Source: Laspinema palackyanum D2a
Lineage (GTDB): Bacteria > Cyanobacteriota > Cyanobacteriia > Cyanobacteriales > Laspinemataceae
Assembly (NCBI GenBank): GCA_025370845.1
Contig: JAMXFF010000014.1
Coordinates: 78,082 to 142,081 of the forward strand
Length of the DNA stretch: 64,000 nt
Reading direction: 5' to 3'
Shown: piece after piece, positions 1 through 64,000 of the stretch
How the letters are laid out: the number at the start of each line of letters is the position of its first letter
How positions within the stretch are numbered: position 1 is the stretch's first letter
Position numbers and translations under genes: made by a program
The notes under the pieces: generated by a model
Told to the model about the DNA's origin: nothing
The model's database searches: none
Seen by the model: only the letters and a program-made list of their open reading frames with translations

Positions 1-1614
1 ATCGTGGGAGTCTTTGACTTCGCTGCGTTTACCAAATAAGGCGTCGGCTTCGTCGAAGAGGAGGATGGACCCGCCTGCTTCGGCTGAGTCGAAGACTCGG
101 CGCAGGTTTTTCTCGGTTTCGCCGATATATTTACTAATGATGGAACTAAGATCGATGCGATACAGATCCAGGTGCAGTTCTTGGGCGATAATATCGGCGG
201 CCATTGTTTTACCTGTACCACTGGCACCGGCAAAGAGGGCGGTGATGCCTAATCCTCGGCCACTTTTGCCGCCAAATCCCCAAGTTTCGTAAACTTTGGC
301 CCGTTGTCGCACATGGGCGATGATTTCTCGCAGGGTGTCTCGTTGGATGTCGGGGAGTACAAGGTCCTCCCACTCGCTACCGGATTCAATGCGTTGGGCG
401 AGGTCTTCCATGCGCGATCGCGCCTGGATGCGGCAAGTCTCCCACAGTTGGCTGCCAAAGTCGTTGCCGTTGTCGGTGGCAATCTTGTTGGTTCCTTTGG
501 TTTTGAGGCAGGCAGCACGGATGGCGGGGGCACTGAGGCTAAAATGGGAGACTAAGGTTTCAATGTGACCGTTTAACTGCGCTGCGGCTGGACCGAGAGT
601 GTTGACCCAGAGTTCCCGTTGTTCCTGGGACGAGGGTTGTTCGACTTCAAAGGTGATTAAGGGACGTTGCCGGGGATGGCGGCGATCGCGGCTGGTAATC
701 AGTAAAGGATTATCATAGTTTTCGATAATGCGGGCGATCGCACTTTCTCGCGCCACATCATTGCTATCCACTTCATCACAATCTAATAGCAAGGCACTGT
801 TATTTAAAAATGCCTCTCTCTCCCATAACCGCATCAATTCGGTGATTTCCCCCAAGGCAATGGGAATGACATCCCCTGCCATGACGTGCAGATTCCAACC
901 GATCGCACTACAAACAGCCGAGGCGATCGCCCGTTTACTGGCAACATCACTGCCACATAATTGGACAATGGGCACCTTCCCCAACTCTTCACTCACCAGC
1001 ATTCCCGCCACCTGTTCGGCTAACTGGCGATGGGACCCACATAAACGGTCCATTTCTCCAACCTGGATGGGGATGCGGGAGACTGCTGCCACCAACCGTT
1101 CATCGGGATGCTCTATCCCGACTAAATAATGTAACACCCGTTCATCAATTCTCAGGGGACTCTGGGTCAAAGCATTCCCCACTCCAATCTCAATTAATCG
1201 CCACCGACGCAATGCGCCTACCGGCGTCAGTGCCATCCAATTCGGTGAAGGTAAGACATCTAAAGCCAGAGTAAAGGTAGGATATTGAGCTTGAGCATCC
1301 CCTTGAGCAGTAGCACAGAGTGTACCCCAAGTGCCATCCAGTTCCATCCCAGCGCATAATAGCAGGATGTCACGTTCAAAACCAGATAATCCAAAACGAT
1401 CGCCCAGTTCGTCTAAACTCGGAGGCGTGTCCAAATGCCAACCCCTTGGCTGTTCCTTTCCCGACACGAATTCTGCGGTATCAAATTCCGCCTCTGGATT
1501 CAGGCGTTGGACGTGAATCTGTAAATAGGAACGAACCCGGGCGATCGCCGCCATCAAATACTCTTGATTGGCGATCGACCAAGTTTTAGTCGGACTCATG
1601 TTGACTCCAGACAT
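1..1614 (-). CDS. AAA+ ATPase of contractile injection system (Cis15-like), 3' end outside window
   Basis: 538 codons are visible and the reading frame leaves the window at position 1, so the C-terminus is missing. The N-terminal ~400 residues are the long variable region typical of eCIS-associated ATPases. The AAA+ module follows, with Walker A GASGTGKT near residue 462 and Walker B ILLFDEAD near residue 516. The ATG at 1614 directly abuts the TAA of the upstream 74-aa gene; a second in-frame ATG at 1599 has GGAG seven bases upstream and is an equally good start. The gene is third in a minus-strand run beginning with a Pvc16-family cap protein. In known eCIS clusters this ATPase is conserved beside the cap gene and thought to act in assembly or remodelling. 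The role here is inferred from family and neighbours. Confidence 0.88.
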   Translation of the reverse strand, partial: MSGVNMSPTKTWSIANQEYLMAAIARVRSYLQIHVQRLNPEAEFDTAEFVSGKEQPRGWHLDTPPSLDELGDRFGLSGFERDILLLCAGMELDGTWGTLCATAQGDAQAQYPTFTLALDVLPSPNWMALTPVGALRRWRLIEIGVGNALTQSPLRIDERVLHYLVGIEHPDERLVAAVSRIPIQVGEMDRLCGSHRQLAEQVAGMLVSEELGKVPIVQLCGSDVASKRAIASAVCSAIGWNLHVMAGDVIPIALGEITELMRLWEREAFLNNSALLLDCDEVDSNDVARESAIARIIENYDNPLLITSRDRRHPRQRPLITFEVEQPSSQEQRELWVNTLGPAAAQLNGHIETLVSHFSLSAPAIRAACLKTKGTNKIATDNGNDFGSQLWETCRIQARSRMEDLAQRIESGSEWEDLVLPDIQRDTLREIIAHVRQRAKVYETWGFGGKSGRGLGITALFAGASGTGKTMAADIIAQELHLDLYRIDLSSIISKYIGETEKNLRRVFDSAEAGGSILLFDEADALFGKRSEVKDSHD

Positions 1615-1839
1615 TTATCCACCAATTTCTTTAATCAAACTTTCCAAGTAACTCTGAGCTTCCTGGGGAGTCATCATCAACGCTTCCCCTTTACGCAAAA
1701 TTTCATACTTCCCCCCCCGATATCCATGACCCACAATCAACCCCATCTTAACCGCTCGATTCCCCAACTCATTTAACTGATTGATACTCATCATATCAAC
1801 CTCTTGATTCAGCCGTTTTTTCAACTCTTCTTCATTCAT
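1615..1839 (-). CDS. small hypothetical protein between cap and ATPase genes of the injection system
   Basis: 74 residues, highly charged at the N-terminus (MNEEELKKRLNQ), with no signal peptide or membrane segment. The middle is Gly/Tyr-rich (HGYRGGKYEI) and the C-terminus is a predicted helix (PQEAQSYLESLIKEI). The stop is immediately followed by the ATPase ATG, so the two are almost certainly co-translated. I do not recognise a named family. Its position in the eCIS left arm suggests an accessory or chaperone function, but nothing in the sequence proves it. Confidence 0.7.
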   Translation of the reverse strand: MNEEELKKRLNQEVDMMSINQLNELGNRAVKMGLIVGHGYRGGKYEILRKGEALMMTPQEAQSYLESLIKEIGG

Positions 1840-1858
1840 GATTTTGTCCTTTGTTATA

Positions 1859-1931
1859 GGTCATTGGTCAATTGTCATTAGTCAATTCTCCAGTCTCCAT
1901 TCTCCCTTGTCAATTGTCAATTGTCAATTTC
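1859..1931. repeat. heptad-type short tandem repeat (STRR-like), TCAATTG/TCATTAG units
   Basis: The intergenic spacer between the Pvc16-like gene and the 74-aa gene contains repeated GTCATTRGTCAATT and TTGTCAATTG heptads. Related heptads recur between the sheath and tube genes (about 12.1 kb) and upstream of cobB (about 50.87 kb), so this is a dispersed family of short tandem repeats of the kind known in filamentous cyanobacteria. Confidence 0.75.
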
Positions 1932-1935
1932 ACCC

Positions 1936-3276
1936 TTACCGAATTACCATCTTAGGCTCAGTATAACGATTAAAATTAGGACTGTTTGGATCCGAATCCA
2001 CATTCAGAATACTTTCAGCCCCATCCACCTGTAACCGCACCAAATATTCGCCCGGTTTCACATTTTTAATGGGAATACTCACTACCATTCCATCGCGATG
2101 ACGGTTGGGGGCTTCAAACATATAGGCAGCGGGATTTTGGGTGGATTTTTCATTCAGAACTAATACAATCCGCTGATGTTTGCCCAGGGTCAGATTGACT
2201 CGGACCTTAATCTCTGCCGATCGCACATCTTCGTCTTTTCCTTCCAATTTAGAAACCGTCACCTTCGTCACCACCGGACGTAAAATAAACGGAATGGCAT
2301 TCGATTCTAAAATTTGGGAGAATACCATTGGTTTGGATAAGGTTTGGGTTGCAGTTTCTTGAGTGGATTCTCCCCGCCATCCGTTGCCATTATCTCCCCG
2401 AGATTCGGTAGAGACATGATGAATGACTTGTAGACTCTGTACCCCTGCTTTTAAAGAATGTTCTGGGGTTAAGGAAAGGGGAACGAGTAACTCAGTTTCA
2501 CTGACGGATTGAGGGGTGATTTCTACCCCACTAATCCGCACCGTTGTCTGTTTATTGTTCAGGTTTTTGCCGCGAATTAGGAGGGTACTATTGGCTAGAA
2601 TCGGCTCAAATTTTCCCGAACGCGAAACAACTTGCTCCACCAAGGGGCGATTGAAAAAGGGAATAACGCCACTGAGGGCGCGTTCGCGCACGGGTAACGC
2701 TCGGTAAGCGGATTCTTCTCCTTCAATCATCACTACCGTTGCTTTATATACCAAGGAAATACTGTAAGGCGTTTGAAAAAATACCGACCAAACTTTGGAT
2801 AAATCTTCTAAAGATAAATCCATCGGACTAAAGCAAATTTCTTCAGTTTGGTCTGCTAAATTGGAATCGGTTAAATAGGGATAGCTAGAATCAGCCAGAG
2901 TTTCATAAATGGTTTCTCGGGTTAAGGAGGTGCGATCGCTCAAAATTTTCACCACACTGCCTAACAGTCGTTGCGGTTCTAATTCGGTTTCATTGCCGTA
3001 GAAACTGAGAATATAATGCAAATCTAATGCCGTCCGGGATTTCTTCGCCCCAGCATCCCGGGTACTCCGCATCCGCACTTCTGCATTTTTTTGCCACACG
3101 GGATTGAGAGAGACTTGGTACATATAGAGGTTAACCCCTTTTTCAGGAGTCCCGCTGCCTAAATTATTGGGGCGAACGGTGGTAACTCTTGCACCATCTA
3201 AATCTAATTGAACAGAAGACTGTAACATTCGTTGTAAACAGGCAGTCACGGTAGCAATAGCTAGATAATTGCTCAT
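1936..3276 (-). CDS. Pvc16/DUF4255 family cap protein with Ig-like (IPT-type) extension
   Basis: 446 residues from the chosen ATG at 3276; an in-frame ATG four codons earlier at 3288 is possible, and neither has a strong Shine-Dalgarno. Residues ~1-190 show the DUF4255/Pvc16 N-terminal pattern: MSNYLAIATVTACLQRML, then a VNLYMYQVSLNPVW strand, then LDLHYILSFYGNE and PYSISLVYKATVVMIEG. In eCIS this protein caps the tube-sheath end distal to the baseplate. From about residue 225 there is an Ig-like/IPT-type segment (ANSTLLIRGKNL, VRISGVEITPQSV), followed by further beta-rich sequence to the end, which ends in PNFNRYTEPKMVIR. It is first of the left-arm genes. The second, short DUF4255 protein at 9.7 kb belongs to the right arm. 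The role of the extension is unknown. Confidence 0.85.
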   Translation of the reverse strand: MSNYLAIATVTACLQRMLQSSVQLDLDGARVTTVRPNNLGSGTPEKGVNLYMYQVSLNPVWQKNAEVRMRSTRDAGAKKSRTALDLHYILSFYGNETELEPQRLLGSVVKILSDRTSLTRETIYETLADSSYPYLTDSNLADQTEEICFSPMDLSLEDLSKVWSVFFQTPYSISLVYKATVVMIEGEESAYRALPVRERALSGVIPFFNRPLVEQVVSRSGKFEPILANSTLLIRGKNLNNKQTTVRISGVEITPQSVSETELLVPLSLTPEHSLKAGVQSLQVIHHVSTESRGDNGNGWRGESTQETATQTLSKPMVFSQILESNAIPFILRPVVTKVTVSKLEGKDEDVRSAEIKVRVNLTLGKHQRIVLVLNEKSTQNPAAYMFEAPNRHRDGMVVSIPIKNVKPGEYLVRLQVDGAESILNVDSDPNSPNFNRYTEPKMVIR

Positions 3277-3288
3277 ATTATTATGCAC

Positions 3289-3731
3289 TCTGGGCTGATA
3301 CTAAAATGAGGATTGAGACTAAACCGATTGTAGCTGCCAATTTTCAAGTTCGAGCGGCTCGATCGCGATTGGGTGAATCGGGCTAAACTCATCAGATTGA
3401 GTTTAACACAACAGCTAGGAAGATTTTTGAGGAAAATAAGGCAGGAATTTTCTGAAGATAACTGATTCAGAGGCAGAGGCTGACAAAACTTAAGCAAAGT
3501 TTAAATTTTGTCCATCCTGGAAAAATTGAGGTAAACTTTTCAGGGATACGGAGGTGTCAGATCCGCTGAGAAAAATGTGCCAATCGAGAGGCGATCGCCC
3601 CGGAGTAGTCTCAGATTAAACCCCGTAAGTTGTTGCAGATTTAATCGATACCTTGACGCGGAGGGAGTTCCTCCAATTTGTGCATTCCCCAGCTAACTCA
3701 GGGAACGAAGACTGAATCAGGAACACCCCTT
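3289..3731. promoter_or_regulatory. divergent intergenic region with an 8-bp inverted repeat
   Basis: No convincing gene lies in these ~440 bases between the divergent Pvc16-like gene and the first methyltransferase. At 3384-3405 an inverted repeat TAAACTCA-N6-TGAGTTTA could be an operator or short hairpin. The region should hold promoters for both directions, but I could not identify a clean -35/-10 pair. Confidence 0.4.
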
Positions 3732-4868
3732 ATGAGGCGATCGCACCCCGTTCACTCGACCGTTGATCCACAGACTTTACTTGATAACCCAATGACATCG
3801 GCAAATCCAAACCACCCGACTGCTTCAGTGCCAGTGATCACGGACCCTGATGTACTCTTGCAAGCGATGCTGACCAGTTTTAACCAAAGACTGGAAACCG
3901 TGGGCGAACTAATTATGCCCGCAGTCCCAGCAATGGCAGAGTATTACCGCCACCGAATTGGGTCCTTATTCGATAGTTTGGCGATTCCGTTCCAAGAAGC
4001 GGAACGAAATCAACTCTATCAAATTTTGGACAAAAAGTTAGAAGAAGGATTTGCCTTATCTCCCCATGCGCGCCTCAGACTCAAATACCATCCGGCAGAA
4101 CCCCCAAAAACCGGATTAACCTTTGAATTTTCCGTCTCTGTCTTATCGGATATTGAGGAATATCAGGAGTGGATGAACCAGAACGAACAACCCTGGTTTG
4201 GCATGACTCCCGATGCGAAAGTGCTGGATATTGCCCAGTTAATAGAAGACCCGAGGACTGCCTCAGTCTTGGATATCGGGGCCGCAACTGGACGAAATAC
4301 CTTGACCCTGGCGCAACGAGGTTATCCCGTGGATGCCTTGGAATTAGTCCCTCCCTATTGCGATCGCCTCCAACAAATTGCCGAACAAACGGGATTACCT
4401 GTCACCGTGACTCCCGGAGATATATTTGATCCCCTAGTCCGGATGCCCTTGGGACAGTATCAACTGGCGATCGCCACCGAAACCCTCCCCTTGTTTTGCT
4501 GCGATCGCGATCGCCTGCGCCTGTTTCTCGTCAAAATCTGTGATGTCCTCCAGACGGGCGGTTTAGTGCTATTTAGCCTCTTTCTCGCATCCGATGACTA
4601 CGAACCGGATTTAGTCACCCGCCAGATGTCGCAAGTCAACTGGTCCTGCCTGTTCACGCGATCGGACCTCGCCCATGCAATGGCCGGATTGCCCCTAGAA
4701 CTAATCTCCGATGAGTCTTGGGTCAACTATGAACAAACCCATCGCCCCGAAGAAACATGGCCTCCCCATGAATCCTTTCTCAACTGGGCAACCGGACGGG
4801 AATTATTACTCACCCCCCCAGACCAAACCGCAATGGAATTGCGCTGGATACTCTGCAAACGCTTGTAA
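3732..4868 (+). CDS. class I SAM-dependent methyltransferase, first of three tandem paralogues
   Basis: 378 residues from the ATG at 3732, preceded by AGGA; the longer frame would need a TTG at 3678. After ~40 Pro/Thr-rich residues comes a helical domain (VPAMAEYYRHRIGSLFDSL) and then a Rossmann methyltransferase. SAM motif I is VLDIGAATGRNT, followed by the acidic strand-2 end VDALELVPPYC and the motif III region LQTGGLVLFSLFL. The C-terminus MELRWILCKRL is nearly identical in the two following genes. The substrate is unknown: motif I resembles TehB/UbiE-type enzymes, which cover small molecules and proteins. It starts a plus-strand run of three paralogues lying between the two arms of the injection system. 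Confidence 0.82.
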   Translation: MRRSHPVHSTVDPQTLLDNPMTSANPNHPTASVPVITDPDVLLQAMLTSFNQRLETVGELIMPAVPAMAEYYRHRIGSLFDSLAIPFQEAERNQLYQILDKKLEEGFALSPHARLRLKYHPAEPPKTGLTFEFSVSVLSDIEEYQEWMNQNEQPWFGMTPDAKVLDIAQLIEDPRTASVLDIGAATGRNTLTLAQRGYPVDALELVPPYCDRLQQIAEQTGLPVTVTPGDIFDPLVRMPLGQYQLAIATETLPLFCCDRDRLRLFLVKICDVLQTGGLVLFSLFLASDDYEPDLVTRQMSQVNWSCLFTRSDLAHAMAGLPLELISDESWVNYEQTHRPEETWPPHESFLNWATGRELLLTPPDQTAMELRWILCKRL

Positions 4869-4875
4869 CCCCCCC

Positions 4876-4992
4876 TCCCATCATATTATTCCCACCCCGT
4901 AATAGTTGTTTCCCAACCCAGATCCAGTCCAATGGATCCAGTCCAAACCCTTGTAAATCCCCATCCCATCATGTATTCCAACCCCGTAATAG
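4876..4992. repeat. imperfect direct repeat marking a tandem gene duplication boundary
   Basis: TCCCATCATATTATTCCCACC at 4876 onward, continuing to CCCGTAATAG, recurs at 4964-4992 as a copy with a few changes, one copy before and one just inside the second methyltransferase gene. GATCCAGTCC is also doubled at 4921 and 4935. This looks like residue of the duplication that produced the methyltransferase array, and it may blur the true start of the second gene. Confidence 0.6.
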
Positions 4993-6047
4993 ATTCTTCC
5001 ACCCCTGAAAACCAACCCTTAACCGACCCCCCCACCCTGCAACCGGGACCCCTTACCCAACTTCAGCATCGATTTCAAGGGCGCGGTCAAATCGTCATGC
5101 CTTGTATCCCTGCCCTCTTGGAACATTACCTCAACTCCATTGCCCAACTATTGAACGCCCTCGGGCAAACCCTGGACCATGACGGGGTAACTCACCTCTC
5201 TCAAAGTCTATGGCGGAAACTTCAGGAGGGATTTGAAACCTCCCCCCATGCCAAAATCGTTTTCACCTACGAACCCCAACCCCATGACAGTTCCCAGTTA
5301 AAATTCCAAGTCTCATTGTTGACCCCTTCCCTGGCGCAAGAATATCAAAAATGGGTCAAAACCAAAGAACCTCCGCTGTTTGGGGCCTATCCTGATGCCA
5401 AGGTGACTGCCATTGCCGCCCAATTTGATAATCCCGCCAATGCCCCCATCGTAGATATTGGTGCCGGGACAGGTCGCAACAGCATTCCCTTGGCCCAACG
5501 GGGTCATCCTGTGGATGCTGTGGAACTCGCCCCCGTCTTCCTCCAGGAACTACAAGCAACCGCCAATCACCAAAACTTACCCCTGCGAGTCATCCCGGGA
5601 AACATCCTCGATCGCCCCCTGAAACTCCCCCCTGCCTATTACCAACTGGCGATCGTCTCCGAAGTCATCTCCCATTTTCGCGACCCCTCCGAACTGCGCC
5701 TCTTACTCGCCAAACTCAGTGACGCCGTACTTCCCGGCGGATTCATCTTATTCAACCTCTTCCTCCCCCTCCAAGACTACCAACCCGATCGCCTCGTCGT
5801 AGAACTCTCCCAATCCTCCTGGTGCACCCTGTTTACCCGGGACGAACTTGCCACCGCAATGGAGAACCTCCCCCTCCAACTCTTATCCGACGAATCCGCC
5901 TTTGAATACGAACGGGACCATCTCCCCGCCTCCGCATGGCCCCCCACCAGTTGGTATCCCACCTGGTCCCAAGGCCGAAATATGTTCCATCTCCCCAACG
6001 CCTTTCCCCCCTTAGAATTGCGCTGGATACTCTGCCGTCGTTTGTAA
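4932..6047 (+). CDS. class I SAM-dependent methyltransferase, second paralogue
   Basis: 371 residues with the same architecture as its neighbours: a Pro-rich leader, a helical domain (PCIPALLEHYLNSIAQLL), then a methyltransferase fold with motif I IVDIGAGTGRNS and strand 2 VDAVELAPVF. The motif III region is LPGGFILFNLFLPLQDY, and it ends PLELRWILCRRL. The ATG at 4932 has no clear ribosome-binding site and the leader contains a duplicated DNA segment. Translation could instead begin at the Met codon at 4971. The 21-bp gap to the next paralogue suggests co-transcription. The C-rich codon use is stronger than in the flanking CIS genes. Substrate unknown. Confidence 0.8.
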   Translation: MDPVQTLVNPHPIMYSNPVIDSSTPENQPLTDPPTLQPGPLTQLQHRFQGRGQIVMPCIPALLEHYLNSIAQLLNALGQTLDHDGVTHLSQSLWRKLQEGFETSPHAKIVFTYEPQPHDSSQLKFQVSLLTPSLAQEYQKWVKTKEPPLFGAYPDAKVTAIAAQFDNPANAPIVDIGAGTGRNSIPLAQRGHPVDAVELAPVFLQELQATANHQNLPLRVIPGNILDRPLKLPPAYYQLAIVSEVISHFRDPSELRLLLAKLSDAVLPGGFILFNLFLPLQDYQPDRLVVELSQSSWCTLFTRDELATAMENLPLQLLSDESAFEYERDHLPASAWPPTSWYPTWSQGRNMFHLPNAFPPLELRWILCRRL

Positions 6048-6068
6048 CCCCTCCACCCCCTAACCCTG

Positions 6069-7142
6069 ATGTTCCCTACCAAAACCCCCTCTTCTGCCAT
6101 TCCCCGCGAACCCATCCCCCAACCTTCACCCCAGATTCACGAGAAACACTTCCAACACCTAGAAGGCCAGTTTCAAGCCAGAGGCGAAATCCTGTTTCCC
6201 TGTGTTCCTGAATTGTTGCAACTGTATCTCGAACAGATCACCGCCTTGTTTAGCAGTTTCAACAGCGTCATCGAACCCGCCACCCTCGCCAAACTGCCGA
6301 AAGAACTGGAAAACCAGTTAATCTCTGGATTTGCCACCTCTCCCCATTCCAAATTAATTCTCACCTATGAACCGAGTCCCCAGGGGGTGACCCTGCAACT
6401 CAAACCGTTTATTTCCTCCGTCGCCGATCAGTACCAGGATTGGGTAAAACAACGCGAACCCCCCTTATTTGGCACTCATCCCGATGCCAAAGTCATGGCA
6501 ATAGCGGCCCAATTTTCAAATCCCGCCGATTCCCCCATCTTAGATATCGGGGCTGGAACGGGTAGAAATACCCTACCCTTGGCCCAACAGGGTTATCCCG
6601 TGGATGCCGTGGAGTTAACCCCGGCCTTTGTCGAACAAATCCAAGAGGCCGCCCAAAAACAGAAATTGCCGGTCCGAGGGATTCTCGGGGATATCCTCGA
6701 TCGCCAAGTCAAGCTACAACCCGCCTATTATCAAGGGGTGATACTCTGTGAAGTGATTGCCTCCCATTTTGGGTCTGTCGATCCCCTCCGCCAGTTGTTA
6801 GCCCGAATCTGCGATACCTTACGTCCGGGGGGTTTATTATTATTTAGTCTGTTCTTAGCCGTGGATGACTATGAACCGGACAACCTCACCCGAGAACTCT
6901 CCCAGGTCACCTGGTCCTGTATTTTTACCCGGTCAGAACTCGCTGAAGCGATGGAGAGATTGCCCCTAACCGTCTTATCCGATGAGTCCGTTGTAGAGTA
7001 CGAACGGGAACATCTCCCGACTGCCGCATGGCCCCCAACCGGATGGTTTATCAAATGGTGTCAGGGTGAAAATTTATTTCCCTTAAACAACCAAGGTAAA
7101 CCCCCGATGGAGTTGCGGTGGATTCTATGTCAACGGCGGTAA
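6069..7142 (+). CDS. class I SAM-dependent methyltransferase, third paralogue
   Basis: 357 residues. Domain order matches the two preceding genes: helical N-terminal part (PCVPELLQLYLEQITALF), motif I ILDIGAGTGRNTL, strand 2 VDAVELTPAFVEQ, DTLRPGGLLLFSLFL, and the shared tail MELRWILCQRR. The repeat GTHPDAKVMAIAAQF before motif I is common to all three and may form part of the substrate pocket. A strong palindromic terminator follows at 7216-7283. Three diverged but complete copies suggest selection for related substrates rather than recent redundancy. The role relative to the injection system is unknown. Confidence 0.82.
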   Translation: MFPTKTPSSAIPREPIPQPSPQIHEKHFQHLEGQFQARGEILFPCVPELLQLYLEQITALFSSFNSVIEPATLAKLPKELENQLISGFATSPHSKLILTYEPSPQGVTLQLKPFISSVADQYQDWVKQREPPLFGTHPDAKVMAIAAQFSNPADSPILDIGAGTGRNTLPLAQQGYPVDAVELTPAFVEQIQEAAQKQKLPVRGILGDILDRQVKLQPAYYQGVILCEVIASHFGSVDPLRQLLARICDTLRPGGLLLFSLFLAVDDYEPDNLTRELSQVTWSCIFTRSELAEAMERLPLTVLSDESVVEYEREHLPTAAWPPTGWFIKWCQGENLFPLNNQGKPPMELRWILCQRR

Positions 7143-7215
7143 TTGTCCGGGAATGCCTATAAACTGGGGGTTGGAAAGTATTTAAAAACCCGAGTTTCTG
7201 ATCACCTACCTAGCC

Positions 7216-7283
7216 CAGAAGTTAACCCAGAAACCCGGTTTCTGAATTGCGGGGGAGAAACCGGGTTTCTGGGTTAACTTCTG
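7216..7283. terminator. perfect 28-bp inverted repeat, bidirectional terminator and dispersed repeat member
   Basis: The arms at 7216-7243 and 7256-7283 are perfectly complementary over 28 bases (CAGAAGTTAACCCAGAAACC...) around a 12-base loop. A further copy of the core AGAAACCCGGTTTCT follows at 7306-7320. The element lies between convergent genes, so it probably ends both transcripts. The same AGAAACC(C/G)GGTTTCT core recurs near 30.4 kb and 38.2 kb, so it is also a dispersed palindromic repeat. Confidence 0.75.
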
Positions 7284-7338
7284 CTACATCACCCAAATTG
7301 AGGCAAGAAACCCGGTTTCTGAAGTATTTCCGGGGAGA

Positions 7339-8016
7339 TTAACTGGCAACTAAACCGACTTTTAATGCTTTGACGATCGCTTGAGTTCGACTGCTGACAC
7401 CCAGCTTTTCAAAAATAGCCGTTAAATGGGCTTTAACGGTTGCAACTGTAACGTAAAGGTGACCGGCGATTTCCTCATTGGAAGCCCCTTTGACTAACCA
7501 TTCTAAAACTTCCCGTTCGCGATCGGTTAAGCGGATATTTTTACACCCTTGCAGAGAATGACCGGAATAAAAATGAAAGATGCGGAAAAAACTCGTTGCT
7601 ACCTCGGGGGCTAAATAGACTTCATCCTTCATCACGGTAGTCATGGCATCCCAGAGTTGTTTCGCCACAGACTCTTTAAAGACATACCCCCGCGCCCCCG
7701 CTTGCATGGCCCGAAAGACGGCTTCATCTTCATGATGGGCGGACAAGACAATCGCCTTCCCTTGAAAAGATTGTTCCCGCAATCGTAGCAATGCCTCTAT
7801 GCCATCGGTTTGCGCTAGTTCTAAATCCAGTAAGATTAAAGCGGGATGTTGTTGAGAAGCCACCTTTAAGGCTTGATCTACTGAAGCTGCTTCCCCAACC
7901 ACATCCATCCTAAATAAACCGTTATTATTGTAAAAACTAAGCAGGGTTTTTAATCCCTGACGAAATATCGGATCGTCATCGACGAGTAGAATAGAGACTA
8001 ACTGAGGGGTGTTCAT
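7339..8016 (-). CDS. NarL/FixJ-family response regulator
   Basis: 225 residues. The receiver domain (~1-130) has the acidic cluster LVDDDP, phosphoacceptor Asp64 in ILLDLEL, and a conserved Lys in VFKESVAKQ. A GerE/LuxR-type helix-turn-helix fills the C-terminus (LTDREREVLEWLVKGASNEE and TVATVKAHL). All residues needed for phosphorylation are present, so it should be an active DNA-binding regulator. It lies 190 bp downstream of a histidine kinase gene on the same strand and is the likely partner. The pair is divergent from the injection-system right arm, which makes that operon a candidate target by position only. Confidence 0.9.
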   Translation of the reverse strand: MNTPQLVSILLVDDDPIFRQGLKTLLSFYNNNGLFRMDVVGEAASVDQALKVASQQHPALILLDLELAQTDGIEALLRLREQSFQGKAIVLSAHHEDEAVFRAMQAGARGYVFKESVAKQLWDAMTTVMKDEVYLAPEVATSFFRIFHFYSGHSLQGCKNIRLTDREREVLEWLVKGASNEEIAGHLYVTVATVKAHLTAIFEKLGVSSRTQAIVKALKVGLVAS

Positions 8017-8205
8017 GGTTTTACGGGGTAGGGTTGAAAAATGATGGACAAAATATTAAAAATTAAGGAATTTACTGGGAGTAGCAACAGAGTTTACAAT
8101 TTTTGTAAAACAGGGTTAACGGAAATGAAAACCCATAAAATAAATCCTCTTTTTTTAAGTTGTAAATGCACCCCAAATTTCGCACCTCTCATCGGATGAA
8201 AATTG

Positions 8206-9537
8206 CTAATCCGATTGAGGATAACGGGGCAGGGTAAAAGAAAAGAGCGCCCCACCTTCGGGATGATTTTGGACCCAAATGCTGCCCTGATGGTCCAGGA
8301 TAATTTTTTTGGCAATGGGTAAACCCAATCCAGTTCCCCCAGGTCGTCGGGTATAAAAGGGGGTAAATGCCTGTTGCAGGTCTTCTCGGGAAAGGCCCAA
8401 ACCCTCATCCCTCAAGGAGACCAGCACCTCATTATAAAAAACTCGCCACTCGCAAGTAATCCGACTGCCGAGGGGACTAAAGGCGATCGCATTATTCAAG
8501 AGATTCTCAAACACCTGTTTGATTTGCCATCGATCTATAGGCAACATCACCGAAGTTTGAGAAGCCTCAACCTTGATCTCTTTTTCCTGGAATCTGGGTT
8601 GCATGAATTTGAGAGTTTCCTTGACAATCTGGCATAAATCATGGCGATGTTCCGGCAATTTATGAGCCGGTTTTCCACAATTGAGTAAGGTGGTTAAGTT
8701 AGCACTGAGTTCACTCACGGATTCCCGAATTACTGTAGCCTGTTCTTGAAACGGACCCGTGGGTAATCCCAGACAAAGGGTTTCAGCATAAAGGCTAATC
8801 AGAGCCAGAGAATTCCGCAATTGATGTTCCGCCTTATGGAGAGATTGCCGCAGTAATTGAAGTTCCTCTGATTGGCAGTTCGAGGTAATAGCACCCCGGA
8901 GATAATGCTGGAGCATGGGCATCTGTTGTTCGACAAATTCTACCTGTAAGGGCGACAGAGATTGAGCAGCCCATAACAGGAGATAGGAACAGCTTTGAGC
9001 GAGTTCAGAAGCGGGATGATTCTCACAGTGGGCTGTCGTATCTACAGATTCACAGCGATCGCCCTGGGGAACAATCCCCGTGGGGAGGCGCTCTGATAAC
9101 CCACCCAAATCTGAGTTTATCTCCCCCAGAAACTTGCTGGAATCCCCATCAACCCAGGGAGGGAGGGGATAAACATAATAGGCATTGAGTTGAGACAGAC
9201 GAGCTAACGGCAACTCAGGGGGTAACCAAACCTCAGACTTTAGGTAAGATAACTCCCCCTCATTAAATTCCGGGCGATCGGCCCTCGCTTCACCCACCCA
9301 ACGTCGAAGCTGTCCCTCCTCAAAATCCGGGTAAACAATCCAGGCACCGACCAAAGGCAGATAGCCGAGGATCTGCTGAATCTGTTGGTGACAGACTGAC
9401 TCAATGGCTAGGGATTGCGATCGCGAAGGAGTGGGGTTTCTCACGGGTCTGGTCTCTCCCAAGGAGAATTCCGCGATAGCGGAGGTAAAAAGCATTTCAG
9501 AGCCAGACAAAAACGTTCCAAGACTCAACGGTTCCAT
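8206..9537 (-). CDS. soluble sensor histidine kinase
   Basis: 443 residues with no membrane segment, so probably cytoplasmic. The N-terminal ~215 residues are a possible GAF-like sensor region (LPLVGAWIVYPDFEEGQL) that I cannot assign to a known ligand. The kinase core has the H-box with His238 (HKAEHQLRNSLALIS), N-box NLLNNAIAFSP, G1 DEGLGLS and G2 GGTGLGLPIAKKII. The kinase gene precedes the NarL-type regulator at 7339-8016 and starts ~200 bp from the divergent injection-system operon. Signal and target are not visible in the sequence. Confidence 0.9.
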   Translation of the reverse strand: MEPLSLGTFLSGSEMLFTSAIAEFSLGETRPVRNPTPSRSQSLAIESVCHQQIQQILGYLPLVGAWIVYPDFEEGQLRRWVGEARADRPEFNEGELSYLKSEVWLPPELPLARLSQLNAYYVYPLPPWVDGDSSKFLGEINSDLGGLSERLPTGIVPQGDRCESVDTTAHCENHPASELAQSCSYLLLWAAQSLSPLQVEFVEQQMPMLQHYLRGAITSNCQSEELQLLRQSLHKAEHQLRNSLALISLYAETLCLGLPTGPFQEQATVIRESVSELSANLTTLLNCGKPAHKLPEHRHDLCQIVKETLKFMQPRFQEKEIKVEASQTSVMLPIDRWQIKQVFENLLNNAIAFSPLGSRITCEWRVFYNEVLVSLRDEGLGLSREDLQQAFTPFYTRRPGGTGLGLPIAKKIILDHQGSIWVQNHPEGGALFSFTLPRYPQSD

Positions 9538-9738
9538 ACCTACTCTTCTTTATAGTCGGTTCTTTTTGGGGATAGTCTTATAAATCCCCGGTAGAAGGAC
9601 AGTCCAACCTACCTTAACCTCAGATTCTCAAAAATATTAAAATTCCACACAAATTTTAAAATTTCGACCAAAGTCTAATAACCAGACTCCATCAATCTCA
9701 TTAATCTATAACCTGTAGCTGCCTAATCACCCCGGTTT

Positions 9739-10245
9739 ATGATTCCTGCTGTTGCTCAGACCTTAGCAGAAATCCTGGCAGGCGGGACCTCAGCGGTCAG
9801 TATGGAGCAAATTGATTTCAATTCTCCAACTCCCGAGCTGAATAATCAGGCTCCGAGGCTCAACCTCTACTGCTACGACGTTCGGGAAAACCCCCAAATG
9901 CAACCCTCCCATCAACAGACCGACCCCTCAACCCTGTGGTTTGATGTCTCGTTTCTGCTCACGGCTTGGGATGTGACCGCCCTAGGGGAGCAGCACCTGT
10001 TGTCAGAAGCATTGACTGTGCTCATCCAGCACCGTTGTTTACCGTCCGAACGTTTAGCTCCAGCCTTACGAGGCAAGGGAAATTTACCGATGAGGATTTC
10101 TGCGGATGGGCTGAGTGAAATTGCAGCAATTTGGACTGCATTAGGCGTACCACTACGTCCGGGTTTGTATCTAACTGTAACTGTTCCGTTCACCAGCCAA
10201 ACTGAACCCGCTATGAAGGAAATTGCTTTTACCTCAATTCAATAA
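9739..10245 (+). CDS. short DUF4255/Pvc16-like protein of the injection system
   Basis: 168 residues matching the Pvc16 N-terminal domain: MIPAVAQTLAEILAGG, then APRLNLYCYDVREN, LWFDVSFLLTAWD and a closing beta strand GLYLTVTVPF. It lacks the long C-terminal extension of the cap protein at 1936-3276. Proteins of this type sit at the end of the tail tube or cap the sheath in eCIS particles. The gene opens the right arm and is followed within ~110 bp by the sheath gene. Two DUF4255 proteins in one system could form different parts of the terminator complex, which is inference. Confidence 0.82.
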   Translation: MIPAVAQTLAEILAGGTSAVSMEQIDFNSPTPELNNQAPRLNLYCYDVRENPQMQPSHQQTDPSTLWFDVSFLLTAWDVTALGEQHLLSEALTVLIQHRCLPSERLAPALRGKGNLPMRISADGLSEIAAIWTALGVPLRPGLYLTVTVPFTSQTEPAMKEIAFTSIQ

Positions 10246-10357
10246 CAGGCGTTAGCGAACTAACCGTGTTTTGGCGGAGGCTCGAACCGACCCGAAGCAC
10301 ACCTGCTGGCTAACCATTGTAGATCTAACTATCTATGTAATTGGAGAACAACCACTC

Positions 10358-12082
10358 ATGCCCTTGGATTATTTTGCTCCTGGCGTCTACGTTGAAGAAG
10401 TAGACCGAGGTAGTCGCCCGATCGAAGGCGTCAGTCTCAGCGTTCCTGGCTTTATCGGCTTTACCGAAGATGTCCGTGGTGATGCCGAAGTCTTTCAACC
10501 CATGATGGTCACCACCTGGGATCAATACCTAGAGTATTTTGGCAAACCTGGTTCTGATGGGTTTACCGACTTCGATGCTTACCTCCCCTTTGCTGTTTAC
10601 GGATGGTTCTTGAATGGCGGCGGTCGCTGTTGGGTAAGCAGTATCGGGACCAAACTTCCCGGTTCTGAACCCGCGCCGCCGGAAAAAACTGCCACGAAAT
10701 TGCTCACCTCCTCCGGTCGTCCCGCCCTATTATTCAACCTCAAAGGAGCGGCAGGGGAAGCCGAAGATGGGGACGCGCCAGCACTTCCAGCAGCAACCGG
10801 ACGGGTGACTGTCAAAGTTGAAAGCAGCACTCCGAAGCCCCCGGAAGATGAAGATGCCGAACCCCCCATTGATGATGGTCAATTCTTCAAGGTTACTGTC
10901 AAACGAGGGGATACGGTCCTGGAGACCTACGATAACCTGACCATGAAAGAAGATGTAGAGGCCGAGTTAGGCACCTATGTCTTGACCGCATTGCAGGAAT
11001 CTGAAGCGATCGATGTCAGTATGCCCGAAGGTCTAGGCGCCATCTCGCCCCTCTCCAAGCGCCCCGGCAATGGGACCTACGAAGTTGCCCCCCCACCCCC
11101 CTTCATTCAAGACCCCGATCGCCTACCCCGAGAACTCCAAGGCAAACGCGACGATCGCACCGGCGTCCAAGGGATCTTTGAAATTGACGATGTAGCCATG
11201 ATCGCCTGTCCCGACCTGATGCGGGTCTATCAAGAAGGACTCCTGGACATCGACCAAGTACATGGTGTGATGGAAATGATGGTGAGTATGTGTGAAAACT
11301 CTGCTCCCAGTCCCCCGTTCCGCATGGTTGTTCTCGACCCACCCCCGATCAAACCCGGAAAAAATGAGAACCGCGCCGTTGCTCCCGAACAGCAAAAACC
11401 CCAAGATGTAGCCAAATGGTTACGCGAAGGATTTAACCGCCGGTCCATGTTTGCCGCGCTTTACTATCCTTGGATCAAAGTCGCCAACCCCCGCAACGGC
11501 GGTCGTCCCATCGCCATTCCCCCCTGCGGTCACATGATGGGCGTCTGGTGTCGCACCGATGAAACCCGGGGTCTGTTCAAAGCCCCCGCCAACGATACTC
11601 CCCGGGGTGTGCTGGGTCTAGCTTATGAAACCAACTTCCGCGAACAAGAACTGTTGAACCCCCTGGGGATCAACTGTATCCGTAACTTCTCAAACTACAA
11701 TCGCGGCATCAAAATCTGGGGCGCACGCACCCTAGCCGAACCCGATAACATCCAATGGCGTTACATTCCCGTGCGTCGGATGATGAGCTATATCGAGAAA
11801 TCCATTGAAATCGGCACTCAGTGGGTCGTGTTTGAACCCAACGATTCCACCCTCTGGGGACGAGTCACCCGCACTGTTTCCAGCTTCCTAGAAGGTCTCT
11901 GGCGTCAGGGCGCATTGGTGGGCGGTACTGCAGGAGAATCCTTCTTTGTCAAGTGCGACGGCGAACTCAACACCGCCGACACCATGATGATGGGTCGTCT
12001 GTACATCGAAGTCGGTGTCGCTCCTGTGCGACCGGCAGAATTCGTGATCTTCCGCATCAGCCAATGGGCACCGGGCCAATAA
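10358..12082 (+). CDS. contractile sheath protein (Cis2-type)
   Basis: 574 residues from the ATG at 10358, which has TTGGAG nine bases upstream; the frame opens earlier at 10271, but conserved sheath sequence begins right at this Met (MPLDYFAPGVYVEEVDRG). The N-terminal handshake/core strand and the conserved C-terminal sheath domain (SSFLEGLWRQGALVGG, then YIEVGVAPVRPAEFVIFRI) are both clear. Residues ~110-250 form an acidic, Pro-rich insertion (STPKPPEDEDAEPP) that is probably exposed on the outside of the particle. Sheath subunits polymerise around the tube and contract to drive it through a membrane. It lies directly downstream of the short DUF4255 gene and upstream of the tube genes, the standard eCIS order. 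Confidence 0.95.
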   Translation: MPLDYFAPGVYVEEVDRGSRPIEGVSLSVPGFIGFTEDVRGDAEVFQPMMVTTWDQYLEYFGKPGSDGFTDFDAYLPFAVYGWFLNGGGRCWVSSIGTKLPGSEPAPPEKTATKLLTSSGRPALLFNLKGAAGEAEDGDAPALPAATGRVTVKVESSTPKPPEDEDAEPPIDDGQFFKVTVKRGDTVLETYDNLTMKEDVEAELGTYVLTALQESEAIDVSMPEGLGAISPLSKRPGNGTYEVAPPPPFIQDPDRLPRELQGKRDDRTGVQGIFEIDDVAMIACPDLMRVYQEGLLDIDQVHGVMEMMVSMCENSAPSPPFRMVVLDPPPIKPGKNENRAVAPEQQKPQDVAKWLREGFNRRSMFAALYYPWIKVANPRNGGRPIAIPPCGHMMGVWCRTDETRGLFKAPANDTPRGVLGLAYETNFREQELLNPLGINCIRNFSNYNRGIKIWGARTLAEPDNIQWRYIPVRRMMSYIEKSIEIGTQWVVFEPNDSTLWGRVTRTVSSFLEGLWRQGALVGGTAGESFFVKCDGELNTADTMMMGRLYIEVGVAPVRPAEFVIFRISQWAPGQ

Positions 12083-12084
12083 AT

Positions 12085-12240
12085 TGGTCATTGGTCTTAT
12101 GTCATTAGTCATTAGTCGTTAGTCATGGGTTGTTAGTTATTGGTTGTTAGTCTTTGAGGACTAATGACAAAGGACTAATGACAAAGGACTAATGACAAAG
12201 GACTAATGACAAAGGACTAATGACAAAGGACTAACAACAG
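12085..12240. repeat. STRR block with five perfect 14-bp units between sheath and tube genes
   Basis: Five identical 14-bp units GGACTAATGACAAA run from 12158 to 12227 with a partial sixth to 12240. The preceding 70 bases carry GTCATTAGTC/GTTAGTTATTG units that are largely the reverse complement, so the transcript could fold into a long imperfect hairpin. The units have no spacers, so this is not a CRISPR. The block interrupts the sheath-tube operon. Confidence 0.9.
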
Positions 12241-12305
12241 TCATGGCTAATGATGACTGAAACCCAACTGTTTTCACTCAGTTTCAAGCTTCAAGGAGTA
12301 AAAAA

Positions 12306-12776
12306 ATGGCAGATCTGTTTGTAATTTCCTCGAATAGGTTTTCATTTACTTACGGAGGAAAAGAATTTCCTCTACTTAAAATTAGTGGCATTGATGTCCA
12401 AGCCAAAACCGCAGGACACAAATCCCCCATCGCCTCGGGGAAAAATGCTCAAATGTCCCGGCAAACTGTTTCAACTGGATACTATAACAACCAAAATGTT
12501 ACCATTGAAGCAGTCCTCCAAGATGGCGTCAAAACCCTTTACGACATTTTTAAAAAAGGAATGCCTGCCACTTACGGAGGGGATGGAAAATGGAGCGGCA
12601 ATTTTTCCGATGCGGCGATTACTGTCTTCGATCCCGATGCGAAAGCAGTCTTAACCTATAACCTCAAAAGCTGTCAAATGGTCAGCTATGAAGTTAGTGA
12701 ATTTAATGTCAGTGGCGACCAATTTCTGACAGAAAAATTTGAACTGAATGTAGAAAGTGTCGAACGGAAGCAGTAG
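12306..12776 (+). CDS. inner tube protein (phage T4 gp19-like, Cis1-type)
   Basis: 156 residues, the usual size of T4 gp19/Hcp-fold tube subunits. The beta-rich sequence has the family landmarks: an N-terminal strand (RFSFTYGGKEFPLLKISGID), a long loop containing NAQMSRQTVSTGYYNNQ, and the C-terminal KSCQMVSYEVSEF with EKFELNVESVERK. Hexameric rings of this protein stack to form the tube propelled through the target membrane. AAGGAG lies nine bases before the ATG. The adjacent paralogue at 12872 shares the VERK-like ending, so the tube may be built from two related subunits. Confidence 0.88.
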   Translation: MADLFVISSNRFSFTYGGKEFPLLKISGIDVQAKTAGHKSPIASGKNAQMSRQTVSTGYYNNQNVTIEAVLQDGVKTLYDIFKKGMPATYGGDGKWSGNFSDAAITVFDPDAKAVLTYNLKSCQMVSYEVSEFNVSGDQFLTEKFELNVESVERKQ

Positions 12777-12871
12777 ATTTCTAATTGTTGGTAGAATCAA
12801 GCCCAATTTTTTGTAGAAATAGACGCCTTGTTTTGGGAAAGTAATTAGGGAAAGAACAAAGGAGTAGTACA

Positions 12872-13354
12872 ATGCCAGTCGATAAGGAACCACTTTCTCA
12901 GGCTAGATTTGAATTTGCCGCCGATGGGTTGGGCAAAGATCTATTGGTGGAATCGGTTTCGGGAGTGAAAATGACCATTCCCGTGACCAATGCCGATGGT
13001 GCATTTGGGGTAAAAACTGGAAGTAAGGTCAATCGTCAAGCCGCACCGTCCGCTGTAGAATCGAGCGATGTCACCGTGACGTTTGTGACCTCTAGTAAAG
13101 ACCCTAAAGCGGTTTCCAAGTGGTTTTACGATTCCCACTCAACGCCAGACTTGGGCGGTGCGACGGGAACCAAAGGGAAAACCGATCAGGCAACCTTGAC
13201 GGTGTTCAAGCAAGATGGTTCACCCTCCGCAACCTGGACCTTTAAAGGGGTGATGCCGATGACTTATAAAATGTCGGAGTTAGATGCGGCGGGAAATCAG
13301 TCCCTTAAAGAAACGATCACGTTTTGTTATGAGTATGTGGAACGCACGAAATAA
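12872..13354 (+). CDS. second tube-family protein (gp19-like)
   Basis: 160 residues, homologous in layout to the preceding gene: SQARFEFAADGLGKDLLVES at the start, GVMPMTYKMSELDAAGNQ and FCYEYVERTK at the end. Ribosome-binding sequence AAAGGAG precedes the ATG. eCIS clusters often encode two or more gp19-family proteins, one making the main tube and others the tube start or adaptor. Which is which here cannot be decided from sequence alone. The ~95-bp gap from the previous gene and the same strand support one operon. Confidence 0.87.
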   Translation: MPVDKEPLSQARFEFAADGLGKDLLVESVSGVKMTIPVTNADGAFGVKTGSKVNRQAAPSAVESSDVTVTFVTSSKDPKAVSKWFYDSHSTPDLGGATGTKGKTDQATLTVFKQDGSPSATWTFKGVMPMTYKMSELDAAGNQSLKETITFCYEYVERTK

Positions 13355-13512
13355 GGGCGTTTCATGAAAGAGGGCTGGACAGTCAACGGAGTGGGATTGC
13401 CCCTCCCTCGAAGAGGGAAGGCCCCTCCTGACTCCATTGGCGATCGCCCCTTTATCAATGCACCCATCCGATCCGCTCACCGCGATGCAACTCGTTTGCC
13501 GGAGATTAAACC

Positions 13513-14004
13513 GTGCCTGAATTTCCTGAATTACTTGCCACTTCGCGATTTTACCTAGAACTTCACCTCAAAGATAGTGTCGATGCGATCGATGCCTACT
13601 TTATGGAATGTCAAGGGTTTAAAACTAGCCAGGAAATCATTGAAATCTGCGAAGTCACCCCCCAAATGTGGGGCAAAGATGGTAAATCCCGAGGGCGGAT
13701 GATCCGGACTAAAATTCCGGGGAATATCAGCTATACCAATTTAACCCTGCGTCGCGGTCTCACCGTTTCCATGACCGTCTGGAATTGGTTGGAAGCGATT
13801 CAAGAAGGATCTTGGGCGGTACAGCGGCGAGATGGCTCCTTAACCCTTTATGATCAAGGCGCACAGGCTCAGGTTAGATTTGAGTTTAAACGGGCATGGC
13901 CGGTGAGCTATTCTATTTCTGATGTCAGTGTCAGTAGCGGTGACTTGGAAATAGAAGAACTAGAAGTGGCCGTGGAAGAGTTAAAACGGGTTAAGGTGGT
14001 GTAA
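13513..14004 (+). CDS. third tube-family protein, probable tube initiator/adaptor (Cis5-like)
   Basis: 163 residues starting with GTG, 12 bases after GGAG. The gp19-family fold is seen in RFYLELHLKDSVDAIDAYF, RMIRTKIPGNISYTNLTL and AWPVSYSISDVSVSSGDLE. The pattern with a GLTVSMTVWNWL segment resembles gp19/gp54-like adaptors that begin tube assembly on the baseplate, so Cis5-like is the best guess. It is the most diverged of the three tube proteins and sits next to the tail-assembly genes. Assignment to the tube family is firmer than the exact position in the particle. Confidence 0.8.
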   Translation: MPEFPELLATSRFYLELHLKDSVDAIDAYFMECQGFKTSQEIIEICEVTPQMWGKDGKSRGRMIRTKIPGNISYTNLTLRRGLTVSMTVWNWLEAIQEGSWAVQRRDGSLTLYDQGAQAQVRFEFKRAWPVSYSISDVSVSSGDLEIEELEVAVEELKRVKVV

Positions 14005-14025
14005 CAAGGGTAGGGCCAAGTCAGG

Positions 14026-14379
14026 ATGATTCAGACCGAGTTTGAGTTTACGTTACCCAAAGGGTATCTCGATAGCGAAGGCAACTTGCACCGTCAAGGG
14101 GTGATGCGTTTATCCCGGGCGATCGATGAGATTGCTCCCCTGCGAGACCCTCGGGTCAAATCGAATCCGGCATACGCCACGGTAATTATTTTATCGCGGG
14201 TGATTACTCGTTTGGGGGCTTTAGAACAAGTGACTCCCTTGGCGATCGAGAATCTATTTGCCGTAGACTTGAATTATCTTCAAACCTTTTATCGTCAAAT
14301 TAACGAACTCGAAAATCAGGGGGATCCAAACTCAGAATCCCTGTCACCCCCAGCCCTTCCGGGGCCCTCCTACTCATGA
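14026..14379 (+). CDS. phage tail assembly-like protein 1
   Basis: 117 residues. Begins EFEFTLPKGYLDSEGNLHRQ and continues GVMRLSRAIDEIAPLRDPRV and TVIILSRVITRLGALEQVTP, a pattern shared with the following gene and with proteins annotated as tail assembly proteins in eCIS loci. The C-terminal 25 residues are Pro/Ser-rich and probably disordered. It lies 21 bp after the third tube gene and 13 bp before its paralogue. By analogy with phage tail assembly chaperones it may bind the tape-measure protein, which is not encoded in the visible part of the locus. Confidence 0.72.
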   Translation: MIQTEFEFTLPKGYLDSEGNLHRQGVMRLSRAIDEIAPLRDPRVKSNPAYATVIILSRVITRLGALEQVTPLAIENLFAVDLNYLQTFYRQINELENQGDPNSESLSPPALPGPSYS

Positions 14380-14392
14380 ATCAGGTGATGCC

Positions 14393-14758
14393 ATGAATCG
14401 GGAAACGATACCTCATACTGAGTTTACATTTACCCTCCCCGTGGGAGTGGTGGATGGGGAGGGCAGTCTGCATCGACAAGGGGGGATGCGAAGGGCGACG
14501 GGTCATGATGAAATCTGGGTGAGCAAAGACCCTCGGACTCAAGAAAATTCCGCTTATAAAATCATCTTTCTCCTCTCTCGGGTGATTACCCATCTAGGAG
14601 GGTTTTCATCGGTGACGCCGGAGTTATTAGAACAACTGTTTTTAACAGATTTTATTTATTTACGAGAGTTTTATACCCAAATAAACCCGTCTGAAGTGGA
14701 GGGGATACCTGTGGGGGAGTTCTGGGCTACCCCTTGGAGCAGCTGTACCAAGAGGTAG
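14393..14758 (+). CDS. phage tail assembly-like protein 2, possible frameshift donor
   Basis: 121 residues in the zero frame. Residues 1-~105 are a paralogue of the preceding protein (HTEFTFTLPVGVVDGEGSL, IIFLLSRVITHLGGF, FIYLREFYTQI). The last ~14 residues (EFWATPWSSCTKR) are an out-of-frame reading of the overlapping DUF6760-like sequence. At 14711-14719 the string GTG GGG GAG could allow a -1 slip into that downstream frame. The natural product may therefore be a short protein plus a fused frameshift product, as for gpG/gpGT in phage lambda tails, or there may simply be an overlap with an unusual start codon. Confidence 0.65.
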   Translation: MNRETIPHTEFTFTLPVGVVDGEGSLHRQGGMRRATGHDEIWVSKDPRTQENSAYKIIFLLSRVITHLGGFSSVTPELLEQLFLTDFIYLREFYTQINPSEVEGIPVGEFWATPWSSCTKR

Positions 14759-14868
14759 CAACGATCGCCTTTCACTTTCACTGGTCCTTAGATGAAATTC
14801 TCCGTCTCGAACATGGAGAACGAAGGCGTTGGATTGCCACGATCGCCCAATTGAAGCGGATGCCGTGA
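14722..14868 (+). CDS. DUF6760-like small tail-locus protein, start uncertain
   Basis: A short open frame (14695-14868) encodes LGYPLEQLYQEVATIAFHFH and then WSLDEILRLEHGERRRWIAT, the pattern I associate with DUF6760 proteins that follow tail-assembly genes in eCIS clusters. There is no ATG, GTG or TTG ahead of the conserved segment. CTG at 14722 (GGAG two bases before) or TTG at 14734 are the only alternatives, or entry by -1 frameshifting from the previous gene. The stop is at 14866-14868. The coding nature is convincing; the mode of initiation is not resolved. Confidence 0.6.
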   Translation: MGYPLEQLYQEVATIAFHFHWSLDEILRLEHGERRRWIATIAQLKRMP

Positions 14869-15235
14869 CGGGAAGATGGAACAGTCAGGGAAATAACTTG
14901 TCAAGGGAGCAGAGGAAGCCGAGTAAAACCGGATGAAACCCAGGGTGATCAAGAATCTAACTAAAAATGACAGCGGTGCGATCGTGACTCAAAAAAGCGC
15001 GATCGCCCTTTAGTCGCTCAATATTGAGAATCAGTCCCGGAAAATCCGCGTCATTTTCAATTGACACTCCACTGCTTGTTTCACATCACATCCGTTTCTC
15101 AGAATTCGGAAGTATGATAGCGGTAGAGCACAATCTGAGCTGAACTGTCAATTTTTCCCGATTCTTTTCCACGTTTATTATCTTGTTTTTACTGGCTCAT
15201 CCTTCTTCAATTGTTGATGCGGAGGTTTTACTATC
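14869..15235. other. spacer after injection-system right arm, with one possible micro-ORF
   Basis: No clear gene is seen here. A 26-codon frame at 14933-15013 (MKPRVIKNLTKNDSGAIVTQ...) has protein-like composition but no good ribosome-binding site; it could be a tiny CIS gene or a truncated remnant. The rest is AT-rich leader sequence ahead of the DUF928 gene, with GCGGAGG before its ATG. Confidence 0.35.
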
Positions 15236-15985
15236 ATGCGATCGCCCAAACTGATTCACTTAATGAGTATCCTGGCAGTGGTCCTGTCTCCGGCTTTGGT
15301 CACCCTTTCGGGATTCTCCCCAGTCCGCGCCCAATCTCAACGAGGGGAACTCCTCGCCCTCAACTTCCCTTCTGCACCCCGCAACATCGGTGGTCCCCGC
15401 AGTAGCGCCGGGGGAGGAGTCCGAGGCAATGGGAATGACACTTGCATCGAGGGTGAATCCCCCTTGACCCCCTTAATGCCCACCCATGATATCGTCAAAA
15501 CCGTCACGCCCAACCCGGAATTTTTCATGTTTGTCCCCAAAAATAGCGCAGATTCGGGAGAATTTGTGATTGTTGATGGGAATGGCAATGACGTTTATCT
15601 GTCTACCTTCCAGCTATCCGAGGCCCCCGGCGTCGTCAAGGTCAGCCTCCCTGCCAATACCGACCTGGAAATTGGCAAAGTCTATGATTGGCAGTTTAGC
15701 CTGATCTGCGATCCGGGAGACCGCCAAGCCGATGTATTCGTGCAGGGTCAAATCGAACCCACCGAACTGACCGAGGAAATGCAAGCTCAATTAGACCAGG
15801 CACAGCCCCTGGATCAGGTGCAACTGTATGTTGACCAAAGCTTATGGAACGAAGCGGTGAGTCTGCTTGCCCAATTCCGTAATTCTAATCCCACGGAGTG
15901 GCAAGGACTGTTAAAATATGTCGGCTTAGAAAGCATTGCTTCGGAACCTCTGCCGATCCAAACTATTGGAACGTCGCAGAATTAA
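15236..15985 (+). CDS. exported DUF928 family protein
   Basis: 249 residues. The N-terminus is a Sec signal peptide (LIHLMSILAVVLSPALVTL, cleavage near VRAQS). The mature part matches DUF928: APRNIGGPRSSAGGGVRG, VTPNPEFFMFVPK, GVVKVSLPANTDLEIGKVYD, and the two lone cysteines (DTCIEGE, LICDPGD) that could form a disulfide. The C-terminal helices (SLWNEAVSLLAQFR) are typical. DUF928 genes commonly precede CHASE2-domain proteins in cyanobacteria, and here the cyclase starts ~20 bp downstream. The likely role is an extracytoplasmic partner of CHASE2 sensing, which is inference. Confidence 0.85.
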   Translation: MRSPKLIHLMSILAVVLSPALVTLSGFSPVRAQSQRGELLALNFPSAPRNIGGPRSSAGGGVRGNGNDTCIEGESPLTPLMPTHDIVKTVTPNPEFFMFVPKNSADSGEFVIVDGNGNDVYLSTFQLSEAPGVVKVSLPANTDLEIGKVYDWQFSLICDPGDRQADVFVQGQIEPTELTEEMQAQLDQAQPLDQVQLYVDQSLWNEAVSLLAQFRNSNPTEWQGLLKYVGLESIASEPLPIQTIGTSQN

Positions 15986-16006
15986 ATAAATAAGGAATAA
16001 GCCGTG

Positions 16007-18253
16007 ATGTGGAATCAATTAAAACGGCAAGTTTGGGAATGGCGCGGGGTCTGGATTGCTGCTCCTTCAGTAACGGTAGCCGTAATCCTCCTGCGTTTTA
16101 CTGGTGTACTACAGCCTTGGGAATGGGCCGTCTACGATCTGTATATGAGGGCGCGACCCTCGGAACCTCCAGACAACCGAATTGCCATTGTTGGGATTAA
16201 TGAAGCCGATGTGCGCGAATTAGGACAAGCCATTATTCCCGATCGCGTTTATGCAGCAGTCATTGAAAACCTCAAAGCCATGAATCCTCGGGCGATCGGC
16301 TTAGATGTCTATCGGGATCAACCCGTTGAACCCGGTCATGCTGCACTCCGTCAGGTTTTTGAATCCACACCGAATCTGGTGGGAATTCAAAAAGTGATCG
16401 GGGACCGCGATCGCGACACCATTGCACCCCCTCCGGGCTTACAATATGCCGGTTCCAATGACATGATTTTGGATGAAGATCAGGTCAAGCGCCGGGGGTT
16501 GGTGATGGTGAATGATGAAGCCGGAAACCTCATCTACAGTTTTAGTTTATATCTAGCCGGCCTCTATCTCGATGCCGAAGGAATTGCCCCGGAAGCCATT
16601 GAGGGGAGCGAATCCTGGAAATTTGGCAACCAAGTTTTCTCTCGCTTTGAACCGAACGATGGGGGCTACGTTGGCGCAGATAATGGGGGCTATCAGGTCC
16701 TGTTAAACTATGCCGGTCCCAGCCGACATTTTGAGACGGTTTCCCTGATGGATATCCTCAGAAATCGAGTCCCGCCGGATTGGGGACGCGATCGCATTAT
16801 CTTGATTGGAGCCGTTGGGGAAAGCTTCCAAGACTTATTTTTCACCCCCTATACCAAAGAAGCGGGCAACCGCATGGCGGGGGTGGAAGTTCACGCCACT
16901 CTCGTCAGCCAGATGATTAGTGCGGCCCTCGACGATCGCCCGGTGATTAAAACCATACAAGAACCTTACGAATGGTTGTGGATTTTCCTCTGGGGGAGTC
17001 TGGGAGCATTTCTTATCTGGAAATGGCGCTATGTCGGGGGCGCAGGATGGCTCTCGGTTCAACGCACCGCAGCGGCGGTTTTGTCGGCGGTGGCCCTGGT
17101 GGGAATCACTTATGGGGCATTTCTGTTGGGATGGTGGATTCCCGTGGTGCCTCCGGCTTTGGCCTTACTCGGTTCTGCTACGGCGATCGTTGCTTACGTT
17201 GCCCGGACTGCCGGAGATATTCGCAAAACCTTTGGTCGCTATCTCACGGATCAAGTCGTCGCCAATTTACTAGAAAATCCGGAAGGATTAAAAATGGGCG
17301 GGGAACGACGCAAACTGACAATTTTTACGTCTGATTTACGCGGATTTACGGCACTTTCTGAGCGATTGCCTCCAGAAGAAGTGGTGAAAATTCTCAACTT
17401 TTATCTGGGATATATGGCCGATGTGATTACCTCTTACCAGGGAACCATTGATGAGTTTATGGGAGATGGTATCTTAGTGCTATTTGGTGCACCGACCTCC
17501 CGACCGGATGATGCAAAGAGGGCGATCGCCTGCGGAATTTCCATGCAGTTAGCCATGCGTCAAGTGAATGCCAAAGTGGTGGAATGGGGACTGCCCGAAC
17601 TGGAAATGGGAATTGGCATCAATACCGGCGAAGTCGTCGTGGGCAATATCGGCTCGGAAAAACGGACCAAGTACGGAGTCGTCGGCAGTCAGGTCAATTT
17701 AACCTACCGCATTGAATCTTATACAACAGGAGGGCAAATTCTGATTTCTGAGCAGACTCTCCTCGATGCCGGAGGTGAGGATGTTGTCGAAATTGAGGGT
17801 AAACGTGAGGTGATGCCCAAAGGGGTGAAAGATCCCCTGATGATTTATGATGTGAGCGGGATTAAAGAGCCTTATCATATCTCCCTAACCAGGGAAGAAG
17901 AGGTGTTTTTGCCCCTGAGCGAACAAATCCCCATTCAATACACCATTTTGGAAGGAAAGCACATCAGCGAAACCCGCCTAATCGGTCATTTAGTCCAGCT
18001 TTCGGCTAAAGGGGCTCAAGTGAGAACCGAACCGGGAGCCGGGGATATTCTCCCCGTCGGATTGACCAATCTCAAGCTCAATTTATTGGAGGGGAATTTC
18101 GAGGGCAGCCGGGAAGATATTTATGCCAAGGTTTTGGAAAAAACCGCCGCTGAACCCCATTGTTTTTACATTAAGTTTACAGCAAAACCCCCGGCAGTGG
18201 CGGCTCACTTAGAACAGGTGTATAAGTCAATTCTGGCTGTTACTCCGTCTTAA
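16007..18253 (+). CDS. CHASE2-domain class III adenylate/guanylate cyclase
   Basis: About 748 residues. An N-terminal membrane anchor is followed by an extracytoplasmic CHASE2 domain (~40-310), three transmembrane helices (~325-400), a class III cyclase domain (~435-620) and a C-terminal PilZ-like beta-rich region (~625-749). Catalytic elements are visible: metal site TIFTSDLRGF, second Asp in DEFMGDGILVLFG, and transition-state Asn/Arg in GSQVNLTYRIES. It therefore should make cAMP or cGMP; the substrate cannot be fixed from sequence, because the usual specificity position reads TKYGVVG. ATG 16007 directly follows an in-frame GTG at 16004, and AAGGA upstream suits either. Probably an operon with DUF928. 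Confidence 0.92.
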   Translation: MWNQLKRQVWEWRGVWIAAPSVTVAVILLRFTGVLQPWEWAVYDLYMRARPSEPPDNRIAIVGINEADVRELGQAIIPDRVYAAVIENLKAMNPRAIGLDVYRDQPVEPGHAALRQVFESTPNLVGIQKVIGDRDRDTIAPPPGLQYAGSNDMILDEDQVKRRGLVMVNDEAGNLIYSFSLYLAGLYLDAEGIAPEAIEGSESWKFGNQVFSRFEPNDGGYVGADNGGYQVLLNYAGPSRHFETVSLMDILRNRVPPDWGRDRIILIGAVGESFQDLFFTPYTKEAGNRMAGVEVHATLVSQMISAALDDRPVIKTIQEPYEWLWIFLWGSLGAFLIWKWRYVGGAGWLSVQRTAAAVLSAVALVGITYGAFLLGWWIPVVPPALALLGSATAIVAYVARTAGDIRKTFGRYLTDQVVANLLENPEGLKMGGERRKLTIFTSDLRGFTALSERLPPEEVVKILNFYLGYMADVITSYQGTIDEFMGDGILVLFGAPTSRPDDAKRAIACGISMQLAMRQVNAKVVEWGLPELEMGIGINTGEVVVGNIGSEKRTKYGVVGSQVNLTYRIESYTTGGQILISEQTLLDAGGEDVVEIEGKREVMPKGVKDPLMIYDVSGIKEPYHISLTREEEVFLPLSEQIPIQYTILEGKHISETRLIGHLVQLSAKGAQVRTEPGAGDILPVGLTNLKLNLLEGNFEGSREDIYAKVLEKTAAEPHCFYIKFTAKPPAVAAHLEQVYKSILAVTPS

Positions 18254-18331
18254 GGGAGGGGTTGAGCGACTTCTCCATCGTTGAGGGCGATCGCCCTTGT
18301 TTAAATGACATTAGAGGATTAGAGGACTCCT

Positions 18332-19132
18332 ATGAAATTAACCTTTTTAGGTTCAGGCTCGGCTTTCACCGTGGGAGCCAATAATTATCAATCGAATGTT
18401 TTGTTAGAGAGCGATCGCGGAACTAAACTCTTGATTGATTGTGGTTCTGATATTCGCTTCTCTCTCCATGCGGCGGGATATTCCTATCTGGATATCACCG
18501 ATATTTACATCAGCCATTTGCATTCGGATCACGCCGGAGGATTGGAATATATTTCCTTTACCACCAAATTTGACCCCCGATGCCAAAGACCCCGCCTTTA
18601 TCTCAGTAAAGAAATAGCTGGGGACCTCTGGGCCCATACCCTCTCCGGGGGCCTCCGTTCCATCCAAGGTGATATCACAGAATTAGAGACGTTTTTTGAG
18701 GTAGAAAAAGTTCCGCGCAATGGACATTTTATCTGGGAAAATATCCAATTTAATTTGGTCAAAGTCATCCATATTGATAATGGTTACTTTGTCATGCCCA
18801 GCTATGGATTGTTCTTTGAACTAGAAGGAAAGCAAATCTTTTTCAGCACCGATACCCAATTATGTCGGGAAGAAATCTGGGAATATTACGAGCAAGCGGA
18901 CCTGATTTTTCAGGATTGCGAAACCTCTCAATTCCCCACCACTGTTCACGCTCATTACCAGGACTTAGTCGCCTTACCCGACGCCATCAAAAATAAAATG
19001 TGGTTGTATGGGTATCAACCCGGACCCCTACCCAATGCAGAACAAGATGGATTCCTCGGGTTTGTCCAACGGGGACAGCAATTTGAATTTGCGCCCTCTC
19101 CCCTCCAGGCAGAGACTATCGTCACCGTCTGA
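18332..19132 (+). CDS. metallo-beta-lactamase-fold hydrolase
   Basis: 266 residues. The fold starts MKLTFLGSGSAFTVG and carries the metal signature SHLHSDHAGG, with later ligands in FFSTDTQL and TTVHAHYQD. Members of this superfamily include RNase Z-like enzymes, lactonases and class II cyclic-nucleotide phosphodiesterases. The neighbouring cyclase makes a phosphodiesterase an interesting possibility, but the sequence does not discriminate. GAGGACTCCT precedes the ATG. It is followed by a clear intrinsic terminator at 19187-19214. Confidence 0.85.
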   Translation: MKLTFLGSGSAFTVGANNYQSNVLLESDRGTKLLIDCGSDIRFSLHAAGYSYLDITDIYISHLHSDHAGGLEYISFTTKFDPRCQRPRLYLSKEIAGDLWAHTLSGGLRSIQGDITELETFFEVEKVPRNGHFIWENIQFNLVKVIHIDNGYFVMPSYGLFFELEGKQIFFSTDTQLCREEIWEYYEQADLIFQDCETSQFPTTVHAHYQDLVALPDAIKNKMWLYGYQPGPLPNAEQDGFLGFVQRGQQFEFAPSPLQAETIVTV

Positions 19133-19186
19133 TTTTCTTGGCCCTGATTCGACGAACTGCATTATGACTGGCGCGATCGCCCCTAA

Positions 19187-19214
19187 CCCTCCTTTTTACA
19201 AAGGGGGGCTTTTT
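19187..19214 (+). terminator. intrinsic terminator after the hydrolase gene
   Basis: CCCTCCTTT-TTAC-AAAGGGGGG forms a 9-bp stem with one G-T wobble and is followed by CTTTTT, ~55 bp after the hydrolase stop codon. Confidence 0.75.
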
Positions 19215-19631
19215 CAGTTTATGGCCCTTCGTCGATTGTAGGCTTTAGCAACCTATTCGGGTCAAGAACCCCGGTTTTTGACCCCGGGATCTCATCCTGT
19301 ACCCATCCATGAGAATTTGCGGAACATCGAACGATGGACAGCAGACTAAGGAAGGGACTTTCAACACCCTCCGGAATTGTGGCCTAATTCCTGATCACTA
19401 TAGAAGAATCGGAGCAAAATGGGAGCAAATCAGACTCAGTTCAGGATAGAGAGAGCAACAACAGTTAACTCCTCCCCCAAACCGAACCCTAGGGCGATCG
19501 CGCAGTGGATACTTCAGATTATGACGAAGCGCTCAGTCCCTCACAGGACATAGAAGCGAGCGAACCCCCGGGTTTGGCCTCTTTCCCCTAACCTATCGTA
19601 AACGAGCGAATAATCGCTCGATCCAGGATCA
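19215..19631. promoter_or_regulatory. leader region of the MscS-CNBD gene with start-proximal hairpin
   Basis: No gene is seen in this stretch. At 19603-19620 CGAGCGA-ATAA-TCGCTCG forms a perfect 7-bp hairpin that ends 11 bases before the ATG at 19632, close to the ribosome-binding region. A GGTCAAGAACCCCGG...GACCCCGGG palindromic string near 19260 resembles the dispersed palindrome family. Confidence 0.45.
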
Positions 19632-21092
19632 ATGAACGAAGCTTTAAAAAGAATAGTAGCACAATCCCTTTCCTGGTTTACCACTCCAATTCCCCTCGGC
19701 AACTATTCAGTTTCAATCAGTGCAATGTTGCAACTGATTATCTGGGTCTGTATTGTTTTGTTCCTATCCCGCGCCCTCAAGAAATTCCTCAAATATCGGC
19801 TGCTCGTTAAGTTAGGAATTGACGAAGGAAACCGCGAAGCAATGGCAACCATTATCAGCTATAGCAGTTCCATGTTAGGGCTGATTATTGTATTGCAAAG
19901 TACCGGATTTAACCTCGGGTCCCTACTCGTCATTGCTGGAGGTTTAGGGGTTGGGATTGGTTTTGGACTTCAGGAGGTGACCCGCAACTTTATCAGCGGT
20001 TTGACCTTACTCATAGAACGAAAACTCAAGGTAGGGGATTTTATAGAATTTGATGGAATGTCAGGTTATGTCAAAGAAGTGTCCCTGCGATCGACCCTGA
20101 TCCGGACCCGTGATGGGGGCGATGTCGTCGTTCCCAACAGTAAACTCGTTGAAAATAAAGTTCTGAATTGGAGCTACGACTCTTTTCACGCTCGGATTCA
20201 AATTCCCGTGGGAGTTGCCTATAATAGCGACACGGTTTTAGTCACCGAAACCCTCTTAAATGCGGCTTATATGGAACCGGCAGTATTGCACGACCCTCCC
20301 CCAAAAGTCCTGTTTAAAAATTTTGGGGATAATGCCCTCAACTTTGAACTATGGGTTTGGGTAAACCGGATTGACCGCGAACCGTTTATTCGGAGTTCTT
20401 TAAATTTTATTATTGAGTACAACCTGCGCCAAAATCATATTACAGTCCCCTTTCCTCAACGGGATTTATGGATTAGAAATGGAGAAGATTTAAGCCGGTT
20501 GGGGAGAAAAAATTTCCAACAAAATGGTCACCGTCCTGAGATGATAACCGAACCTGTAGCAGTTGCTACCTCGAATAAGCCGTTATCACTGAAAGATTTG
20601 CTGCGGCAGGTGACTTATTTTCAAAACTTTACGGACCTGGAATTAAGACAACTTATCGAAATTGGTCATCGGAAACGCTTGTATCCCTCCCAGGTTTTAT
20701 TCCAGGAAGGGGACCCGGGAGATGCCTTTTATATTGTGTTATCGGGTTCCGTGGAGGTATTTGTGGAAAAAATTAATAAGCATCTGACTAACCTGGGAGC
20801 AGGCAAGTTTTTTGGGGAATTGTCTTTAATGTTAGGAATTCCTCGAACGGCATCGGTGCGAGCCTTAGAAGAAACCATTTTGTTTACGATTCATCATAAT
20901 GCTTTTCAAAGCATCTTGCGGGAGCATCCCGAGTTGGCTGAGGAAATCGTTCAGGAATTATGTAAACATCAAGAAGAATTAGCCCAGCGGCAACAGCAAT
21001 TACGAACAATGGGGTTGTTAGATGCTACGGAAGATGATAAAAATCCGGTGGTTTGGGTGAGAAAGCGGCTGCAAAATTTGTTTCACCTGTAG
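19632..21092 (+). CDS. MscS-type channel with C-terminal cyclic-nucleotide-binding domain (bCNG-like)
   Basis: 486 residues. Three membrane segments (~30-125) lead into the MscS pore helix (GGLGVGIGFGLQEVTRNFIS) and the cytoplasmic beta domain (GDFIEFDGMSGYVKEVSLRS, VVVPNSKLVENKVLNW). A linker of ~50 residues joins to a CNMP-binding domain (~325-450) with an intact phosphate-binding cassette FFGELSLMLGIPRTASVRA, including the Glu and Arg that contact the ribose and phosphate. The C-terminal tail is a Gln/Glu-rich coiled coil. Proteins of this architecture are bacterial cyclic-nucleotide-gated channels. A cyclase 1.4 kb upstream could supply the ligand, by context only. Confidence 0.92.
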   Translation: MNEALKRIVAQSLSWFTTPIPLGNYSVSISAMLQLIIWVCIVLFLSRALKKFLKYRLLVKLGIDEGNREAMATIISYSSSMLGLIIVLQSTGFNLGSLLVIAGGLGVGIGFGLQEVTRNFISGLTLLIERKLKVGDFIEFDGMSGYVKEVSLRSTLIRTRDGGDVVVPNSKLVENKVLNWSYDSFHARIQIPVGVAYNSDTVLVTETLLNAAYMEPAVLHDPPPKVLFKNFGDNALNFELWVWVNRIDREPFIRSSLNFIIEYNLRQNHITVPFPQRDLWIRNGEDLSRLGRKNFQQNGHRPEMITEPVAVATSNKPLSLKDLLRQVTYFQNFTDLELRQLIEIGHRKRLYPSQVLFQEGDPGDAFYIVLSGSVEVFVEKINKHLTNLGAGKFFGELSLMLGIPRTASVRALEETILFTIHHNAFQSILREHPELAEEIVQELCKHQEELAQRQQQLRTMGLLDATEDDKNPVVWVRKRLQNLFHL

Positions 21093-21281
21093 TTCCCCTG
21101 TGCTCTGGGTGCGATCGCCATCTCGGGGGGAGGCGATCGGGCTGACAAGAGATACCAACGACCCGTTGGGTGTGTTCATGGGGAACTCTGCCAACCGGAA
21201 GAGTCTGCCGAGCTCCCAACTCTACCCACAGTGGGAGTTCAAATCTTTACAATAGCTTTATTAAAAGAACAGTACAGGGGG

Positions 21282-21310
21282 GAGACACCCGTACAGAAAT
21301 TGCTTATAAT
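21282..21310 (+). promoter_or_regulatory. sigma70-type promoter for the DUF433-like gene
   Basis: GAGACA (21282-21287), a 17-bp spacer and a perfect TATAAT (21305-21310), with the ATG ~20 bases downstream. The -10 is consensus and the -35 matches 4 of 6 positions. Confidence 0.5.
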
Positions 21311-21331
21311 TAGAATGGAGTTTACCCGGTT

Positions 21332-21601
21332 ATGGAAGAAAAAATGACTTGGCCCACCTGCCTAAATCCAATGACTAAAAAACAGGAATCCAAGCCGAAC
21401 GGAACAACGGTGCAATTGGCGGAGTTCGTCCTTGAGCTATATGCTGCGGGATGGACGCAACAGCAAGTGTTCGGCCAATATCCTCACATTACCCCGGATC
21501 TCGTAACCCGAGTCTTTTCCTTAGCTGCACTCTTGTGTGTTAGAGAAGAGGTCCTCTCTCAACTTTCCGGAACACCTGAAGCTAGATTATTAAACGTATA
21601 A
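21332..21601 (+). CDS. DUF433-like small protein
   Basis: 89 residues, with an alternative ATG five codons in. The segment FVLELYAAGWTQQQVFGQYP-HITPDLVTRVFSLAALL fits the DUF433 helix-turn-helix-like pattern found in many cyanobacterial and antitoxin-type proteins. No partner toxin gene is adjacent, so a toxin-antitoxin role is not supported here. It has its own promoter and stands alone between two longer intergenic regions. Cytoplasmic; function unknown. Confidence 0.65.
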   Translation: MEEKMTWPTCLNPMTKKQESKPNGTTVQLAEFVLELYAAGWTQQQVFGQYPHITPDLVTRVFSLAALLCVREEVLSQLSGTPEARLLNV

Positions 21602-21789
21602 GCAATCCTTAACAGAATAGCTTAAATATTTCTCCCAGACAATTTTTAATAAAGGGTTACTGCTGAACCCTTTCTTTAGGCGCAACCCCCAGCAGTAGCT
21701 TTTGAGCTAGGTCAAGTGTAACGATCGCCGACAATGACCGATTCAAGAGTGGCAAAAATATAGTGATCCCCCCATAAAAAATAACCAGA

Positions 21790-21807
21790 GGGGGCTTGAA
21801 AGCCCCC
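21790..21807 (-). terminator. intrinsic terminator of the radical SAM gene
   Basis: GGGGGCTT-GA-AAGCCCCC, read on the minus strand directly after the stop of the gene ending at 21816, is followed by TCTGGTTATTTTTT. A long GC stem with a T-rich tail is typical of an intrinsic terminator. Confidence 0.8.
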
Positions 21808-21815
21808 CATCATTT

Positions 21816-23393
21816 TCAATTGGCAGAGACCGTAGCCCGGGGCTGTTGTTCCTGTAGAATCGGAGCGGATAACGCCGATTCTAGCTCCGCACATCCTAAC
21901 CGTTCTTCTAAAATTCGCATCACTTCCCGTCCAAAATCATTGGGATTGCGCTGCCATGCCTCCAGGCAAACCTCACCGAAGAACGATCCCAGAGGTTCCG
22001 GATTCCAGAGTAACTTCCGCGCAGTCCAAGGCATCAAGCTCATCGGGTCATAACCGGGTTTGAGAATATTTTCCTTAAACGCATACTCTTCTAAATGGGT
22101 ATGGGGTTGTAACCCGATAAAAAAGATCGCCGGTTCTACCTTATCTTCCCCAAAAATTCGTTCTAGTTCGCGATGATAGGCCAGGGTTTGACGAATCGTT
22201 TCATAGGTCTCATCAATGACATTAAACGAATAATTCACCGATACCAAATCATTAAAACCCGCTGCCTTCAAGTCGCGACAATTTTGCAGAACCACGCGCA
22301 GGTTGTAACCCATCCGCATCTTCCGGACCAGTTCTTGGGAACCACTGGTAATCCCAATTTCAAAATAATTCATCCCGGTTTTGACCATCAAATCGCACAA
22401 TTCCGGGTTCAAATTGTCAGCGCGGATATAGGCGGCCCAATGGATATCTTCCATTCCGGCCTCGGAAATTTTCTGGAGTAACTCGATCGCATCATTAATA
22501 TAGCGACGGGCCGGAATAAATTGAGCATCGGTAAACCAAAAATTGCGGATGCCGCGATCGTACAGTTGTCGCATTTCCGCCACCACTTCATCGGCTGGAT
22601 TAATCCGGACCTGCTTCCCTTCAATCACCGTATAAACGCAATAACAACAGTTATGGGGACAACCGCGTTTAGTTTGGACGCCTATATAAAAATCTTGGTC
22701 TTGCAGATAATATTGAAACTCCGGCCATAACCGTTCTATATAGTCGTAGTCACAAGCAGTTTTCTCAATTTCTGTGGGTTTTTCATGGATCAGGCGATCG
22801 CGCGGAGTCGTTTCCCCCACCACATAACATCGCTCATCCCGAAAATCCTGACCCCGCAGATATTTTTCCAGGAGTACCTCCCCTTCTCCCACGGAGATAA
22901 TCGTCCCCTGGGGTAAACTGCGACCGAGTTGTTCATAGAACACGCTTACCGCACCTCCCCCCACAATCGCCCTCGCTTCGGGGTGATAGGTTTGAGCGCG
23001 TTTGAGTCCCCGCTTGACTAATCCCAGATTGCGCCAGAGTTCTCCATAATAGGCTGTGGTGATTCGCAGTCCCCCCAGGGCCCCCCGGAGTTTAATCAAG
23101 GGATTGCGAGCATAGTAAAACTCAAAAGCATTTTGGAGGGGATTGCCTCCGCGTCCCCCGACGGGGGCGTAAATTTGAATATCCCGCCAGGAGAAGACCA
23201 GTAAAGTGGGTTGAAAGCGATCGACACAGGCATCGAGGGACTGGGCAAAGTCCAGAGGGGGGATCGTTCCCATATCAAAAATCTGCTGTTCAACCTCGGG
23301 AAACAGCTTGTGAACGAAATCGGCTAGGTAAACCACACCGATCGGGAAGATGGGATTGCACGGGAGGCGAACGTAGAGGATGCGATTTTCCAT
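21816..23393 (-). CDS. B12-binding-domain-type radical SAM protein
   Basis: 525 residues. The N-terminal ~190 residues form a Rossmann-like cobalamin-binding-type domain (VVYLADFVHKLFPEVEQQ; FSWRDIQIYAPVGGRGG; ISVGEGEVLLEKYL). The canonical His of DxHxxG is not evident, so B12 binding is uncertain. The radical SAM core follows, with the 4Fe-4S motif Cys245-x3-Cys249-x2-Cys252 in KRGCPHNCCYC and the conserved strand GITSGSQELVRKMRMG. The C-terminus holds a conserved NDFGREVMRILEERLG segment. The family performs methylations and C-C bond chemistry, and the substrate is unknown. The gene is monocistronic with a strong terminator. Confidence 0.85.
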   Translation of the reverse strand: MENRILYVRLPCNPIFPIGVVYLADFVHKLFPEVEQQIFDMGTIPPLDFAQSLDACVDRFQPTLLVFSWRDIQIYAPVGGRGGNPLQNAFEFYYARNPLIKLRGALGGLRITTAYYGELWRNLGLVKRGLKRAQTYHPEARAIVGGGAVSVFYEQLGRSLPQGTIISVGEGEVLLEKYLRGQDFRDERCYVVGETTPRDRLIHEKPTEIEKTACDYDYIERLWPEFQYYLQDQDFYIGVQTKRGCPHNCCYCVYTVIEGKQVRINPADEVVAEMRQLYDRGIRNFWFTDAQFIPARRYINDAIELLQKISEAGMEDIHWAAYIRADNLNPELCDLMVKTGMNYFEIGITSGSQELVRKMRMGYNLRVVLQNCRDLKAAGFNDLVSVNYSFNVIDETYETIRQTLAYHRELERIFGEDKVEPAIFFIGLQPHTHLEEYAFKENILKPGYDPMSLMPWTARKLLWNPEPLGSFFGEVCLEAWQRNPNDFGREVMRILEERLGCAELESALSAPILQEQQPRATVSAN

Positions 23394-23751
23394 CTCGGTA
23401 GCGGGGAATAGGTTTTACAAAAAGCGGTTCATATAACTTAACCATATCATCAGCCCTCGGAATTTGCATGATCAAGGGGGCAATTCCGTTACCCGAGGGT
23501 TCTAGTGGGGCAGGTCCCTAATTCAGGATGACCGGAACCAGTAACACCCTGGACACCTTGGAAAACCCCTAATGATAAGGGGGATCGATAGGTTTCATCA
23601 GCATACCTTAACCCCGCAATTTTCTATTTTTAATGAAAAATTTTACTATATTCTCTTCAGTTGGTAGTCGCGTTTACAGCTTGCGGGGATCGGCTGGTGT
23701 TACGGTTACAGGGTATAAAGTTTTTTTTGGAAAAAACTCCTCATAAAGGTT
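23394..23751. promoter_or_regulatory. divergent intergenic region with A/T hairpin near the DUF1830 start
   Basis: The 358 bases between the divergent radical SAM and DUF1830 genes contain no gene. At 23719-23738 AGTTTTTT-TTGG-AAAAAACT makes an 8-bp A/T hairpin ~13 bases before the DUF1830 ATG, with AAAGG after it serving as ribosome-binding site. TATAAA at 23713 may be a promoter element. Confidence 0.4.
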
Positions 23752-24144
23752 ATGGCTCAAATCCTCGATCCCATTCCGGCTGACGCCAAAGGTCAAATTC
23801 TGTGCTGCTATGTCAATGCGACGAGTAAAATCCAGATTGCTCGGGTCAGTAACGTTCCCAAGTGGTATTTTGAGCGGGTTGTGTTTCCCGGTCAACGTCT
23901 TGTTTTTGAGGCATTTCCAGAAGCCCTGTTAGAAATTCATACGGGGATGATGGCGAGTGCTATTTTATCCGATAAGATCCCCTGTGGACGCCTCCGAGTC
24001 ATGGATGAGAGTGATCCCACTCAGTCTGCTCCTGGACCAGAGCAGGAGGAAATGCCCAAGCGTCCTCATAGAAATCCCACCATTGATAATAAAGGGATAG
24101 TCTTAAGTGATCCATTCTTGATGACGGCTTTAACGTCAGTTTAA
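23752..24144 (+). CDS. DUF1830 domain protein
   Basis: 130 residues. Residues ~10-85 carry the whole DUF1830 signature: ILCCYVNATSKIQIARVSNV, then PKWYFERVVFPGQRLVFEAF, EIHTGMMASAILSDKIPCGR. The last ~45 residues are Pro/charged and probably disordered, longer than the minimal family member. DUF1830 proteins are almost confined to cyanobacteria and have no known biochemical role. AAAGG precedes the ATG by five bases. Single gene. Confidence 0.88.
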   Translation: MAQILDPIPADAKGQILCCYVNATSKIQIARVSNVPKWYFERVVFPGQRLVFEAFPEALLEIHTGMMASAILSDKIPCGRLRVMDESDPTQSAPGPEQEEMPKRPHRNPTIDNKGIVLSDPFLMTALTSV

Positions 24145-24383
24145 TAAGATGAAGATAGGTAGGATTTGAGGGTTGGTAGTGTTAATAATGCTACAACCCT
24201 CTATCATTTAATAAGTTAGGTCCTTGGATGAAAAACAAGGAATCAAAAATAAAGGATCAAAAATAATGGGGCTTGTACCTATTCGGATGAACGGGTGTTA
24301 AGGTTAAATTTGACTGGGATGAGTAGGGTGAAGGGTATTCACTGTAAACGAACCAGTTAGGCCACTGTTTAGGATAAAAGTTT

Positions 24384-24824
24384 GTGGATCTGCCTTCTTT
24401 CCTCTGGTTGTGGAAAATCGCAGCCTGGTCAATGGGTTTTTCGATACTGGCCTACAGCTTACTCGCGGTGAGTGGGCTGTGGATGTATGGTGCGCGCCTC
24501 GGGCGTAAACCGCGAGGACGAATTTTGGTGCGATCGCTCCACTATGGTTTCGGGATAACTCTCGTGGCCCTAGTCTTGCTGCTTTTAGCCGTGGGGATTG
24601 TCGGGACTCTGGGACATTATGGGTCTCTGGGTCACTCCGTGCATCTAGGGGCGGGATTGTTGGTGGTGGGACTGGTCCTGCTGTCCGCCTGGAGTGCAAA
24701 TCAGATTGCCCCTGGGCGTCAATGGGCGCGATCGCTCCACATCACCACCAATGCTATTTTATTTGTGGCATTGGCTTGGGTATCCTGGACAGGTTGGACC
24801 GTGGTGCAAAAATATTTACCTTAA
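24384..24824 (+). CDS. four-helix membrane protein, DUF4079-like
   Basis: 146 residues from a GTG start. Four transmembrane helices are visible: LWKIAAWSMGFSILAYSLLA, ITLVALVLLLLAVGIV, LGAGLLVVGLVLLSAW and AILFVALAWVSWTGW. Conserved His residues (LHYGFG, GHSVHLG, LHITTN) lie at membrane edges, as in DUF4079 and cytochrome-b561-like folds, so haem binding is conceivable. The next gene also encodes a membrane protein ~90 bp downstream, and the two may be co-transcribed. Family assignment is moderate. Confidence 0.65.
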   Translation: MDLPSFLWLWKIAAWSMGFSILAYSLLAVSGLWMYGARLGRKPRGRILVRSLHYGFGITLVALVLLLLAVGIVGTLGHYGSLGHSVHLGAGLLVVGLVLLSAWSANQIAPGRQWARSLHITTNAILFVALAWVSWTGWTVVQKYLP

Positions 24825-24916
24825 TCCGTTATCATGCCATCGGGTCTGGGGGAAAACTCCCATCAAATCCCCTTAAACTCTCAACGAGTCAAAATTTTTT
24901 AAGCATAAACAGGGTC

Positions 24917-25510
24917 GTGTCAATAGAACCAAGCGGCGATCGCGCTAAACCTCAAACTGAAATCCAAGATAGAGAAGTCCGGGAATTTCGGATTTCTCCC
25001 CTGATTCGAGTCACCCTCTTGAGCTTATATATTGCCCTGACGGTGCCGTTACCATTTTTGTCTAAAGCAACTGGGGCCCCGATTTCTCCGGGAGTGCTGT
25101 GGGTGGGATTGGCAATGGGGGCGGTGGCTGTGTATGGGGCGCTCAGTGAACGGGCGATCGCCAATGCTGAAGGCATACAAGTCACCTATCCCCAGTGGGT
25201 TCCCCGGGGCCTCCGTAAGGGCTGGATATTGCCCTGGAATGAGGTAGCGGCGCTCAAACCGCGCACCACCGGACAGGGGGGGCTAGTGTACTATTTTGTC
25301 AGTAAATCCGGCCAAGGGTATCTGCTACCGATGCGGGTGGTCGGGTTTTCTGAGTTGGTCAAAATTGTGGAAGCCAAAACGGGGATTGATACCCGGGATG
25401 TGCGTCCATTAGCCCAACCTTGGATGTATTTTATTTTGCTGGGATTTACCCTGCTGTTGCTGTTGATTGATGCTTGGACGATCGCCACGGCCCTGACCCT
25501 TGGTCATTAA
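24917..25510 (+). CDS. membrane protein with PH-like loop
   Basis: 197 residues from the GTG at 24917; an open frame extends upstream to 24722, but that part overlaps the previous gene and is not protein-like. Two N-terminal helices (VTLLSLYIALTVPLPFL, VLWVGLAMGAVAVYGAL) precede a soluble beta-rich segment (GIQVTYPQWVPRGLRKGWIL, then PWNEVAALKPR) resembling bacterial PH domains. A last helix (FILLGFTLLLLLIDAW) closes the protein. Function unknown; perhaps co-transcribed with the preceding four-helix protein and the ABC ATPase gene that follows. Confidence 0.72.
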   Translation: MSIEPSGDRAKPQTEIQDREVREFRISPLIRVTLLSLYIALTVPLPFLSKATGAPISPGVLWVGLAMGAVAVYGALSERAIANAEGIQVTYPQWVPRGLRKGWILPWNEVAALKPRTTGQGGLVYYFVSKSGQGYLLPMRVVGFSELVKIVEAKTGIDTRDVRPLAQPWMYFILLGFTLLLLLIDAWTIATALTLGH

Positions 25511-25605
25511 AGGGCGGGCCAGTTTCAGTGATGTCTAACCGGGACAAGCGGCATGGAGATAGACTGGAACCGATGGATTGTTCAGATTAACAAGATTAAA
25601 AACCC

Positions 25606-26373
25606 TTGCCAATAGAACAAAATGCTCAACTGCGGCTGGATCGGGTCAGCCTGAACGCAGCGATCGCAGGGGCGAGGATGGAAAAACCCATCCTGAATGA
25701 GATTTGTTTTGACGTTTACCCAGGCGATCGCCTTGCCATTGTGGGTCCCTCTGGCGGGGGGAAAACCTCCCTATTAAGACTGATTGCTCGACTCATCGAC
25801 CCCAGCCGTGGCACGATCTATCTGGATGGACAAGATTACCGCAAAATCCCGGTATTGGAACTGCGTCAGCAAGTGACCCTAGTTTTGCAAGAGTCAAAAC
25901 TGTTAGGCATGACCGTCCAAGGGGCGATCGCCTATCCCCTGAAACTGCGTGGAATGAAATCCCCCCAGATTCAGGAGAGAGTCTCGACTTGGATGGATCG
26001 CCTACACCTACCTACCGAATGGCTGGAGCGAACAGAAATGCAGCTATCGGCAGGACAACGGCAGCTTGTGGCCTTATGCCGCGCCTTAGTCATTGAACCC
26101 AAGATTTTGTTACTAGATGAACCGACCTCCGCCTTAGACGTGGGTCGCGCTGAGCACCTCCTACAAGTTTTAGCTGAAGTGGCCCTGAACACGGAGACGA
26201 CTCTGATTATGGTCAATCACCAACTCGACCTCGCCCAGCAGTTTTGCAACCGCTTATTGTATTTGCACAAAGGCACCCTTTTGGAGGACCTGCCCGAGGA
26301 GCAGATTGACTCGGCAAAGTTGCGATCGGCGATCGTCCAAGCGGAAGCAGAGGCTGCCTCGGAATGGGAATGA
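25606..26373 (+). CDS. ABC transporter ATP-binding protein (FetA/YbbL-like)
   Basis: 255 residues from a TTG start, with an ATG at 25680 as alternative. Walker A GPSGGGKTS, Q-loop VLQESKL, signature LSAGQRQ, Walker B ILLLDEPTS and H-loop MVNHQLD are all intact. The short length, with no substrate or TOBE domain, resembles the ATPase of FetAB-type metal exporters. The expected FetB permease is not beside it: the next gene is a convergent response regulator and the upstream genes encode unrelated small membrane proteins. It must therefore work with a permease elsewhere, or with the preceding membrane protein. No good ribosome-binding site is visible. Confidence 0.85.
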   Translation: MPIEQNAQLRLDRVSLNAAIAGARMEKPILNEICFDVYPGDRLAIVGPSGGGKTSLLRLIARLIDPSRGTIYLDGQDYRKIPVLELRQQVTLVLQESKLLGMTVQGAIAYPLKLRGMKSPQIQERVSTWMDRLHLPTEWLERTEMQLSAGQRQLVALCRALVIEPKILLLDEPTSALDVGRAEHLLQVLAEVALNTETTLIMVNHQLDLAQQFCNRLLYLHKGTLLEDLPEEQIDSAKLRSAIVQAEAEAASEWE

Positions 26374-26415
26374 GTTGAGGGAATTGACCTTGGACCTTTT
26401 AGGAGTCAAGGGAGT

Positions 26416-27198
26416 CTAGCCCCGAGAGAGTGGAACCGCGCCGACTGGAGTTAATTGACGCATCAGGGTTTTTTTCCCCATCGTTTGTTCCGGTTGCTGG
26501 GGGGGAGTCGCGTTGAGTATTTCCGTATTCAAGCGATAGCCCACATTGCGGACCGTTTGAATCAGGCTAGGTTGTCGGGGGTCAGTTTCGATTTTTTTCC
26601 GCAGGGAGAGAACATGAGTGTCAATCGTGCGGGGATTATCAATGGCATCCGGCCAAGCTCGGCGCAGCAGTTCCGGACGGCTCATGGGCAGGCCCCCAGC
26701 TTGAGCGAGGACGTACAGCAGACTAAATTCCTGGGGCGTAAGTTCGATCGCGTCCTCTTGATATCGAACCCGGCGCTGGACTAAATCAATTTGCAGGTCG
26801 CCATAGTCTAAGCTGGCCGGTGGTGTCATTCGGCGATGACGTCGGACCAGGGATTCGACTCGGGCGAGAAATTCCTGCATCCCGAAGGGTTTTTTCAGGT
26901 AGTCATCGGCTCCTGATTTCAAGCCTTCTACAATATCGGATTCGGTATTGCGAGCGGATAAAATTAAAATCAACGTTTCTTGCTGCTGGTAGAGCCAGCG
27001 GCAAAATTCCAGACCATCGCCATCGGGTAATTCGTTGTCAAGGATGACTAGCGTTGGATGGCGATTATAGAAGATTTCTCGGGCATGACGGATGTCCGCT
27101 GATTGATAAACCCCATATCCTACTTGCTGTAGGTGCCACCCTAACAGCGATCGCAGATGAGGATTGCCTTCCACAATTAAAATGCAAACAGATCCCAC
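26416..27198 (-). CDS. OmpR/PhoB-family response regulator with altered acidic pocket
   Basis: 260 residues from a GTG start. The receiver domain has phosphoacceptor Asp in LVILDNELPDGDG and the conserved Lys in YLKKPFG. The usual N-terminal acidic pair is changed to Glu-Gly in LIVEGNPHLR, so metal binding may be weaker. The winged-helix effector domain is complete (IELTPQEFSLLYVLAQ, RTIDTHVLSLRKKIE, TVRNVGYRL). A C-terminal tail of ~30 residues (PPQQPEQTMGKK) extends past the normal family end. No kinase gene is adjacent. DNA targets unknown; role as a transcription factor is firm. Confidence 0.9.
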   Translation of the reverse strand: MGSVCILIVEGNPHLRSLLGWHLQQVGYGVYQSADIRHAREIFYNRHPTLVILDNELPDGDGLEFCRWLYQQQETLILILSARNTESDIVEGLKSGADDYLKKPFGMQEFLARVESLVRRHRRMTPPASLDYGDLQIDLVQRRVRYQEDAIELTPQEFSLLYVLAQAGGLPMSRPELLRRAWPDAIDNPRTIDTHVLSLRKKIETDPRQPSLIQTVRNVGYRLNTEILNATPPQQPEQTMGKKTLMRQLTPVGAVPLSRG

Positions 27199-27659
27199 AA
27201 CTGAGTTGTTTCCTTCACGTCGGTGGAATTTAGGTTACCAAACCTTTTGTCAGGGTTTTGTAACTTCCGCTACCCTGAGTCCCCCCCAAATGTTAAGGAA
27301 TTCCAAATAAAGTGATGCTTTAGGTAGAAATTCCCTCAACCGGGCGATCGCAATGCCACAATAGCCCGACCCTGAGAGAAAATGGCAGTAAAATAGGAGT
27401 AGGGCAGTGCGGAGGTGTCACCCCAGGCCAGTTTTCCTGAAGGCTCCCCATGAGAGCCAGAGGGTTCCCTCACCCAGGGCCCAGGCTCGGAGATGGTCTG
27501 AGCGTGAGGGTTCAGACCCGTTGAACACCTTCTTTATCCATCTGCATCCGGGAGGATCCCCCCCCAAGATTGGAACAAAAAGAAATGCTCCGGTTCAAGG
27601 AAAATAGACTGGGCTCACCCCATTAAGTGCTGACTTTTACACCATGCGAGGTTTTAATT
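27199..27659. other. 461-base gene-free region with GC-rich potential RNA structure
   Basis: This divergent spacer contains promoter DNA for the OmpR-type regulator on one side and the DUF6761-like gene on the other. Between 27410 and 27560 it is GC-rich with several short self-complementary strings (GGCTC/GAGCC, GAGGGTTCCCTC, GGGTTCAGACCC). A small non-coding RNA is possible. I could not match a known family: no 4.5S, RNase P, tmRNA or tRNA motifs. Confidence 0.35.
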
Positions 27660-27911
27660 ATGCTTCAAGATACTGCAACCATTCGCCATTATCAAAAACT
27701 CACCGACTCCTTGGTAGATATGTGGAATCGGGGATATCGCTTGGATGATCTGCGCCTTTATTTAGAGGGGTATATTGCCGCTATGCGACAAACCAATACC
27801 ATCGAAGCGTTTCATATCCACAGGTTTGAGGAAGAGGCGATTCGATTTCTCCATGATCCCTCTAATTTCGAGCTGGTCCCACAGCCCCAACCGGAAACGG
27901 GGTACTATTGA
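27660..27911 (+). CDS. conserved cyanobacterial small protein (DUF6761-like)
   Basis: 83 residues from the ATG at 27660, which has GAGG eight bases before it; the frame is open further upstream, but conservation-like sequence starts here. The core TDSLVDMWNRGYRLDDLRLY and LEGYIAAMRQTNTIEAFHIH is helical, with no signal peptide. This resembles the DUF6761 family, a cyanobacterial set of unknown function. Probably monocistronic, ending at the bidirectional terminator at 28044. Confidence 0.72.
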   Translation: MLQDTATIRHYQKLTDSLVDMWNRGYRLDDLRLYLEGYIAAMRQTNTIEAFHIHRFEEEAIRFLHDPSNFELVPQPQPETGYY

Positions 27912-28043
27912 CAAGGGCCTTGGGAATTTGACCTTTCATCGGGCAAGAGCAACCAGCATCATAGCGCGATCGCTATTGATGCTTGGGGGTCTTACTCTCA
28001 GTATTAATAAATTTTATTGGATTGATTTATGTCAGTTATCCAT

Positions 28044-28077
28044 TAAAAAGGGCTTGATGATCCAAGCCCTTTTTAAA
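28044..28077. terminator. bidirectional intrinsic terminator
   Basis: AAAAAGGGCTTG-ATGATC-CAAGCCCTTTTT is a 12-bp perfect stem flanked by A and T runs. It lies between the plus-strand DUF6761-like gene and the minus-strand grxD gene, so it can end transcription from both sides. Confidence 0.88.
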
Positions 28078-28127
28078 TTTAAAATTTAACCGTTTAACCC
28101 GACGGGTAAACCAGAGAATTGCTCCGA

Positions 28128-28457
28128 TTAGGAAGCCAGAGCGACTTCGACCATCTGTTGCAATTCACCACTTTGATAGAGTTCGATCAGAATATCCGAA
28201 CCCCCAACAAATTCACCATTAATATAGACTTGGGGAATCGTGGGCCAGTTGGAATAGTCTTTGATGCCCTGACGAATCTCATAATCGTCCAGAACGTTAA
28301 CCGTGTCGTAAGGAACGCCCAAAGTATTGAGAATCTGCACCACATTGTTGGAAAAACCACATTGGGGCATCAGTTTGGTCCCCTTCATGAAAACCGTAAT
28401 TTTGTTACGGTTTACGATATTGTCGAGTCGCTCTTTGAGTTCTGGAGTGATAGTCAT
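28128..28457 (-). CDS. grxD: monothiol glutaredoxin (Grx4 type)
   Basis: 109 residues. The CGFS active site (Cys33 in [11 protein letters not shown]), the glutathione-binding [16 protein letters not shown] motif and the FMKGTKLMP strand define the monothiol Grx4/GrxD class. These proteins bind a bridging 2Fe-2S cluster with glutathione and pass clusters on or regulate iron sensing. The gene lies ~110 bp downstream of bolA on the same strand, and Grx4 and BolA proteins form cluster-bridged heterodimers in many organisms. Confidence 0.95.
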
Positions 28458-28565
28458 GATGGGTGTTCGTTAAGGTAAAAGATGGATTGTTACTGTGCAA
28501 ATAAGGGATACCGGAGTACCCAGGGCGATCGCCTTCTTAATAGCGGGTGGGACGACCCAGCCTAG

Positions 28566-28829
28566 TTATGAGACGGCCCCAGAGACTTGACTCCAAGCCT
28601 CCGGAGTATAAGTCTTCATGGTTAGCGCATGGATCGCCTCTGTGGACATAGCCTCTTGTAGAGAACCATACACCAACTGATGTTGCCGCACTCGGGGTAG
28701 TCCTTCAAAGTGGGACGAAACGACGATGACCTGATAGTGATCTCGGGTGCCTGTCAAATCTTCAACCGTCACCTGAGCGTCCGCCAATTGTGCCTCGATC
28801 ATTGCCTTTACCTGATCCGGGCTAACCAT
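28566..28829 (-). CDS. bolA: BolA family protein
   Basis: 87 residues. The BolA fold is shown by [34 protein letters not shown] and [16 protein letters not shown]. The conserved His in RVRQHQLVY and the RDHY loop provide likely cluster ligands when paired with Grx4. It is transcribed before grxD on the minus strand, the classical gene pair for iron-sulfur cluster handling. The start ATG at 28829 is preceded by AGGAGTAAGA. Confidence 0.93.
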
Positions 28830-29080
28830 TCTTACTCCTGTTCCTCTTTATCTATCTTAATAGTCTAATTTAATTGTAGAAGGGAGAACATCCAGGCTCA
28901 AGGGTCAAACCAGGGCCTAGATTCACTCAAAGCTTCTAAAACATCAGTACAGCATGACAGACAAGGCCCAATCAAGGGGAGTTTTTACCCATTCTTGGCT
29001 GCATTCTTAGCAGAAATAGGGGTGAAACAACCCAGGCTGTCTGACCAATTCTGTACCGGCATCCTCAGCAATCTCGCCGG

Positions 29081-30262
29081 TTACCGAACCCCCGAAGAAC
29101 TTTGGCGTCCTCCCGGAAAGGGCGAATCCACAAAACCCAACTCCCACAATTGCTCGTAGGCTTTTTTCCCCAACTCTCGCGTGGGTTGCTGGGACTGGAT
29201 AATCTGAATCAACAAAGGCACTGCCAATGCCGGTTGATTCTGCACTCGATGCACTAGGGCCAGTTCGTAGGTTGCCAAATCACGCATTTCAGCAGTTTCC
29301 GCAGCCCGGTTCCGATGGGTTTCCGCCGTGGCGTTATCAATGCCCGCAAAACTGGTAAAAAGCTGCTGATAGAAATTAGAAAGCTGATTAAAAATCTCCC
29401 GAGAACGTTGCAACTTGCTCACCGCTTGTTCATACTGTTCCGCACTGGCAGATTGCCGAGCTTCTTCCATCAACCCATTTGCCGCCTGTATGTTTAAGAG
29501 ACCCGTCTGTTGGGCTGGGGTGCTGGGTTCTTCCGGGGAGACTTCAGGGGCGGCATCCGCGTCGGCAGCGATCGGTTCCTGGACGATTTCCACAAAGCCA
29601 ATGTCACTTAATAACTGATACGCTTGGCGACCGAGTTCTCGGGTGGGCTGTTGAGACCCCACAATCTGAATCAGTAAGGGGACCGCGAGATCCGCTTGAT
29701 TTTGGGCGCTATGAACCACCGCCAACTCGTAACTCGCCTCGTCCCGCATTTGGGCGGTTTCTGCCGCCAGGGTGCGATGACTGTTGGCAATGCGGTTATC
29801 AATCCCGGTAAAGCTGGTGTAAAGCTGTTGGTGGAAATTGGAAAGTTGATTAAAAATCTCTCGGGACTGTTGCAGCTTGCTTACCGCTGGTTCGTACTGT
29901 TGAGCCGCAGCAGATTCTTTGGCTTCTTGGACTAAACGTTGCCCCGCTTCCATACTCAGTAAGGTGCTATCGGCAGCGAGTCGGCGCAAATCCTCCGGAT
30001 CTGACGGTGGGGTAACCGCCTCCGGTTGGGGAATGGATTGCGGCGTTGGCTGCGATGGGGATGTGGCCCCCCGCTCCGTTGGGGTTGGCAGGGTTAGGGG
30101 TTCGTTTGGCTGACCGGAGGGCTGTAATCCATCTAATCCATCGGGTTGGGACTGTTCTTGCGCCCGAATGGGTAGGGGAGACAACAGGGTGAATCCTGCG
30201 ATCAGGGTTACAGACAATAAACCCGCAAAACCGCGCGGGGGAACTTTTACAGCAGATCCCAT
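29081..30262 (-). CDS. exported protein with two internal TPR-like repeats
   Basis: 393 residues from the ATG at 30262, preceded by AAAGG; an open frame begins 20 codons earlier but lacks a site. A signal peptide (GFAGLLSVTLIAGFTLLSPL...IRAQ) is followed by a Pro/Thr/Ser-rich linker. Then come two copies of a ~115-residue helical unit, around residues 110-215 and 255-365. Both copies contain YE(P/Q)AVSKLQ(Q/R)SREIFNQLSN and QPTRELG(R/K)(Q/K)AY. The units are likely TPR-like. The family is not recognised. The duplication is recent enough that the DNA of the two copies is alignable. Single gene; probably periplasmic. Confidence 0.75.
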   Translation of the reverse strand: MGSAVKVPPRGFAGLLSVTLIAGFTLLSPLPIRAQEQSQPDGLDGLQPSGQPNEPLTLPTPTERGATSPSQPTPQSIPQPEAVTPPSDPEDLRRLAADSTLLSMEAGQRLVQEAKESAAAQQYEPAVSKLQQSREIFNQLSNFHQQLYTSFTGIDNRIANSHRTLAAETAQMRDEASYELAVVHSAQNQADLAVPLLIQIVGSQQPTRELGRQAYQLLSDIGFVEIVQEPIAADADAAPEVSPEEPSTPAQQTGLLNIQAANGLMEEARQSASAEQYEQAVSKLQRSREIFNQLSNFYQQLFTSFAGIDNATAETHRNRAAETAEMRDLATYELALVHRVQNQPALAVPLLIQIIQSQQPTRELGKKAYEQLWELGFVDSPFPGGRQSSSGVR

Positions 30263-30796
30263 AAAGTACCTTTGTGTGTGGGGAGAACACCAGAGCGATA
30301 AAAACTTTAGGTATCTTAACATTGCAATGTCCCGGGTTGTGGAGGAAACTGGAAATGGGAATAATCTCAGGGACGATTGTCCTCAGTTAAGGTTAAAAAC
30401 CGGGTTTCTGCAACAGATTAGTTTCTCTTATGCAGAGATTTTGTCAAACAACTCGGTTTCTTGTCCCTGGAATCTAAAACGGTGGGATCTAAAACGGTAC
30501 TGACGTCCTAGGCCCAGTCAAGTCGAGGGCCCAAGAGTGGCTGGGGGAAACCCAAGGCCCTGGTGGCTCGATTGAACCTATTTTACTCATTCAGCCTTTC
30601 CTCTCCCAGTCGGTACACATTTTCCGGCAGTTGGACCGATCGCCCCCATTCTCGTTATCCGCAATTCCAAATTACGGACAGCGCTGTACATGAGCGATCG
30701 CCTAACGCCCCCCACTGGCAATCTTACTGATTTATCCGTTAGCTAAACGAATAAAACCCATTAGCGAATAGATAAATCAGCGAAGGAATACATCCA
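30263..30796. promoter_or_regulatory. gene-free leader ahead of the protease gene, with large start-proximal hairpin
   Basis: This stretch holds no convincing gene. At 30727-30780, CTGATTTATC and GATAAATCAG form a 10-bp outer stem around TTAGCTAA/TTAGC elements, ending 16 bases before the protease ATG and just before AAGGA. AAAACCGGGTTTCTG near 30396 is a member of the dispersed AGAAACCGGGTTTCT palindrome family. CTGAGGGACGATTGTCCTCAG at about 30367 is a further short palindrome. Confidence 0.5.
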
Positions 30797-32965
30797 ATGA
30801 CTGGTCCCGTTTATCGGTCAGATGCCTCTCAATCCCATCCCGTCGGAATCGGCGTATCCGATCAAAGTCTCGGAATTCTCCTGCAACGAGGCGGTGAAGA
30901 ATTACTCCTCTTAAAACTCAGCGATCGCTTTACCGTCCGCCCCCTCGAACCCAATACCCCAAAAGATTGGTTCAGCCAAATTCCGGCCACCCATAAACAA
31001 CAACTCCCCAACACCCAGTTAGAAGAATTTATCGTAGACGAGGCAGGCGACCTCGAAACGCTCATGACAAAGGTGCGAAGCTTGCCGGAAGTGGCCTTTG
31101 TTAGTCATGTCTATACGGTGGATAATAATCCGCAAATGCGGGTTTACCTCACCGATGAGGTCACCATTCAATTTGCTGAAACAGTAGACGAAACCCAACG
31201 ACAGGCGATCGCCGATGCCGTACAACTAGACCTCGATAAACCCGTTTACGGCATCCCCAACACCTTTATTAGTTATCTTCGGCGGACTGCTACAGAAAAT
31301 CCCATCAAAATCGCCAACCGGCTGATGCGAAAATCCGAGGTTCTCACCGCCGAACCCAACATCGTCATCACCACCCAAAACCATTATCTGCCGCGATCGC
31401 CGTTGTATCCGAAACAATGGTATTTACAGAATAAAGGAGGCCGCGACCTCGCCCCGGGTTCCCATATTGAAGCGGAAAAAGCCTGGGATATTACCCGAGG
31501 CATCCGGTCCGTGGTAGTCGCCATCACCGATGATGCGATCGACCTCAATCACCCGGATTTCCAAGGTCCCGGTAAAATCGTCGCCCCCAGAGACTTTAAA
31601 CGCAAAAACTTTTTACCCCTCCCGGAAGGAGAGTCCGACAACCACGGGACCGCCTGTGCCGGAGTCGCCGTTGCCGAAGAAAATGGCGTTGGTATTGTCG
31701 GGGTGGCTCCCGGTTGTGCCCTGATGCCGATCCGGACTACGGGCTATCTGGATGACGAGTCCATCGAGCAAGTCTTTGATTGGGCCATGACCAAAGGAGC
31801 CTCAGTCATTTCCTGTAGTTGGGGGGCTTCTGCGGTCTATTTTCCCCTCTCTTTGCGTCAACGGGCCGCCATTACCCGAGCCGCCACGGAAGGACGCAAT
31901 GGCAAGGGTTGTGTGATTGTCTTTGCCGCAGGCAATGCCAACCGTCCCACCAGTGGCACGGTGAACGAGAGTGGTTGGCCGAATAACCTGCTTAAGGGGT
32001 CGGTCAAGTGGCTGAGTGGGTTTGCGGTCCATCCTGATGTGATTCCCGTATCTGCTTGCACCAGTCTGGCTAAAAAGGCTGCCTATAGTAACTGGGGTCC
32101 CTCTATTTCCGTCTGTGCTCCGAGCAATAATGCACCCCCGGGAATGTGGATTCAAGAAATGGGTGCGGTGAATACGCCTCCAGAGATTAAAGGGTATTTA
32201 ACCGGGTTGGGCGTTTTCACGACCGATCGCACAGGGTCTCACGGTTACGATTCCGGAGATTATACGGGCTTTTTCGGTGGGACCTCCAGTGCTTGTCCTG
32301 TGGTGGCAGGGGTGGCTGCATTGGTCCTCTCGGTTAATCCACACTTGACTGCTGGTCAGGTTAAGCAAATTTTGGAGCAAAGTGCGGATAAGATTATCGA
32401 CCCGGATATCGATATTCAACTGGGCAATCGCTTTGGCACTTACGATAGTAAGGGTCATTCTCAATGGTTTGGCTACGGGAAGGTGAATGCTTATAATGCG
32501 GTCCGGCGAGCGCAGCGGCTGTTGACGATGCCGATGCAGGTCACGCGCCAGATTAAAGGCCAGAACAGCCGTCAGCAGGCGATTCCCGATTTTCAAAGGA
32601 ATCAAGCCGGTTTATTTCCCTTGAATCTTTTTAGCAGCAGCGATCGCCCGGGATTAATCAGCGAAATTTCCATTGCCGACCCGAGTGCCGTTGCGGATAT
32701 CCGCGTCACGGTGGATATCCAACACAGCTATCTCGGGGACTTAGAAGTTTATTTAATTGCGCCGAACGGTTATACGGTGCAATTACAAAGCCGGACTTTG
32801 GGCAATCAAACTCGTTTGAATCGGACTTACTCCCTACAAACTACTCCCACCCTCCGTCAGTTCTGCAATCAGTCGGCTCAGGGGTCTTGGAAGTTGTGGG
32901 TCAGAGATTGTGTTCCTGGAGATACGGGGACCCTGAATAGCTGGGATTTGACTTTGGCAGTTTAA
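30797..32965 (+). CDS. subtilisin-like (S8) protease with C-terminal P domain, PrcA-like
   Basis: 722 residues. After a ~200-residue N-terminal region comes the S8 catalytic domain with Asp245 (AITDDAIDLNHPDF), His283 (DNHGTACAG), oxyanion Asn380 (FAAGNANRP) and Ser497 (GGTSSACPVVAG). All four key residues are present. Residues ~615-722 form a P/homoB domain (TVDIQHSYLGDLEVYLIAPN, GSWKLWVRD). This matches the calcium-dependent protease PrcA type of filamentous cyanobacteria. No classical signal peptide is seen. The gene precedes the two CAP-RTX genes but has its own leader. Confidence 0.9.
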   Translation: MTGPVYRSDASQSHPVGIGVSDQSLGILLQRGGEELLLLKLSDRFTVRPLEPNTPKDWFSQIPATHKQQLPNTQLEEFIVDEAGDLETLMTKVRSLPEVAFVSHVYTVDNNPQMRVYLTDEVTIQFAETVDETQRQAIADAVQLDLDKPVYGIPNTFISYLRRTATENPIKIANRLMRKSEVLTAEPNIVITTQNHYLPRSPLYPKQWYLQNKGGRDLAPGSHIEAEKAWDITRGIRSVVVAITDDAIDLNHPDFQGPGKIVAPRDFKRKNFLPLPEGESDNHGTACAGVAVAEENGVGIVGVAPGCALMPIRTTGYLDDESIEQVFDWAMTKGASVISCSWGASAVYFPLSLRQRAAITRAATEGRNGKGCVIVFAAGNANRPTSGTVNESGWPNNLLKGSVKWLSGFAVHPDVIPVSACTSLAKKAAYSNWGPSISVCAPSNNAPPGMWIQEMGAVNTPPEIKGYLTGLGVFTTDRTGSHGYDSGDYTGFFGGTSSACPVVAGVAALVLSVNPHLTAGQVKQILEQSADKIIDPDIDIQLGNRFGTYDSKGHSQWFGYGKVNAYNAVRRAQRLLTMPMQVTRQIKGQNSRQQAIPDFQRNQAGLFPLNLFSSSDRPGLISEISIADPSAVADIRVTVDIQHSYLGDLEVYLIAPNGYTVQLQSRTLGNQTRLNRTYSLQTTPTLRQFCNQSAQGSWKLWVRDCVPGDTGTLNSWDLTLAV

Positions 32966-33442
32966 TCTCTGTTGAATAAAAGAGCAAGGGGGAGAAGTGG
33001 CGTTTCGGGCTGATTCTCTCCCTTTTTCATGGGTGGGTGAACTTCCCCAGTCTGAAGTAGGGGCAAGTACCTGAACGGTACTGATCATCTCCAGTTATAT
33101 CCTCGACCAGGATACGGAAGTTTTAAGGGGGTTGAAAATGGCTCAGAGTGATTCCGGTTGAGGCGATCGCCCAGAAAATTCTCTCCCGGTCGGATTCTTT
33201 TAGCAATGATACCGTTGTTTAAGTGCGATGCGGTTAAACTCTGCTCACAACTTACAAACATCTTCCGGGAGTCTCTATTGCTTTTCTAGGCATGGCTTAA
33301 AGAATGGGTAATTGTGTATCACTTGTCTGTGATCACGATCGCTGATTTACGCGATCACCATCAATTTCATTTTGTAAATCACTAATGAATATAAACTGGA
33401 TTTGATAGTTCCCAGCTTTAACAAAGCTTTATATATTTACTA
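32966..33442. other. gene-free region between protease and CAP-RTX 1 promoter
   Basis: About 480 bases with no gene-like frame. It is AT-rich toward the promoter end, with GATCACGATCGCTGATTTACGCGATC strings at 33330-33360 that are partly palindromic. No terminator of standard form is clear after the protease gene. Confidence 0.4.
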
Positions 33443-33471
33443 TTGACACGCCTGATTTATTCACTTAAAGT
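33443..33471 (+). promoter_or_regulatory. sigma70-type promoter of CAP-RTX gene 1
   Basis: TTGACA (33443-33448), 17-bp spacer, TAAAGT (33466-33471). The spacer CGCCTGATTTATTCACT is conserved almost exactly in front of the second CAP-RTX gene, at 35365, which supports function. The predicted transcript has a ~330-base leader. Confidence 0.72.
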
Positions 33472-33559
33472 AGAAACAAGAGCTACAAAACCGCTCAAAA
33501 ACACAGGATTTTAGGGAAATGTTTACAGGCATGATAGTTCTCACCGCTCTAGCGTAAAA

Positions 33560-33793
33560 CTAGCGCACAATGATCGCAACAGTTCCAGCCCACCCGGTGA
33601 AAATGAACCCGTAAACCCCGTTGCCATAGAATTTTGGGTTGACATTCCGCACAGATTCCACCGACTCACTCGTTCCCCCCATGTCACTGGAGGAACGGGA
33701 GCGTTTAGCTTGACCATTTTTTTCCGAACCGACCGGGGTTAAGTTGGCAGATTCATTGCCACTCAACCGATCCAGGCGGCGGAGAGTGTACAC
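33560..33793 (-). CDS. possible small membrane protein antisense to the CAP-RTX 1 leader
   Basis: A minus-strand frame within the leader ends with a protein-like sequence: NVNPKFYGNGVYGFIFTGWA followed by GTVAIIVR, one hydrophobic helix after a polar, Ser/Arg-rich segment. Possible starts are GTG 33793 (77 aa) or ATG 33682 (40 aa); neither has a good ribosome-binding site. It is not a shadow of a coding region, because the opposite strand here is non-coding. I do not recognise it, and it may be chance. Confidence 0.28.
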   Translation of the reverse strand: MYTLRRLDRLSGNESANLTPVGSEKNGQAKRSRSSSDMGGTSESVESVRNVNPKFYGNGVYGFIFTGWAGTVAIIVR

Positions 33794-33806
33794 CAGGAGT
33801 AGATAG

Positions 33807-35006
33807 ATGACTTCAGCATTTCTCAATCGTGTTGTTGAACTGACCAACGTAGAGCGAGCACAACTGGGTTTAGCCCCCCTCACGTTCAATCCCCAGTTAG
33901 CTGCGGCAGCACAGGTCCATAGCGCCAATATGGGAATGCGCGATTTTATGGCCCATAATGATCCTGTGGATGGAACCAAACCAGCCGATCGCGTCACGAA
34001 TCAAGGGTATAACTACCAGATTGTGGCTGAAAACGTAGCGGGGGGTCAGCTAACACCGGAGCAAGTGGTTATCGAATGGATGAATAGTCCCTCACACCGG
34101 GTCAATATCGTCAATCCCACGGTGACGGAAATTGGGGTGGGCTATCATTTTCAGGAAAATGATACAGGGAATGTCAACTACTCCCATTATTGGGCCCAGG
34201 TTTTTGCGACTCCGATGGAGCAAGGGCCACCACAACCCCGGCCTCAAACCCATACTCCCACCCCGCCTCCAACCGACGGAATTACCCTAATTTCTCAACC
34301 CTTAACGCCCAACAGTCAGGGATTTTTTGACCTCACTACGAATGTTGAGCGAGTTCAACTGGCTCCAGGGGCGCTGAATGGCTATCAATTGGGACTGCGA
34401 GCCTTAGATGGAGATGATGTCATCATCGGTTCGGCTGAGGGGGAAGCTATCAATGGGAACGGTGGTCGAGATCTCATCTATGGAACCGGCGGAAATAACT
34501 CCCTACGCGGCGGTAAAAGCGATGATACCCTTGTTGGCGGTGCAGGCAATGACATCATCAATGGTAATAATGATAATGATGTTGTCTTTGGCGGTGCAGG
34601 CAATGATATCCTCCGGGGAGGTAAAGGCCATGACCATTTATACGGTGAAGGCGGCGATGACGTTTTAATCGGCGATTTTGGGGCGGATGTTCTGAGTGGA
34701 GGAGCAGGGGCCGATTTGTTTGTTCTCCGTCGTGACACCGTTGTTGGGGTGGTTGACCCGCTAGAAGCCGACTATATTACCGATTTTAACCGGGCCGGGG
34801 GCGATCGCATCGGCCTGACCGATGGGTTAACGGTAAACGATATTACCTATCAGCGCTTCGTGGATGTGGATAACAATGGCACTCCTGATGCATTAATTCA
34901 AATCAACAGCACGAATGAAATTTTAGGGATTGTTTTAAATACCAATCCCCTAGAGTTAAATGGAATGTTTCAAGCAGCCTCCCAGGACATTTTGACGACG
35001 GGCTAA
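33807..35006 (+). CDS. CAP-domain RTX protein 1
   Basis: 399 residues. Residues 1-~145 are a CAP/SCP (PR-1-like) domain: ELTNVERAQLGLAPLTFNP, SANMGMRDFMAHNDP, ENVAGGQLTPEQVVIEWMNS, TEIGVGYHFQ, SHYWAQVFA. The conserved His and Glu of the CAP cavity are present. After a Pro/Thr linker come GGxGxD-type calcium-binding RTX nonapeptides (~215-310; GGAGNDIINGNNDNDVVFGG) and a C-terminal domain typical of type I secretion. There is no N-terminal signal peptide, so export by a type I system is expected; none is encoded in the window. AGGAG precedes the ATG. It is a tandem paralogue of the gene at 35733. Confidence 0.92.
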   Translation: MTSAFLNRVVELTNVERAQLGLAPLTFNPQLAAAAQVHSANMGMRDFMAHNDPVDGTKPADRVTNQGYNYQIVAENVAGGQLTPEQVVIEWMNSPSHRVNIVNPTVTEIGVGYHFQENDTGNVNYSHYWAQVFATPMEQGPPQPRPQTHTPTPPPTDGITLISQPLTPNSQGFFDLTTNVERVQLAPGALNGYQLGLRALDGDDVIIGSAEGEAINGNGGRDLIYGTGGNNSLRGGKSDDTLVGGAGNDIINGNNDNDVVFGGAGNDILRGGKGHDHLYGEGGDDVLIGDFGADVLSGGAGADLFVLRRDTVVGVVDPLEADYITDFNRAGGDRIGLTDGLTVNDITYQRFVDVDNNGTPDALIQINSTNEILGIVLNTNPLELNGMFQAASQDILTTG

Positions 35007-35364
35007 GGGATTCCTCTTAAATTTGAATTAATTGTCTCGGGTGGCTTCTTGACCACCCGATTTGTCTTGGCAATAAAAATTGATGGCTCAGGGTTTTTAG
35101 GTTAAATTCTGCCATCCAAATAAACCCGAGTTATTGGGTTCAAACAATGGAGTTATTATTTTGTGAATAGAGACTATTAAAAAACGTCAAACCGATGGAT
35201 AAAATCACTCTTTATTCCTGTGTTGACTGTTACCCAAAGACTTACTTCTCAAGGATTTGCATGGGAAATTTCCGGTGAAGTGTGTTAAATTTTATCTGGC
35301 AAATTAATAATAGAGGGGCGGATTTTAGGTTTACCGGCTTTACTAAATCTTTATATTCTTAGAG
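35007..35364. other. spacer between the two CAP-RTX genes
   Basis: Gene-free, about 360 bases, rich in A/T. TTGTCTCGGGTGGCTTCTTGACCACCCGA at 35033 onward contains a GGGTGG/CCACCC hairpin that may terminate the first gene. Confidence 0.4.
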
Positions 35365-35393
35365 TTGACACGCCTGATTTATTCAGTTAGATT
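35365..35393 (+). promoter_or_regulatory. sigma70-type promoter of CAP-RTX gene 2
   Basis: TTGACA (35365-35370), 17-bp spacer CGCCTGATTTATTCAGT, TAGATT (35388-35393). It is nearly identical to the promoter at 33443, and the ~330-base leader length is also kept. Confidence 0.7.
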
Positions 35394-35732
35394 AGGAGTG
35401 CGATTTACCAAAAAGCTGCATCGAAACAGGGTTAGAGAAGGATTGTCAGGGTCATTATCCTTCTGTGCAGGGCTAGATTAAGCCCATGCAAACTATTGTC
35501 CCAGTTCAACGGACATCGAAATCGGTAATTTTTTCAGAGATATTTTCCTGAATACAACACTTCTGGGTGAAATCTAGTCCAGGTTTAGAAAAACAGTCCG
35601 ACTGCCCTATCAAGGGGTAAACGGGAGTGTTTAACCTGAAAATTATTGTTCCAACTGCTGCAATTTGAGTGGCAATTGGTTGCACCTACCGGGTCTAGGA
35701 AATAGAATGGTAAACCAGGAGTAATCAGAGAG

Positions 35733-37037
35733 ATGAATTCAGAATTTCTTAATCGTGTTGTCGAACTCACCAATGCAGAACGGGCGCAACGCGGTTTAGA
35801 TCCCCTCACGTTCAATCCGCAATTAGCAGCGGCAGCACAAGTTCATAGTGTGAATATGGGAATGCGCGATTTTATCGCCCATACCGACCCAGTAGATCGA
35901 TCCAGTGCCGCCGATCGCGTCATGTCCCAAGGGTATGATTATCGGACCGTTGCTGAAAACGTCGCCGCAGGTGAACCGACACCGGAGCAAACGGTCCAGG
36001 GATGGATGGATAGTCCCTCACATCGCGCCAACATCCTCAGTCCTGCCGTAACGGAAATTGGTGTAGGCTATCATTTCCAAACCAATGATACCGGCAATGT
36101 CAACTTCTCTCATTATTGGACCCAGGTTTTTGCAACGCCCATGAGGATTGCTACACCCACCAATAATCCGGCATCGGCAGGACCCCAAACCTCGACTTCA
36201 ACACCACCTCTACAACCGGAAGTCACTCCGATTTCTGACCCTTTACCCCCCAACCCGCAGGCATCTGGACGACCAGAAATCCCAGCTTTCACACCCCCTC
36301 CCACCGAGGGAGTCACCGTGATTTCTGAACCCTTAACCCCAAACAATCAGGGATTTTTTGACCTGGTTGGAAATTCATCGGTGGTTCAACTGGCTCCAGG
36401 GGCGCTGAATGGCTATCAATTCGGACTGCGGGGATTAGCGGGAGATGATATCATCATCGGTTCCAATGACGGTGAACTCATCAACGGGAATCAGGGGCGC
36501 GATCGCATCTATGGCACCGGCGGAAATAACTTCATGCGCGGAGGGATGGATGATGATACACTGGTTGGAGCCGATGGCAATGATACCATCAACGGGAATC
36601 AAGGGAATGATGCCATTTTTGGCGGCAATGGTCAGAATCTGCTGCGGGGAGGTCAAGGCAATGACTCTTTATACGGTGGATCTGCAAATGACGTTTTAAT
36701 GGGTGATTTTGGTACCGATGTTCTCACCGGGGGGGCCGGGGCTGATTTGTTCGTCCTCCGTCGCGATACCGCTGTTGGGGGGACTAATCCCCTAGAAGCT
36801 GACTCGATTACCGATTTTAACGGGGCCGAGGGAGACCGCATCGGCTTAACTAATGGATTGACGGCGAATGACATTACCTATGAGGCGATCATCGATCGGG
36901 ATAACAATGGGATGAATGATACAGTCATTCGCACCATTGATACCAATCAGATTTTAGGGGTGGTTTTAAATATCAATCCCTCAGATTTGAATGGGATGTT
37001 TGTATCCGTATCCCCGGAGATGTTAGCAACGGGTTAA
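35733..37037 (+). CDS. CAP-domain RTX protein 2
   Basis: 434 residues, paralogous along its whole length to the gene at 33807. The CAP domain (ELTNAERAQRGLDPLTFNP, VNMGMRDFIAHTDP, SHYWTQVFATPM) is followed by a Pro-rich linker ~35 residues longer than in the first copy, with an internal repeat of the P-x-SxPLxPN kind. RTX nonapeptides (DDTLVGADGNDTINGNQGND) and the conserved C-terminal domain (GADLFVLRRDTAVGG) follow. Ca2+-dependent folding outside the cell and type I secretion are expected. The different linker suggests adaptation rather than pure dosage. Confidence 0.92.
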   Translation: MNSEFLNRVVELTNAERAQRGLDPLTFNPQLAAAAQVHSVNMGMRDFIAHTDPVDRSSAADRVMSQGYDYRTVAENVAAGEPTPEQTVQGWMDSPSHRANILSPAVTEIGVGYHFQTNDTGNVNFSHYWTQVFATPMRIATPTNNPASAGPQTSTSTPPLQPEVTPISDPLPPNPQASGRPEIPAFTPPPTEGVTVISEPLTPNNQGFFDLVGNSSVVQLAPGALNGYQFGLRGLAGDDIIIGSNDGELINGNQGRDRIYGTGGNNFMRGGMDDDTLVGADGNDTINGNQGNDAIFGGNGQNLLRGGQGNDSLYGGSANDVLMGDFGTDVLTGGAGADLFVLRRDTAVGGTNPLEADSITDFNGAEGDRIGLTNGLTANDITYEAIIDRDNNGMNDTVIRTIDTNQILGVVLNINPSDLNGMFVSVSPEMLATG

Positions 37038-37112
37038 GGAGTGTTGTCTTACTTGACGCCACTATCCTAAGTCGGTGAGCATCCTTAAAATGATGCCCAC
37101 CTACTGTAAGAA

Positions 37113-37197
37113 TAGACCTCTTGCAAAATTCTTTAAAGCCGATTGGCGTTCTTAAGGGGGGTTGGGGGGATCAATCCGGTATTTTGCAAGAGATCTA
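37113..37197. mobile_element. 85-bp MITE-like element with TA-flanked inverted repeats
   Basis: GACCTCTTGCAAAAT (37115-37129) and ATTTTGCAAGAGATC (37181-37195) are 15-bp terminal inverted repeats with one mismatch, flanked on both sides by TA. This is the signature of an IS630/Tc1-type non-autonomous element. It has no coding capacity and lies downstream of the second CAP-RTX gene. Confidence 0.6.
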
Positions 37198-37306
37198 ATA
37201 TGGGAGTAGTCCTCTTGGGTGGTTACTGAACCACCCAATTCTTGCCATGAATCACAGAGTTTTTAGGAGGGGTCAGGAGTAAGGAAAGAAGGTTTTACCT
37301 AGGACC

Positions 37307-37999
37307 TTAACCGATCGCCCGCAATGCTGTTTCTAAATCGGCGGTCAGTTGATTCCCGCTTTCTTTAGGCCTGTCTAGGCAGTAGTGAGACACTTCTAAG
37401 GGAGGGGCAATGGTAATTTTTATCTGGCATCGCCACTGGGGGATAGTCGGCTGATATTCCAAATTTATCGGCACAATTTTCACGCCCAAATTCGGATGGA
37501 GGGATTCCGCTTGAATCGCCAGTCTTGCTAATCCGGGTTTAAGGGGATGAAGTTCACCATCGTGAAAAATCGCACCTTCGGGGAAAATCGCTAACATTTG
37601 ACCCGCTTCCAGGAGTTCGACCCCATGCCGCAAACTGCCAATTCCCGGACGTTTTCTATCAATGGGAAATCCACCCAAACGAGGAATTAACCAACCGGGA
37701 ATTCCTTTAAATTCATCAATAGAGACCATATACCGTAGGTCCCGTCCGGTGATATGTCGCCCTGCGGCATAAGCGACTAAAATCCCATCCCACCGCGATC
37801 GATGGGTCGGGGCGAGGATAGTGGGTCCGGCGGTGGGAAGATGTTCTTGACCGATGACTTCAATCTCTTTAAAGTAGGCAGGGAGGACGATAAAACGACC
37901 TAATGGATACAATGCACTGGCTAACCAAGGGGAAATTTTAGAATTCACCGATGGATTTTTTTCGGATTGGGTAGGGGATTTAACGAGGGAAGTTTGCAT
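37307..37999 (-). CDS. PlsC-type acyltransferase
   Basis: 230 residues. The HX4D catalytic motif is HRSRWD in LAPTHRSRWDGILVAY, and the acyl-acceptor binding motif is FPEGAIFHDG. A hydrophobic segment near the N-terminus (PWLASALYPLGRFIVLPAYF) associates it with the membrane. It likely transfers an acyl chain to lysophosphatidic acid or a related lipid; cyanobacteria carry several PlsC paralogues and this one cannot be assigned to a specific step. No operon partners: the next gene, tadA, is ~370 bp upstream. Confidence 0.88.
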   Translation of the reverse strand: MQTSLVKSPTQSEKNPSVNSKISPWLASALYPLGRFIVLPAYFKEIEVIGQEHLPTAGPTILAPTHRSRWDGILVAYAAGRHITGRDLRYMVSIDEFKGIPGWLIPRLGGFPIDRKRPGIGSLRHGVELLEAGQMLAIFPEGAIFHDGELHPLKPGLARLAIQAESLHPNLGVKIVPINLEYQPTIPQWRCQIKITIAPPLEVSHYCLDRPKESGNQLTADLETALRAIG

Positions 38000-38372
38000 G
38001 ATTTTTGGTTAATATTTAAGATAAAAGAGAGAAAAAATTAGGTTAAATTGCGGGTTGATTTGAATTTAATCGGGGAATTTAAAATAAAGTGTGCTAAACT
38101 ATTATGAGTTGAATTTTTCTATTGTACTAGGATTGTTCCAGGCACAGGGGGAGAGTATGGACAGTTTGTAGATTGTCCTAGGGTGTCGGTACAGTAAAGG
38201 TTAGAAACCGGGTTTCTTGAGAAAATCTTCGGCAATGTCCCAGTAATTTGGGCTAGAAACCCAGTTTCTGGTGGTTGGGAGTTCACCCTCTCTCCACGAC
38301 CTCGGGGAAACTTCAGATAGAATCCTGTCTGTATGACGCGGATTGGGTTCAGGTACTTTGAGCTATCCTAAT
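38000..38372. repeat. gene-free spacer with dispersed palindromic repeat copies
   Basis: No gene. Two copies of the AGAAACC(C/G)(A/G)GTTTCT palindrome lie at 38203-38217 and 38255-38269 in inverted orientation around ~37 bases, and could fold into a long hairpin that ends tadA transcription. Same family as the 7.2-kb terminator. Confidence 0.6.
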
Positions 38373-38867
38373 TTAGGATTTTGTGTCGGGAGACTGTCGG
38401 CGTTGAGAGAACCAGGATTGTAATTGCTCTCGACAGGGGGATTCCAAGATGCCACCGAGGACGGATAAGCGGTGAAAGGAAGCGGGACTATCGGGGAGGT
38501 TGAGGACGGTACGGATTGCGCCACTTTTGGGGTCGTCGGCACCATAGACGAGGAGACTGAGACGGGATTGGGCGATCGCACCGGCACATAAAGGACAGGG
38601 TTCTAGGGTAACATAGAGGGTACAGCCATTCAAATGCCAATTTTGTAGCACTTGCCCCGCTGTACGCAAGGCGAGGATTTCGGCATGGGCGGTGGGGTCA
38701 TGGTCTCGTTCTCGGCGATTTTCGGTGCGGGCGATCGCCTTGCCGGAAGGGTCTACGACGATCGCCCCCACGGGCACTTCTCCCGCATCTCCGGCAGATT
38801 GGGCAAGGGCGATCGCCTGACTCATCCAGTCTCTGTGTATCAGATACTGCGGGTCTTGCACTCCCAT
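38373..38867 (-). CDS. tadA: tRNA adenosine-34 deaminase
   Basis: 164 residues. The zinc-deaminase core has the His/Glu site in DPTAHAEILAL and the two Cys ligands in EPCPLCAGAI. The substrate loop ENRRERDHDPTAH is typical of TadA. It converts A34 to inosine in tRNA-Arg(ACG), which is essential for decoding. Two bases separate its start from the stop of the DCC oxidoreductase gene upstream, so they are co-transcribed. The C-terminal ~15 residues are Arg/Ser-rich. Confidence 0.93.
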   Translation of the reverse strand: MGVQDPQYLIHRDWMSQAIALAQSAGDAGEVPVGAIVVDPSGKAIARTENRRERDHDPTAHAEILALRTAGQVLQNWHLNGCTLYVTLEPCPLCAGAIAQSRLSLLVYGADDPKSGAIRTVLNLPDSPASFHRLSVLGGILESPCREQLQSWFSQRRQSPDTKS

Positions 38868-38869
38868 GA

Positions 38870-39283
38870 TTACGTCGGATAATTACAGGTTTCGCAGTCG
38901 CCGGGATAGGTGGAGTTATAGATCTCGGTGCGTTGTCCAAAGAGTTGATAACGGTTATCGCGGATTTGTTCATAAACGCGATCGCCGGTCCATTTCATCC
39001 CCGGAAGTGCCCGATAGGCGCTGACAAATAGACTCCCTCCGGGTAACAAATTCCCCAGTTCTTCTGCGGCATCACTGCCTTGCCAACGTCGTTCTGGGCG
39101 GTCGGCATCGATTAAAATCATCCCTTGTTCACAGTCTTTTGGCGTAATGCCTAAGCGGGAGAGACTGTTTTCATCCTGCATGGGAATATAGCGAAAAATA
39201 TCTCCTTTGTCAAAGGTTTCCAACAGTTGGACTACGCTTACACAGAGATTGCATTTGCCGTCATAAATGAAAAAATAGGTCAT
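38870..39283 (-). CDS. DCC-family thiol-disulfide oxidoreductase (DUF393)
   Basis: 137 residues. Begins with the DxxCxxC motif of the family, YDGKCNLCVSVVQ, followed by DIFRYIPMQDENS and the conserved LIDADRPERRWQGSDAAEEL. The C-terminus has a second Cys pair (GDCETCNYPT), an unusual addition that might carry a metal or disulfide. Role in thiol redox is predicted from the family, partners unknown. It is followed by tadA after two bases and preceded ~75 bp upstream by grxC, another thiol protein, so the three may form one transcript. Confidence 0.85.
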   Translation of the reverse strand: MTYFFIYDGKCNLCVSVVQLLETFDKGDIFRYIPMQDENSLSRLGITPKDCEQGMILIDADRPERRWQGSDAAEELGNLLPGGSLFVSAYRALPGMKWTGDRVYEQIRDNRYQLFGQRTEIYNSTYPGDCETCNYPT

Positions 39284-39358
39284 GGTTTTTGGGTTTAGGT
39301 TAACTTGGAAGACAGATTTTAAATAGAGTTCATCTCGGGATGAATCGAACCCCTTAAA

Positions 39359-39673
39359 TTAATCGGGGGCCAGGATTAAGAGGGGATCTAACTGTGCTTT
39401 GGCATCGAGTTCATACAGGTCATCACATCCCCCGATATGGCGATCGTTAATAAAAATCTGGGGAACGCTGCGCCGTCCATTGGCCCGTTCTGCCATTTTC
39501 ACTCGGGCGGCCCCATCTCCATCAATTTTATATTCGGTGAATTTGACCCCCTTCCACATCAGGAGAACTTTAGCCCGAATGCAGTAGGGACAGGTTTGCC
39601 AAGTGTAGATTTCCACATGGGCTTTGATGTTTTCCGGGTGACGCCCTAACAGGCGATTCAGGAAGTTTGGCAT
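39359..39673 (-). CDS. grxC: dithiol glutaredoxin (Grx3 type)
   Basis: 104 residues. Active site CPYC in EIYTWQTCPYCIRAKVLL, cis-Pro loop RRSVPQIFINDRHIGGCDD. An N-terminal extension of ~18 residues (MPNFLNRLLGRHPENIKAHV) precedes the usual start of the fold. It reduces disulfides and glutathione mixed disulfides with electrons from glutathione. It precedes the DCC-family protein and tadA on the same strand. Confidence 0.93.
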   Translation of the reverse strand: MPNFLNRLLGRHPENIKAHVEIYTWQTCPYCIRAKVLLMWKGVKFTEYKIDGDGAARVKMAERANGRRSVPQIFINDRHIGGCDDLYELDAKAQLDPLLILAPD

Positions 39674-39774
39674 TGTTCTGAGGGTTTAGATAGGGGAGGA
39701 AAACGGTTACAGGGTTAGAAGTATTTGGAGATTATATCATGATTTTTACCCGATAGCCAAATTTTTATTTTTAA

Positions 39775-40362
39775 TCAGTAAATTTTGGTGATAATTTTCA
39801 CTCCGGAATCTTCGATAATGCAAATTGTATTGGTGAATAAATAAGAATTGGGGATTAAGATGGTTTTGCCTTCGCCTTGCAGGGTGGTGTAACGTAAATC
39901 GATATCAATAACAGTTCCTTCAAAGTTGCCGACGCAGATGCGATCGCGACGGCGGAATGGACGATAAATTAAAATCAAAGCCCCGGAAACTAGATTTGAA
40001 AGGATATCTTTGAGGGCTAATCCCACGGCAAATCCAGTTAGACCCAACCCGGCAATCAAGGCAGAAACATCAATACCCAGGGTTCCCAGTGCGGTAACAA
40101 TCCCGATAATCCAAACCGTACTAATAAAGGTTTGTTCTAGCAATTTTAGCGCATCCAGACTCAAATTACTGGTGGTACTGAGGCGGCGAATCAGCTTTCG
40201 CAACAAAGAAACAGCAATCCAAAAACTGATAATAATCAGCAGACTGCCAGCGACTCGGGGTACGTGGATAATAATCAGGGTGAGAAACTGGTTTACCATT
40301 CTTCTGAATTCCAATCGGGAGAGTCTCGGTATTTGCTTTAGCGGTGACCTATTGGATGCCAA
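39775..40362 (-). CDS. small MscS-family mechanosensitive channel
   Basis: 195 residues, much shorter than E. coli MscS (286 residues). Two or three N-terminal helices (IHVPRVAGSLLIIISFWIAV; FISTVWIIGIVTALGTLGI) lead into the pore helix GLGLTGFAVGLALKDILSNL and the first beta domain (RICVGNFEGTVIDIDLRYTT, LIPNSYLFTN). The last alpha/beta subdomain is missing, giving a minimal channel. An internal ATG 22 codons in is an alternative start. Lacks the nucleotide-binding domain of the other MscS gene at 19.6 kb. Confidence 0.88.
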   Translation of the reverse strand: MASNRSPLKQIPRLSRLEFRRMVNQFLTLIIIHVPRVAGSLLIIISFWIAVSLLRKLIRRLSTTSNLSLDALKLLEQTFISTVWIIGIVTALGTLGIDVSALIAGLGLTGFAVGLALKDILSNLVSGALILIYRPFRRRDRICVGNFEGTVIDIDLRYTTLQGEGKTILIPNSYLFTNTICIIEDSGVKIITKIY

Positions 40363-40536
40363 ACTGCCCTAAACTATTGACCTGTTTAACAGAGTCAAGC
40401 GTTTTCTAAAACGTCGTCGGTAGAGTCAGGTTTAGAAACCCAGGTTATCATAAAAAATGTTGATGATGAGCAACCTATTTTGAATCAGAACCGGGTCTTT
40501 TGTCCTCTTTATGGAATACGCTACCGCCACTCTAGT

Positions 40537-43134
40537 TTACAACCAATTGCCGACTAAAACATAAGCTGCCCAATAAATCGGATGTTGATAATCGGGATTT
40601 TTCAACAGGTTGAGTTGGGCTTGGCGCAAGGCTTCGGATTTAGTGAGATTCCCTTCGTTTAAGGATTTGTAAAAGTCTATCATCACCGGGACCGTTGCGG
40701 CATCATCAATGTACCAGAGGGTTGCCAGGGTACTGCGTGCACCGGCGCGAACAGCCATCCCCGCCAATCCCAAGGCGGCGCGATCGTCCCCGGTTGCCGT
40801 TTGACAGGCACTCAGAACCAGTAGTTCTAGGGCTTCAGTCCCGCTGCGATTTCTCACGCGCAGTAAACTATCGAGTTCATTGACATTGATGCGATCGTCC
40901 CAAGCGAGAATAAATGTATCTTCTGCACTAGAACTAAATTGACCGTGGGTGGCGATATGAACGACGGGAAAAGGAGTTTTTAAAAGCTGTTGTTGTAAGG
41001 TATCGCGGGTAAATCCGTCATCCATGAGGACGATGCCGGAGAGTGCAGCATTGATTTGTTCAACTTCGATCGCCACATTCGGCAGTTGTGCGAAGCCAAA
41101 TCGTTCTTCCGTTAAACCGGCAGTTAACGCTTTTAAACTTTGTCGTTTTAGGGGTTGCGGTTTGTTAAGTTTGAGTCCCGGACTCACGGCAATGCTGTAT
41201 TTTTCTAACAAAAATTGTTCCCCGTCATACAAGGCAGCCATTGGAATATTTCTAAACAGTCCATCGGGAACAAAGACTAACGTTTTAATGCCACTGTTAG
41301 CTAAAGTGTCTTGAATTGGCGCAATTAACCAGTTGTAAACGGTGTTGGCATGAACCCGATATTGCCGAGAAGTGCGAGTTACCAAGCTTCTTCTGAGGGT
41401 GATGAGAGTTTGTTCGATTTCTTCTTTGGGTAAGGGGGTGGAATAATGCTGTAACGGTTGATTGGGGACAGAAACGATCACTTCTAAGCGATCGTCCAAG
41501 ACGATGGGATAGACGATCGCCGCTGTGAGATCAACCTGTTGTTTATCCAGTTCTACGGCATTGCTATCGACACAAGCATCCCGAAAAAAGTTATCCAGTT
41601 CTGCTAATTTCAAAGATTCGATCGCCTGTAATGCTTTTTGCAGGTTTTCCTGAGAAACTCCCGGACTCGATTTGGGATTGGGGGAGGGTGAGGAAACGTC
41701 TAACAGCAACGCCACTAACTCTCGATAAACAGGTTCGACACTATCCCGAAAAGAAAATTGCACTTCCCGATTGGTGGTGACTAAATCTAGGCGCAAAGAC
41801 TCCAGAGAGGTAACTGCTTCAGAATAGGCAATCACAGCCCCTGGGCGATCGCCGATCGCGAGGAGTAACCGCCCCAGTTGCCATTCCCAGCGATACGCAA
41901 TATCAACGGCATTGATATATTCCGCCAACTCTAACGCCTGCTGCGTGAGAATTTGGGCTTGCTGCCACTGCCCATCGCGTTCGTATAATTCCCCCAGATT
42001 CCCTAATGCATAAGATTCAGCGCGGCGATCGCCTATACTTTTGGCCTGTTGGACCGCTGTTCCTAAGAGTTTAGCCGCTTCCGGTAGGACCGAACTCAGA
42101 GATGATTTCCCCTCATGCCATTCTAGCCAAGTTTGTGCGAACTTAATTCGCGCATACACTGCCATCCGACTCGGAGGCAACGCTTCGATTTGGGCTTGGA
42201 TTTGCGGAATCCAGCTTTGAATCAGGGGTTCAGCGGCAGAATCGCTCAGAATTAGGGGATTTTCAACTAACAGAGAGAGGGCATTGAGACGGGCTTGGAC
42301 CTGGGTATCTGCTGATTCTGCATTAGCTGCGGCTTGTTGATACAAGACTAAGGCTGAGTCTCCATTTTGGCGGGCGCGAACCGTATTCCCTAACGCGATC
42401 GCACTTTCACTCATCGCCGATGGGGACTGTAACCGTTGGGCAGTCTGTAAACTCTCCCATAAAACCTCCTCAGACTGTTCTAAATCCCCCACCAAGCGTA
42501 AGGCATTCCCCAAGGCGAGTAAAGCGGTGACTTTTGTATCAGAATCAGTTTCCTGCCCTAACCGGGTTTGAAGTTGTTCTAAGCGAGTCACTGATCGCCT
42601 ATACAATCCTAATGCCTGTAAAGCCCGGGCTTGATTAATCATCGCCCGATATTCCCCAGACTTTTCCCCCGCTTGGCGGTAGGCATCTGCCGCCTGTTCC
42701 CAAGTTGTCACTGCCGCTTCGGTTTGTCCGAGGGTAAATTCCAATCCTCCTCGGGTATTCAGGATTTGGGCGAGGACCCGCATAGACGAGGGAGAGTCCG
42801 ACTCCCCTTCAATCAAAGCGAGACTTTGAGCGATCGCTGCTTTTGCCCTCTCCCACTCGCCCAATTCCTGCAACGCTGCGGACAGATTACTCAAGGCAAC
42901 CGCTTGTTCTAATCGATTCCCTTCCCCATCACTGCGACTGGCAGCCGTTTCCCAAACCGCCGCCGCTGCGGAAAACTCCCCTGATTGATAGAGTCGCCGC
43001 CCTTGTTCGACTAATTCCTCAGTGGTTTGGGCGATCGCACCCAGGGGTAAAGCCAGCAAAACCACAGCAGCGGATAACAGCAATTCTTGTATAGCGTGAG
43101 ATAAAGACTTATGTTGGTGGTGTTGGATTTTCAT
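40537..43134 (-). CDS. exported CHAT-domain protein with TPR repeats
   Basis: 865 residues from the ATG at 43134; a longer frame from 43179 would precede the signal peptide and is less likely. Signal peptide (ELLLSAAVVLLALPLGAIAQ), then many TPR-like helical pairs up to ~residue 480 (LYQSGEFSAAAAVWETAA; AYRQAGEKSGEYRAMINQAR). The C-terminal CHAT domain (~560-865) keeps the caspase-like His and Cys: VVHIATHGQFSS and LLVLSACQTATGDD. A signal peptide suggests a periplasmic or surface protease-like protein. It lies next to the TpsA/TpsB genes on the same strand, a combination common in cyanobacteria. Function unknown. Confidence 0.88.
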   Translation of the reverse strand: MKIQHHQHKSLSHAIQELLLSAAVVLLALPLGAIAQTTEELVEQGRRLYQSGEFSAAAAVWETAASRSDGEGNRLEQAVALSNLSAALQELGEWERAKAAIAQSLALIEGESDSPSSMRVLAQILNTRGGLEFTLGQTEAAVTTWEQAADAYRQAGEKSGEYRAMINQARALQALGLYRRSVTRLEQLQTRLGQETDSDTKVTALLALGNALRLVGDLEQSEEVLWESLQTAQRLQSPSAMSESAIALGNTVRARQNGDSALVLYQQAAANAESADTQVQARLNALSLLVENPLILSDSAAEPLIQSWIPQIQAQIEALPPSRMAVYARIKFAQTWLEWHEGKSSLSSVLPEAAKLLGTAVQQAKSIGDRRAESYALGNLGELYERDGQWQQAQILTQQALELAEYINAVDIAYRWEWQLGRLLLAIGDRPGAVIAYSEAVTSLESLRLDLVTTNREVQFSFRDSVEPVYRELVALLLDVSSPSPNPKSSPGVSQENLQKALQAIESLKLAELDNFFRDACVDSNAVELDKQQVDLTAAIVYPIVLDDRLEVIVSVPNQPLQHYSTPLPKEEIEQTLITLRRSLVTRTSRQYRVHANTVYNWLIAPIQDTLANSGIKTLVFVPDGLFRNIPMAALYDGEQFLLEKYSIAVSPGLKLNKPQPLKRQSLKALTAGLTEERFGFAQLPNVAIEVEQINAALSGIVLMDDGFTRDTLQQQLLKTPFPVVHIATHGQFSSSAEDTFILAWDDRINVNELDSLLRVRNRSGTEALELLVLSACQTATGDDRAALGLAGMAVRAGARSTLATLWYIDDAATVPVMIDFYKSLNEGNLTKSEALRQAQLNLLKNPDYQHPIYWAAYVLVGNWL

Positions 43135-43340
43135 AAATAACTCTGGAGAACTGGATAGTGAAAAGTTCGGTGAACTCATTAATTAGGGGCCTTCAACTCT
43201 CCAATTCGTCTGTGTATGACTTGATGCATGAATGACTCTTTGGCGTGAAGGAATTTTGTCAAACTTAAGCAGGGTGGACTTTGCCGCTCAAATAAAAGGG
43301 GCAGCATACTCTCATAAGAGTGACAGAAAAGGGATAGCTT

Positions 43341-46300
43341 TCAATCCGGGCTAGAGGAGGAACAACTGTTAGGGAACAACCGATAGAGGTTTGTTGATGT
43401 AGCGGTTAACACCAAATTGCCGCGCTCATTGATCGCCCATCCAGTTGTTTCCACCAGTGGCGGAGCCTTCATTGCCACCGGCGACTGCTGGGCGGGTTGG
43501 CGGCTGTGCGATTCTCCATCGAAGGCGATCAGACGCAAATCGGGCAAAACCGACGATGCCATCAAGGGTTGATTCGGATTTTCCGGCAAACCCCCCCGTC
43601 CCGTAATCACAAAGCGATTCCCTTCTTGTGCGCGACAGCCGCTGACGATGCGATCGCTCGGATCAATAGGATTATCTTCTAACTCTACCAATCCCGAAGC
43701 CGGATCGAGAGCCGGTTCTTGGACATTGATCGTGCCATCCAGACCAAACTCAGAACTGGCGCTAATCTGACTGTCAGGAGAGAGAAATAAACCTTGGGTG
43801 ACGATATTGATGTTCCCCCCATTGCCACTGACGGCATTGGCGCGAATTAAACTATTTTCCAGGGCTACAATTGTACTGGCCGCGATCGCCAAGTTCCCGC
43901 CATCGCCCCGATCACCCAGTGCTTCTACACTAATGCCACCGTTATTGCTTAAAATCAAACCATTCTGGACGTTCAACTCCACATTTCCCCCCCGTCCAGA
44001 CGCCGTGGTTGCCGCAATCGAACCCTGGCGATCGACAGAGATGGATGAGGCATTAATTTGTAACGTTCCGGCATTTCCCGTACCTGCATGAGTTACGGTA
44101 ATCGTGCCGCCATCGGCGATCGTGATGAGATCGGCATTGATCGTCACTGCTCCCGTATTTCCAGTAGGAACCGGCGGGCTAAAAAATGCTTGCTGCAACT
44201 CTGGCGTCGCTTGGAAAGCATTCGCCCCCAGAGTAGACAGAACAAAACCGCCTCTGGAAACCCCACCCACTTCAATATCCGAAGCATTCACCGTAATCCG
44301 ACCGGCATTTCCCGTCCCACTGGTAAATGCACCCATCGACCCCCCATCTTTGATGATAATCCGACTGCTCGTCACCTGTAGTTCTCCCACATTACCCGAT
44401 CCAAAGGTTTGCATCCCTACTAAACTCGGCGACCCTAACAATGGATGCGTCCCCACCACGTTGATTTCTTCGGTCGCCTGAATCGTCAGATTGCCCCCAT
44501 TTCCGGTTCCCGAACCGGGAATCGGTTCTCCCAACACCGAGAGGGAAGGAAGCAGCGACGACGATAGGGTCGCACCTCGTTCTAACTGCAAAATTCGCGT
44601 CGAAATCACCACATCCCCGGCATCTCCCGATCCGAATGTAATGCTTCCCATCTGGGTGAAATTTTCCGGATTTAAAGGCGTTGCGCCACTCAAAAGAATC
44701 CTATCGGCATTCACCCTCACATCTCCTCCATTTCCTTGTCCCGCATTAGGAAAAGGCTGTCCCAGAAGCTTTGTCAATACCACAGAACTCAACCCCGCTC
44801 CTTCTGTGAGAGTTAAACGTGGGGTGGAAATATTGATGTTGCCTGAGGCTCCAGTGGCGAGTGTCGAAACAAATATCCCACTGTTAATGAGTAGGCTAGG
44901 AGGATTCACACTTTCCGCGAAAATTGACTCGGAGGCAGTGATGCTGAGATCTCCCCCGCGTCCGGAGCCTTGATTTCCGCTGGCCACCTGTGCGCCGTTG
45001 CTTAAGGTTAATGTTTCGGTAAAAATATTCAGATTCCCTCCCTTTCCCGTGCCGAGTAAGACACTCCTCACCCCACTCATCAACAAGGGATTATAGGCAA
45101 CGGCTTCTTGTGCATTCATGGAATTGGCAGTCACGGTCACATTTGCGCCATTTCCCGTAGAAGTAGAACCGGCAAGGGTGGCAATTTGTCCGCCATTGGT
45201 AAAGTTTACTTCGGTGGCGTTGACGGTAATTTCTCCCCCTGAACCCCGCCCAAAAATTTCGCTCCCGATGCGACTGTTAAGATTGCGGTCTAGTAGCGTC
45301 CTGAGATCGATTTCACTCACCGATGGAATGCCAGTGGGAGGAAAGGCAAACCCATCTATTGAAATTCTGTTAGCATTGACGGTGACGTTTCCAGCGTTCC
45401 CCGCCCCTAAACTTAAGGTTTGAATCCGAGAACCGTCGCTGAGGGTCGTTACTGGGGCATTCACAATCACTTCGCCGCTATTTCCGGTAGCGGTTTGCAG
45501 CACTTGGTTGACAATCCAGGAACTAAAAGGAAAAATTAAATCAACGCCGGATAAGCTGAGAGATTCGCTGGCGGAAATTGCAATATTTCCGCTGTTAAAA
45601 GTTCCGGGAGTTACCGCCACAATTTGCGATCGCTCTAAACCGATATTTTTTCCGACCACTTGAATCCCGGCAATCGGATTGTCTGCTACGGCTGGATTGA
45701 ATAAGGAACTGCGATCGCTCAGTTGAATATTGCCAAATTCGGCCACGCGATCGTATCCCAACACCATCCCTCCGGGAGTGGGTACAACATCGACTCCCCC
45801 ATCGGTCACGCTACCGATTTCAATCCGTCCCGACGGAACCGTTACCACTGCGCCATTCAAGGAAACATTTCCTCCAACCAGGGCAAATGTCTGTCCGGGG
45901 GCTACCCCTATTCCTTGAGGATTACTCGGAACAATATCGGGATTTCCTGTGCCTTGAAATTGGATATTACCGGCATTAGAATTAAATTGTAAGCCCACGG
46001 GAACGCTGAGGGTTAATAAAGGCGGGGCGTTGGGTTCACTGGCACTAAACGTGCTGCCATCGGGAAATTGCAAGCTGTTGGCGGTACTGCCAATAAATGA
46101 ACCCCCAATATTTAACCTCGCATTGGGACCGAAGGCAATGCCATTAGGATTGAGTACAAATAAATTTGCCAACCCATTGGCGCGAATTAATCCATCGATT
46201 TCGGAAAGATTGCTGCCGGTAATCCGAGTAAAAATATTTTGAATGGTGGAGGAATTGTTAAAAAAGGCTTCGGTGTTGGTGGGGACTGAAAATTCTGAAA

Positions 46301-46520
46301 AACTGTGAAATAAATTGACGCCGCTTTCCGTACCGCCTTCAATGGTGATGCTGTTGCCATCAGGAACCACCACAGAATTGTTCGGTAAGGTGCTGTCGGG
46401 GATAATTTGGGCAGTGGCAGGCAATAAGGCAAAACTCCCCATTGACAGTGCTGTAAAATAGAGTGCGATCGCTTTAACAGAATGCTGCGATCGCGATCGG
46501 GATTGAAGTCGCCCCGGCAT
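43341..46520 (-). CDS. two-partner secretion exoprotein (TpsA, filamentous haemagglutinin N-terminal domain)
   Basis: 1059 residues from the ATG at 46520; a preceding ATG five codons upstream is possible. A Sec signal peptide (VKAIALYFTALSMGSFALLP, cleaved near ATAQ) precedes the TPS secretion domain: GGTESGVNLFHSFSEFSVPT, NIFTRITGSNLSEIDGLIRA, LFVLNPNGIAFGPNARL, GGSFIGSTA. The remainder is a repetitive beta-helix of ~25-residue Gly/Asn-rich coils (GSGDAGDVVISTRILQLERG and similar) ending in a conserved C-terminal cap with a Cys pair (VSGCRAQEG; NSCSSSSPD). Exported by the TpsB protein encoded upstream. Likely surface adhesin or structural exoprotein. Confidence 0.93.
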   Translation of the reverse strand: MPGRLQSRSRSQHSVKAIALYFTALSMGSFALLPATAQIIPDSTLPNNSVVVPDGNSITIEGGTESGVNLFHSFSEFSVPTNTEAFFNNSSTIQNIFTRITGSNLSEIDGLIRANGLANLFVLNPNGIAFGPNARLNIGGSFIGSTANSLQFPDGSTFSASEPNAPPLLTLSVPVGLQFNSNAGNIQFQGTGNPDIVPSNPQGIGVAPGQTFALVGGNVSLNGAVVTVPSGRIEIGSVTDGGVDVVPTPGGMVLGYDRVAEFGNIQLSDRSSLFNPAVADNPIAGIQVVGKNIGLERSQIVAVTPGTFNSGNIAISASESLSLSGVDLIFPFSSWIVNQVLQTATGNSGEVIVNAPVTTLSDGSRIQTLSLGAGNAGNVTVNANRISIDGFAFPPTGIPSVSEIDLRTLLDRNLNSRIGSEIFGRGSGGEITVNATEVNFTNGGQIATLAGSTSTGNGANVTVTANSMNAQEAVAYNPLLMSGVRSVLLGTGKGGNLNIFTETLTLSNGAQVASGNQGSGRGGDLSITASESIFAESVNPPSLLINSGIFVSTLATGASGNINISTPRLTLTEGAGLSSVVLTKLLGQPFPNAGQGNGGDVRVNADRILLSGATPLNPENFTQMGSITFGSGDAGDVVISTRILQLERGATLSSSLLPSLSVLGEPIPGSGTGNGGNLTIQATEEINVVGTHPLLGSPSLVGMQTFGSGNVGELQVTSSRIIIKDGGSMGAFTSGTGNAGRITVNASDIEVGGVSRGGFVLSTLGANAFQATPELQQAFFSPPVPTGNTGAVTINADLITIADGGTITVTHAGTGNAGTLQINASSISVDRQGSIAATTASGRGGNVELNVQNGLILSNNGGISVEALGDRGDGGNLAIAASTIVALENSLIRANAVSGNGGNINIVTQGLFLSPDSQISASSEFGLDGTINVQEPALDPASGLVELEDNPIDPSDRIVSGCRAQEGNRFVITGRGGLPENPNQPLMASSVLPDLRLIAFDGESHSRQPAQQSPVAMKAPPLVETTGWAINERGNLVLTATSTNLYRLFPNSCSSSSPD

Positions 46521-46615
46521 AGTTTTTTCCTTCAACGCAAGATAAATTAATCTGCTTATAACCTTGTCCCTGGTTCTTCACTGAGTCTGACTGCATTCAA
46601 ATAACGGGTGATGGC

Positions 46616-46665
46616 GGGGGCCCGGTTGCATAACAGGATGCCCTAGACCTTTTTTTGAGGCCCCC
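46616..46665 (-). promoter_or_regulatory. hairpin between tpsB and tpsA
   Basis: GGGGGCC and GGCCCCC (46616-46622 and 46659-46665) pair around a 36-base loop in the ~250-base spacer between the two secretion genes. It may attenuate read-through or set the ratio of transporter to exoprotein; this is inference. No other gene is visible in the spacer. Confidence 0.4.
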
Positions 46666-46788
46666 ATAAGTGACACAGGAGGGGTTATACAGAACTTTTC
46701 ACTGTCCCGTTTGGAGAAGTAAAACAAGGGAAACCCCTTCATCCTGTTTCCGGCCAGCCATCCCCTCCTCGGCTGTGAGTTTTTTGGA

Positions 46789-48654
46789 TTAAAACGGGGT
46801 AGACACAATGGAAAAATAAAAGCCATTTTCTTGCCAGGTGCGATCGCCAGAGGGACTATCTATCAAAGGATACCCCCAATCTAAGCGGGCGCGTAAGCGA
46901 TCGCCGAAATCAATCTGTAAACCCAGTCCTGCCGAAGCTAGGGTATTGGGGTCTGGATTGTCTGAATCTCCACTATTCCAAGCGGTGCCCACATCCACAA
47001 AAGGCACGACTTGTACCCCAAACCAATTTTGGCGATACACCGGGATGCGAAGTTCGGCAGAAGCGATCGCCCCATTATCGGTTAAAAGCGCATCTTGGCG
47101 ATACCCCCGCACACTTTCTAATCCCCCTAACCCGAATTGTTCCAGGGGTAGCAACGACCCTGATGACAATTGGACATCCCCTCGGACTAACAGGGTTGGG
47201 GACCGTTGGGGGTCGCTGGTTTCTGAACCCAGAACCCGTAACCACTGTCCCTGTCCCCGCCAACTCAAAAAGCGACTATCTGGGGCGGAAGAATTTACCG
47301 TAGCATCAAACCAACCCACCCCGACATTAAACTGCGATCGCGCCGCTAACACTTCCCGAGAACTGCGCGCCGTCCATTCTTGAAAGAACCGGAAGGCAGA
47401 AATCCGCGTTTCCCCATCATCATTCGCCCCCGGAGAGAGGGGAAAATTTACCCCTAAAATGGAGGTTTCGCTGGAACGACGGGCGAAAGTCAATCCCATC
47501 GCAAATTCCCGGGTGGGACTTTGGATTAAGGGTTGCCGTAAGGTAAATTCAGTATTGCGCGATTTCGCTTCAATATCTACCCGGTCAAAGGGCGGTTCGA
47601 TAATTTCGCTTTGAGTGCGACCGTGAGACACACTAAAGGTACCATTGCGGGCATTAATCGGGAGGGTGTAGCCTACATCCCACTGATTACTCCCTTCGGT
47701 GTTGGTGTAGGAGAAATTAAGGGTATCCCCGAACCCGAATAAGTTGCGATGGTAAAGACTCGCTTTCTGGCGGAAACTGCCCACACTGGGCGATCGCCCA
47801 TTATCTAAAACGAACTCGCTGCCAAATGCCGATGCTTCCGTAATCCGCACATCCAGGACATTTTGACCCGGACGAGACCCTGCCGCGAGTTCTGCCGAGA
47901 TATTTTCAATCCGGGGGTCCAATTGTAACAGGCGCAAGGCATCCAGGAGTTTATCAATATTGACGGGTTTTTCCGTGGCGATCGCCAATCGAGAACTAAC
48001 ATAATTGGGACTCAACCGCTGATTCCCCGTCACATTAATTTCTTCTAATCCCCCTTCCACCACCTGAATCCTCACCACCCCATCTTCTAAGGTTTGGGGG
48101 GGAATCAACGCCCCGGACGTAATATATCCCTCCTCGGTGTACCGTTGAGTCACCGCCGTTCTCGCTTGCAACAGTTCCGCAAAGGACAGGGGGCGGTCCG
48201 TAAATGGGGCTAAAATCTCCGCCCAGGTTTCGTTGCTGAAAACCGTACTATCAAACACCTCAAACCGTTGTACCTCAATTGCCCCAGGAATTTCTCCCGT
48301 GGGGTCTACTTGCAATGGCGCAGCGGGATCCGTAGTCGGAGGTTGCAGGAGTTCTTCCGGTGGGGGTAGCAACGGAGGGCGTTCCGGTAATTGGGGGCTA
48401 CTCGGTGGCAGGGGATTGGGAATGCGCGAGGGGTCCGTGAGCGTTCCCGGATTGGTTGTCTGTGCCAAAACTGCGCCCCCATTCCCACTGAGGAGTAATA
48501 ACAAGGTTAGAGTTAACCCAATTAAGCGCGTGGTTTTGCCGGACTTATAGGGGTTCTCACCGGGTTGTAGGGCCAACCCAGATCCGGTGAAAGACGAGGA
48601 ACTGTTCTGACTTCGGTCGGATCTCGGATGTTGAGGCAGGTTAATGGTTGGCAT
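46789..48654 (-). CDS. TpsB/ShlB-type outer-membrane transporter
   Basis: 621 residues from the Met at 48654; an open frame runs to 49149, but that N-terminal 165 residues is not protein-like. After an N-terminal hydrophobic signal (LIGLTLTLLLLLSGNGGAVL) and a Pro-rich linker comes the POTRA pair (FEVFDSTVFSNETWAEILAP; VTGNQRLSPNYVSSRL). The ShlB barrel follows, with its VRGYRQDALL motif and last beta strand NGFYFSIVSTPF. It forms the pore that exports the adjacent TpsA protein across the outer membrane. The gene order tpsB-tpsA with a CHAT-TPR gene behind is on one strand. Confidence 0.9.
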   Translation of the reverse strand: MPTINLPQHPRSDRSQNSSSSFTGSGLALQPGENPYKSGKTTRLIGLTLTLLLLLSGNGGAVLAQTTNPGTLTDPSRIPNPLPPSSPQLPERPPLLPPPEELLQPPTTDPAAPLQVDPTGEIPGAIEVQRFEVFDSTVFSNETWAEILAPFTDRPLSFAELLQARTAVTQRYTEEGYITSGALIPPQTLEDGVVRIQVVEGGLEEINVTGNQRLSPNYVSSRLAIATEKPVNIDKLLDALRLLQLDPRIENISAELAAGSRPGQNVLDVRITEASAFGSEFVLDNGRSPSVGSFRQKASLYHRNLFGFGDTLNFSYTNTEGSNQWDVGYTLPINARNGTFSVSHGRTQSEIIEPPFDRVDIEAKSRNTEFTLRQPLIQSPTREFAMGLTFARRSSETSILGVNFPLSPGANDDGETRISAFRFFQEWTARSSREVLAARSQFNVGVGWFDATVNSSAPDSRFLSWRGQGQWLRVLGSETSDPQRSPTLLVRGDVQLSSGSLLPLEQFGLGGLESVRGYRQDALLTDNGAIASAELRIPVYRQNWFGVQVVPFVDVGTAWNSGDSDNPDPNTLASAGLGLQIDFGDRLRARLDWGYPLIDSPSGDRTWQENGFYFSIVSTPF

Positions 48655-49137
48655 CGCTAATGAGCTGATGAAATCCAGGTGGATCGAGTTGAGCTTAATG
48701 TATCGCAAGATCCGCATTTGTACCTGATGACCTAAGCAGGCGGATCCAAAATTGGGGTTTTCAGTCATGACCATTCCGACAAATTCCCTCTCCGTTTCAA
48801 GAAAAGGGTGACATCCCGGGTCATGGCAAATCAGGAGAACCGGCAAAGCTATGATGGACATTTTTCCGGTTCCAGTATCGCCTCGCTGATGAGGAGATTC
48901 TCTACTTTCAGATACACCCGCACTCAGATGTACCTGCATTCTACTTGCTCTACGGTCTTCTGCCAAGGGATTGACGGTTTGATGCAGGCCAATTATTTTG
49001 GAATTTATTCTTATTTCTGATATTTCTAGGTAATTTAAGCCGAGTTGCTGCTTGCTACTTGCGCCCTTGACTCGGATGACTTTCTGAATGCCCCTGGTTC
49101 TCAATTTTTGGTAACAAATCACCCCTAAAAACAGTAA

Positions 49138-49161
49138 GGGCCTAGTCACAAGACTAAGCCC
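49138..49161 (-). terminator. hairpin terminator downstream of cobB
   Basis: GGGCCTAGTC-ACAA-GACTAAGCCC is a 10-bp stem with one mismatch, T-rich on the minus-strand downstream side (TTACTGTTTTTAG). It lies ~265 bases after cobB. The stretch 49162-49425 contains no clear gene. Confidence 0.55.
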
Positions 49162-49425
49162 TATTTACGGAATGACTGATTCTTCAAAATATATAGCAAA
49201 AAAGACGAAAGGTTTTAGACGATTGACAATTGCTTACTAGGGTTTACAATTTCCGCAGCTTCACCCTTGTGGGCCTCGCCGCACATCGGTTCTCAAGACA
49301 GGAGACACGCGGTCATTGGAACCAAGGAATCTTTAAATCTTTCTTCTCCTTAACTTCTTTCTTTTCCGTGTCTAGTATTAAAGTAACATATCCTTTTTGA
49401 ACTTACAACTAGATTTTACAAAAGT

Positions 49426-50862
49426 TTACAAACAAGTCTGGAATCGCGGGTCAAAATCCTGACAACTGAGTAAAAATCGCTGAGGAATCTGCCACTGTCC
49501 TCCCCAATGAAGATGAAGGTAAGAGGCATGAATCGCAGGAGTTGCAGTTAGAGGAGAAGATCCCCATCCTTCGGGAGTCATTGCCGAGTTCCGCTGGAAT
49601 CCCCGCAGTTGAAACAGGGGAGAAGCGGGTTCTGCGGTGAGGTGCGATCGGTGGAACTCATGACCCCAGACTGTTTCCCCAGTCCGGAATAAGGGGGTGT
49701 CTTGGAGAGTGGTGGCAAGGCGATATCCCAAACTGAGGCGGGAACCCATAACGGCATGGGTGGGAAAAATACCGACCATTGGCCAGGATTGGTGGTTAAA
49801 ATCGACTACATTCTGACATAAATACATCAACCCGCCACATTCAGCATAGGTTGGCATTCCCGAGGCGATCGCCTGATAAACCGATCGCAATGCGGAGGTA
49901 TTCGCTGCCAGGGTTTCGGCGAAGATTTCTGGGAATCCCCCCCCGAGATATAACCCCTGGACTCCCTCCGGCAAGACGGCATCCTTCAGAGGACTCCAGG
50001 GGACTAATTCGGCACCGAGGGATTCGAGACTGTCGAGATTATCTGGATAATAGAAATTAAAGGCGGCATCTTGGGCGATCGCCACGGGGATTTTTGATTT
50101 AACCCCTTGCCAATTGGGGATGTCCAGGGATTTGACAGCAGTTGCCGGAGTGGATTTCAGCAGGGGGAATAGCTGTTCCCAATCAAAGCAAGTTTCAGCT
50201 AGATGTGCAAGGCGATCGATTACAGCATCCAGTTGGGGGAGTTCGGCAGTGGGAATCAGTCCGAGATGGCGATCGGGAATGGTAATGTTATCCTGTCGCC
50301 TCCATACCCCTAAAACCGGCATTTGAATCGTTGCTAAGGCATCTTGCAGCAGTTCTAAATGGCGATCGCTACCCACGCGATTGAGGATGACCCCGGCAAT
50401 GTTTACCCGAGGATCTAGGGTGCGATATCCTTGGGCGATCGCGGCGATCGAACTGGATAACCGACTGCAATCCAAAACTAATATAACCGGCAATTGTAAC
50501 AATCGGGCAATATGGGCGGTACTGCCAAAATCCCCCAAAGAAAATACCGGAGATGAATCCATCAATAAAGGGGCCGGTTGCACCCCATCAAACAGTCCCA
50601 TCACCCCTTCAATTAGAGCAAACTCCACCGATTGAGAGTGGCGATTAAAACAGTCTTGAACATAGTCCGGGGAAGTTAAAACTGGATCTAAATTGCGACA
50701 AGGGCGACCTGTGACATAGTGATGAAACATCGGGTCAATATAATCCGGTCCAACCTTAAAAGATTGTACATTCAACCCTTGGTGTTGCAGATAGGCTAAG
50801 ATGGCTAAAGTTATGGTAGTTTTACCAACTCCGCTTCTTTCACCGGCAATTATTGTAGTCAT
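49426..50862 (-). CDS. cobB: cobyrinic acid a,c-diamide synthase
   Basis: 478 residues. The N-terminal P-loop ATPase domain starts MTTIIAGERSGVGKTT and has FKVGPDYIDPMFH and LIEGVMGLFDGV. The C-terminal class I glutamine amidotransferase-like domain carries the nucleophile Cys in TYAECGGLMYL and conserved His residues later in the domain. It amidates cobyrinic acid or hydrogenobyrinic acid side chains in cobalamin synthesis, using glutamine and ATP; anaerobic-pathway literature calls it CbiA. Cobalamin made here would serve the B12-dependent NrdJ at 58-62 kb. Short repeats sit just upstream of its start codon. Confidence 0.94.
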   Translation of the reverse strand: MTTIIAGERSGVGKTTITLAILAYLQHQGLNVQSFKVGPDYIDPMFHHYVTGRPCRNLDPVLTSPDYVQDCFNRHSQSVEFALIEGVMGLFDGVQPAPLLMDSSPVFSLGDFGSTAHIARLLQLPVILVLDCSRLSSSIAAIAQGYRTLDPRVNIAGVILNRVGSDRHLELLQDALATIQMPVLGVWRRQDNITIPDRHLGLIPTAELPQLDAVIDRLAHLAETCFDWEQLFPLLKSTPATAVKSLDIPNWQGVKSKIPVAIAQDAAFNFYYPDNLDSLESLGAELVPWSPLKDAVLPEGVQGLYLGGGFPEIFAETLAANTSALRSVYQAIASGMPTYAECGGLMYLCQNVVDFNHQSWPMVGIFPTHAVMGSRLSLGYRLATTLQDTPLFRTGETVWGHEFHRSHLTAEPASPLFQLRGFQRNSAMTPEGWGSSPLTATPAIHASYLHLHWGGQWQIPQRFLLSCQDFDPRFQTCL

Positions 50863-50905
50863 GGGTCATTTGTCCTGGGTCATGGGTCATTTGTCCTTGG
50901 ATAAA
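50863..50905. repeat. short tandem repeat GGGTCATTTGTCCT/GGGTCATG
   Basis: GGGTCATTTGTCCT is doubled with GGGTCATG between, directly upstream of the cobB start. It shares the TCATTTGTCC/GTCATT heptads of the repeats at 1.9 and 12.1 kb. Confidence 0.7.
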
Positions 50906-51045
50906 ATTTACTTTACCCTAATTTTCGCTTAAACCTGATCTGATTTATCTCCCCCAAGCGGATAACTTTATCCGGGTAAGGGACTGGGTGAATTTTCTGG
51001 GGGTTAAGTTAAACTAAACTTAGCAATTCAATGGAGTAAAGTGCT

Positions 51046-51804
51046 ATGTCTGCCGAGGCGATCGCAGAAACCATGAATCCCGCCCCAGAGGCAGTCGAGT
51101 GGGAACCTCCCATGCCTCCTACGGACCTAATTTTTGATGACGGAGAACCCTTGGAAAGTAATCGACACCGCATTGCAATGAATGCCCTGATTGACTCAGT
51201 GCCTGCCCTATTGCCGGACCGCCATGATTATTTTATGGGCGGGAATATGTTTATCTATTACAGCAGTAAACAAGCCAAAAATCGAGATTTTAGAGGGCCA
51301 GATTTCTTTGCGGTTTTGGATGTAGAACCGGGCGATCGCCTGGGATGGGTCGTTTGGGAGGAAGAGGGACGTTACCCGGATGTGATTGTAGAACTAACCT
51401 CCCCCAGTACCCGAAAAATTGACCTGGGACCGAAAAAAGACCTCTATGAACGGGTATTCCGAACTCGGGATTATTTCGTTTATGACCCCTATAATCCCAA
51501 TTCTTTGCAAGGTTGGCACTTGGACGCCAATCACAAGTATCAACCCCTTGAACCCGATGAACGGGGATGGTTGTGGTGCGAAACTCTAGGGGCATGGCTG
51601 GGAAATTGGGAGGGAACGCTAACGCAAGTTTCTATCACTTGGTTACGCTTTTATCATCCCGATGGAACTCTAGCTTTGTTACCCCACGAAGCAGCACAAC
51701 AGCAAGCTGAATCGGCACAACAGCAATCTGAATTGGCTCAATCCAAGGCCGATCGCCTTGCTGCAAAATTACGAGAAATGGGAGTTGACCCCGATCAGTT
51801 GTAG
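51046..51804 (+). CDS. Uma2 family (DUF820) putative restriction endonuclease
   Basis: 252 residues. The PD-(D/E)xK-type core is visible: GPDFFAVLDVEPGDR, GRYPDVIVELTSPST, RKIDLGPKKDLYE, and YFVYDPY. The C-terminal ~45 residues are a Gln/Ala-rich coiled coil (EAAQQQAESAQQQSELAQ). Such proteins are abundant and highly multiplied in cyanobacteria, with no established biological role; no methylase is adjacent. The start ATG follows GGAG at about 13 bases. Confidence 0.88.
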   Translation: MSAEAIAETMNPAPEAVEWEPPMPPTDLIFDDGEPLESNRHRIAMNALIDSVPALLPDRHDYFMGGNMFIYYSSKQAKNRDFRGPDFFAVLDVEPGDRLGWVVWEEEGRYPDVIVELTSPSTRKIDLGPKKDLYERVFRTRDYFVYDPYNPNSLQGWHLDANHKYQPLEPDERGWLWCETLGAWLGNWEGTLTQVSITWLRFYHPDGTLALLPHEAAQQQAESAQQQSELAQSKADRLAAKLREMGVDPDQL

Positions 51805-51863
51805 GGGAAAAATAGAGGGGCGATCGCCTCTTTACAAACTGGCGATCGCCCTACAAAATGAGA

Positions 51864-53192
51864 TTACTGACGTAACTTGAGAATCTCAGTGGTCACCGAC
51901 AGACTTTCTTCATAGAGCATATCGCGACCCCAGCGCTGTAACTGTTGACCCAGCAAGTATTCCGCCTTTTGGTCCGTTAACGGTGTTACCTGTTCTGTGC
52001 GGCAGTTTTGAGCGCTACCACCGGACTCCATCCGCATACAGCCGGTGGTTTCAGAACAGAGAATCGTGCAGCAATTCGCCTCACTATTCGTAGAAGTGAG
52101 ACGCAATCCGACCATATCCCCGTTAATTTCACCCCAATCTGCTGTAGGAATGGCGGCTAACTCCGCTTCTACAATGCGATCGCCCGGACCTTTGAAGGAG
52201 ATCCTGCGAATCTCGTAATCGCCCCCTTCATCCTGGTAAGATAACGGTTGCCAATTGAGGCGAGACGCGAGCCAACCCAGGAACATCAGCGCTTGAGAAG
52301 CATTTCCCTTTTCATAGTCAATCGTGACGCGATCGAGTTCTACCAGGGAAGCGCGACGTTCCGGGGGGTCAAAAGCAGCAGCAGCCAACTCTTGCCAAGA
52401 AGTGAGGCGGTGCCAGTTCAAGTCCGCCATATAGGTTTCTTCATCGATCAGCTTTTGCATCTTCAGAAACTCGGACTCGGGGTCACTAAAGTAAGACGAG
52501 TCCATAATCATGCAATTGCAGGATTGGGAGAGTTTTTGGAACAACTCCTGTTCCGGATTAGGGGTTGCCTTCCACCAGACAAATTTTGGCAGGGACGGAA
52601 TCATCAGAGACACCACTAAATCCCCGACTCGTTGCAGCGCTTGCTTGGTGCCGCGTAGGGTGATGTACTCACAGCAAATTAATCGGCTGGAGTTGCCTTT
52701 TTGGATAGGACAATAGGCGGAAACTTGAGCCGTGACCCCCTCATCTTCACCCAGGACGGGACAGAGGGTGATAATGCGGCAGGGATTTTGGGCGGCGATC
52801 GCCTCGCTGATGCTGAACCCTCGGGCATTAGGGTTGGTGACTTTCTTGTGCTCAGGGGGCATTTTATCATACTCTTCCCGCAGCCGGATCAGGGTTTCGG
52901 GGTCAATGCGCCCGGTTGCTCTGATTCCATAAGTGGTTTGAGCTTCCTGAACTGCTTCCTTGGTCAGTGTTCCGTAAATCCCATCAATGGGCCCTTCGTA
53001 AAAGCCCAAAGCCCCCAGCAACTGCTGGAACTCTTCGGGCTCATAAACCACCATGCTAAAGGTTGCCGCACGAGTGGCAATACTAGAAGCCCTCCCGCCA
53101 TTTTCCGAGAGCCAGATTCGACCCAACTCTGACTCAATCTCATCGAGGGAAATATCTTTCGGTTGTTGGAGCGCAACAATTGGAGTAGCCAT
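51864..53192 (-). CDS. opcA: glucose-6-phosphate dehydrogenase assembly/effector protein OpcA
   Basis: 442 residues. OpcA activates cyanobacterial G6PDH and links it to redox control. The sequence has an N-terminal peptidoglycan-binding-like helical module (~55-115: FYEGPIDGIYGTLTKEAVQ) within the protein, then the OpcA core (RIITLCPVLGEDEGVTAQVS, LPKFVWWKATPN, SYFSDPESEF). The C-terminal Cys cluster ANCCTILCSETTGC and CNCM are candidate redox-sensitive residues. It is last in the fbp-tal-zwf-opcA operon. Confidence 0.95.
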   Translation of the reverse strand: MATPIVALQQPKDISLDEIESELGRIWLSENGGRASSIATRAATFSMVVYEPEEFQQLLGALGFYEGPIDGIYGTLTKEAVQEAQTTYGIRATGRIDPETLIRLREEYDKMPPEHKKVTNPNARGFSISEAIAAQNPCRIITLCPVLGEDEGVTAQVSAYCPIQKGNSSRLICCEYITLRGTKQALQRVGDLVVSLMIPSLPKFVWWKATPNPEQELFQKLSQSCNCMIMDSSYFSDPESEFLKMQKLIDEETYMADLNWHRLTSWQELAAAAFDPPERRASLVELDRVTIDYEKGNASQALMFLGWLASRLNWQPLSYQDEGGDYEIRRISFKGPGDRIVEAELAAIPTADWGEINGDMVGLRLTSTNSEANCCTILCSETTGCMRMESGGSAQNCRTEQVTPLTDQKAEYLLGQQLQRWGRDMLYEESLSVTTEILKLRQ

Positions 53193-53330
53193 ATTAATTT
53201 AATTGTTGAGTGTTGAGTAGTGATTGTAGATTCTTCAAGGATGAAGGATGAGGGTTTTGAGTCTTCTGTTTTCTAATCGGTTCCGGGTTCCCTCTTGCTG
53301 ATTCCCCGTCATCCTTACATCCTTCAAAGG

Positions 53331-54860
53331 TTACAGCCTGCGCCAGCGGTGATCGTTACGATTGAGCAGCAGTTCTGCTTCCACAGGTCCCCAAGTCCCG
53401 GCTTCATAGAGGGCGATCGCCTTGGGATCGGAAGGAGCATCCCAAACTTGCAGCAGGGGAGTTAGGACTCGCCAAGACTCCTCCACTTCATCCCCCCGGG
53501 TAAACAGGGTTTGGTCCCCTAACATACAGTCTATCAACAGCCGACTGTAGGCATCAGTGTTTGCCTGACCGAAGGTGGTATCGTAGCGGAAATCCATATC
53601 CACCGATCGCGTTCGCAACGAGTTCCCTGGGGTTTTCACTTCAAAGCGCATGGAAATCCCTTCATTCGGCTGAATCCGCATCGCCAACACATTGGGATTC
53701 GCTTGTTTTGCCGCAGACTGGAACATCAAAAAGGGGACTTCCCGGAACTGAATCGCAATTTCAGTCACCTTTTTCGGCATTCGTTTGGCGGTTCTCATGT
53801 AAAACGGCACCCCCTTCCAACGCCAGTTATCGATATATAGCTTGAGCGCGGCATAAGTCGGCGTCGTTGAGTTTTTGTCAACCCCTTCCTCTTCGCGATA
53901 CCCTGGAACCTGCTTCCCTTTCATCCATCCCGAAGTGTACTGACCCCTTGTGGCAGAGAGGGTGAGATTTTCAATATCCGCCAGGTGAGTTGCTTCTAGG
54001 ACTTTCACCTTCTCATTGCGGATGCTGTCGGCATCCAGAGAGTTCGGCGGTTCCATTGCTGTCAGGGTAAACAGTTGCATCAGGTGGTTTTGCACCATGT
54101 CTCGGAGTGCGCCTGATGATTCATAATACCCAGCGCGGCCTTCCAAACCCACGGTTTCGGCGACGGTGATTTGAACGCACTCAACAAACTGACGATTCCA
54201 CAGGGGTTCAAAAATCGCATTGGCAAAGCGAAATACCAGCAAATTCTGGACGGTTTCCTTGCCTAAGTAATGGTCGATGCGGTAAACCTGCTTTTCTGAG
54301 CAGACTTTTTGGACGACTTGGTTGAGGATTTGCGCCGTACCCAGATCGTGTCCAAAGGGTTTTTCAATGACGAGGCGCTGTTTGTCGCGATCGCCTAGCA
54401 TTCCCGCCTCACCGAGTTGCTCGATCGCTTCCGCGAAAAAGCGCGGTGCCACCGAAAGGTAAAACACGCGGTTCCCCCGAGTGCCGCGTTGTTCATCCAG
54501 TTCACTCAGAAAGGCTTTCAGTTTCTGATAGCTTTCTGATTTGTCTATATCGCCTGGACAATAGAATAGTCCGTTCGCAAAGTCTTCCCAAAGCGCTTCT
54601 GAACCAATCCCATTGCCAAATTCTTCGACGCCTTGGCGACAATGATCTCGGAAAAACTCATGACTCCATTTACTGCGGGAGACCCCGACAATTGTCAGTT
54701 CCGGAGGCAATTTGCGCTCCAGCTTCATCTGATAGATTGCCGGAACGAGTTTTCTCTGGGTGAGGTCACCGGAGGCCCCGAAAATAATCAAAATCTGCGG
54801 TTCGGGAATCCGATCTTGTTGGAGTCCCACGCGCAGGGGGTTTTCTATTAGCGTTACCAT
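53331..54860 (-). CDS. zwf: glucose-6-phosphate 1-dehydrogenase
   Basis: 509 residues, normal length for the family. The NADP-binding motif is [18 protein letters not shown], the substrate-binding/active site is [13 protein letters not shown], and the [12 protein letters not shown] segment is also conserved. It converts glucose-6-phosphate to 6-phosphogluconolactone in the oxidative pentose phosphate pathway, the main reductant source in the dark. It lies between tal and opcA on the minus strand, with ~140-160 bp gaps that leave room for processing or internal promoters. Confidence 0.97.
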
Positions 54861-55018
54861 CTGGTTTGATGCATAGGTTAGAGGTTAAGACAGAGACATT
54901 AAGAACGAGCGTGATATGGAGATATCTATCTTTGCTCTCTTGCTCTGGGGCGAGAAATGGGCTTTCGGGACAGAAAAATGGGTAACGCAGTGATGCCGTA
55001 CCCATTTTCCCATCCTGA

Positions 55019-56161
55019 CTAGGCGTGAGCCAGTTTTTTAACTTTGGTTTCCAGGGAACTCATCAGAGACTCGAAGGGTTGAATGAATTTATCAATGCCT
55101 TCATCTAAGAGTTCGGCCATGATTTGATCCAAGTCGATGCCAAATTCGGGCAGGTTCTCGATCAGGTGGTAGGCTTCATCGACATCAGTTTCGATGCGGC
55201 TGGCGACATCGCAATGATCCGCACAGGCTTCGATGGTGGCTGGGGGTAAGGTGTTGACCGTATCCGGTCCAATCAGTTCATCAACGTAAATGACGTCACT
55301 GTAGTTGGGATTTTTGCTGCTGGTGGAGGCCCAGAGTAAGCGTTGGGGGTTGGCTCCTTTGGCGGCGAGGGCTTGCCAGCGATCGCTCTGGATGATTTCT
55401 TTGTATTTTTGGTAAGCAATCTTAGCATTGGCGATCGCCACCTTGCCCTTAATTTGCTCCAATTGAGCCTTTTTCTGCAGCTCAGTCGCGTGCTTGAGTT
55501 TCTCGTCGATCGCCTCATCAACTTTGACATCAATTCGGCTGATAAAGAAACTGGCAACCGAAGAAATCTTACTCACATCTTCACCCGCATTAACCCGCGC
55601 TTCCAATCCGCGAATATAAGCCCAAGCCGTTTCTACATAACTGTCTACAGAAAATAGCAACGTAATATTAACGTTGATCCCCTCAGCAATTACTTTTTCA
55701 ACCGCCTCTAAACCCTGGGAAGTACCGGGAATCTTCACCATCACATTGTCCCGCCCAATTTCCCCGTAGTAGCGCTTGGCTTCTGTAAGAGTTTTTTCGG
55801 CATCCAGAGCGATGTTCGGCGGCACTTCAATACTGACATAGCCATCTAACCCATCAGTTTCATCATAAATGGCCCGAAAATGATCGCAGGCATTGCGAAT
55901 ATCTTCAAACACTAAAGATTCATAAATTTTCTCAACAGATTGATTGGCTTTGATGCCTGCTTCGATATCGGAATCGTAAATGGCATTTCCGACAATGGCC
56001 TTCTCAAAAATTGAAGGATTAGAAGTTAATCCCCGCAATCCTCGGGTTTCAATCAATGTTTTCAGTTCACCGGACTTGATGAGATCCCGGTTCAAATTAT
56101 CCATCCAGATACTTTGACCATATTCCTGTTCAATTTTTTGGAGTAAGGGATTAATTGCCAT
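55019..56161 (-). CDS. tal: transaldolase
   Basis: 380 residues. The Schiff-base Lys lies in FFISRIDVKVDEAID, with the N-terminal RGLTSNPSIFEKAI motif and MVKIPGTSQGLEAVE. The length and sequence fit the TAL family of cyanobacteria and actinobacteria rather than the shorter E. coli TalB. It interconverts sedoheptulose-7-phosphate and fructose-6-phosphate, linking the pentose phosphate path to the Calvin cycle. Second in the operon after fbp. Supported by the operon order common to cyanobacteria. Confidence 0.96.
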   Translation of the reverse strand: MAINPLLQKIEQEYGQSIWMDNLNRDLIKSGELKTLIETRGLRGLTSNPSIFEKAIVGNAIYDSDIEAGIKANQSVEKIYESLVFEDIRNACDHFRAIYDETDGLDGYVSIEVPPNIALDAEKTLTEAKRYYGEIGRDNVMVKIPGTSQGLEAVEKVIAEGINVNITLLFSVDSYVETAWAYIRGLEARVNAGEDVSKISSVASFFISRIDVKVDEAIDEKLKHATELQKKAQLEQIKGKVAIANAKIAYQKYKEIIQSDRWQALAAKGANPQRLLWASTSSKNPNYSDVIYVDELIGPDTVNTLPPATIEACADHCDVASRIETDVDEAYHLIENLPEFGIDLDQIMAELLDEGIDKFIQPFESLMSSLETKVKKLAHA

Positions 56162-56334
56162 AAGTTTTATCTCGTTGTGTTTCGATTGGACTACAGGGTA
56201 TCATTGTGGATGTTTTTAAAGCGGATGATGACTGTCTGTGGTATGAGAGTCCGTGATTTCCCGCTTAGGTTTTAGCTTATCTTTGAATTGGCCTAAAAGG
56301 TAAGGGTTGATCGCCGAACTGTGTCATCAAATCA

Positions 56335-57405
56335 TCATGAATGAGTGGCGATCGCAGGGTTCTTCTCATGCTTGCGATCGTTAATGAAAGATTTTACCAG
56401 GGTCACATCGTCTTTACTGCCAATAATCACCGGAGTACGGGTATGGAGTTGATCCGGGACCACATCTAAAATTTCCTCTGTTCCCGTACTTGCCAATCCC
56501 CCCGCTTGCTCAATTAAAAACGCCAGGGGTGCAGTTTCGTACAGCAGGCGCAATTTACCCTCGGGTTTTTTGATGGTTCCAGGATACATGAACACCCCCC
56601 CTTCATGGAGGATCCGGTGAAAATCACCCACTAACGCCCCACTATAACGAGCGGTATAGCCTTCATGGCGATGAACATAACGGATATAATCGCGGATCGG
56701 TTCATCCCACTGCCAGAAGTTCCCTTCGTTGACACTGTAAACCGCCCCATGCTCTGGAATCCTGATATTCTCATTGGACAGGATAAACTCTCCCAAACTG
56801 GGATCCAAAGTGAAGGAATGAACCCCCCTGCCAATCGAATAAACCAGCATGGTACTGGGTCCATAGAGGATATACCCCGCAGCGAGTTGCTTGTGTCCAT
56901 TTTGCAGCAAATCTAGGGCTTCCTCATTTTCATCGCTCCCCTCTTGTTGGCGAATCGAGAAAATAGACCCAACCGTCAGGTTGCTGTCGATATTAGAAGA
57001 GCCATCAATCGGGTCATAAAGCAGGGTATAACGACCAATGGGGCAGTTTTCCGGGATGTAGTAGGGTTTCTCCATTTCCTCCGATGCCAAGCGACAAACT
57101 AAGCCACTTTGCTTGAAAACCGAGATAAACACCTCATTCGCATAGACATCCATGCGTTTGACGCTTTCTCCCTGAACATTAATGTCGCCACTAAACCCCA
57201 GCACCCCTTCCACTAACCCAGCGCGACTCAACCGTCGCGAAACCAGTTTTGCCGCTAAAGCAATCCGGTTCATCAAGGCGCTAAGGTCCTGAGCATCCGC
57301 AGAAAAGCTCTGGAGTTGCTGCAAAACGTGCCTGGATAGGGTGGTACAGTCGCGATCGAGCGATTGACTCTGCTCAATCGGATTTGGTGTTGTTTCATCC
57401 TTCAT
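56335..57405 (-). CDS. fbp: fructose-1,6-bisphosphatase class I
   Basis: 356 residues. The metal and phosphate site [20 protein letters not shown] and the substrate segment [17 protein letters not shown] are intact, with the GEM-like [14 protein letters not shown] region. It releases phosphate from FBP in gluconeogenesis and the Calvin cycle. First in the fbp-tal-zwf-opcA operon; ~490 bases of leader/promoter DNA precede it. The N-terminal ~20 residues vary and the start ATG is at 57405. Confidence 0.97.
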
Positions 57406-57856
57406 CGTTCTTGTCTTCCTTTCCTTTGGAGTGGTTCTACTTCAGACGACTGGAGAGGTTAGCCGGTGGTTTTTGCCCAGTCGCCCCTTCCTTTCCATCT
57501 TAAAGAAGCATTTTCAGCAAGGCGGGTTAACTTTAGGGTAACTATAGAAAACGCAACATTTTCTTAAGCATTTGTGCGGTTTTGCCGGGAAAAGTCAGAC
57601 TGAAGCATAAAATTGCCTGAAAGTCAGTTAACCCAGATACAAACTCGATTAAAATTCCCGATTGGGTCATTACCCATCCCAGGGACAAGCCTCAAAACTG
57701 TCATTTCTGCATTGATACCCACTCTAACCGCCACCACCTAGAATTTTTTTTCAACGCAAAATTACAAGCGAAACTCTAATATTTAAGGCTAATTTATAAT
57801 CTTTAGAAAATCATTAAAATAACCTGAATCAAGCGAAACCGTTCTAATTTTAAAAA
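57406..57856. promoter_or_regulatory. gene-free promoter region of the fbp operon
   Basis: About 450 bases without a gene. It is AT-rich and contains the expected promoter for the four-gene operon on the minus strand; TATAGTTACCC near 57540 is a possible -10 region. No clear NtcA-type GTA-N8-TAC pair was picked out by eye. Confidence 0.35.
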
Positions 57857-57883
57857 GGGACTGCCTCAGATTTGAGCAGTCCC
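57857..57883 (-). terminator. intrinsic terminator of the 73-aa gene
   Basis: On the minus strand GGGACTGC...GCAGTCCC, an 8-bp stem with 11-base loop, is followed by TTTTTAAAATTAG, starting ~15 bases after the stop codon at 57900. Confidence 0.85.
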
Positions 57884-57899
57884 CAACCACCAAAATCGG

Positions 57900-58121
57900 C
57901 TAGTCAATCGAAATAGATTGAGGGCGGTTGTTGTAACTGCCACTGCCATTATTATTCCCCGTGGAAGAACCTGTGGGGGAGGCTCCTTGTTGTTCCAGCC
58001 AACTTTTCACCGGGTCATCGGAGAGATTGAGTTGGAACACCCCGGAGAAAAAGCCACCTAAAAAGGCAACCGGATGTTCGGTCATTTCTTTAAAAATTGG
58101 ACTCAGTTCATCTAAAAACAT
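57900..58121 (-). CDS. conserved small cyanobacterial protein of unknown function
   Basis: 73 residues. Begins MFLDELSPIFKEMTEHPVAF and LGGFFSGVFQLNLSDDPVKS, an amphipathic or weakly membrane-associated segment, followed by a Gly/Ser/Asn-rich disordered tail (GSSTGNNNGSGSYNN). The N-terminal pattern is one I associate with conserved cyanobacterial hypothetical proteins. ATG preceded by AAAGGAG. It has its own strong terminator, so it is monocistronic. Confidence 0.75.
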   Translation of the reverse strand: MFLDELSPIFKEMTEHPVAFLGGFFSGVFQLNLSDDPVKSWLEQQGASPTGSSTGNNNGSGSYNNRPQSISID

Positions 58122-58306
58122 GGAATGTCTCCTTTGGCGGCCAATGCTTCTCAGAGGTAGGATACCCCCCGGATTTCGCTATCCCGGGGGAAATTGCCTA
58201 CTTCTGCTGGTATCCTAGCGCGTTTAATACCAGACTAGCTGTCGGCATCCCGCACCTCTGGGACCTAGGGTCCCGATGGGGTGGCGAAATGCCATCCCAT
58301 CACGAA

Positions 58307-61300
58307 CTAAGAGGGATTTTTTTCCGGTAACAGGCACTTATCGGAATCGCAACCGGCGGGTCCTGCTTCCGCTAATTCCCCGAGGTCATAGCGCTGGAGG
58401 GCATTTTTAAAGTCATCGGTTTTGCGACGAACTAAGACCTCAGCGCTGAGGCGATCGTACTCCGCTTTATCAATGGGTTCAAAGGGGAGGCGAGGGAAAG
58501 ATTGGCGATCGTCAAATCGAGCGAGTAGGGCGGCAGAAATATAGCCTTCATCATTTTGGATTGCCTCATAAATGCGCTGACCCAATAGCTCAATTTCTGA
58601 CTCCCGAACTTCCACGGTGGCAGAGGTGTTATGGGTGACATAGTGGCTTTGAACATTCATATAGAAGTCCATTTGAGCCATCGCACTAAATTGACTAATA
58701 TCAATTTCATCGGCACCGGGTAAATCGGCCCAACTGACAGCAATGGGAATTTCCACCAACCATTCAGAACAGCGCGGGTCAAACGGATCATTCAGGAGAT
58801 TTCCGTTTTCATCCTTATCCGATTGGGAGGGAATGACACTGTAACCGTAGTCGATACAAGCCAAGGCAACCGGGTCATTTTTACCAAAAGTAATGCGGCG
58901 AATAAACCGCTGGGCTTTGGGCGGATGCCACCCGGGAGATGCGCCAGTTAGTAAAGATTTTGTCCCTGAAGGCTGAACAGTTGTGCAACGATTGGGACGG
59001 CGCAATCCGTGGCGATCGCAATAATCCCAAACTTTCTCATGAACAACGGTTCGCCAGCGCGTCAAATAGGCTTCTTCTTGACGCTTAAATTCGATTCCTT
59101 CCGGGGTTGCGGGACGACCTTGTTCCCACCAGCGCAACCAATCCACACCAAAGGCATGAACAAAGAAATCAAATAATCCGGTAAAGGAAACCCCAACAAT
59201 CGGATCGATTTCCCGGCTGTATTGATAGCGGGGTTCCGCGAATTTATGATTCAGCAAGGTTGCCACAGATAAAGCACCCGCAGCAAAAGCATCTTCTTGT
59301 TCGCGATCGTTTTCGGGGTCAATTTGATTCAGATGAATCTCAGCTAAATTGCACTGCCCGGTGAGGGTTCCGCCGAAAACACCTTTATGGAATTCAGGTT
59401 CGTTAAAGCAGAAGGTATCCTGGCGACCCTGAATGGGTACAATCTCCCGAATCACTTGCCATTTGCCTTTATTGGTGGGGTGATGACCCTTAGAGGTATT
59501 GACGCGCTGACAAGGAATTGCCGCACAATCGGTGATTTGCAGATACCACAAATCCTTATTGCGAATGCCGAGATTGGTGATTTCACCGGCTCGGGATTGC
59601 AAGTTAATCGAGGAGCGAATCCCGCATTTGAGCAATAACAGATAGACCCGATAGGCGCGATTATAATCCGACAAATACAATCGAACGCCACCGCTGGACG
59701 TAGCGGAACCATCGGCATCAATTAAGCCCGCAATGAAGTGTAAAATCCCTTCCCGATTCCAGCTTGCCAGGGGTTCCAGGGCTGTGGCATTGGCTTTTAA
59801 ATCGCGGACTTGTTCGGGGTCGAATTGGCCTTGGAAACCCGTATCAAGCAAGCAAGGGGTTTCGGGATTTTCTGCGTAGTAACGCAATTTTCCGGAAGTC
59901 CGACCAGCAAGGGCTAATTCCGGATAGCTTTTGGCTCCATATAAGCGCAGTTGGAGTTGAGGCTTGCCATTAGATTGACACAAGGATCCATCCCCCACCA
60001 ATTGTCCGAGGGTGTAAGCCCACAAGGGGTCTACAAATTTGCCCTCTTGATAGTCAATCTGGAATGGCTCAGTGTGCAGGGCATATTTGTGGGTGGAAAG
60101 ATGATCTTGCAGTTGTGCCGTGGTCATTTCCCGATAAGTTTTACCAAAGCGATCCTTAACAAAGAAACGGTGTTTTTCTGTTACGTCTAACCAGGTCCCA
60201 TCGGCAAAAGAAACGCGATAAAGTTGGCGATCGCGTCCCGTCAACATCGGAGTAACGCGACTCCACCGCTGACCATTCCAAATTTCCACCGATTGACCGA
60301 CAAGCGATCGAATCGTGTGCATTCCATCTCGTGTCACCAGCATCGTATCGCCAGAAACACAGTGAAAATCTGCACCAATAATTTCACCACAGTTATGAGC
60401 AACAATTCCATTCGCATCAAAACGATTAGGGCCAGGGACAATACAATCATAGACAGATTCGATCCCATCATCTACCACGCTTGATATCGTTGCAGTAAAT
60501 CGTTCCTTATTCAGACGGCGCTTGTAATTGCTAAGAGATTCCGAGAGTTTGGCTGATTTGGTAGGTTCCTGGAACCCAACAAGTTGCTGAAAAACGCTGA
60601 GATTGTCGTTAGAAATAATCAACTCGTGCTGGGCTTGGCAGAAATAGGAAGCAGGATTCCGATCTGAATCAGGCAACATTCGATAGCCTTCATGCCGCCG
60701 ATTTTGATAAACTTTGGAGACAATCCCTAGACGAGCTAGCATTCGCTGAACGGCTTTTAGGTTGGATAAATTGCTTTGAGCCAGTCGCACACTAATTCCT
60801 TTGTTCTGGCTGCCCTGAACACTACCATCAGCATCAAAAATGCCCCTCAGAAACCCGAGATAAAAATCATAACTGGCTTGCTCGATTTTGTTGGAAACAA
60901 TTTTGTTGCCTTGGGTCAGTTCAAAATCCTCAGCTAACTTAGCTAGCCCAGTAGATCCAATAACACGGTGTTTGTGCTGAGAATGATAATGTGCTTCTTC
61001 CGTGCGTTTTTTGTACTCTACAGCAGTCTCAAGTAGAGCGACGGCGTATTGGCTCATCGGCAATTGAGATTCTCCCCAATAACGCAATATCCCAACATCA
61101 TTCCACTGGGTTTGAGCCAAGCTGCCATCACCAACCAAGCTCCCTAATAACCAACCTTCCTCAAAGTTTCCCTTCCCTTCCCAGGGTTGAAGTCCTCGGT
61201 GATTATGTAGTAACACGAGGTCTCCAGGTTGCAATGTTTCAGCCGTAACCCACTCGGTGTACTGCTTTTTCTGGGTTTGTGCCGTCACTTTTAGCACTTT

Positions 61301-62716
61301 ATGATTGCCAGTCAAGCGCAGCGTTTGGCCTTCCTTAGTTTCTAACTTTAGAACAGGCTTGTTACCAGAATAGAAGAAACCCTCGGGTGTTGTGCTAAAT
61401 AGTTCTCCATTTACATAAATGCTGTGTTGAAGATCGATTAAATCTTTGACTTGTCGCGGACCTTCTCCGGTGTGAACCCATGTGTCAGCTGTGACACACG
61501 GGTTCAATCCAACGCGGGATAACCGATGCTCTAACTCGGGTTGAGAAATTTCTGGATAGCGATCGCCTATCCATTGCTTCCCTTTGCCTTCGTTATAGGC
61601 TTTCAGAAAATCCCGTTTAGTCTCGCGATCGGGCATTAAATCGCAACTGGCTCGGGCAACTGCTTCACCCGCCCATTGAATGGCTCCTTCCCCAGAATAA
61701 TATTGTTGACGCACCGCATCAATACATTCATCGAGGGTCGGTTTATGGTGAAAAACTCGGGTGTGATTGGACATTCTGAGTGCATCTCTTTCCGGGTCAA
61801 TGCGCCAGTTTCCAGCCTCATCTTGTTGCCATAAATTCATCTTGGCATTAGCAAACAATTCATCATCGCTTGCTCCCTGCCTCATGCCGGCAGATCTTCT
61901 GATGTTGCCAGCCACTATTGTACTAGCCGCTTCATCAATCAATAAGCAGCATTCGACGGAATTTAATTGACGTCCATTTGCTTTATTTAAAATTAAAGCA
62001 ACTCGCTTATAAAGGTCAGTTAATTTAACTGGATTAGCAACGCCTCCAAACCCTTTTAGCGGTTCTCCGGCTGGACGAATATCGCACAGATCTACGACAA
62101 CTTCAACGGTTGAATTAAAGCGCTCATCTGTGGAGAGTTCTAGCAGAGTTTGATAGGATTGCACCCAACCTATCCGAGAGTCTCCGACATTCATGAGGAC
62201 CCGGCTGCCATCGTAAGTCACCTCTGTTTCTTGGCGACGGCGATCGCTGGGGGTCAGGCCAATTTCGCCTTGGAGGGTGATCTGGAGTCGGTTGCGAATC
62301 TTCGGCAACTGATTGATATATTGAGGTTCGAGGACTGCGCCAGTCCCACATCCCATCATCGCAAGGCCCATTAATAACCCAAAGGCTCGCCAATCGTGGA
62401 TATTTGTTGAGGAACAGTTATAGGCCCCAGAAAAGTTTTCCGGGCGTTCGATCCAGTCGGTGCCCCCCACCCACAACCAACGACCCGAGGATAGGGTTTT
62501 GAGTTGTTTCTGCATCTGGGTGAGGAGTGCCACCTCGTCGGAGTTGAGATTACCGAGTTTCTCTAATCCCGCAATGGTGCGATCGCAGACTTGATCCCAA
62601 GTTTCCCGCCCGTCATCCTGGCGGCGGCTGTAAGTCCTAAAAAACACCGGATTCGCTGCCGGTGCGGTTTCGGGAAAATCGCTGTGGTGGCGCGTGCGTT
62701 CCAATTCTCGAACCAT
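58307..62716 (-). CDS. nrdJ: adenosylcobalamin-dependent ribonucleotide reductase with two inteins
   Basis: 1469-residue precursor. The exteins, 406 + 10 + 348 = 764 residues, form a class II ribonucleoside-triphosphate reductase, close to the 739 of the Lactobacillus leichmannii enzyme. Visible catalytic cysteines: the first redox Cys in YNCSSTNI (residue 101), the thiyl-radical Cys in CGEIIGADFH, its redox partner in CNLAEIHLN, and the C-terminal shuttle pair GCDSDKC. Intein 1 (407-775) precedes CGEI and intein 2 (786-1121) precedes CNLAEI. The enzyme needs vitamin B12, consistent with cobB ~8 kb away. It stands alone with a divergent ABC ATPase gene next to it. Confidence 0.96.
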   Translation of the reverse strand: MVRELERTRHHSDFPETAPAANPVFFRTYSRRQDDGRETWDQVCDRTIAGLEKLGNLNSDEVALLTQMQKQLKTLSSGRWLWVGGTDWIERPENFSGAYNCSSTNIHDWRAFGLLMGLAMMGCGTGAVLEPQYINQLPKIRNRLQITLQGEIGLTPSDRRRQETEVTYDGSRVLMNVGDSRIGWVQSYQTLLELSTDERFNSTVEVVVDLCDIRPAGEPLKGFGGVANPVKLTDLYKRVALILNKANGRQLNSVECCLLIDEAASTIVAGNIRRSAGMRQGASDDELFANAKMNLWQQDEAGNWRIDPERDALRMSNHTRVFHHKPTLDECIDAVRQQYYSGEGAIQWAGEAVARASCDLMPDRETKRDFLKAYNEGKGKQWIGDRYPEISQPELEHRLSRVGLNPCVTADTWVHTGEGPRQVKDLIDLQHSIYVNGELFSTTPEGFFYSGNKPVLKLETKEGQTLRLTGNHKVLKVTAQTQKKQYTEWVTAETLQPGDLVLLHNHRGLQPWEGKGNFEEGWLLGSLVGDGSLAQTQWNDVGILRYWGESQLPMSQYAVALLETAVEYKKRTEEAHYHSQHKHRVIGSTGLAKLAEDFELTQGNKIVSNKIEQASYDFYLGFLRGIFDADGSVQGSQNKGISVRLAQSNLSNLKAVQRMLARLGIVSKVYQNRRHEGYRMLPDSDRNPASYFCQAQHELIISNDNLSVFQQLVGFQEPTKSAKLSESLSNYKRRLNKERFTATISSVVDDGIESVYDCIVPGPNRFDANGIVAHNCGEIIGADFHCVSGDTMLVTRDGMHTIRSLVGQSVEIWNGQRWSRVTPMLTGRDRQLYRVSFADGTWLDVTEKHRFFVKDRFGKTYREMTTAQLQDHLSTHKYALHTEPFQIDYQEGKFVDPLWAYTLGQLVGDGSLCQSNGKPQLQLRLYGAKSYPELALAGRTSGKLRYYAENPETPCLLDTGFQGQFDPEQVRDLKANATALEPLASWNREGILHFIAGLIDADGSATSSGGVRLYLSDYNRAYRVYLLLLKCGIRSSINLQSRAGEITNLGIRNKDLWYLQITDCAAIPCQRVNTSKGHHPTNKGKWQVIREIVPIQGRQDTFCFNEPEFHKGVFGGTLTGQCNLAEIHLNQIDPENDREQEDAFAAGALSVATLLNHKFAEPRYQYSREIDPIVGVSFTGLFDFFVHAFGVDWLRWWEQGRPATPEGIEFKRQEEAYLTRWRTVVHEKVWDYCDRHGLRRPNRCTTVQPSGTKSLLTGASPGWHPPKAQRFIRRITFGKNDPVALACIDYGYSVIPSQSDKDENGNLLNDPFDPRCSEWLVEIPIAVSWADLPGADEIDISQFSAMAQMDFYMNVQSHYVTHNTSATVEVRESEIELLGQRIYEAIQNDEGYISAALLARFDDRQSFPRLPFEPIDKAEYDRLSAEVLVRRKTDDFKNALQRYDLGELAEAGPAGCDSDKCLLPEKNPS
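59354..60361 (-). other. intein 2 of NrdJ (residues 786-1121), LAGLIDADG endonuclease type, Gln C-terminus
   Basis: 336 residues. N-terminal block CVSGDTMLVTRDGMHTIRSL; block B TEKHRFFV; LAGLIDADG motifs LGQLVGDGSL and IAGLIDADGSA. The C-terminal junction reads FGGTLTGQ|CNLAEIH: the last residue is Gln, and Gly takes the place of the usual penultimate His. It is inserted immediately before the second catalytic Cys of the reductase. Splicing with Gln as last residue is known for a minority of inteins. Confidence 0.9.
60392..61498 (-). other. intein 1 of NrdJ (residues 407-775), LAGLIDADG endonuclease type
   Basis: 369 residues. N-terminal block CVTADTWVHTGEGPRQVKDL; block B LTGNHKVL; endonuclease motifs LGSLVGDGSL and LRGIFDADGSV; block F YDCIVPGPNRFDANG; canonical C-terminal VAHN followed by Cys as +1 residue. 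It is inserted directly before the thiyl-radical Cys of CGEI. All canonical splicing residues are present, so it should be active. Confidence 0.94.
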
Positions 62717-63038
62717 AATTCAATCTCTTCTCGTATCCGCATAAAGCTGTAGATCAAGACTATACGCCATCTTAGATTTAGTGGTCAAAGGTTGTTAAAT
62801 TTTAAAATTTGCGCTATGTCTAGGGCCAGGGGGGGATGTGGGGAGGATGGGGAGATGGGGGAGTTGGCGCAGATGAAGGGGAGAAATATTAACCTAAATG
62901 CGGAATGTGGATAGAATAAACCAAAGCCAGATTTCTGCGCGGGATTCTCCTGTTCCCGAAGGGGAGGCTTAATCAAGGGAGAGGCGACGCGGAGGGACTG
63001 GTTCAATCTACTGAGGGGCATCACCGCCGAGAATCGCC
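62717..63038. other. gene-free divergent spacer between nrdJ and potA-like gene
   Basis: 322 bases with no gene-like frame. A purine-rich GGGGGGATGTGGGGAGGATG string at 62830-62860 is the only distinctive feature. It must contain both promoters, but no clear boxes were identified. Confidence 0.35.
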
Positions 63039-64000
63039 ATGATGTTTCAATCTGCTACGACGCACCAAAGCGCTGCCACGGGTTACGATACCCTCCTCGA
63101 CGTTGAACTTCGCAAAGTTTTTAAGGTGTTTGAGGGGGAAACTGCGGTCCGGGGGGTCGATCTTGACATTAATCGAGGAGAATTTTTTAGTATCCTCGGT
63201 CCTTCCGGCTGTGGCAAAACGACGACCCTCAGATTGATCGGAGGGTTTGAGACACCTTCTGCGGGAGAGGTCCTGATTCGGGGTAAGTCCATGAATCAGG
63301 TTCCGGCTTATCAGCGCCCAGTGAATACGGTGTTTCAGAGTTATGCACTGTTCAATCATCAGTCTATTGCTGAAAATATTGCGTTTGGGTTGCGAATCAA
63401 ACGCTGTGGGAAAAGTGAAATTGAGGAGCGGGTCAAAGAAGCGCTCAAATTGGTCAAAATGGAGTCTTACGCCAATCGCTATCCCTCTCAGCTCTCGGGA
63501 GGTCAACAGCAGCGGGTGGCTCTGGCACGGGCGCTGGTGAATCGTCCAGCGGTTGTGTTGTTAGATGAACCGTTAGGGGCGTTGGACCTAAAGTTGAGGA
63601 AGCAGATGCAGGTTGAGTTATCGACGCTGCATCGGGATTTGGGGTTGACTTTTGTGATGGTGACTCATGACCAGGAGGAGGCCCTGTCTTTGTCTGATCG
63701 GATTGCTGTGATGCATGAGGGCAAAATTGAGCAAATTGGGACTCCGAGTGCTATTTATGAGCGTCCCCGATCGCCGTTTGTGGCGGATTTTATTGGAGAA
63801 ACCAATTTGTTGCCGGGACGGATTGAAGGGAGCGATCGCACCTCCCTGGCAATTCGCACGGGGACGGGGCTCAAAATTGTGGTAGAACCGACGGAACCTT
63901 GGAGTGGTAACGCATCAGGGGCGATCGTCAGTGTTCGACCGGAAAAGATTAATTTGAGTCTCTATCCGCCAGAGGTGGAGGTAAACTGCTTTGAGGGACG
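63039..64000 (+). CDS. potA: PotA-like ABC transporter ATP-binding protein, 3' end outside window
   Basis: 320 codons are visible. Walker [10 protein letters not shown], then [13 protein letters not shown], the Q-loop [10 protein letters not shown], signature [15 protein letters not shown], Walker [13 protein letters not shown] and H-loop VMVTHDQEE. From ~residue 240 the TOBE-type regulatory domain begins ([27 protein letters not shown]). The GGFE and [10 protein letters not shown] strings point to the spermidine/putrescine group. Two adjacent ATGs (63039, 63042) are possible starts. Permease and binding-protein genes would lie beyond the window. Confidence 0.9.

Follow-up and report, generated by a model that had tools for sequence, protein, structure and literature searches.

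Why should two self-splicing elements lie ten residues apart in the active site of one enzyme? The question is raised by the nrdJ gene of Laspinema palackyanum D2a, found in the window, i.e., the whole stretch of 64,000 nt that was analysed (contig JAMXFF010000014.1, positions 78,082 to 142,081), where a single open frame encodes a class II ribonucleotide reductase with an intein before each of two catalytic cysteines. We demonstrate here the anatomy of this precursor, the repeated occupation of its catalytic loop by different elements, their co-occurrence at chance level and the differing histories of the two inteins. Very probably, two homing-endonuclease inteins entered this essential gene in separate events, at sites close to each other in its catalytic loop. 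The conserved loop DNA would keep a target always available to an endonuclease, the conserved cysteines would provide the +1 nucleophile for splicing, and imprecise excision would wreck the active site, so that only well-splicing elements would be retained. We infer that both inteins splice in the cell and do so constitutively, and that both endonucleases are active now or were so recently.

Two inteins at the catalytic cysteines of NrdJ

The precursor was dissected into three extein segments and two inteins (Table 1). The predicted spliced product is NrdJ of the RTPR type, matching TIGR02505 at 737.9 bits against a cut-off of 340. When it was searched by phmmer against PDB sequences, with 1L1L as the sole match, C407 and C417 fell on C408 and C419 of 1L1L, which we take to be the thiyl-radical cysteine and one cysteine of the redox pair, respectively. 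C101, C751 and C756 lie in the places expected for the C119 equivalent and the C-terminal redox pair, all three outside the span of the 1L1L alignment, C101 being equated with C119 by position. These results confirmed that two in-frame inteins at the catalytic cysteines of NrdJ are real and directly precede these residues, as the earlier note on this DNA had claimed. Its statement that the same cysteines serve as +1 residues, with ten extein residues between them, held residue for residue (CGEIIGADFH); joining the exteins in silico gave the 764 aa that it had predicted; and its claim that the chain would be inactive until both inteins have spliced is supported by what this anatomy implies. With 96 C/S/T residues as allowed +1 sites, two random insertions would both fall before any of the three active-site cysteines with a p of about 7e-4, and the same two insertion sites are used in many other genomes.

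Table 1. Parts of the nrdJ precursor, with positions in the window and residues of the precursor
Feature	Position (nt)	Strand	Precursor residues	Evidence
nrdJ precursor ORF of 1469 aa, a class II RTPR containing two inteins	58307..62716	-		ORF list of the window, TIGR02505
N-extein, terminates in VGLNP, contains C101	61499..62716	-	1-406	frame dissection
Intein 1 of 369 aa, kind B1 at site B, with Cys1, TGNH in block B, the endonuclease motifs GDG and DADG, and a C-terminal VAHN	60392..61498	-	407-775	profile matches, motifs
Mini-extein CGEIIGADFH; its Cys is C407, the +1 residue of intein 1	60362..60391	-	776-785	1L1L alignment
Intein 2 of 336 aa, at site C, with Cys1, TEKH in block B, the motifs GDG and DADG, and a C-terminal LTGQ	59354..60361	-	786-1121	TIGR01445, fold match
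C-extein, starts at C417, contains the C-terminal pair C751/C756	58310..59353	-		frame dissection; 1L1L alignment for C417

Both inteins are of class 1, having Cys1, a TxxH in block B, and a C-terminal Asn (intein 1) or Gln (intein 2) followed by Cys. The N-terminal intein model TIGR01445 (intein_Nterm, cut-off 24.5) matched intein 1 at 30.7 bits and intein 2 at 26.1 bits, and Pfam Intein_splicing matched intein 1 and reached just E 0.08 for intein 2, the identity of which was therefore checked by folding. The AlphaFold2 model of intein 2 (pLDDT 87.2, pTM 0.88) matched whole intein-endonuclease structures, namely TliVMA (E 1e-13) and PI-SceI (E 4e-12); that of intein 1, built from 6 sequences, was set aside (pLDDT 57). 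The penultimate His, which is usual in inteins and not obligatory, is present in intein 1 and absent from intein 2. Chen et al. reportedly found in 2000 that inteins without this residue can splice, so intein 2 is still eligible as a class 1 intein. The endonuclease domain PF14528 was detected in both, with GDG at position 123 in each and DADG at 222 in intein 1 and 215 in intein 2, and both are predicted to be LAGLIDADG homing inteins with both acidic motifs intact.

Repeated occupation of the catalytic loop by different elements

A total of 59 genomes, the window's own and relatives, were searched for NrdJ; 39 of them exceeded the RTPR cut-off and yielded 42 copies, all of which were read individually, and just three copies were uninterrupted. 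Outside the catalytic loop, site A (274/275) is occupied in 17 of the 42 copies, site D (546/547) in two and site E (near 655) in one. Within the loop, inteins were found in 10 copies at site B (406/407, before the thiyl cysteine) and in 19 at site C (416/417, before the redox cysteine), so the two sites, which the earlier note had suggested comparing in other cyanobacteria, do recur; at site B', which follows the next codon and lies 6 nt past B, a group I intron was found in 14. Altogether, the 30 nt between B and C are interrupted in 35 copies. Site B hosts at least two kinds of intein, B1 and B2, which are just 25% identical. The best 80 of 402 RTPR relatives in the GTDB set, ranked by coverage, all appeared uninterrupted by match length, and since such ranking favours uninterrupted genes, no interruption frequency was taken from them. 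Two NrdJ genes were noted besides: one (L205, G284:C86:1-14000) apparently carries five inteins (A, B2, C, D and E) in one 2547-aa frame plus a stop-containing insertion, and another (L202, G280:C1:1946500-1953500) carries a 2.5-kb stop-containing insertion at 123/124 together with an intron at B' and an intein at C.

Co-occurrence was then compared with expectation over the 42 copies (INDEPENDENCE). Inteins at B and C were observed together 4 times against 4.5 expected, and elements at B' and C 4 times against 6.3 (P 0.11), whereas B and B' were never occupied together (0 observed, where 3.3 would be expected; P 0.009 with no correction for kinship), nor were they in any of 14 additional copies chosen for carrying B1 or C. 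Thus, none of the 42 copies combines elements 6 nt apart, and those 24-30 nt apart occur together at rates not different from chance. In bacteria and phages, this 30-nt stretch accommodates group I introns of two types and inteins of at least two divergent kinds around the thiyl cysteine, and another intein at the redox cysteine, so that the reasons for which self-splicing elements accumulate at active sites can be examined in a small natural system.

The two types of B' intron account for 12 and 2 of the 14 copies, respectively. For the main type, an alignment of 9 of the 12 copies gave a covarying fold, with compensatory changes at 31 of the 71 pairs predicted, as counted with no shuffled control; all 9 have a U.G in P1 where the 5' splice site lies, and P10 and the terminal G were read by eye. 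The second type (L022 and L027) matches Rfam RF00028 at 79 and 89 bits, and the main type is not recognised by Rfam, where a match to RF00028 is helpful for calling a group I intron and does not define one. Rfam at gathering scores returned nothing over the whole 64-kb window. An HNH endonuclease ORF (L036, 2380-2901) lies within the group I intron of the congener G001, in a gene that also bears intein C.

Differing histories of the two inteins

Among the main nrdJ copies of eight species of the genus, intein C is carried by seven, G002 being the one without it, and the B/B' slot is taken by B1 in the species of the window, by B2 in G004 and by an intron in both G001 and G002, and is empty in the other four. 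At E 1e-25, B1 was found neither in the seven other species of the genus nor in six of the family that were searched, and the nearest allele to that of the window is 67% identical and comes from outside the family. By comparison, intein C of six congeners is 92-97% identical to that of the window, and its dS in the genus equals that of the exteins, with a dN/dS of 0.11 (0.12 for the endonuclease part) against 0.07-0.08 for the exteins. The absence of B1 from congeners and the extein-like divergence of C indicate separate histories; judged by these alleles, intein 2 is old in the genus, and intein 1 would be either a local gain or the survivor of a wide loss. As a point against homing, no clear footprint of co-conversion was seen beside site B, where the number of differences is slightly raised in one 60-nt block (5.0, compared with 2.8).

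Some of these data speak against mobility as the explanation for intein 2, because its endonuclease part is under purifying selection and the genus shows no sign of its recent transfer, an outcome that a host function would equally give. Its cysteines are likewise nearly invariant, with C246 present in 97% and C279, C284 and C318 in 100% of the 33 alleles compared. Intein 2 alone may thus have been adopted by the host to gate maturation or redox state, with selfish elements coming and going at the thiyl site, as its presence in seven of eight species with extein-like dS would suggest, and for which the A. aeolicus R2 intein, which raises iron loading and activity, offers a precedent (excerpt of PMC8772380). 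Purifying selection, however, is also expected from active homing within populations, and G002 lacks intein C. C318 lies in block F and is kept in 14 of 14 rows of an alignment with distant phage alleles, so it likely takes part in splicing chemistry, and C246, C279 and C284 belong to the endonuclease half and are variable among the distant viral alleles. Sensing and structural or endonuclease reasons are equally likely to account for the conserved cysteines, and the adoption of intein 2 as a gate is considered unlikely. Its more specific form, in which C246, C279 and C284, with C318, would make a thiol or metal sensor tying the release of C417 to the thiol state beside a thiyl site that serves as a rotating selfish slot, is considered quite unlikely; if true, a phototroph would build active reductase only when its re-reduction is possible. 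For the B1 family, cysteine conservation was scored over 34 rows, one of which (G158) is a B2 allele.

Across the host's order, B1 was found in 35 of 291 genomes and C in 50 at an identity of at least 50%, six more matches to C at 30-33% being class I genes. Both inteins occur in 12 genomes, an overlap that exceeds the 6.0 expected when all 291 genomes are counted (P 0.007), which again tells against separate invasion, but not clearly the 9.1 expected among an estimated 192 RTPR genomes (P 0.15). Could the two inteins then move and act as one composite element, e.g., by co-homing from a phage donor? The pair is indeed found on four phage contigs, and the two inteins stand 30 nt apart in all 12 genomes that carry both. 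Each, however, is commoner alone (23 of 35 B1 carriers lack C, and 38 of 50 C carriers lack B1), and one phage contig has C beside an empty thiyl site. In the 12 genomes with both, the distances of B1 and C correlate with each other (Mantel r 0.46, P 0.01) less well than each does with the extein (0.58 and 0.56, respectively). The C intein of the window's genome (G000), 92-97% identical to those of its congeners, is 57% identical to that of G227, the carrier of its closest B1. Neighbouring haloarchaeal MCM inteins, moreover, interfere with co-homing (excerpt of PMC10643990). A composite element is thus very unlikely. Nor do the identities support the arrival of the two inteins in the window's lineage by co-homing as a tandem cassette, a candidate that was rejected, as the C of G000 groups with those of its congeners and is far from that of G227.

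The phage contigs were read in the same way. On viral contigs L208, L210, L221 and L225, NrdJ contains both B1 and C, with the same ten-residue spacer (30 nt), although both intein frames are apparently broken in L225, and the phage contig with C alone is L209. In the flanks of L210 and L221 (longer loci L234 and L244), 8 of 10 and 7 of 10 neighbouring ORFs, respectively, matched PHROGs, with ParB, DnaB helicase and polymerase exonuclease families next to both and an Erf family in L244. The three phage B1 alleles with open frames have GNG in place of the window's GDG, which suggests that their endonucleases may be damaged. Single-sequence patterns found one relative of intein 1 in the viral contigs, in L207, and none of intein 2, for which an alignment query then found 24. 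By eye, inteins were read before both cysteines in the distant viral genes L212, L214 and L222, and in L207 (ORF 1886-7000) three were read: one before the equivalent of C119, the other redox cysteine, one B1-like at the thiyl cysteine, and one at site E. The first of these starts with Pro and is presumably class 3-like. The NrdJ of Cylindrospermopsis phage Cr-LKS4 is annotated as one 2253-base CDS, and hence the inteins are not present in every cyanophage NrdJ.

A second NrdJ copy and the redox reading

The window's genome holds a second RTPR NrdJ copy (L031, G000:C52:99000-107500, 2929-5524), which is interrupted by a group I intron after GLNPCG, two codons past GLNP and beside the same cysteine, and which encodes 783 aa when joined at the predicted splice sites. 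Rfam RF00028 did not match this intron. The 7.5 kb around the copy are 99.77% identical in G002, whereas the exons of their main copies share 93 and 90% identity; the copy looks as if it may have been exchanged recently. Methyltransferase and HNH genes lie upstream of it. PF02867, PF00268 and PF13597 had no match in the window's genome, where PF02867 misses RTPR as well and RTPR was detected with TIGR02505. As no reductase was found beyond the two RTPR copies, both would need splicing at the same loop, and since this genome has no detected reductase gene without a splicing element there, splicing efficiency and dNTP supply could be linked experimentally. The earlier note had named replacement of the enzyme by another reductase as a finding that would count against its switch; at least half of this was found, in that a second NrdJ copy exists.

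These results bear on the proposal that the two inteins form a paired redox on-switch, in which oxidation would block the cysteine nucleophiles and thereby confine maturation of the reductase to reduced cells. Both inteins do have Cys1 and Cys+1, as does the disulfide-inhibited P. abyssi PolII intein (excerpt of PMC5874633), and oxidation reversibly inhibits the M. smegmatis DnaBi1 intein (excerpt of PMC6195587); these cases indicate that redox effects are possible for cysteine inteins generally, and do not by themselves argue for such effects in the NrdJ pair. A regulatory pair, however, should stay paired and resist bypass, whereas the thiyl-site intein occurs in just two of eight species of the genus and in two divergent kinds, B and C meet at chance frequency, an RNA intron takes up the position next to that cysteine elsewhere, and a second NrdJ gene in the genome could serve as a way round the switch. 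The redox-sensitive switch put forward in the earlier note is therefore unsupported, and we regard it as highly improbable. A coupled double switch, tried as the best reading, was rejected on the chance-level co-occurrence of B and C. The tandem NrdJ inteins are instead another case of a known phenomenon, at an unusually crowded target.

Liu is said to have described in 2003 a cyanobacterial ribonucleotide reductase, T. erythraeum RIR, with several inteins per chain, and Meng, Zhang and Liu reportedly described in 2007 that RIR of Nostoc punctiforme is interrupted by a group I intron. The former resembles the NrdJ studied here in having several inteins in one chain (excerpt of PMC1635734), a likeness of description and not of insertion sites. 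The latter, known here through excerpts of PMC12702839 and PMC3984707, is probably of the same kind as the introns of L031 and 11 other copies; it acts at the RNA level, whereas the NrdJ inteins act at the protein level, and it is likened by description and not by insertion site. Inteins generally lie at conserved functional sites (excerpts of PMC2814812 and PMC5874633), the introns that split phage reductase genes lie near functionally important residues (excerpt of PMC3653736), and RNRdb puts the inteins of reductases at about 80 and their group I introns at over 100 (excerpt of PMC2795772). The A. aeolicus R2 intein also lies amid catalytic residues with Cys as +1, but it is single, belongs to the small subunit and, as excerpted in PMC8772380, was shown to splice and aid iron loading. 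The haloarchaeal MCM-a and MCM-d inteins likewise occupy two close sites in one gene and can each home alone, although the gene is another one and their homing was measured, whereas the NrdJ inteins are known from sequence (excerpt of PMC10643990). In a literature search that took in sources other than the full texts of Liu (2003) and Meng (2007), no paper was found on tandem inteins before both NrdJ catalytic cysteines, and no first report is claimed.

Inteins of class I NrdA/NrdE, in Caulobacter phage CcrPW, the SPbeta-like phage BUCT083 and cyanobacteria, use the thiyl cysteine as +1, as intein 1 does, with one intein seen at this cysteine. The BUCT083 intein shares 24% identity with intein 1 and 22% with intein 2, and those of CcrPW and six cyanobacterial class I genes align with intein 2 along its length at about 30% identity. 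In the latter, the cyanobacterial NrdA genes L187-L192, these relatives of intein 2 lie before the thiyl cysteine, whereas in NrdJ intein 2 lies before the redox cysteine, so that one intein lineage is found at two different catalytic cysteines.
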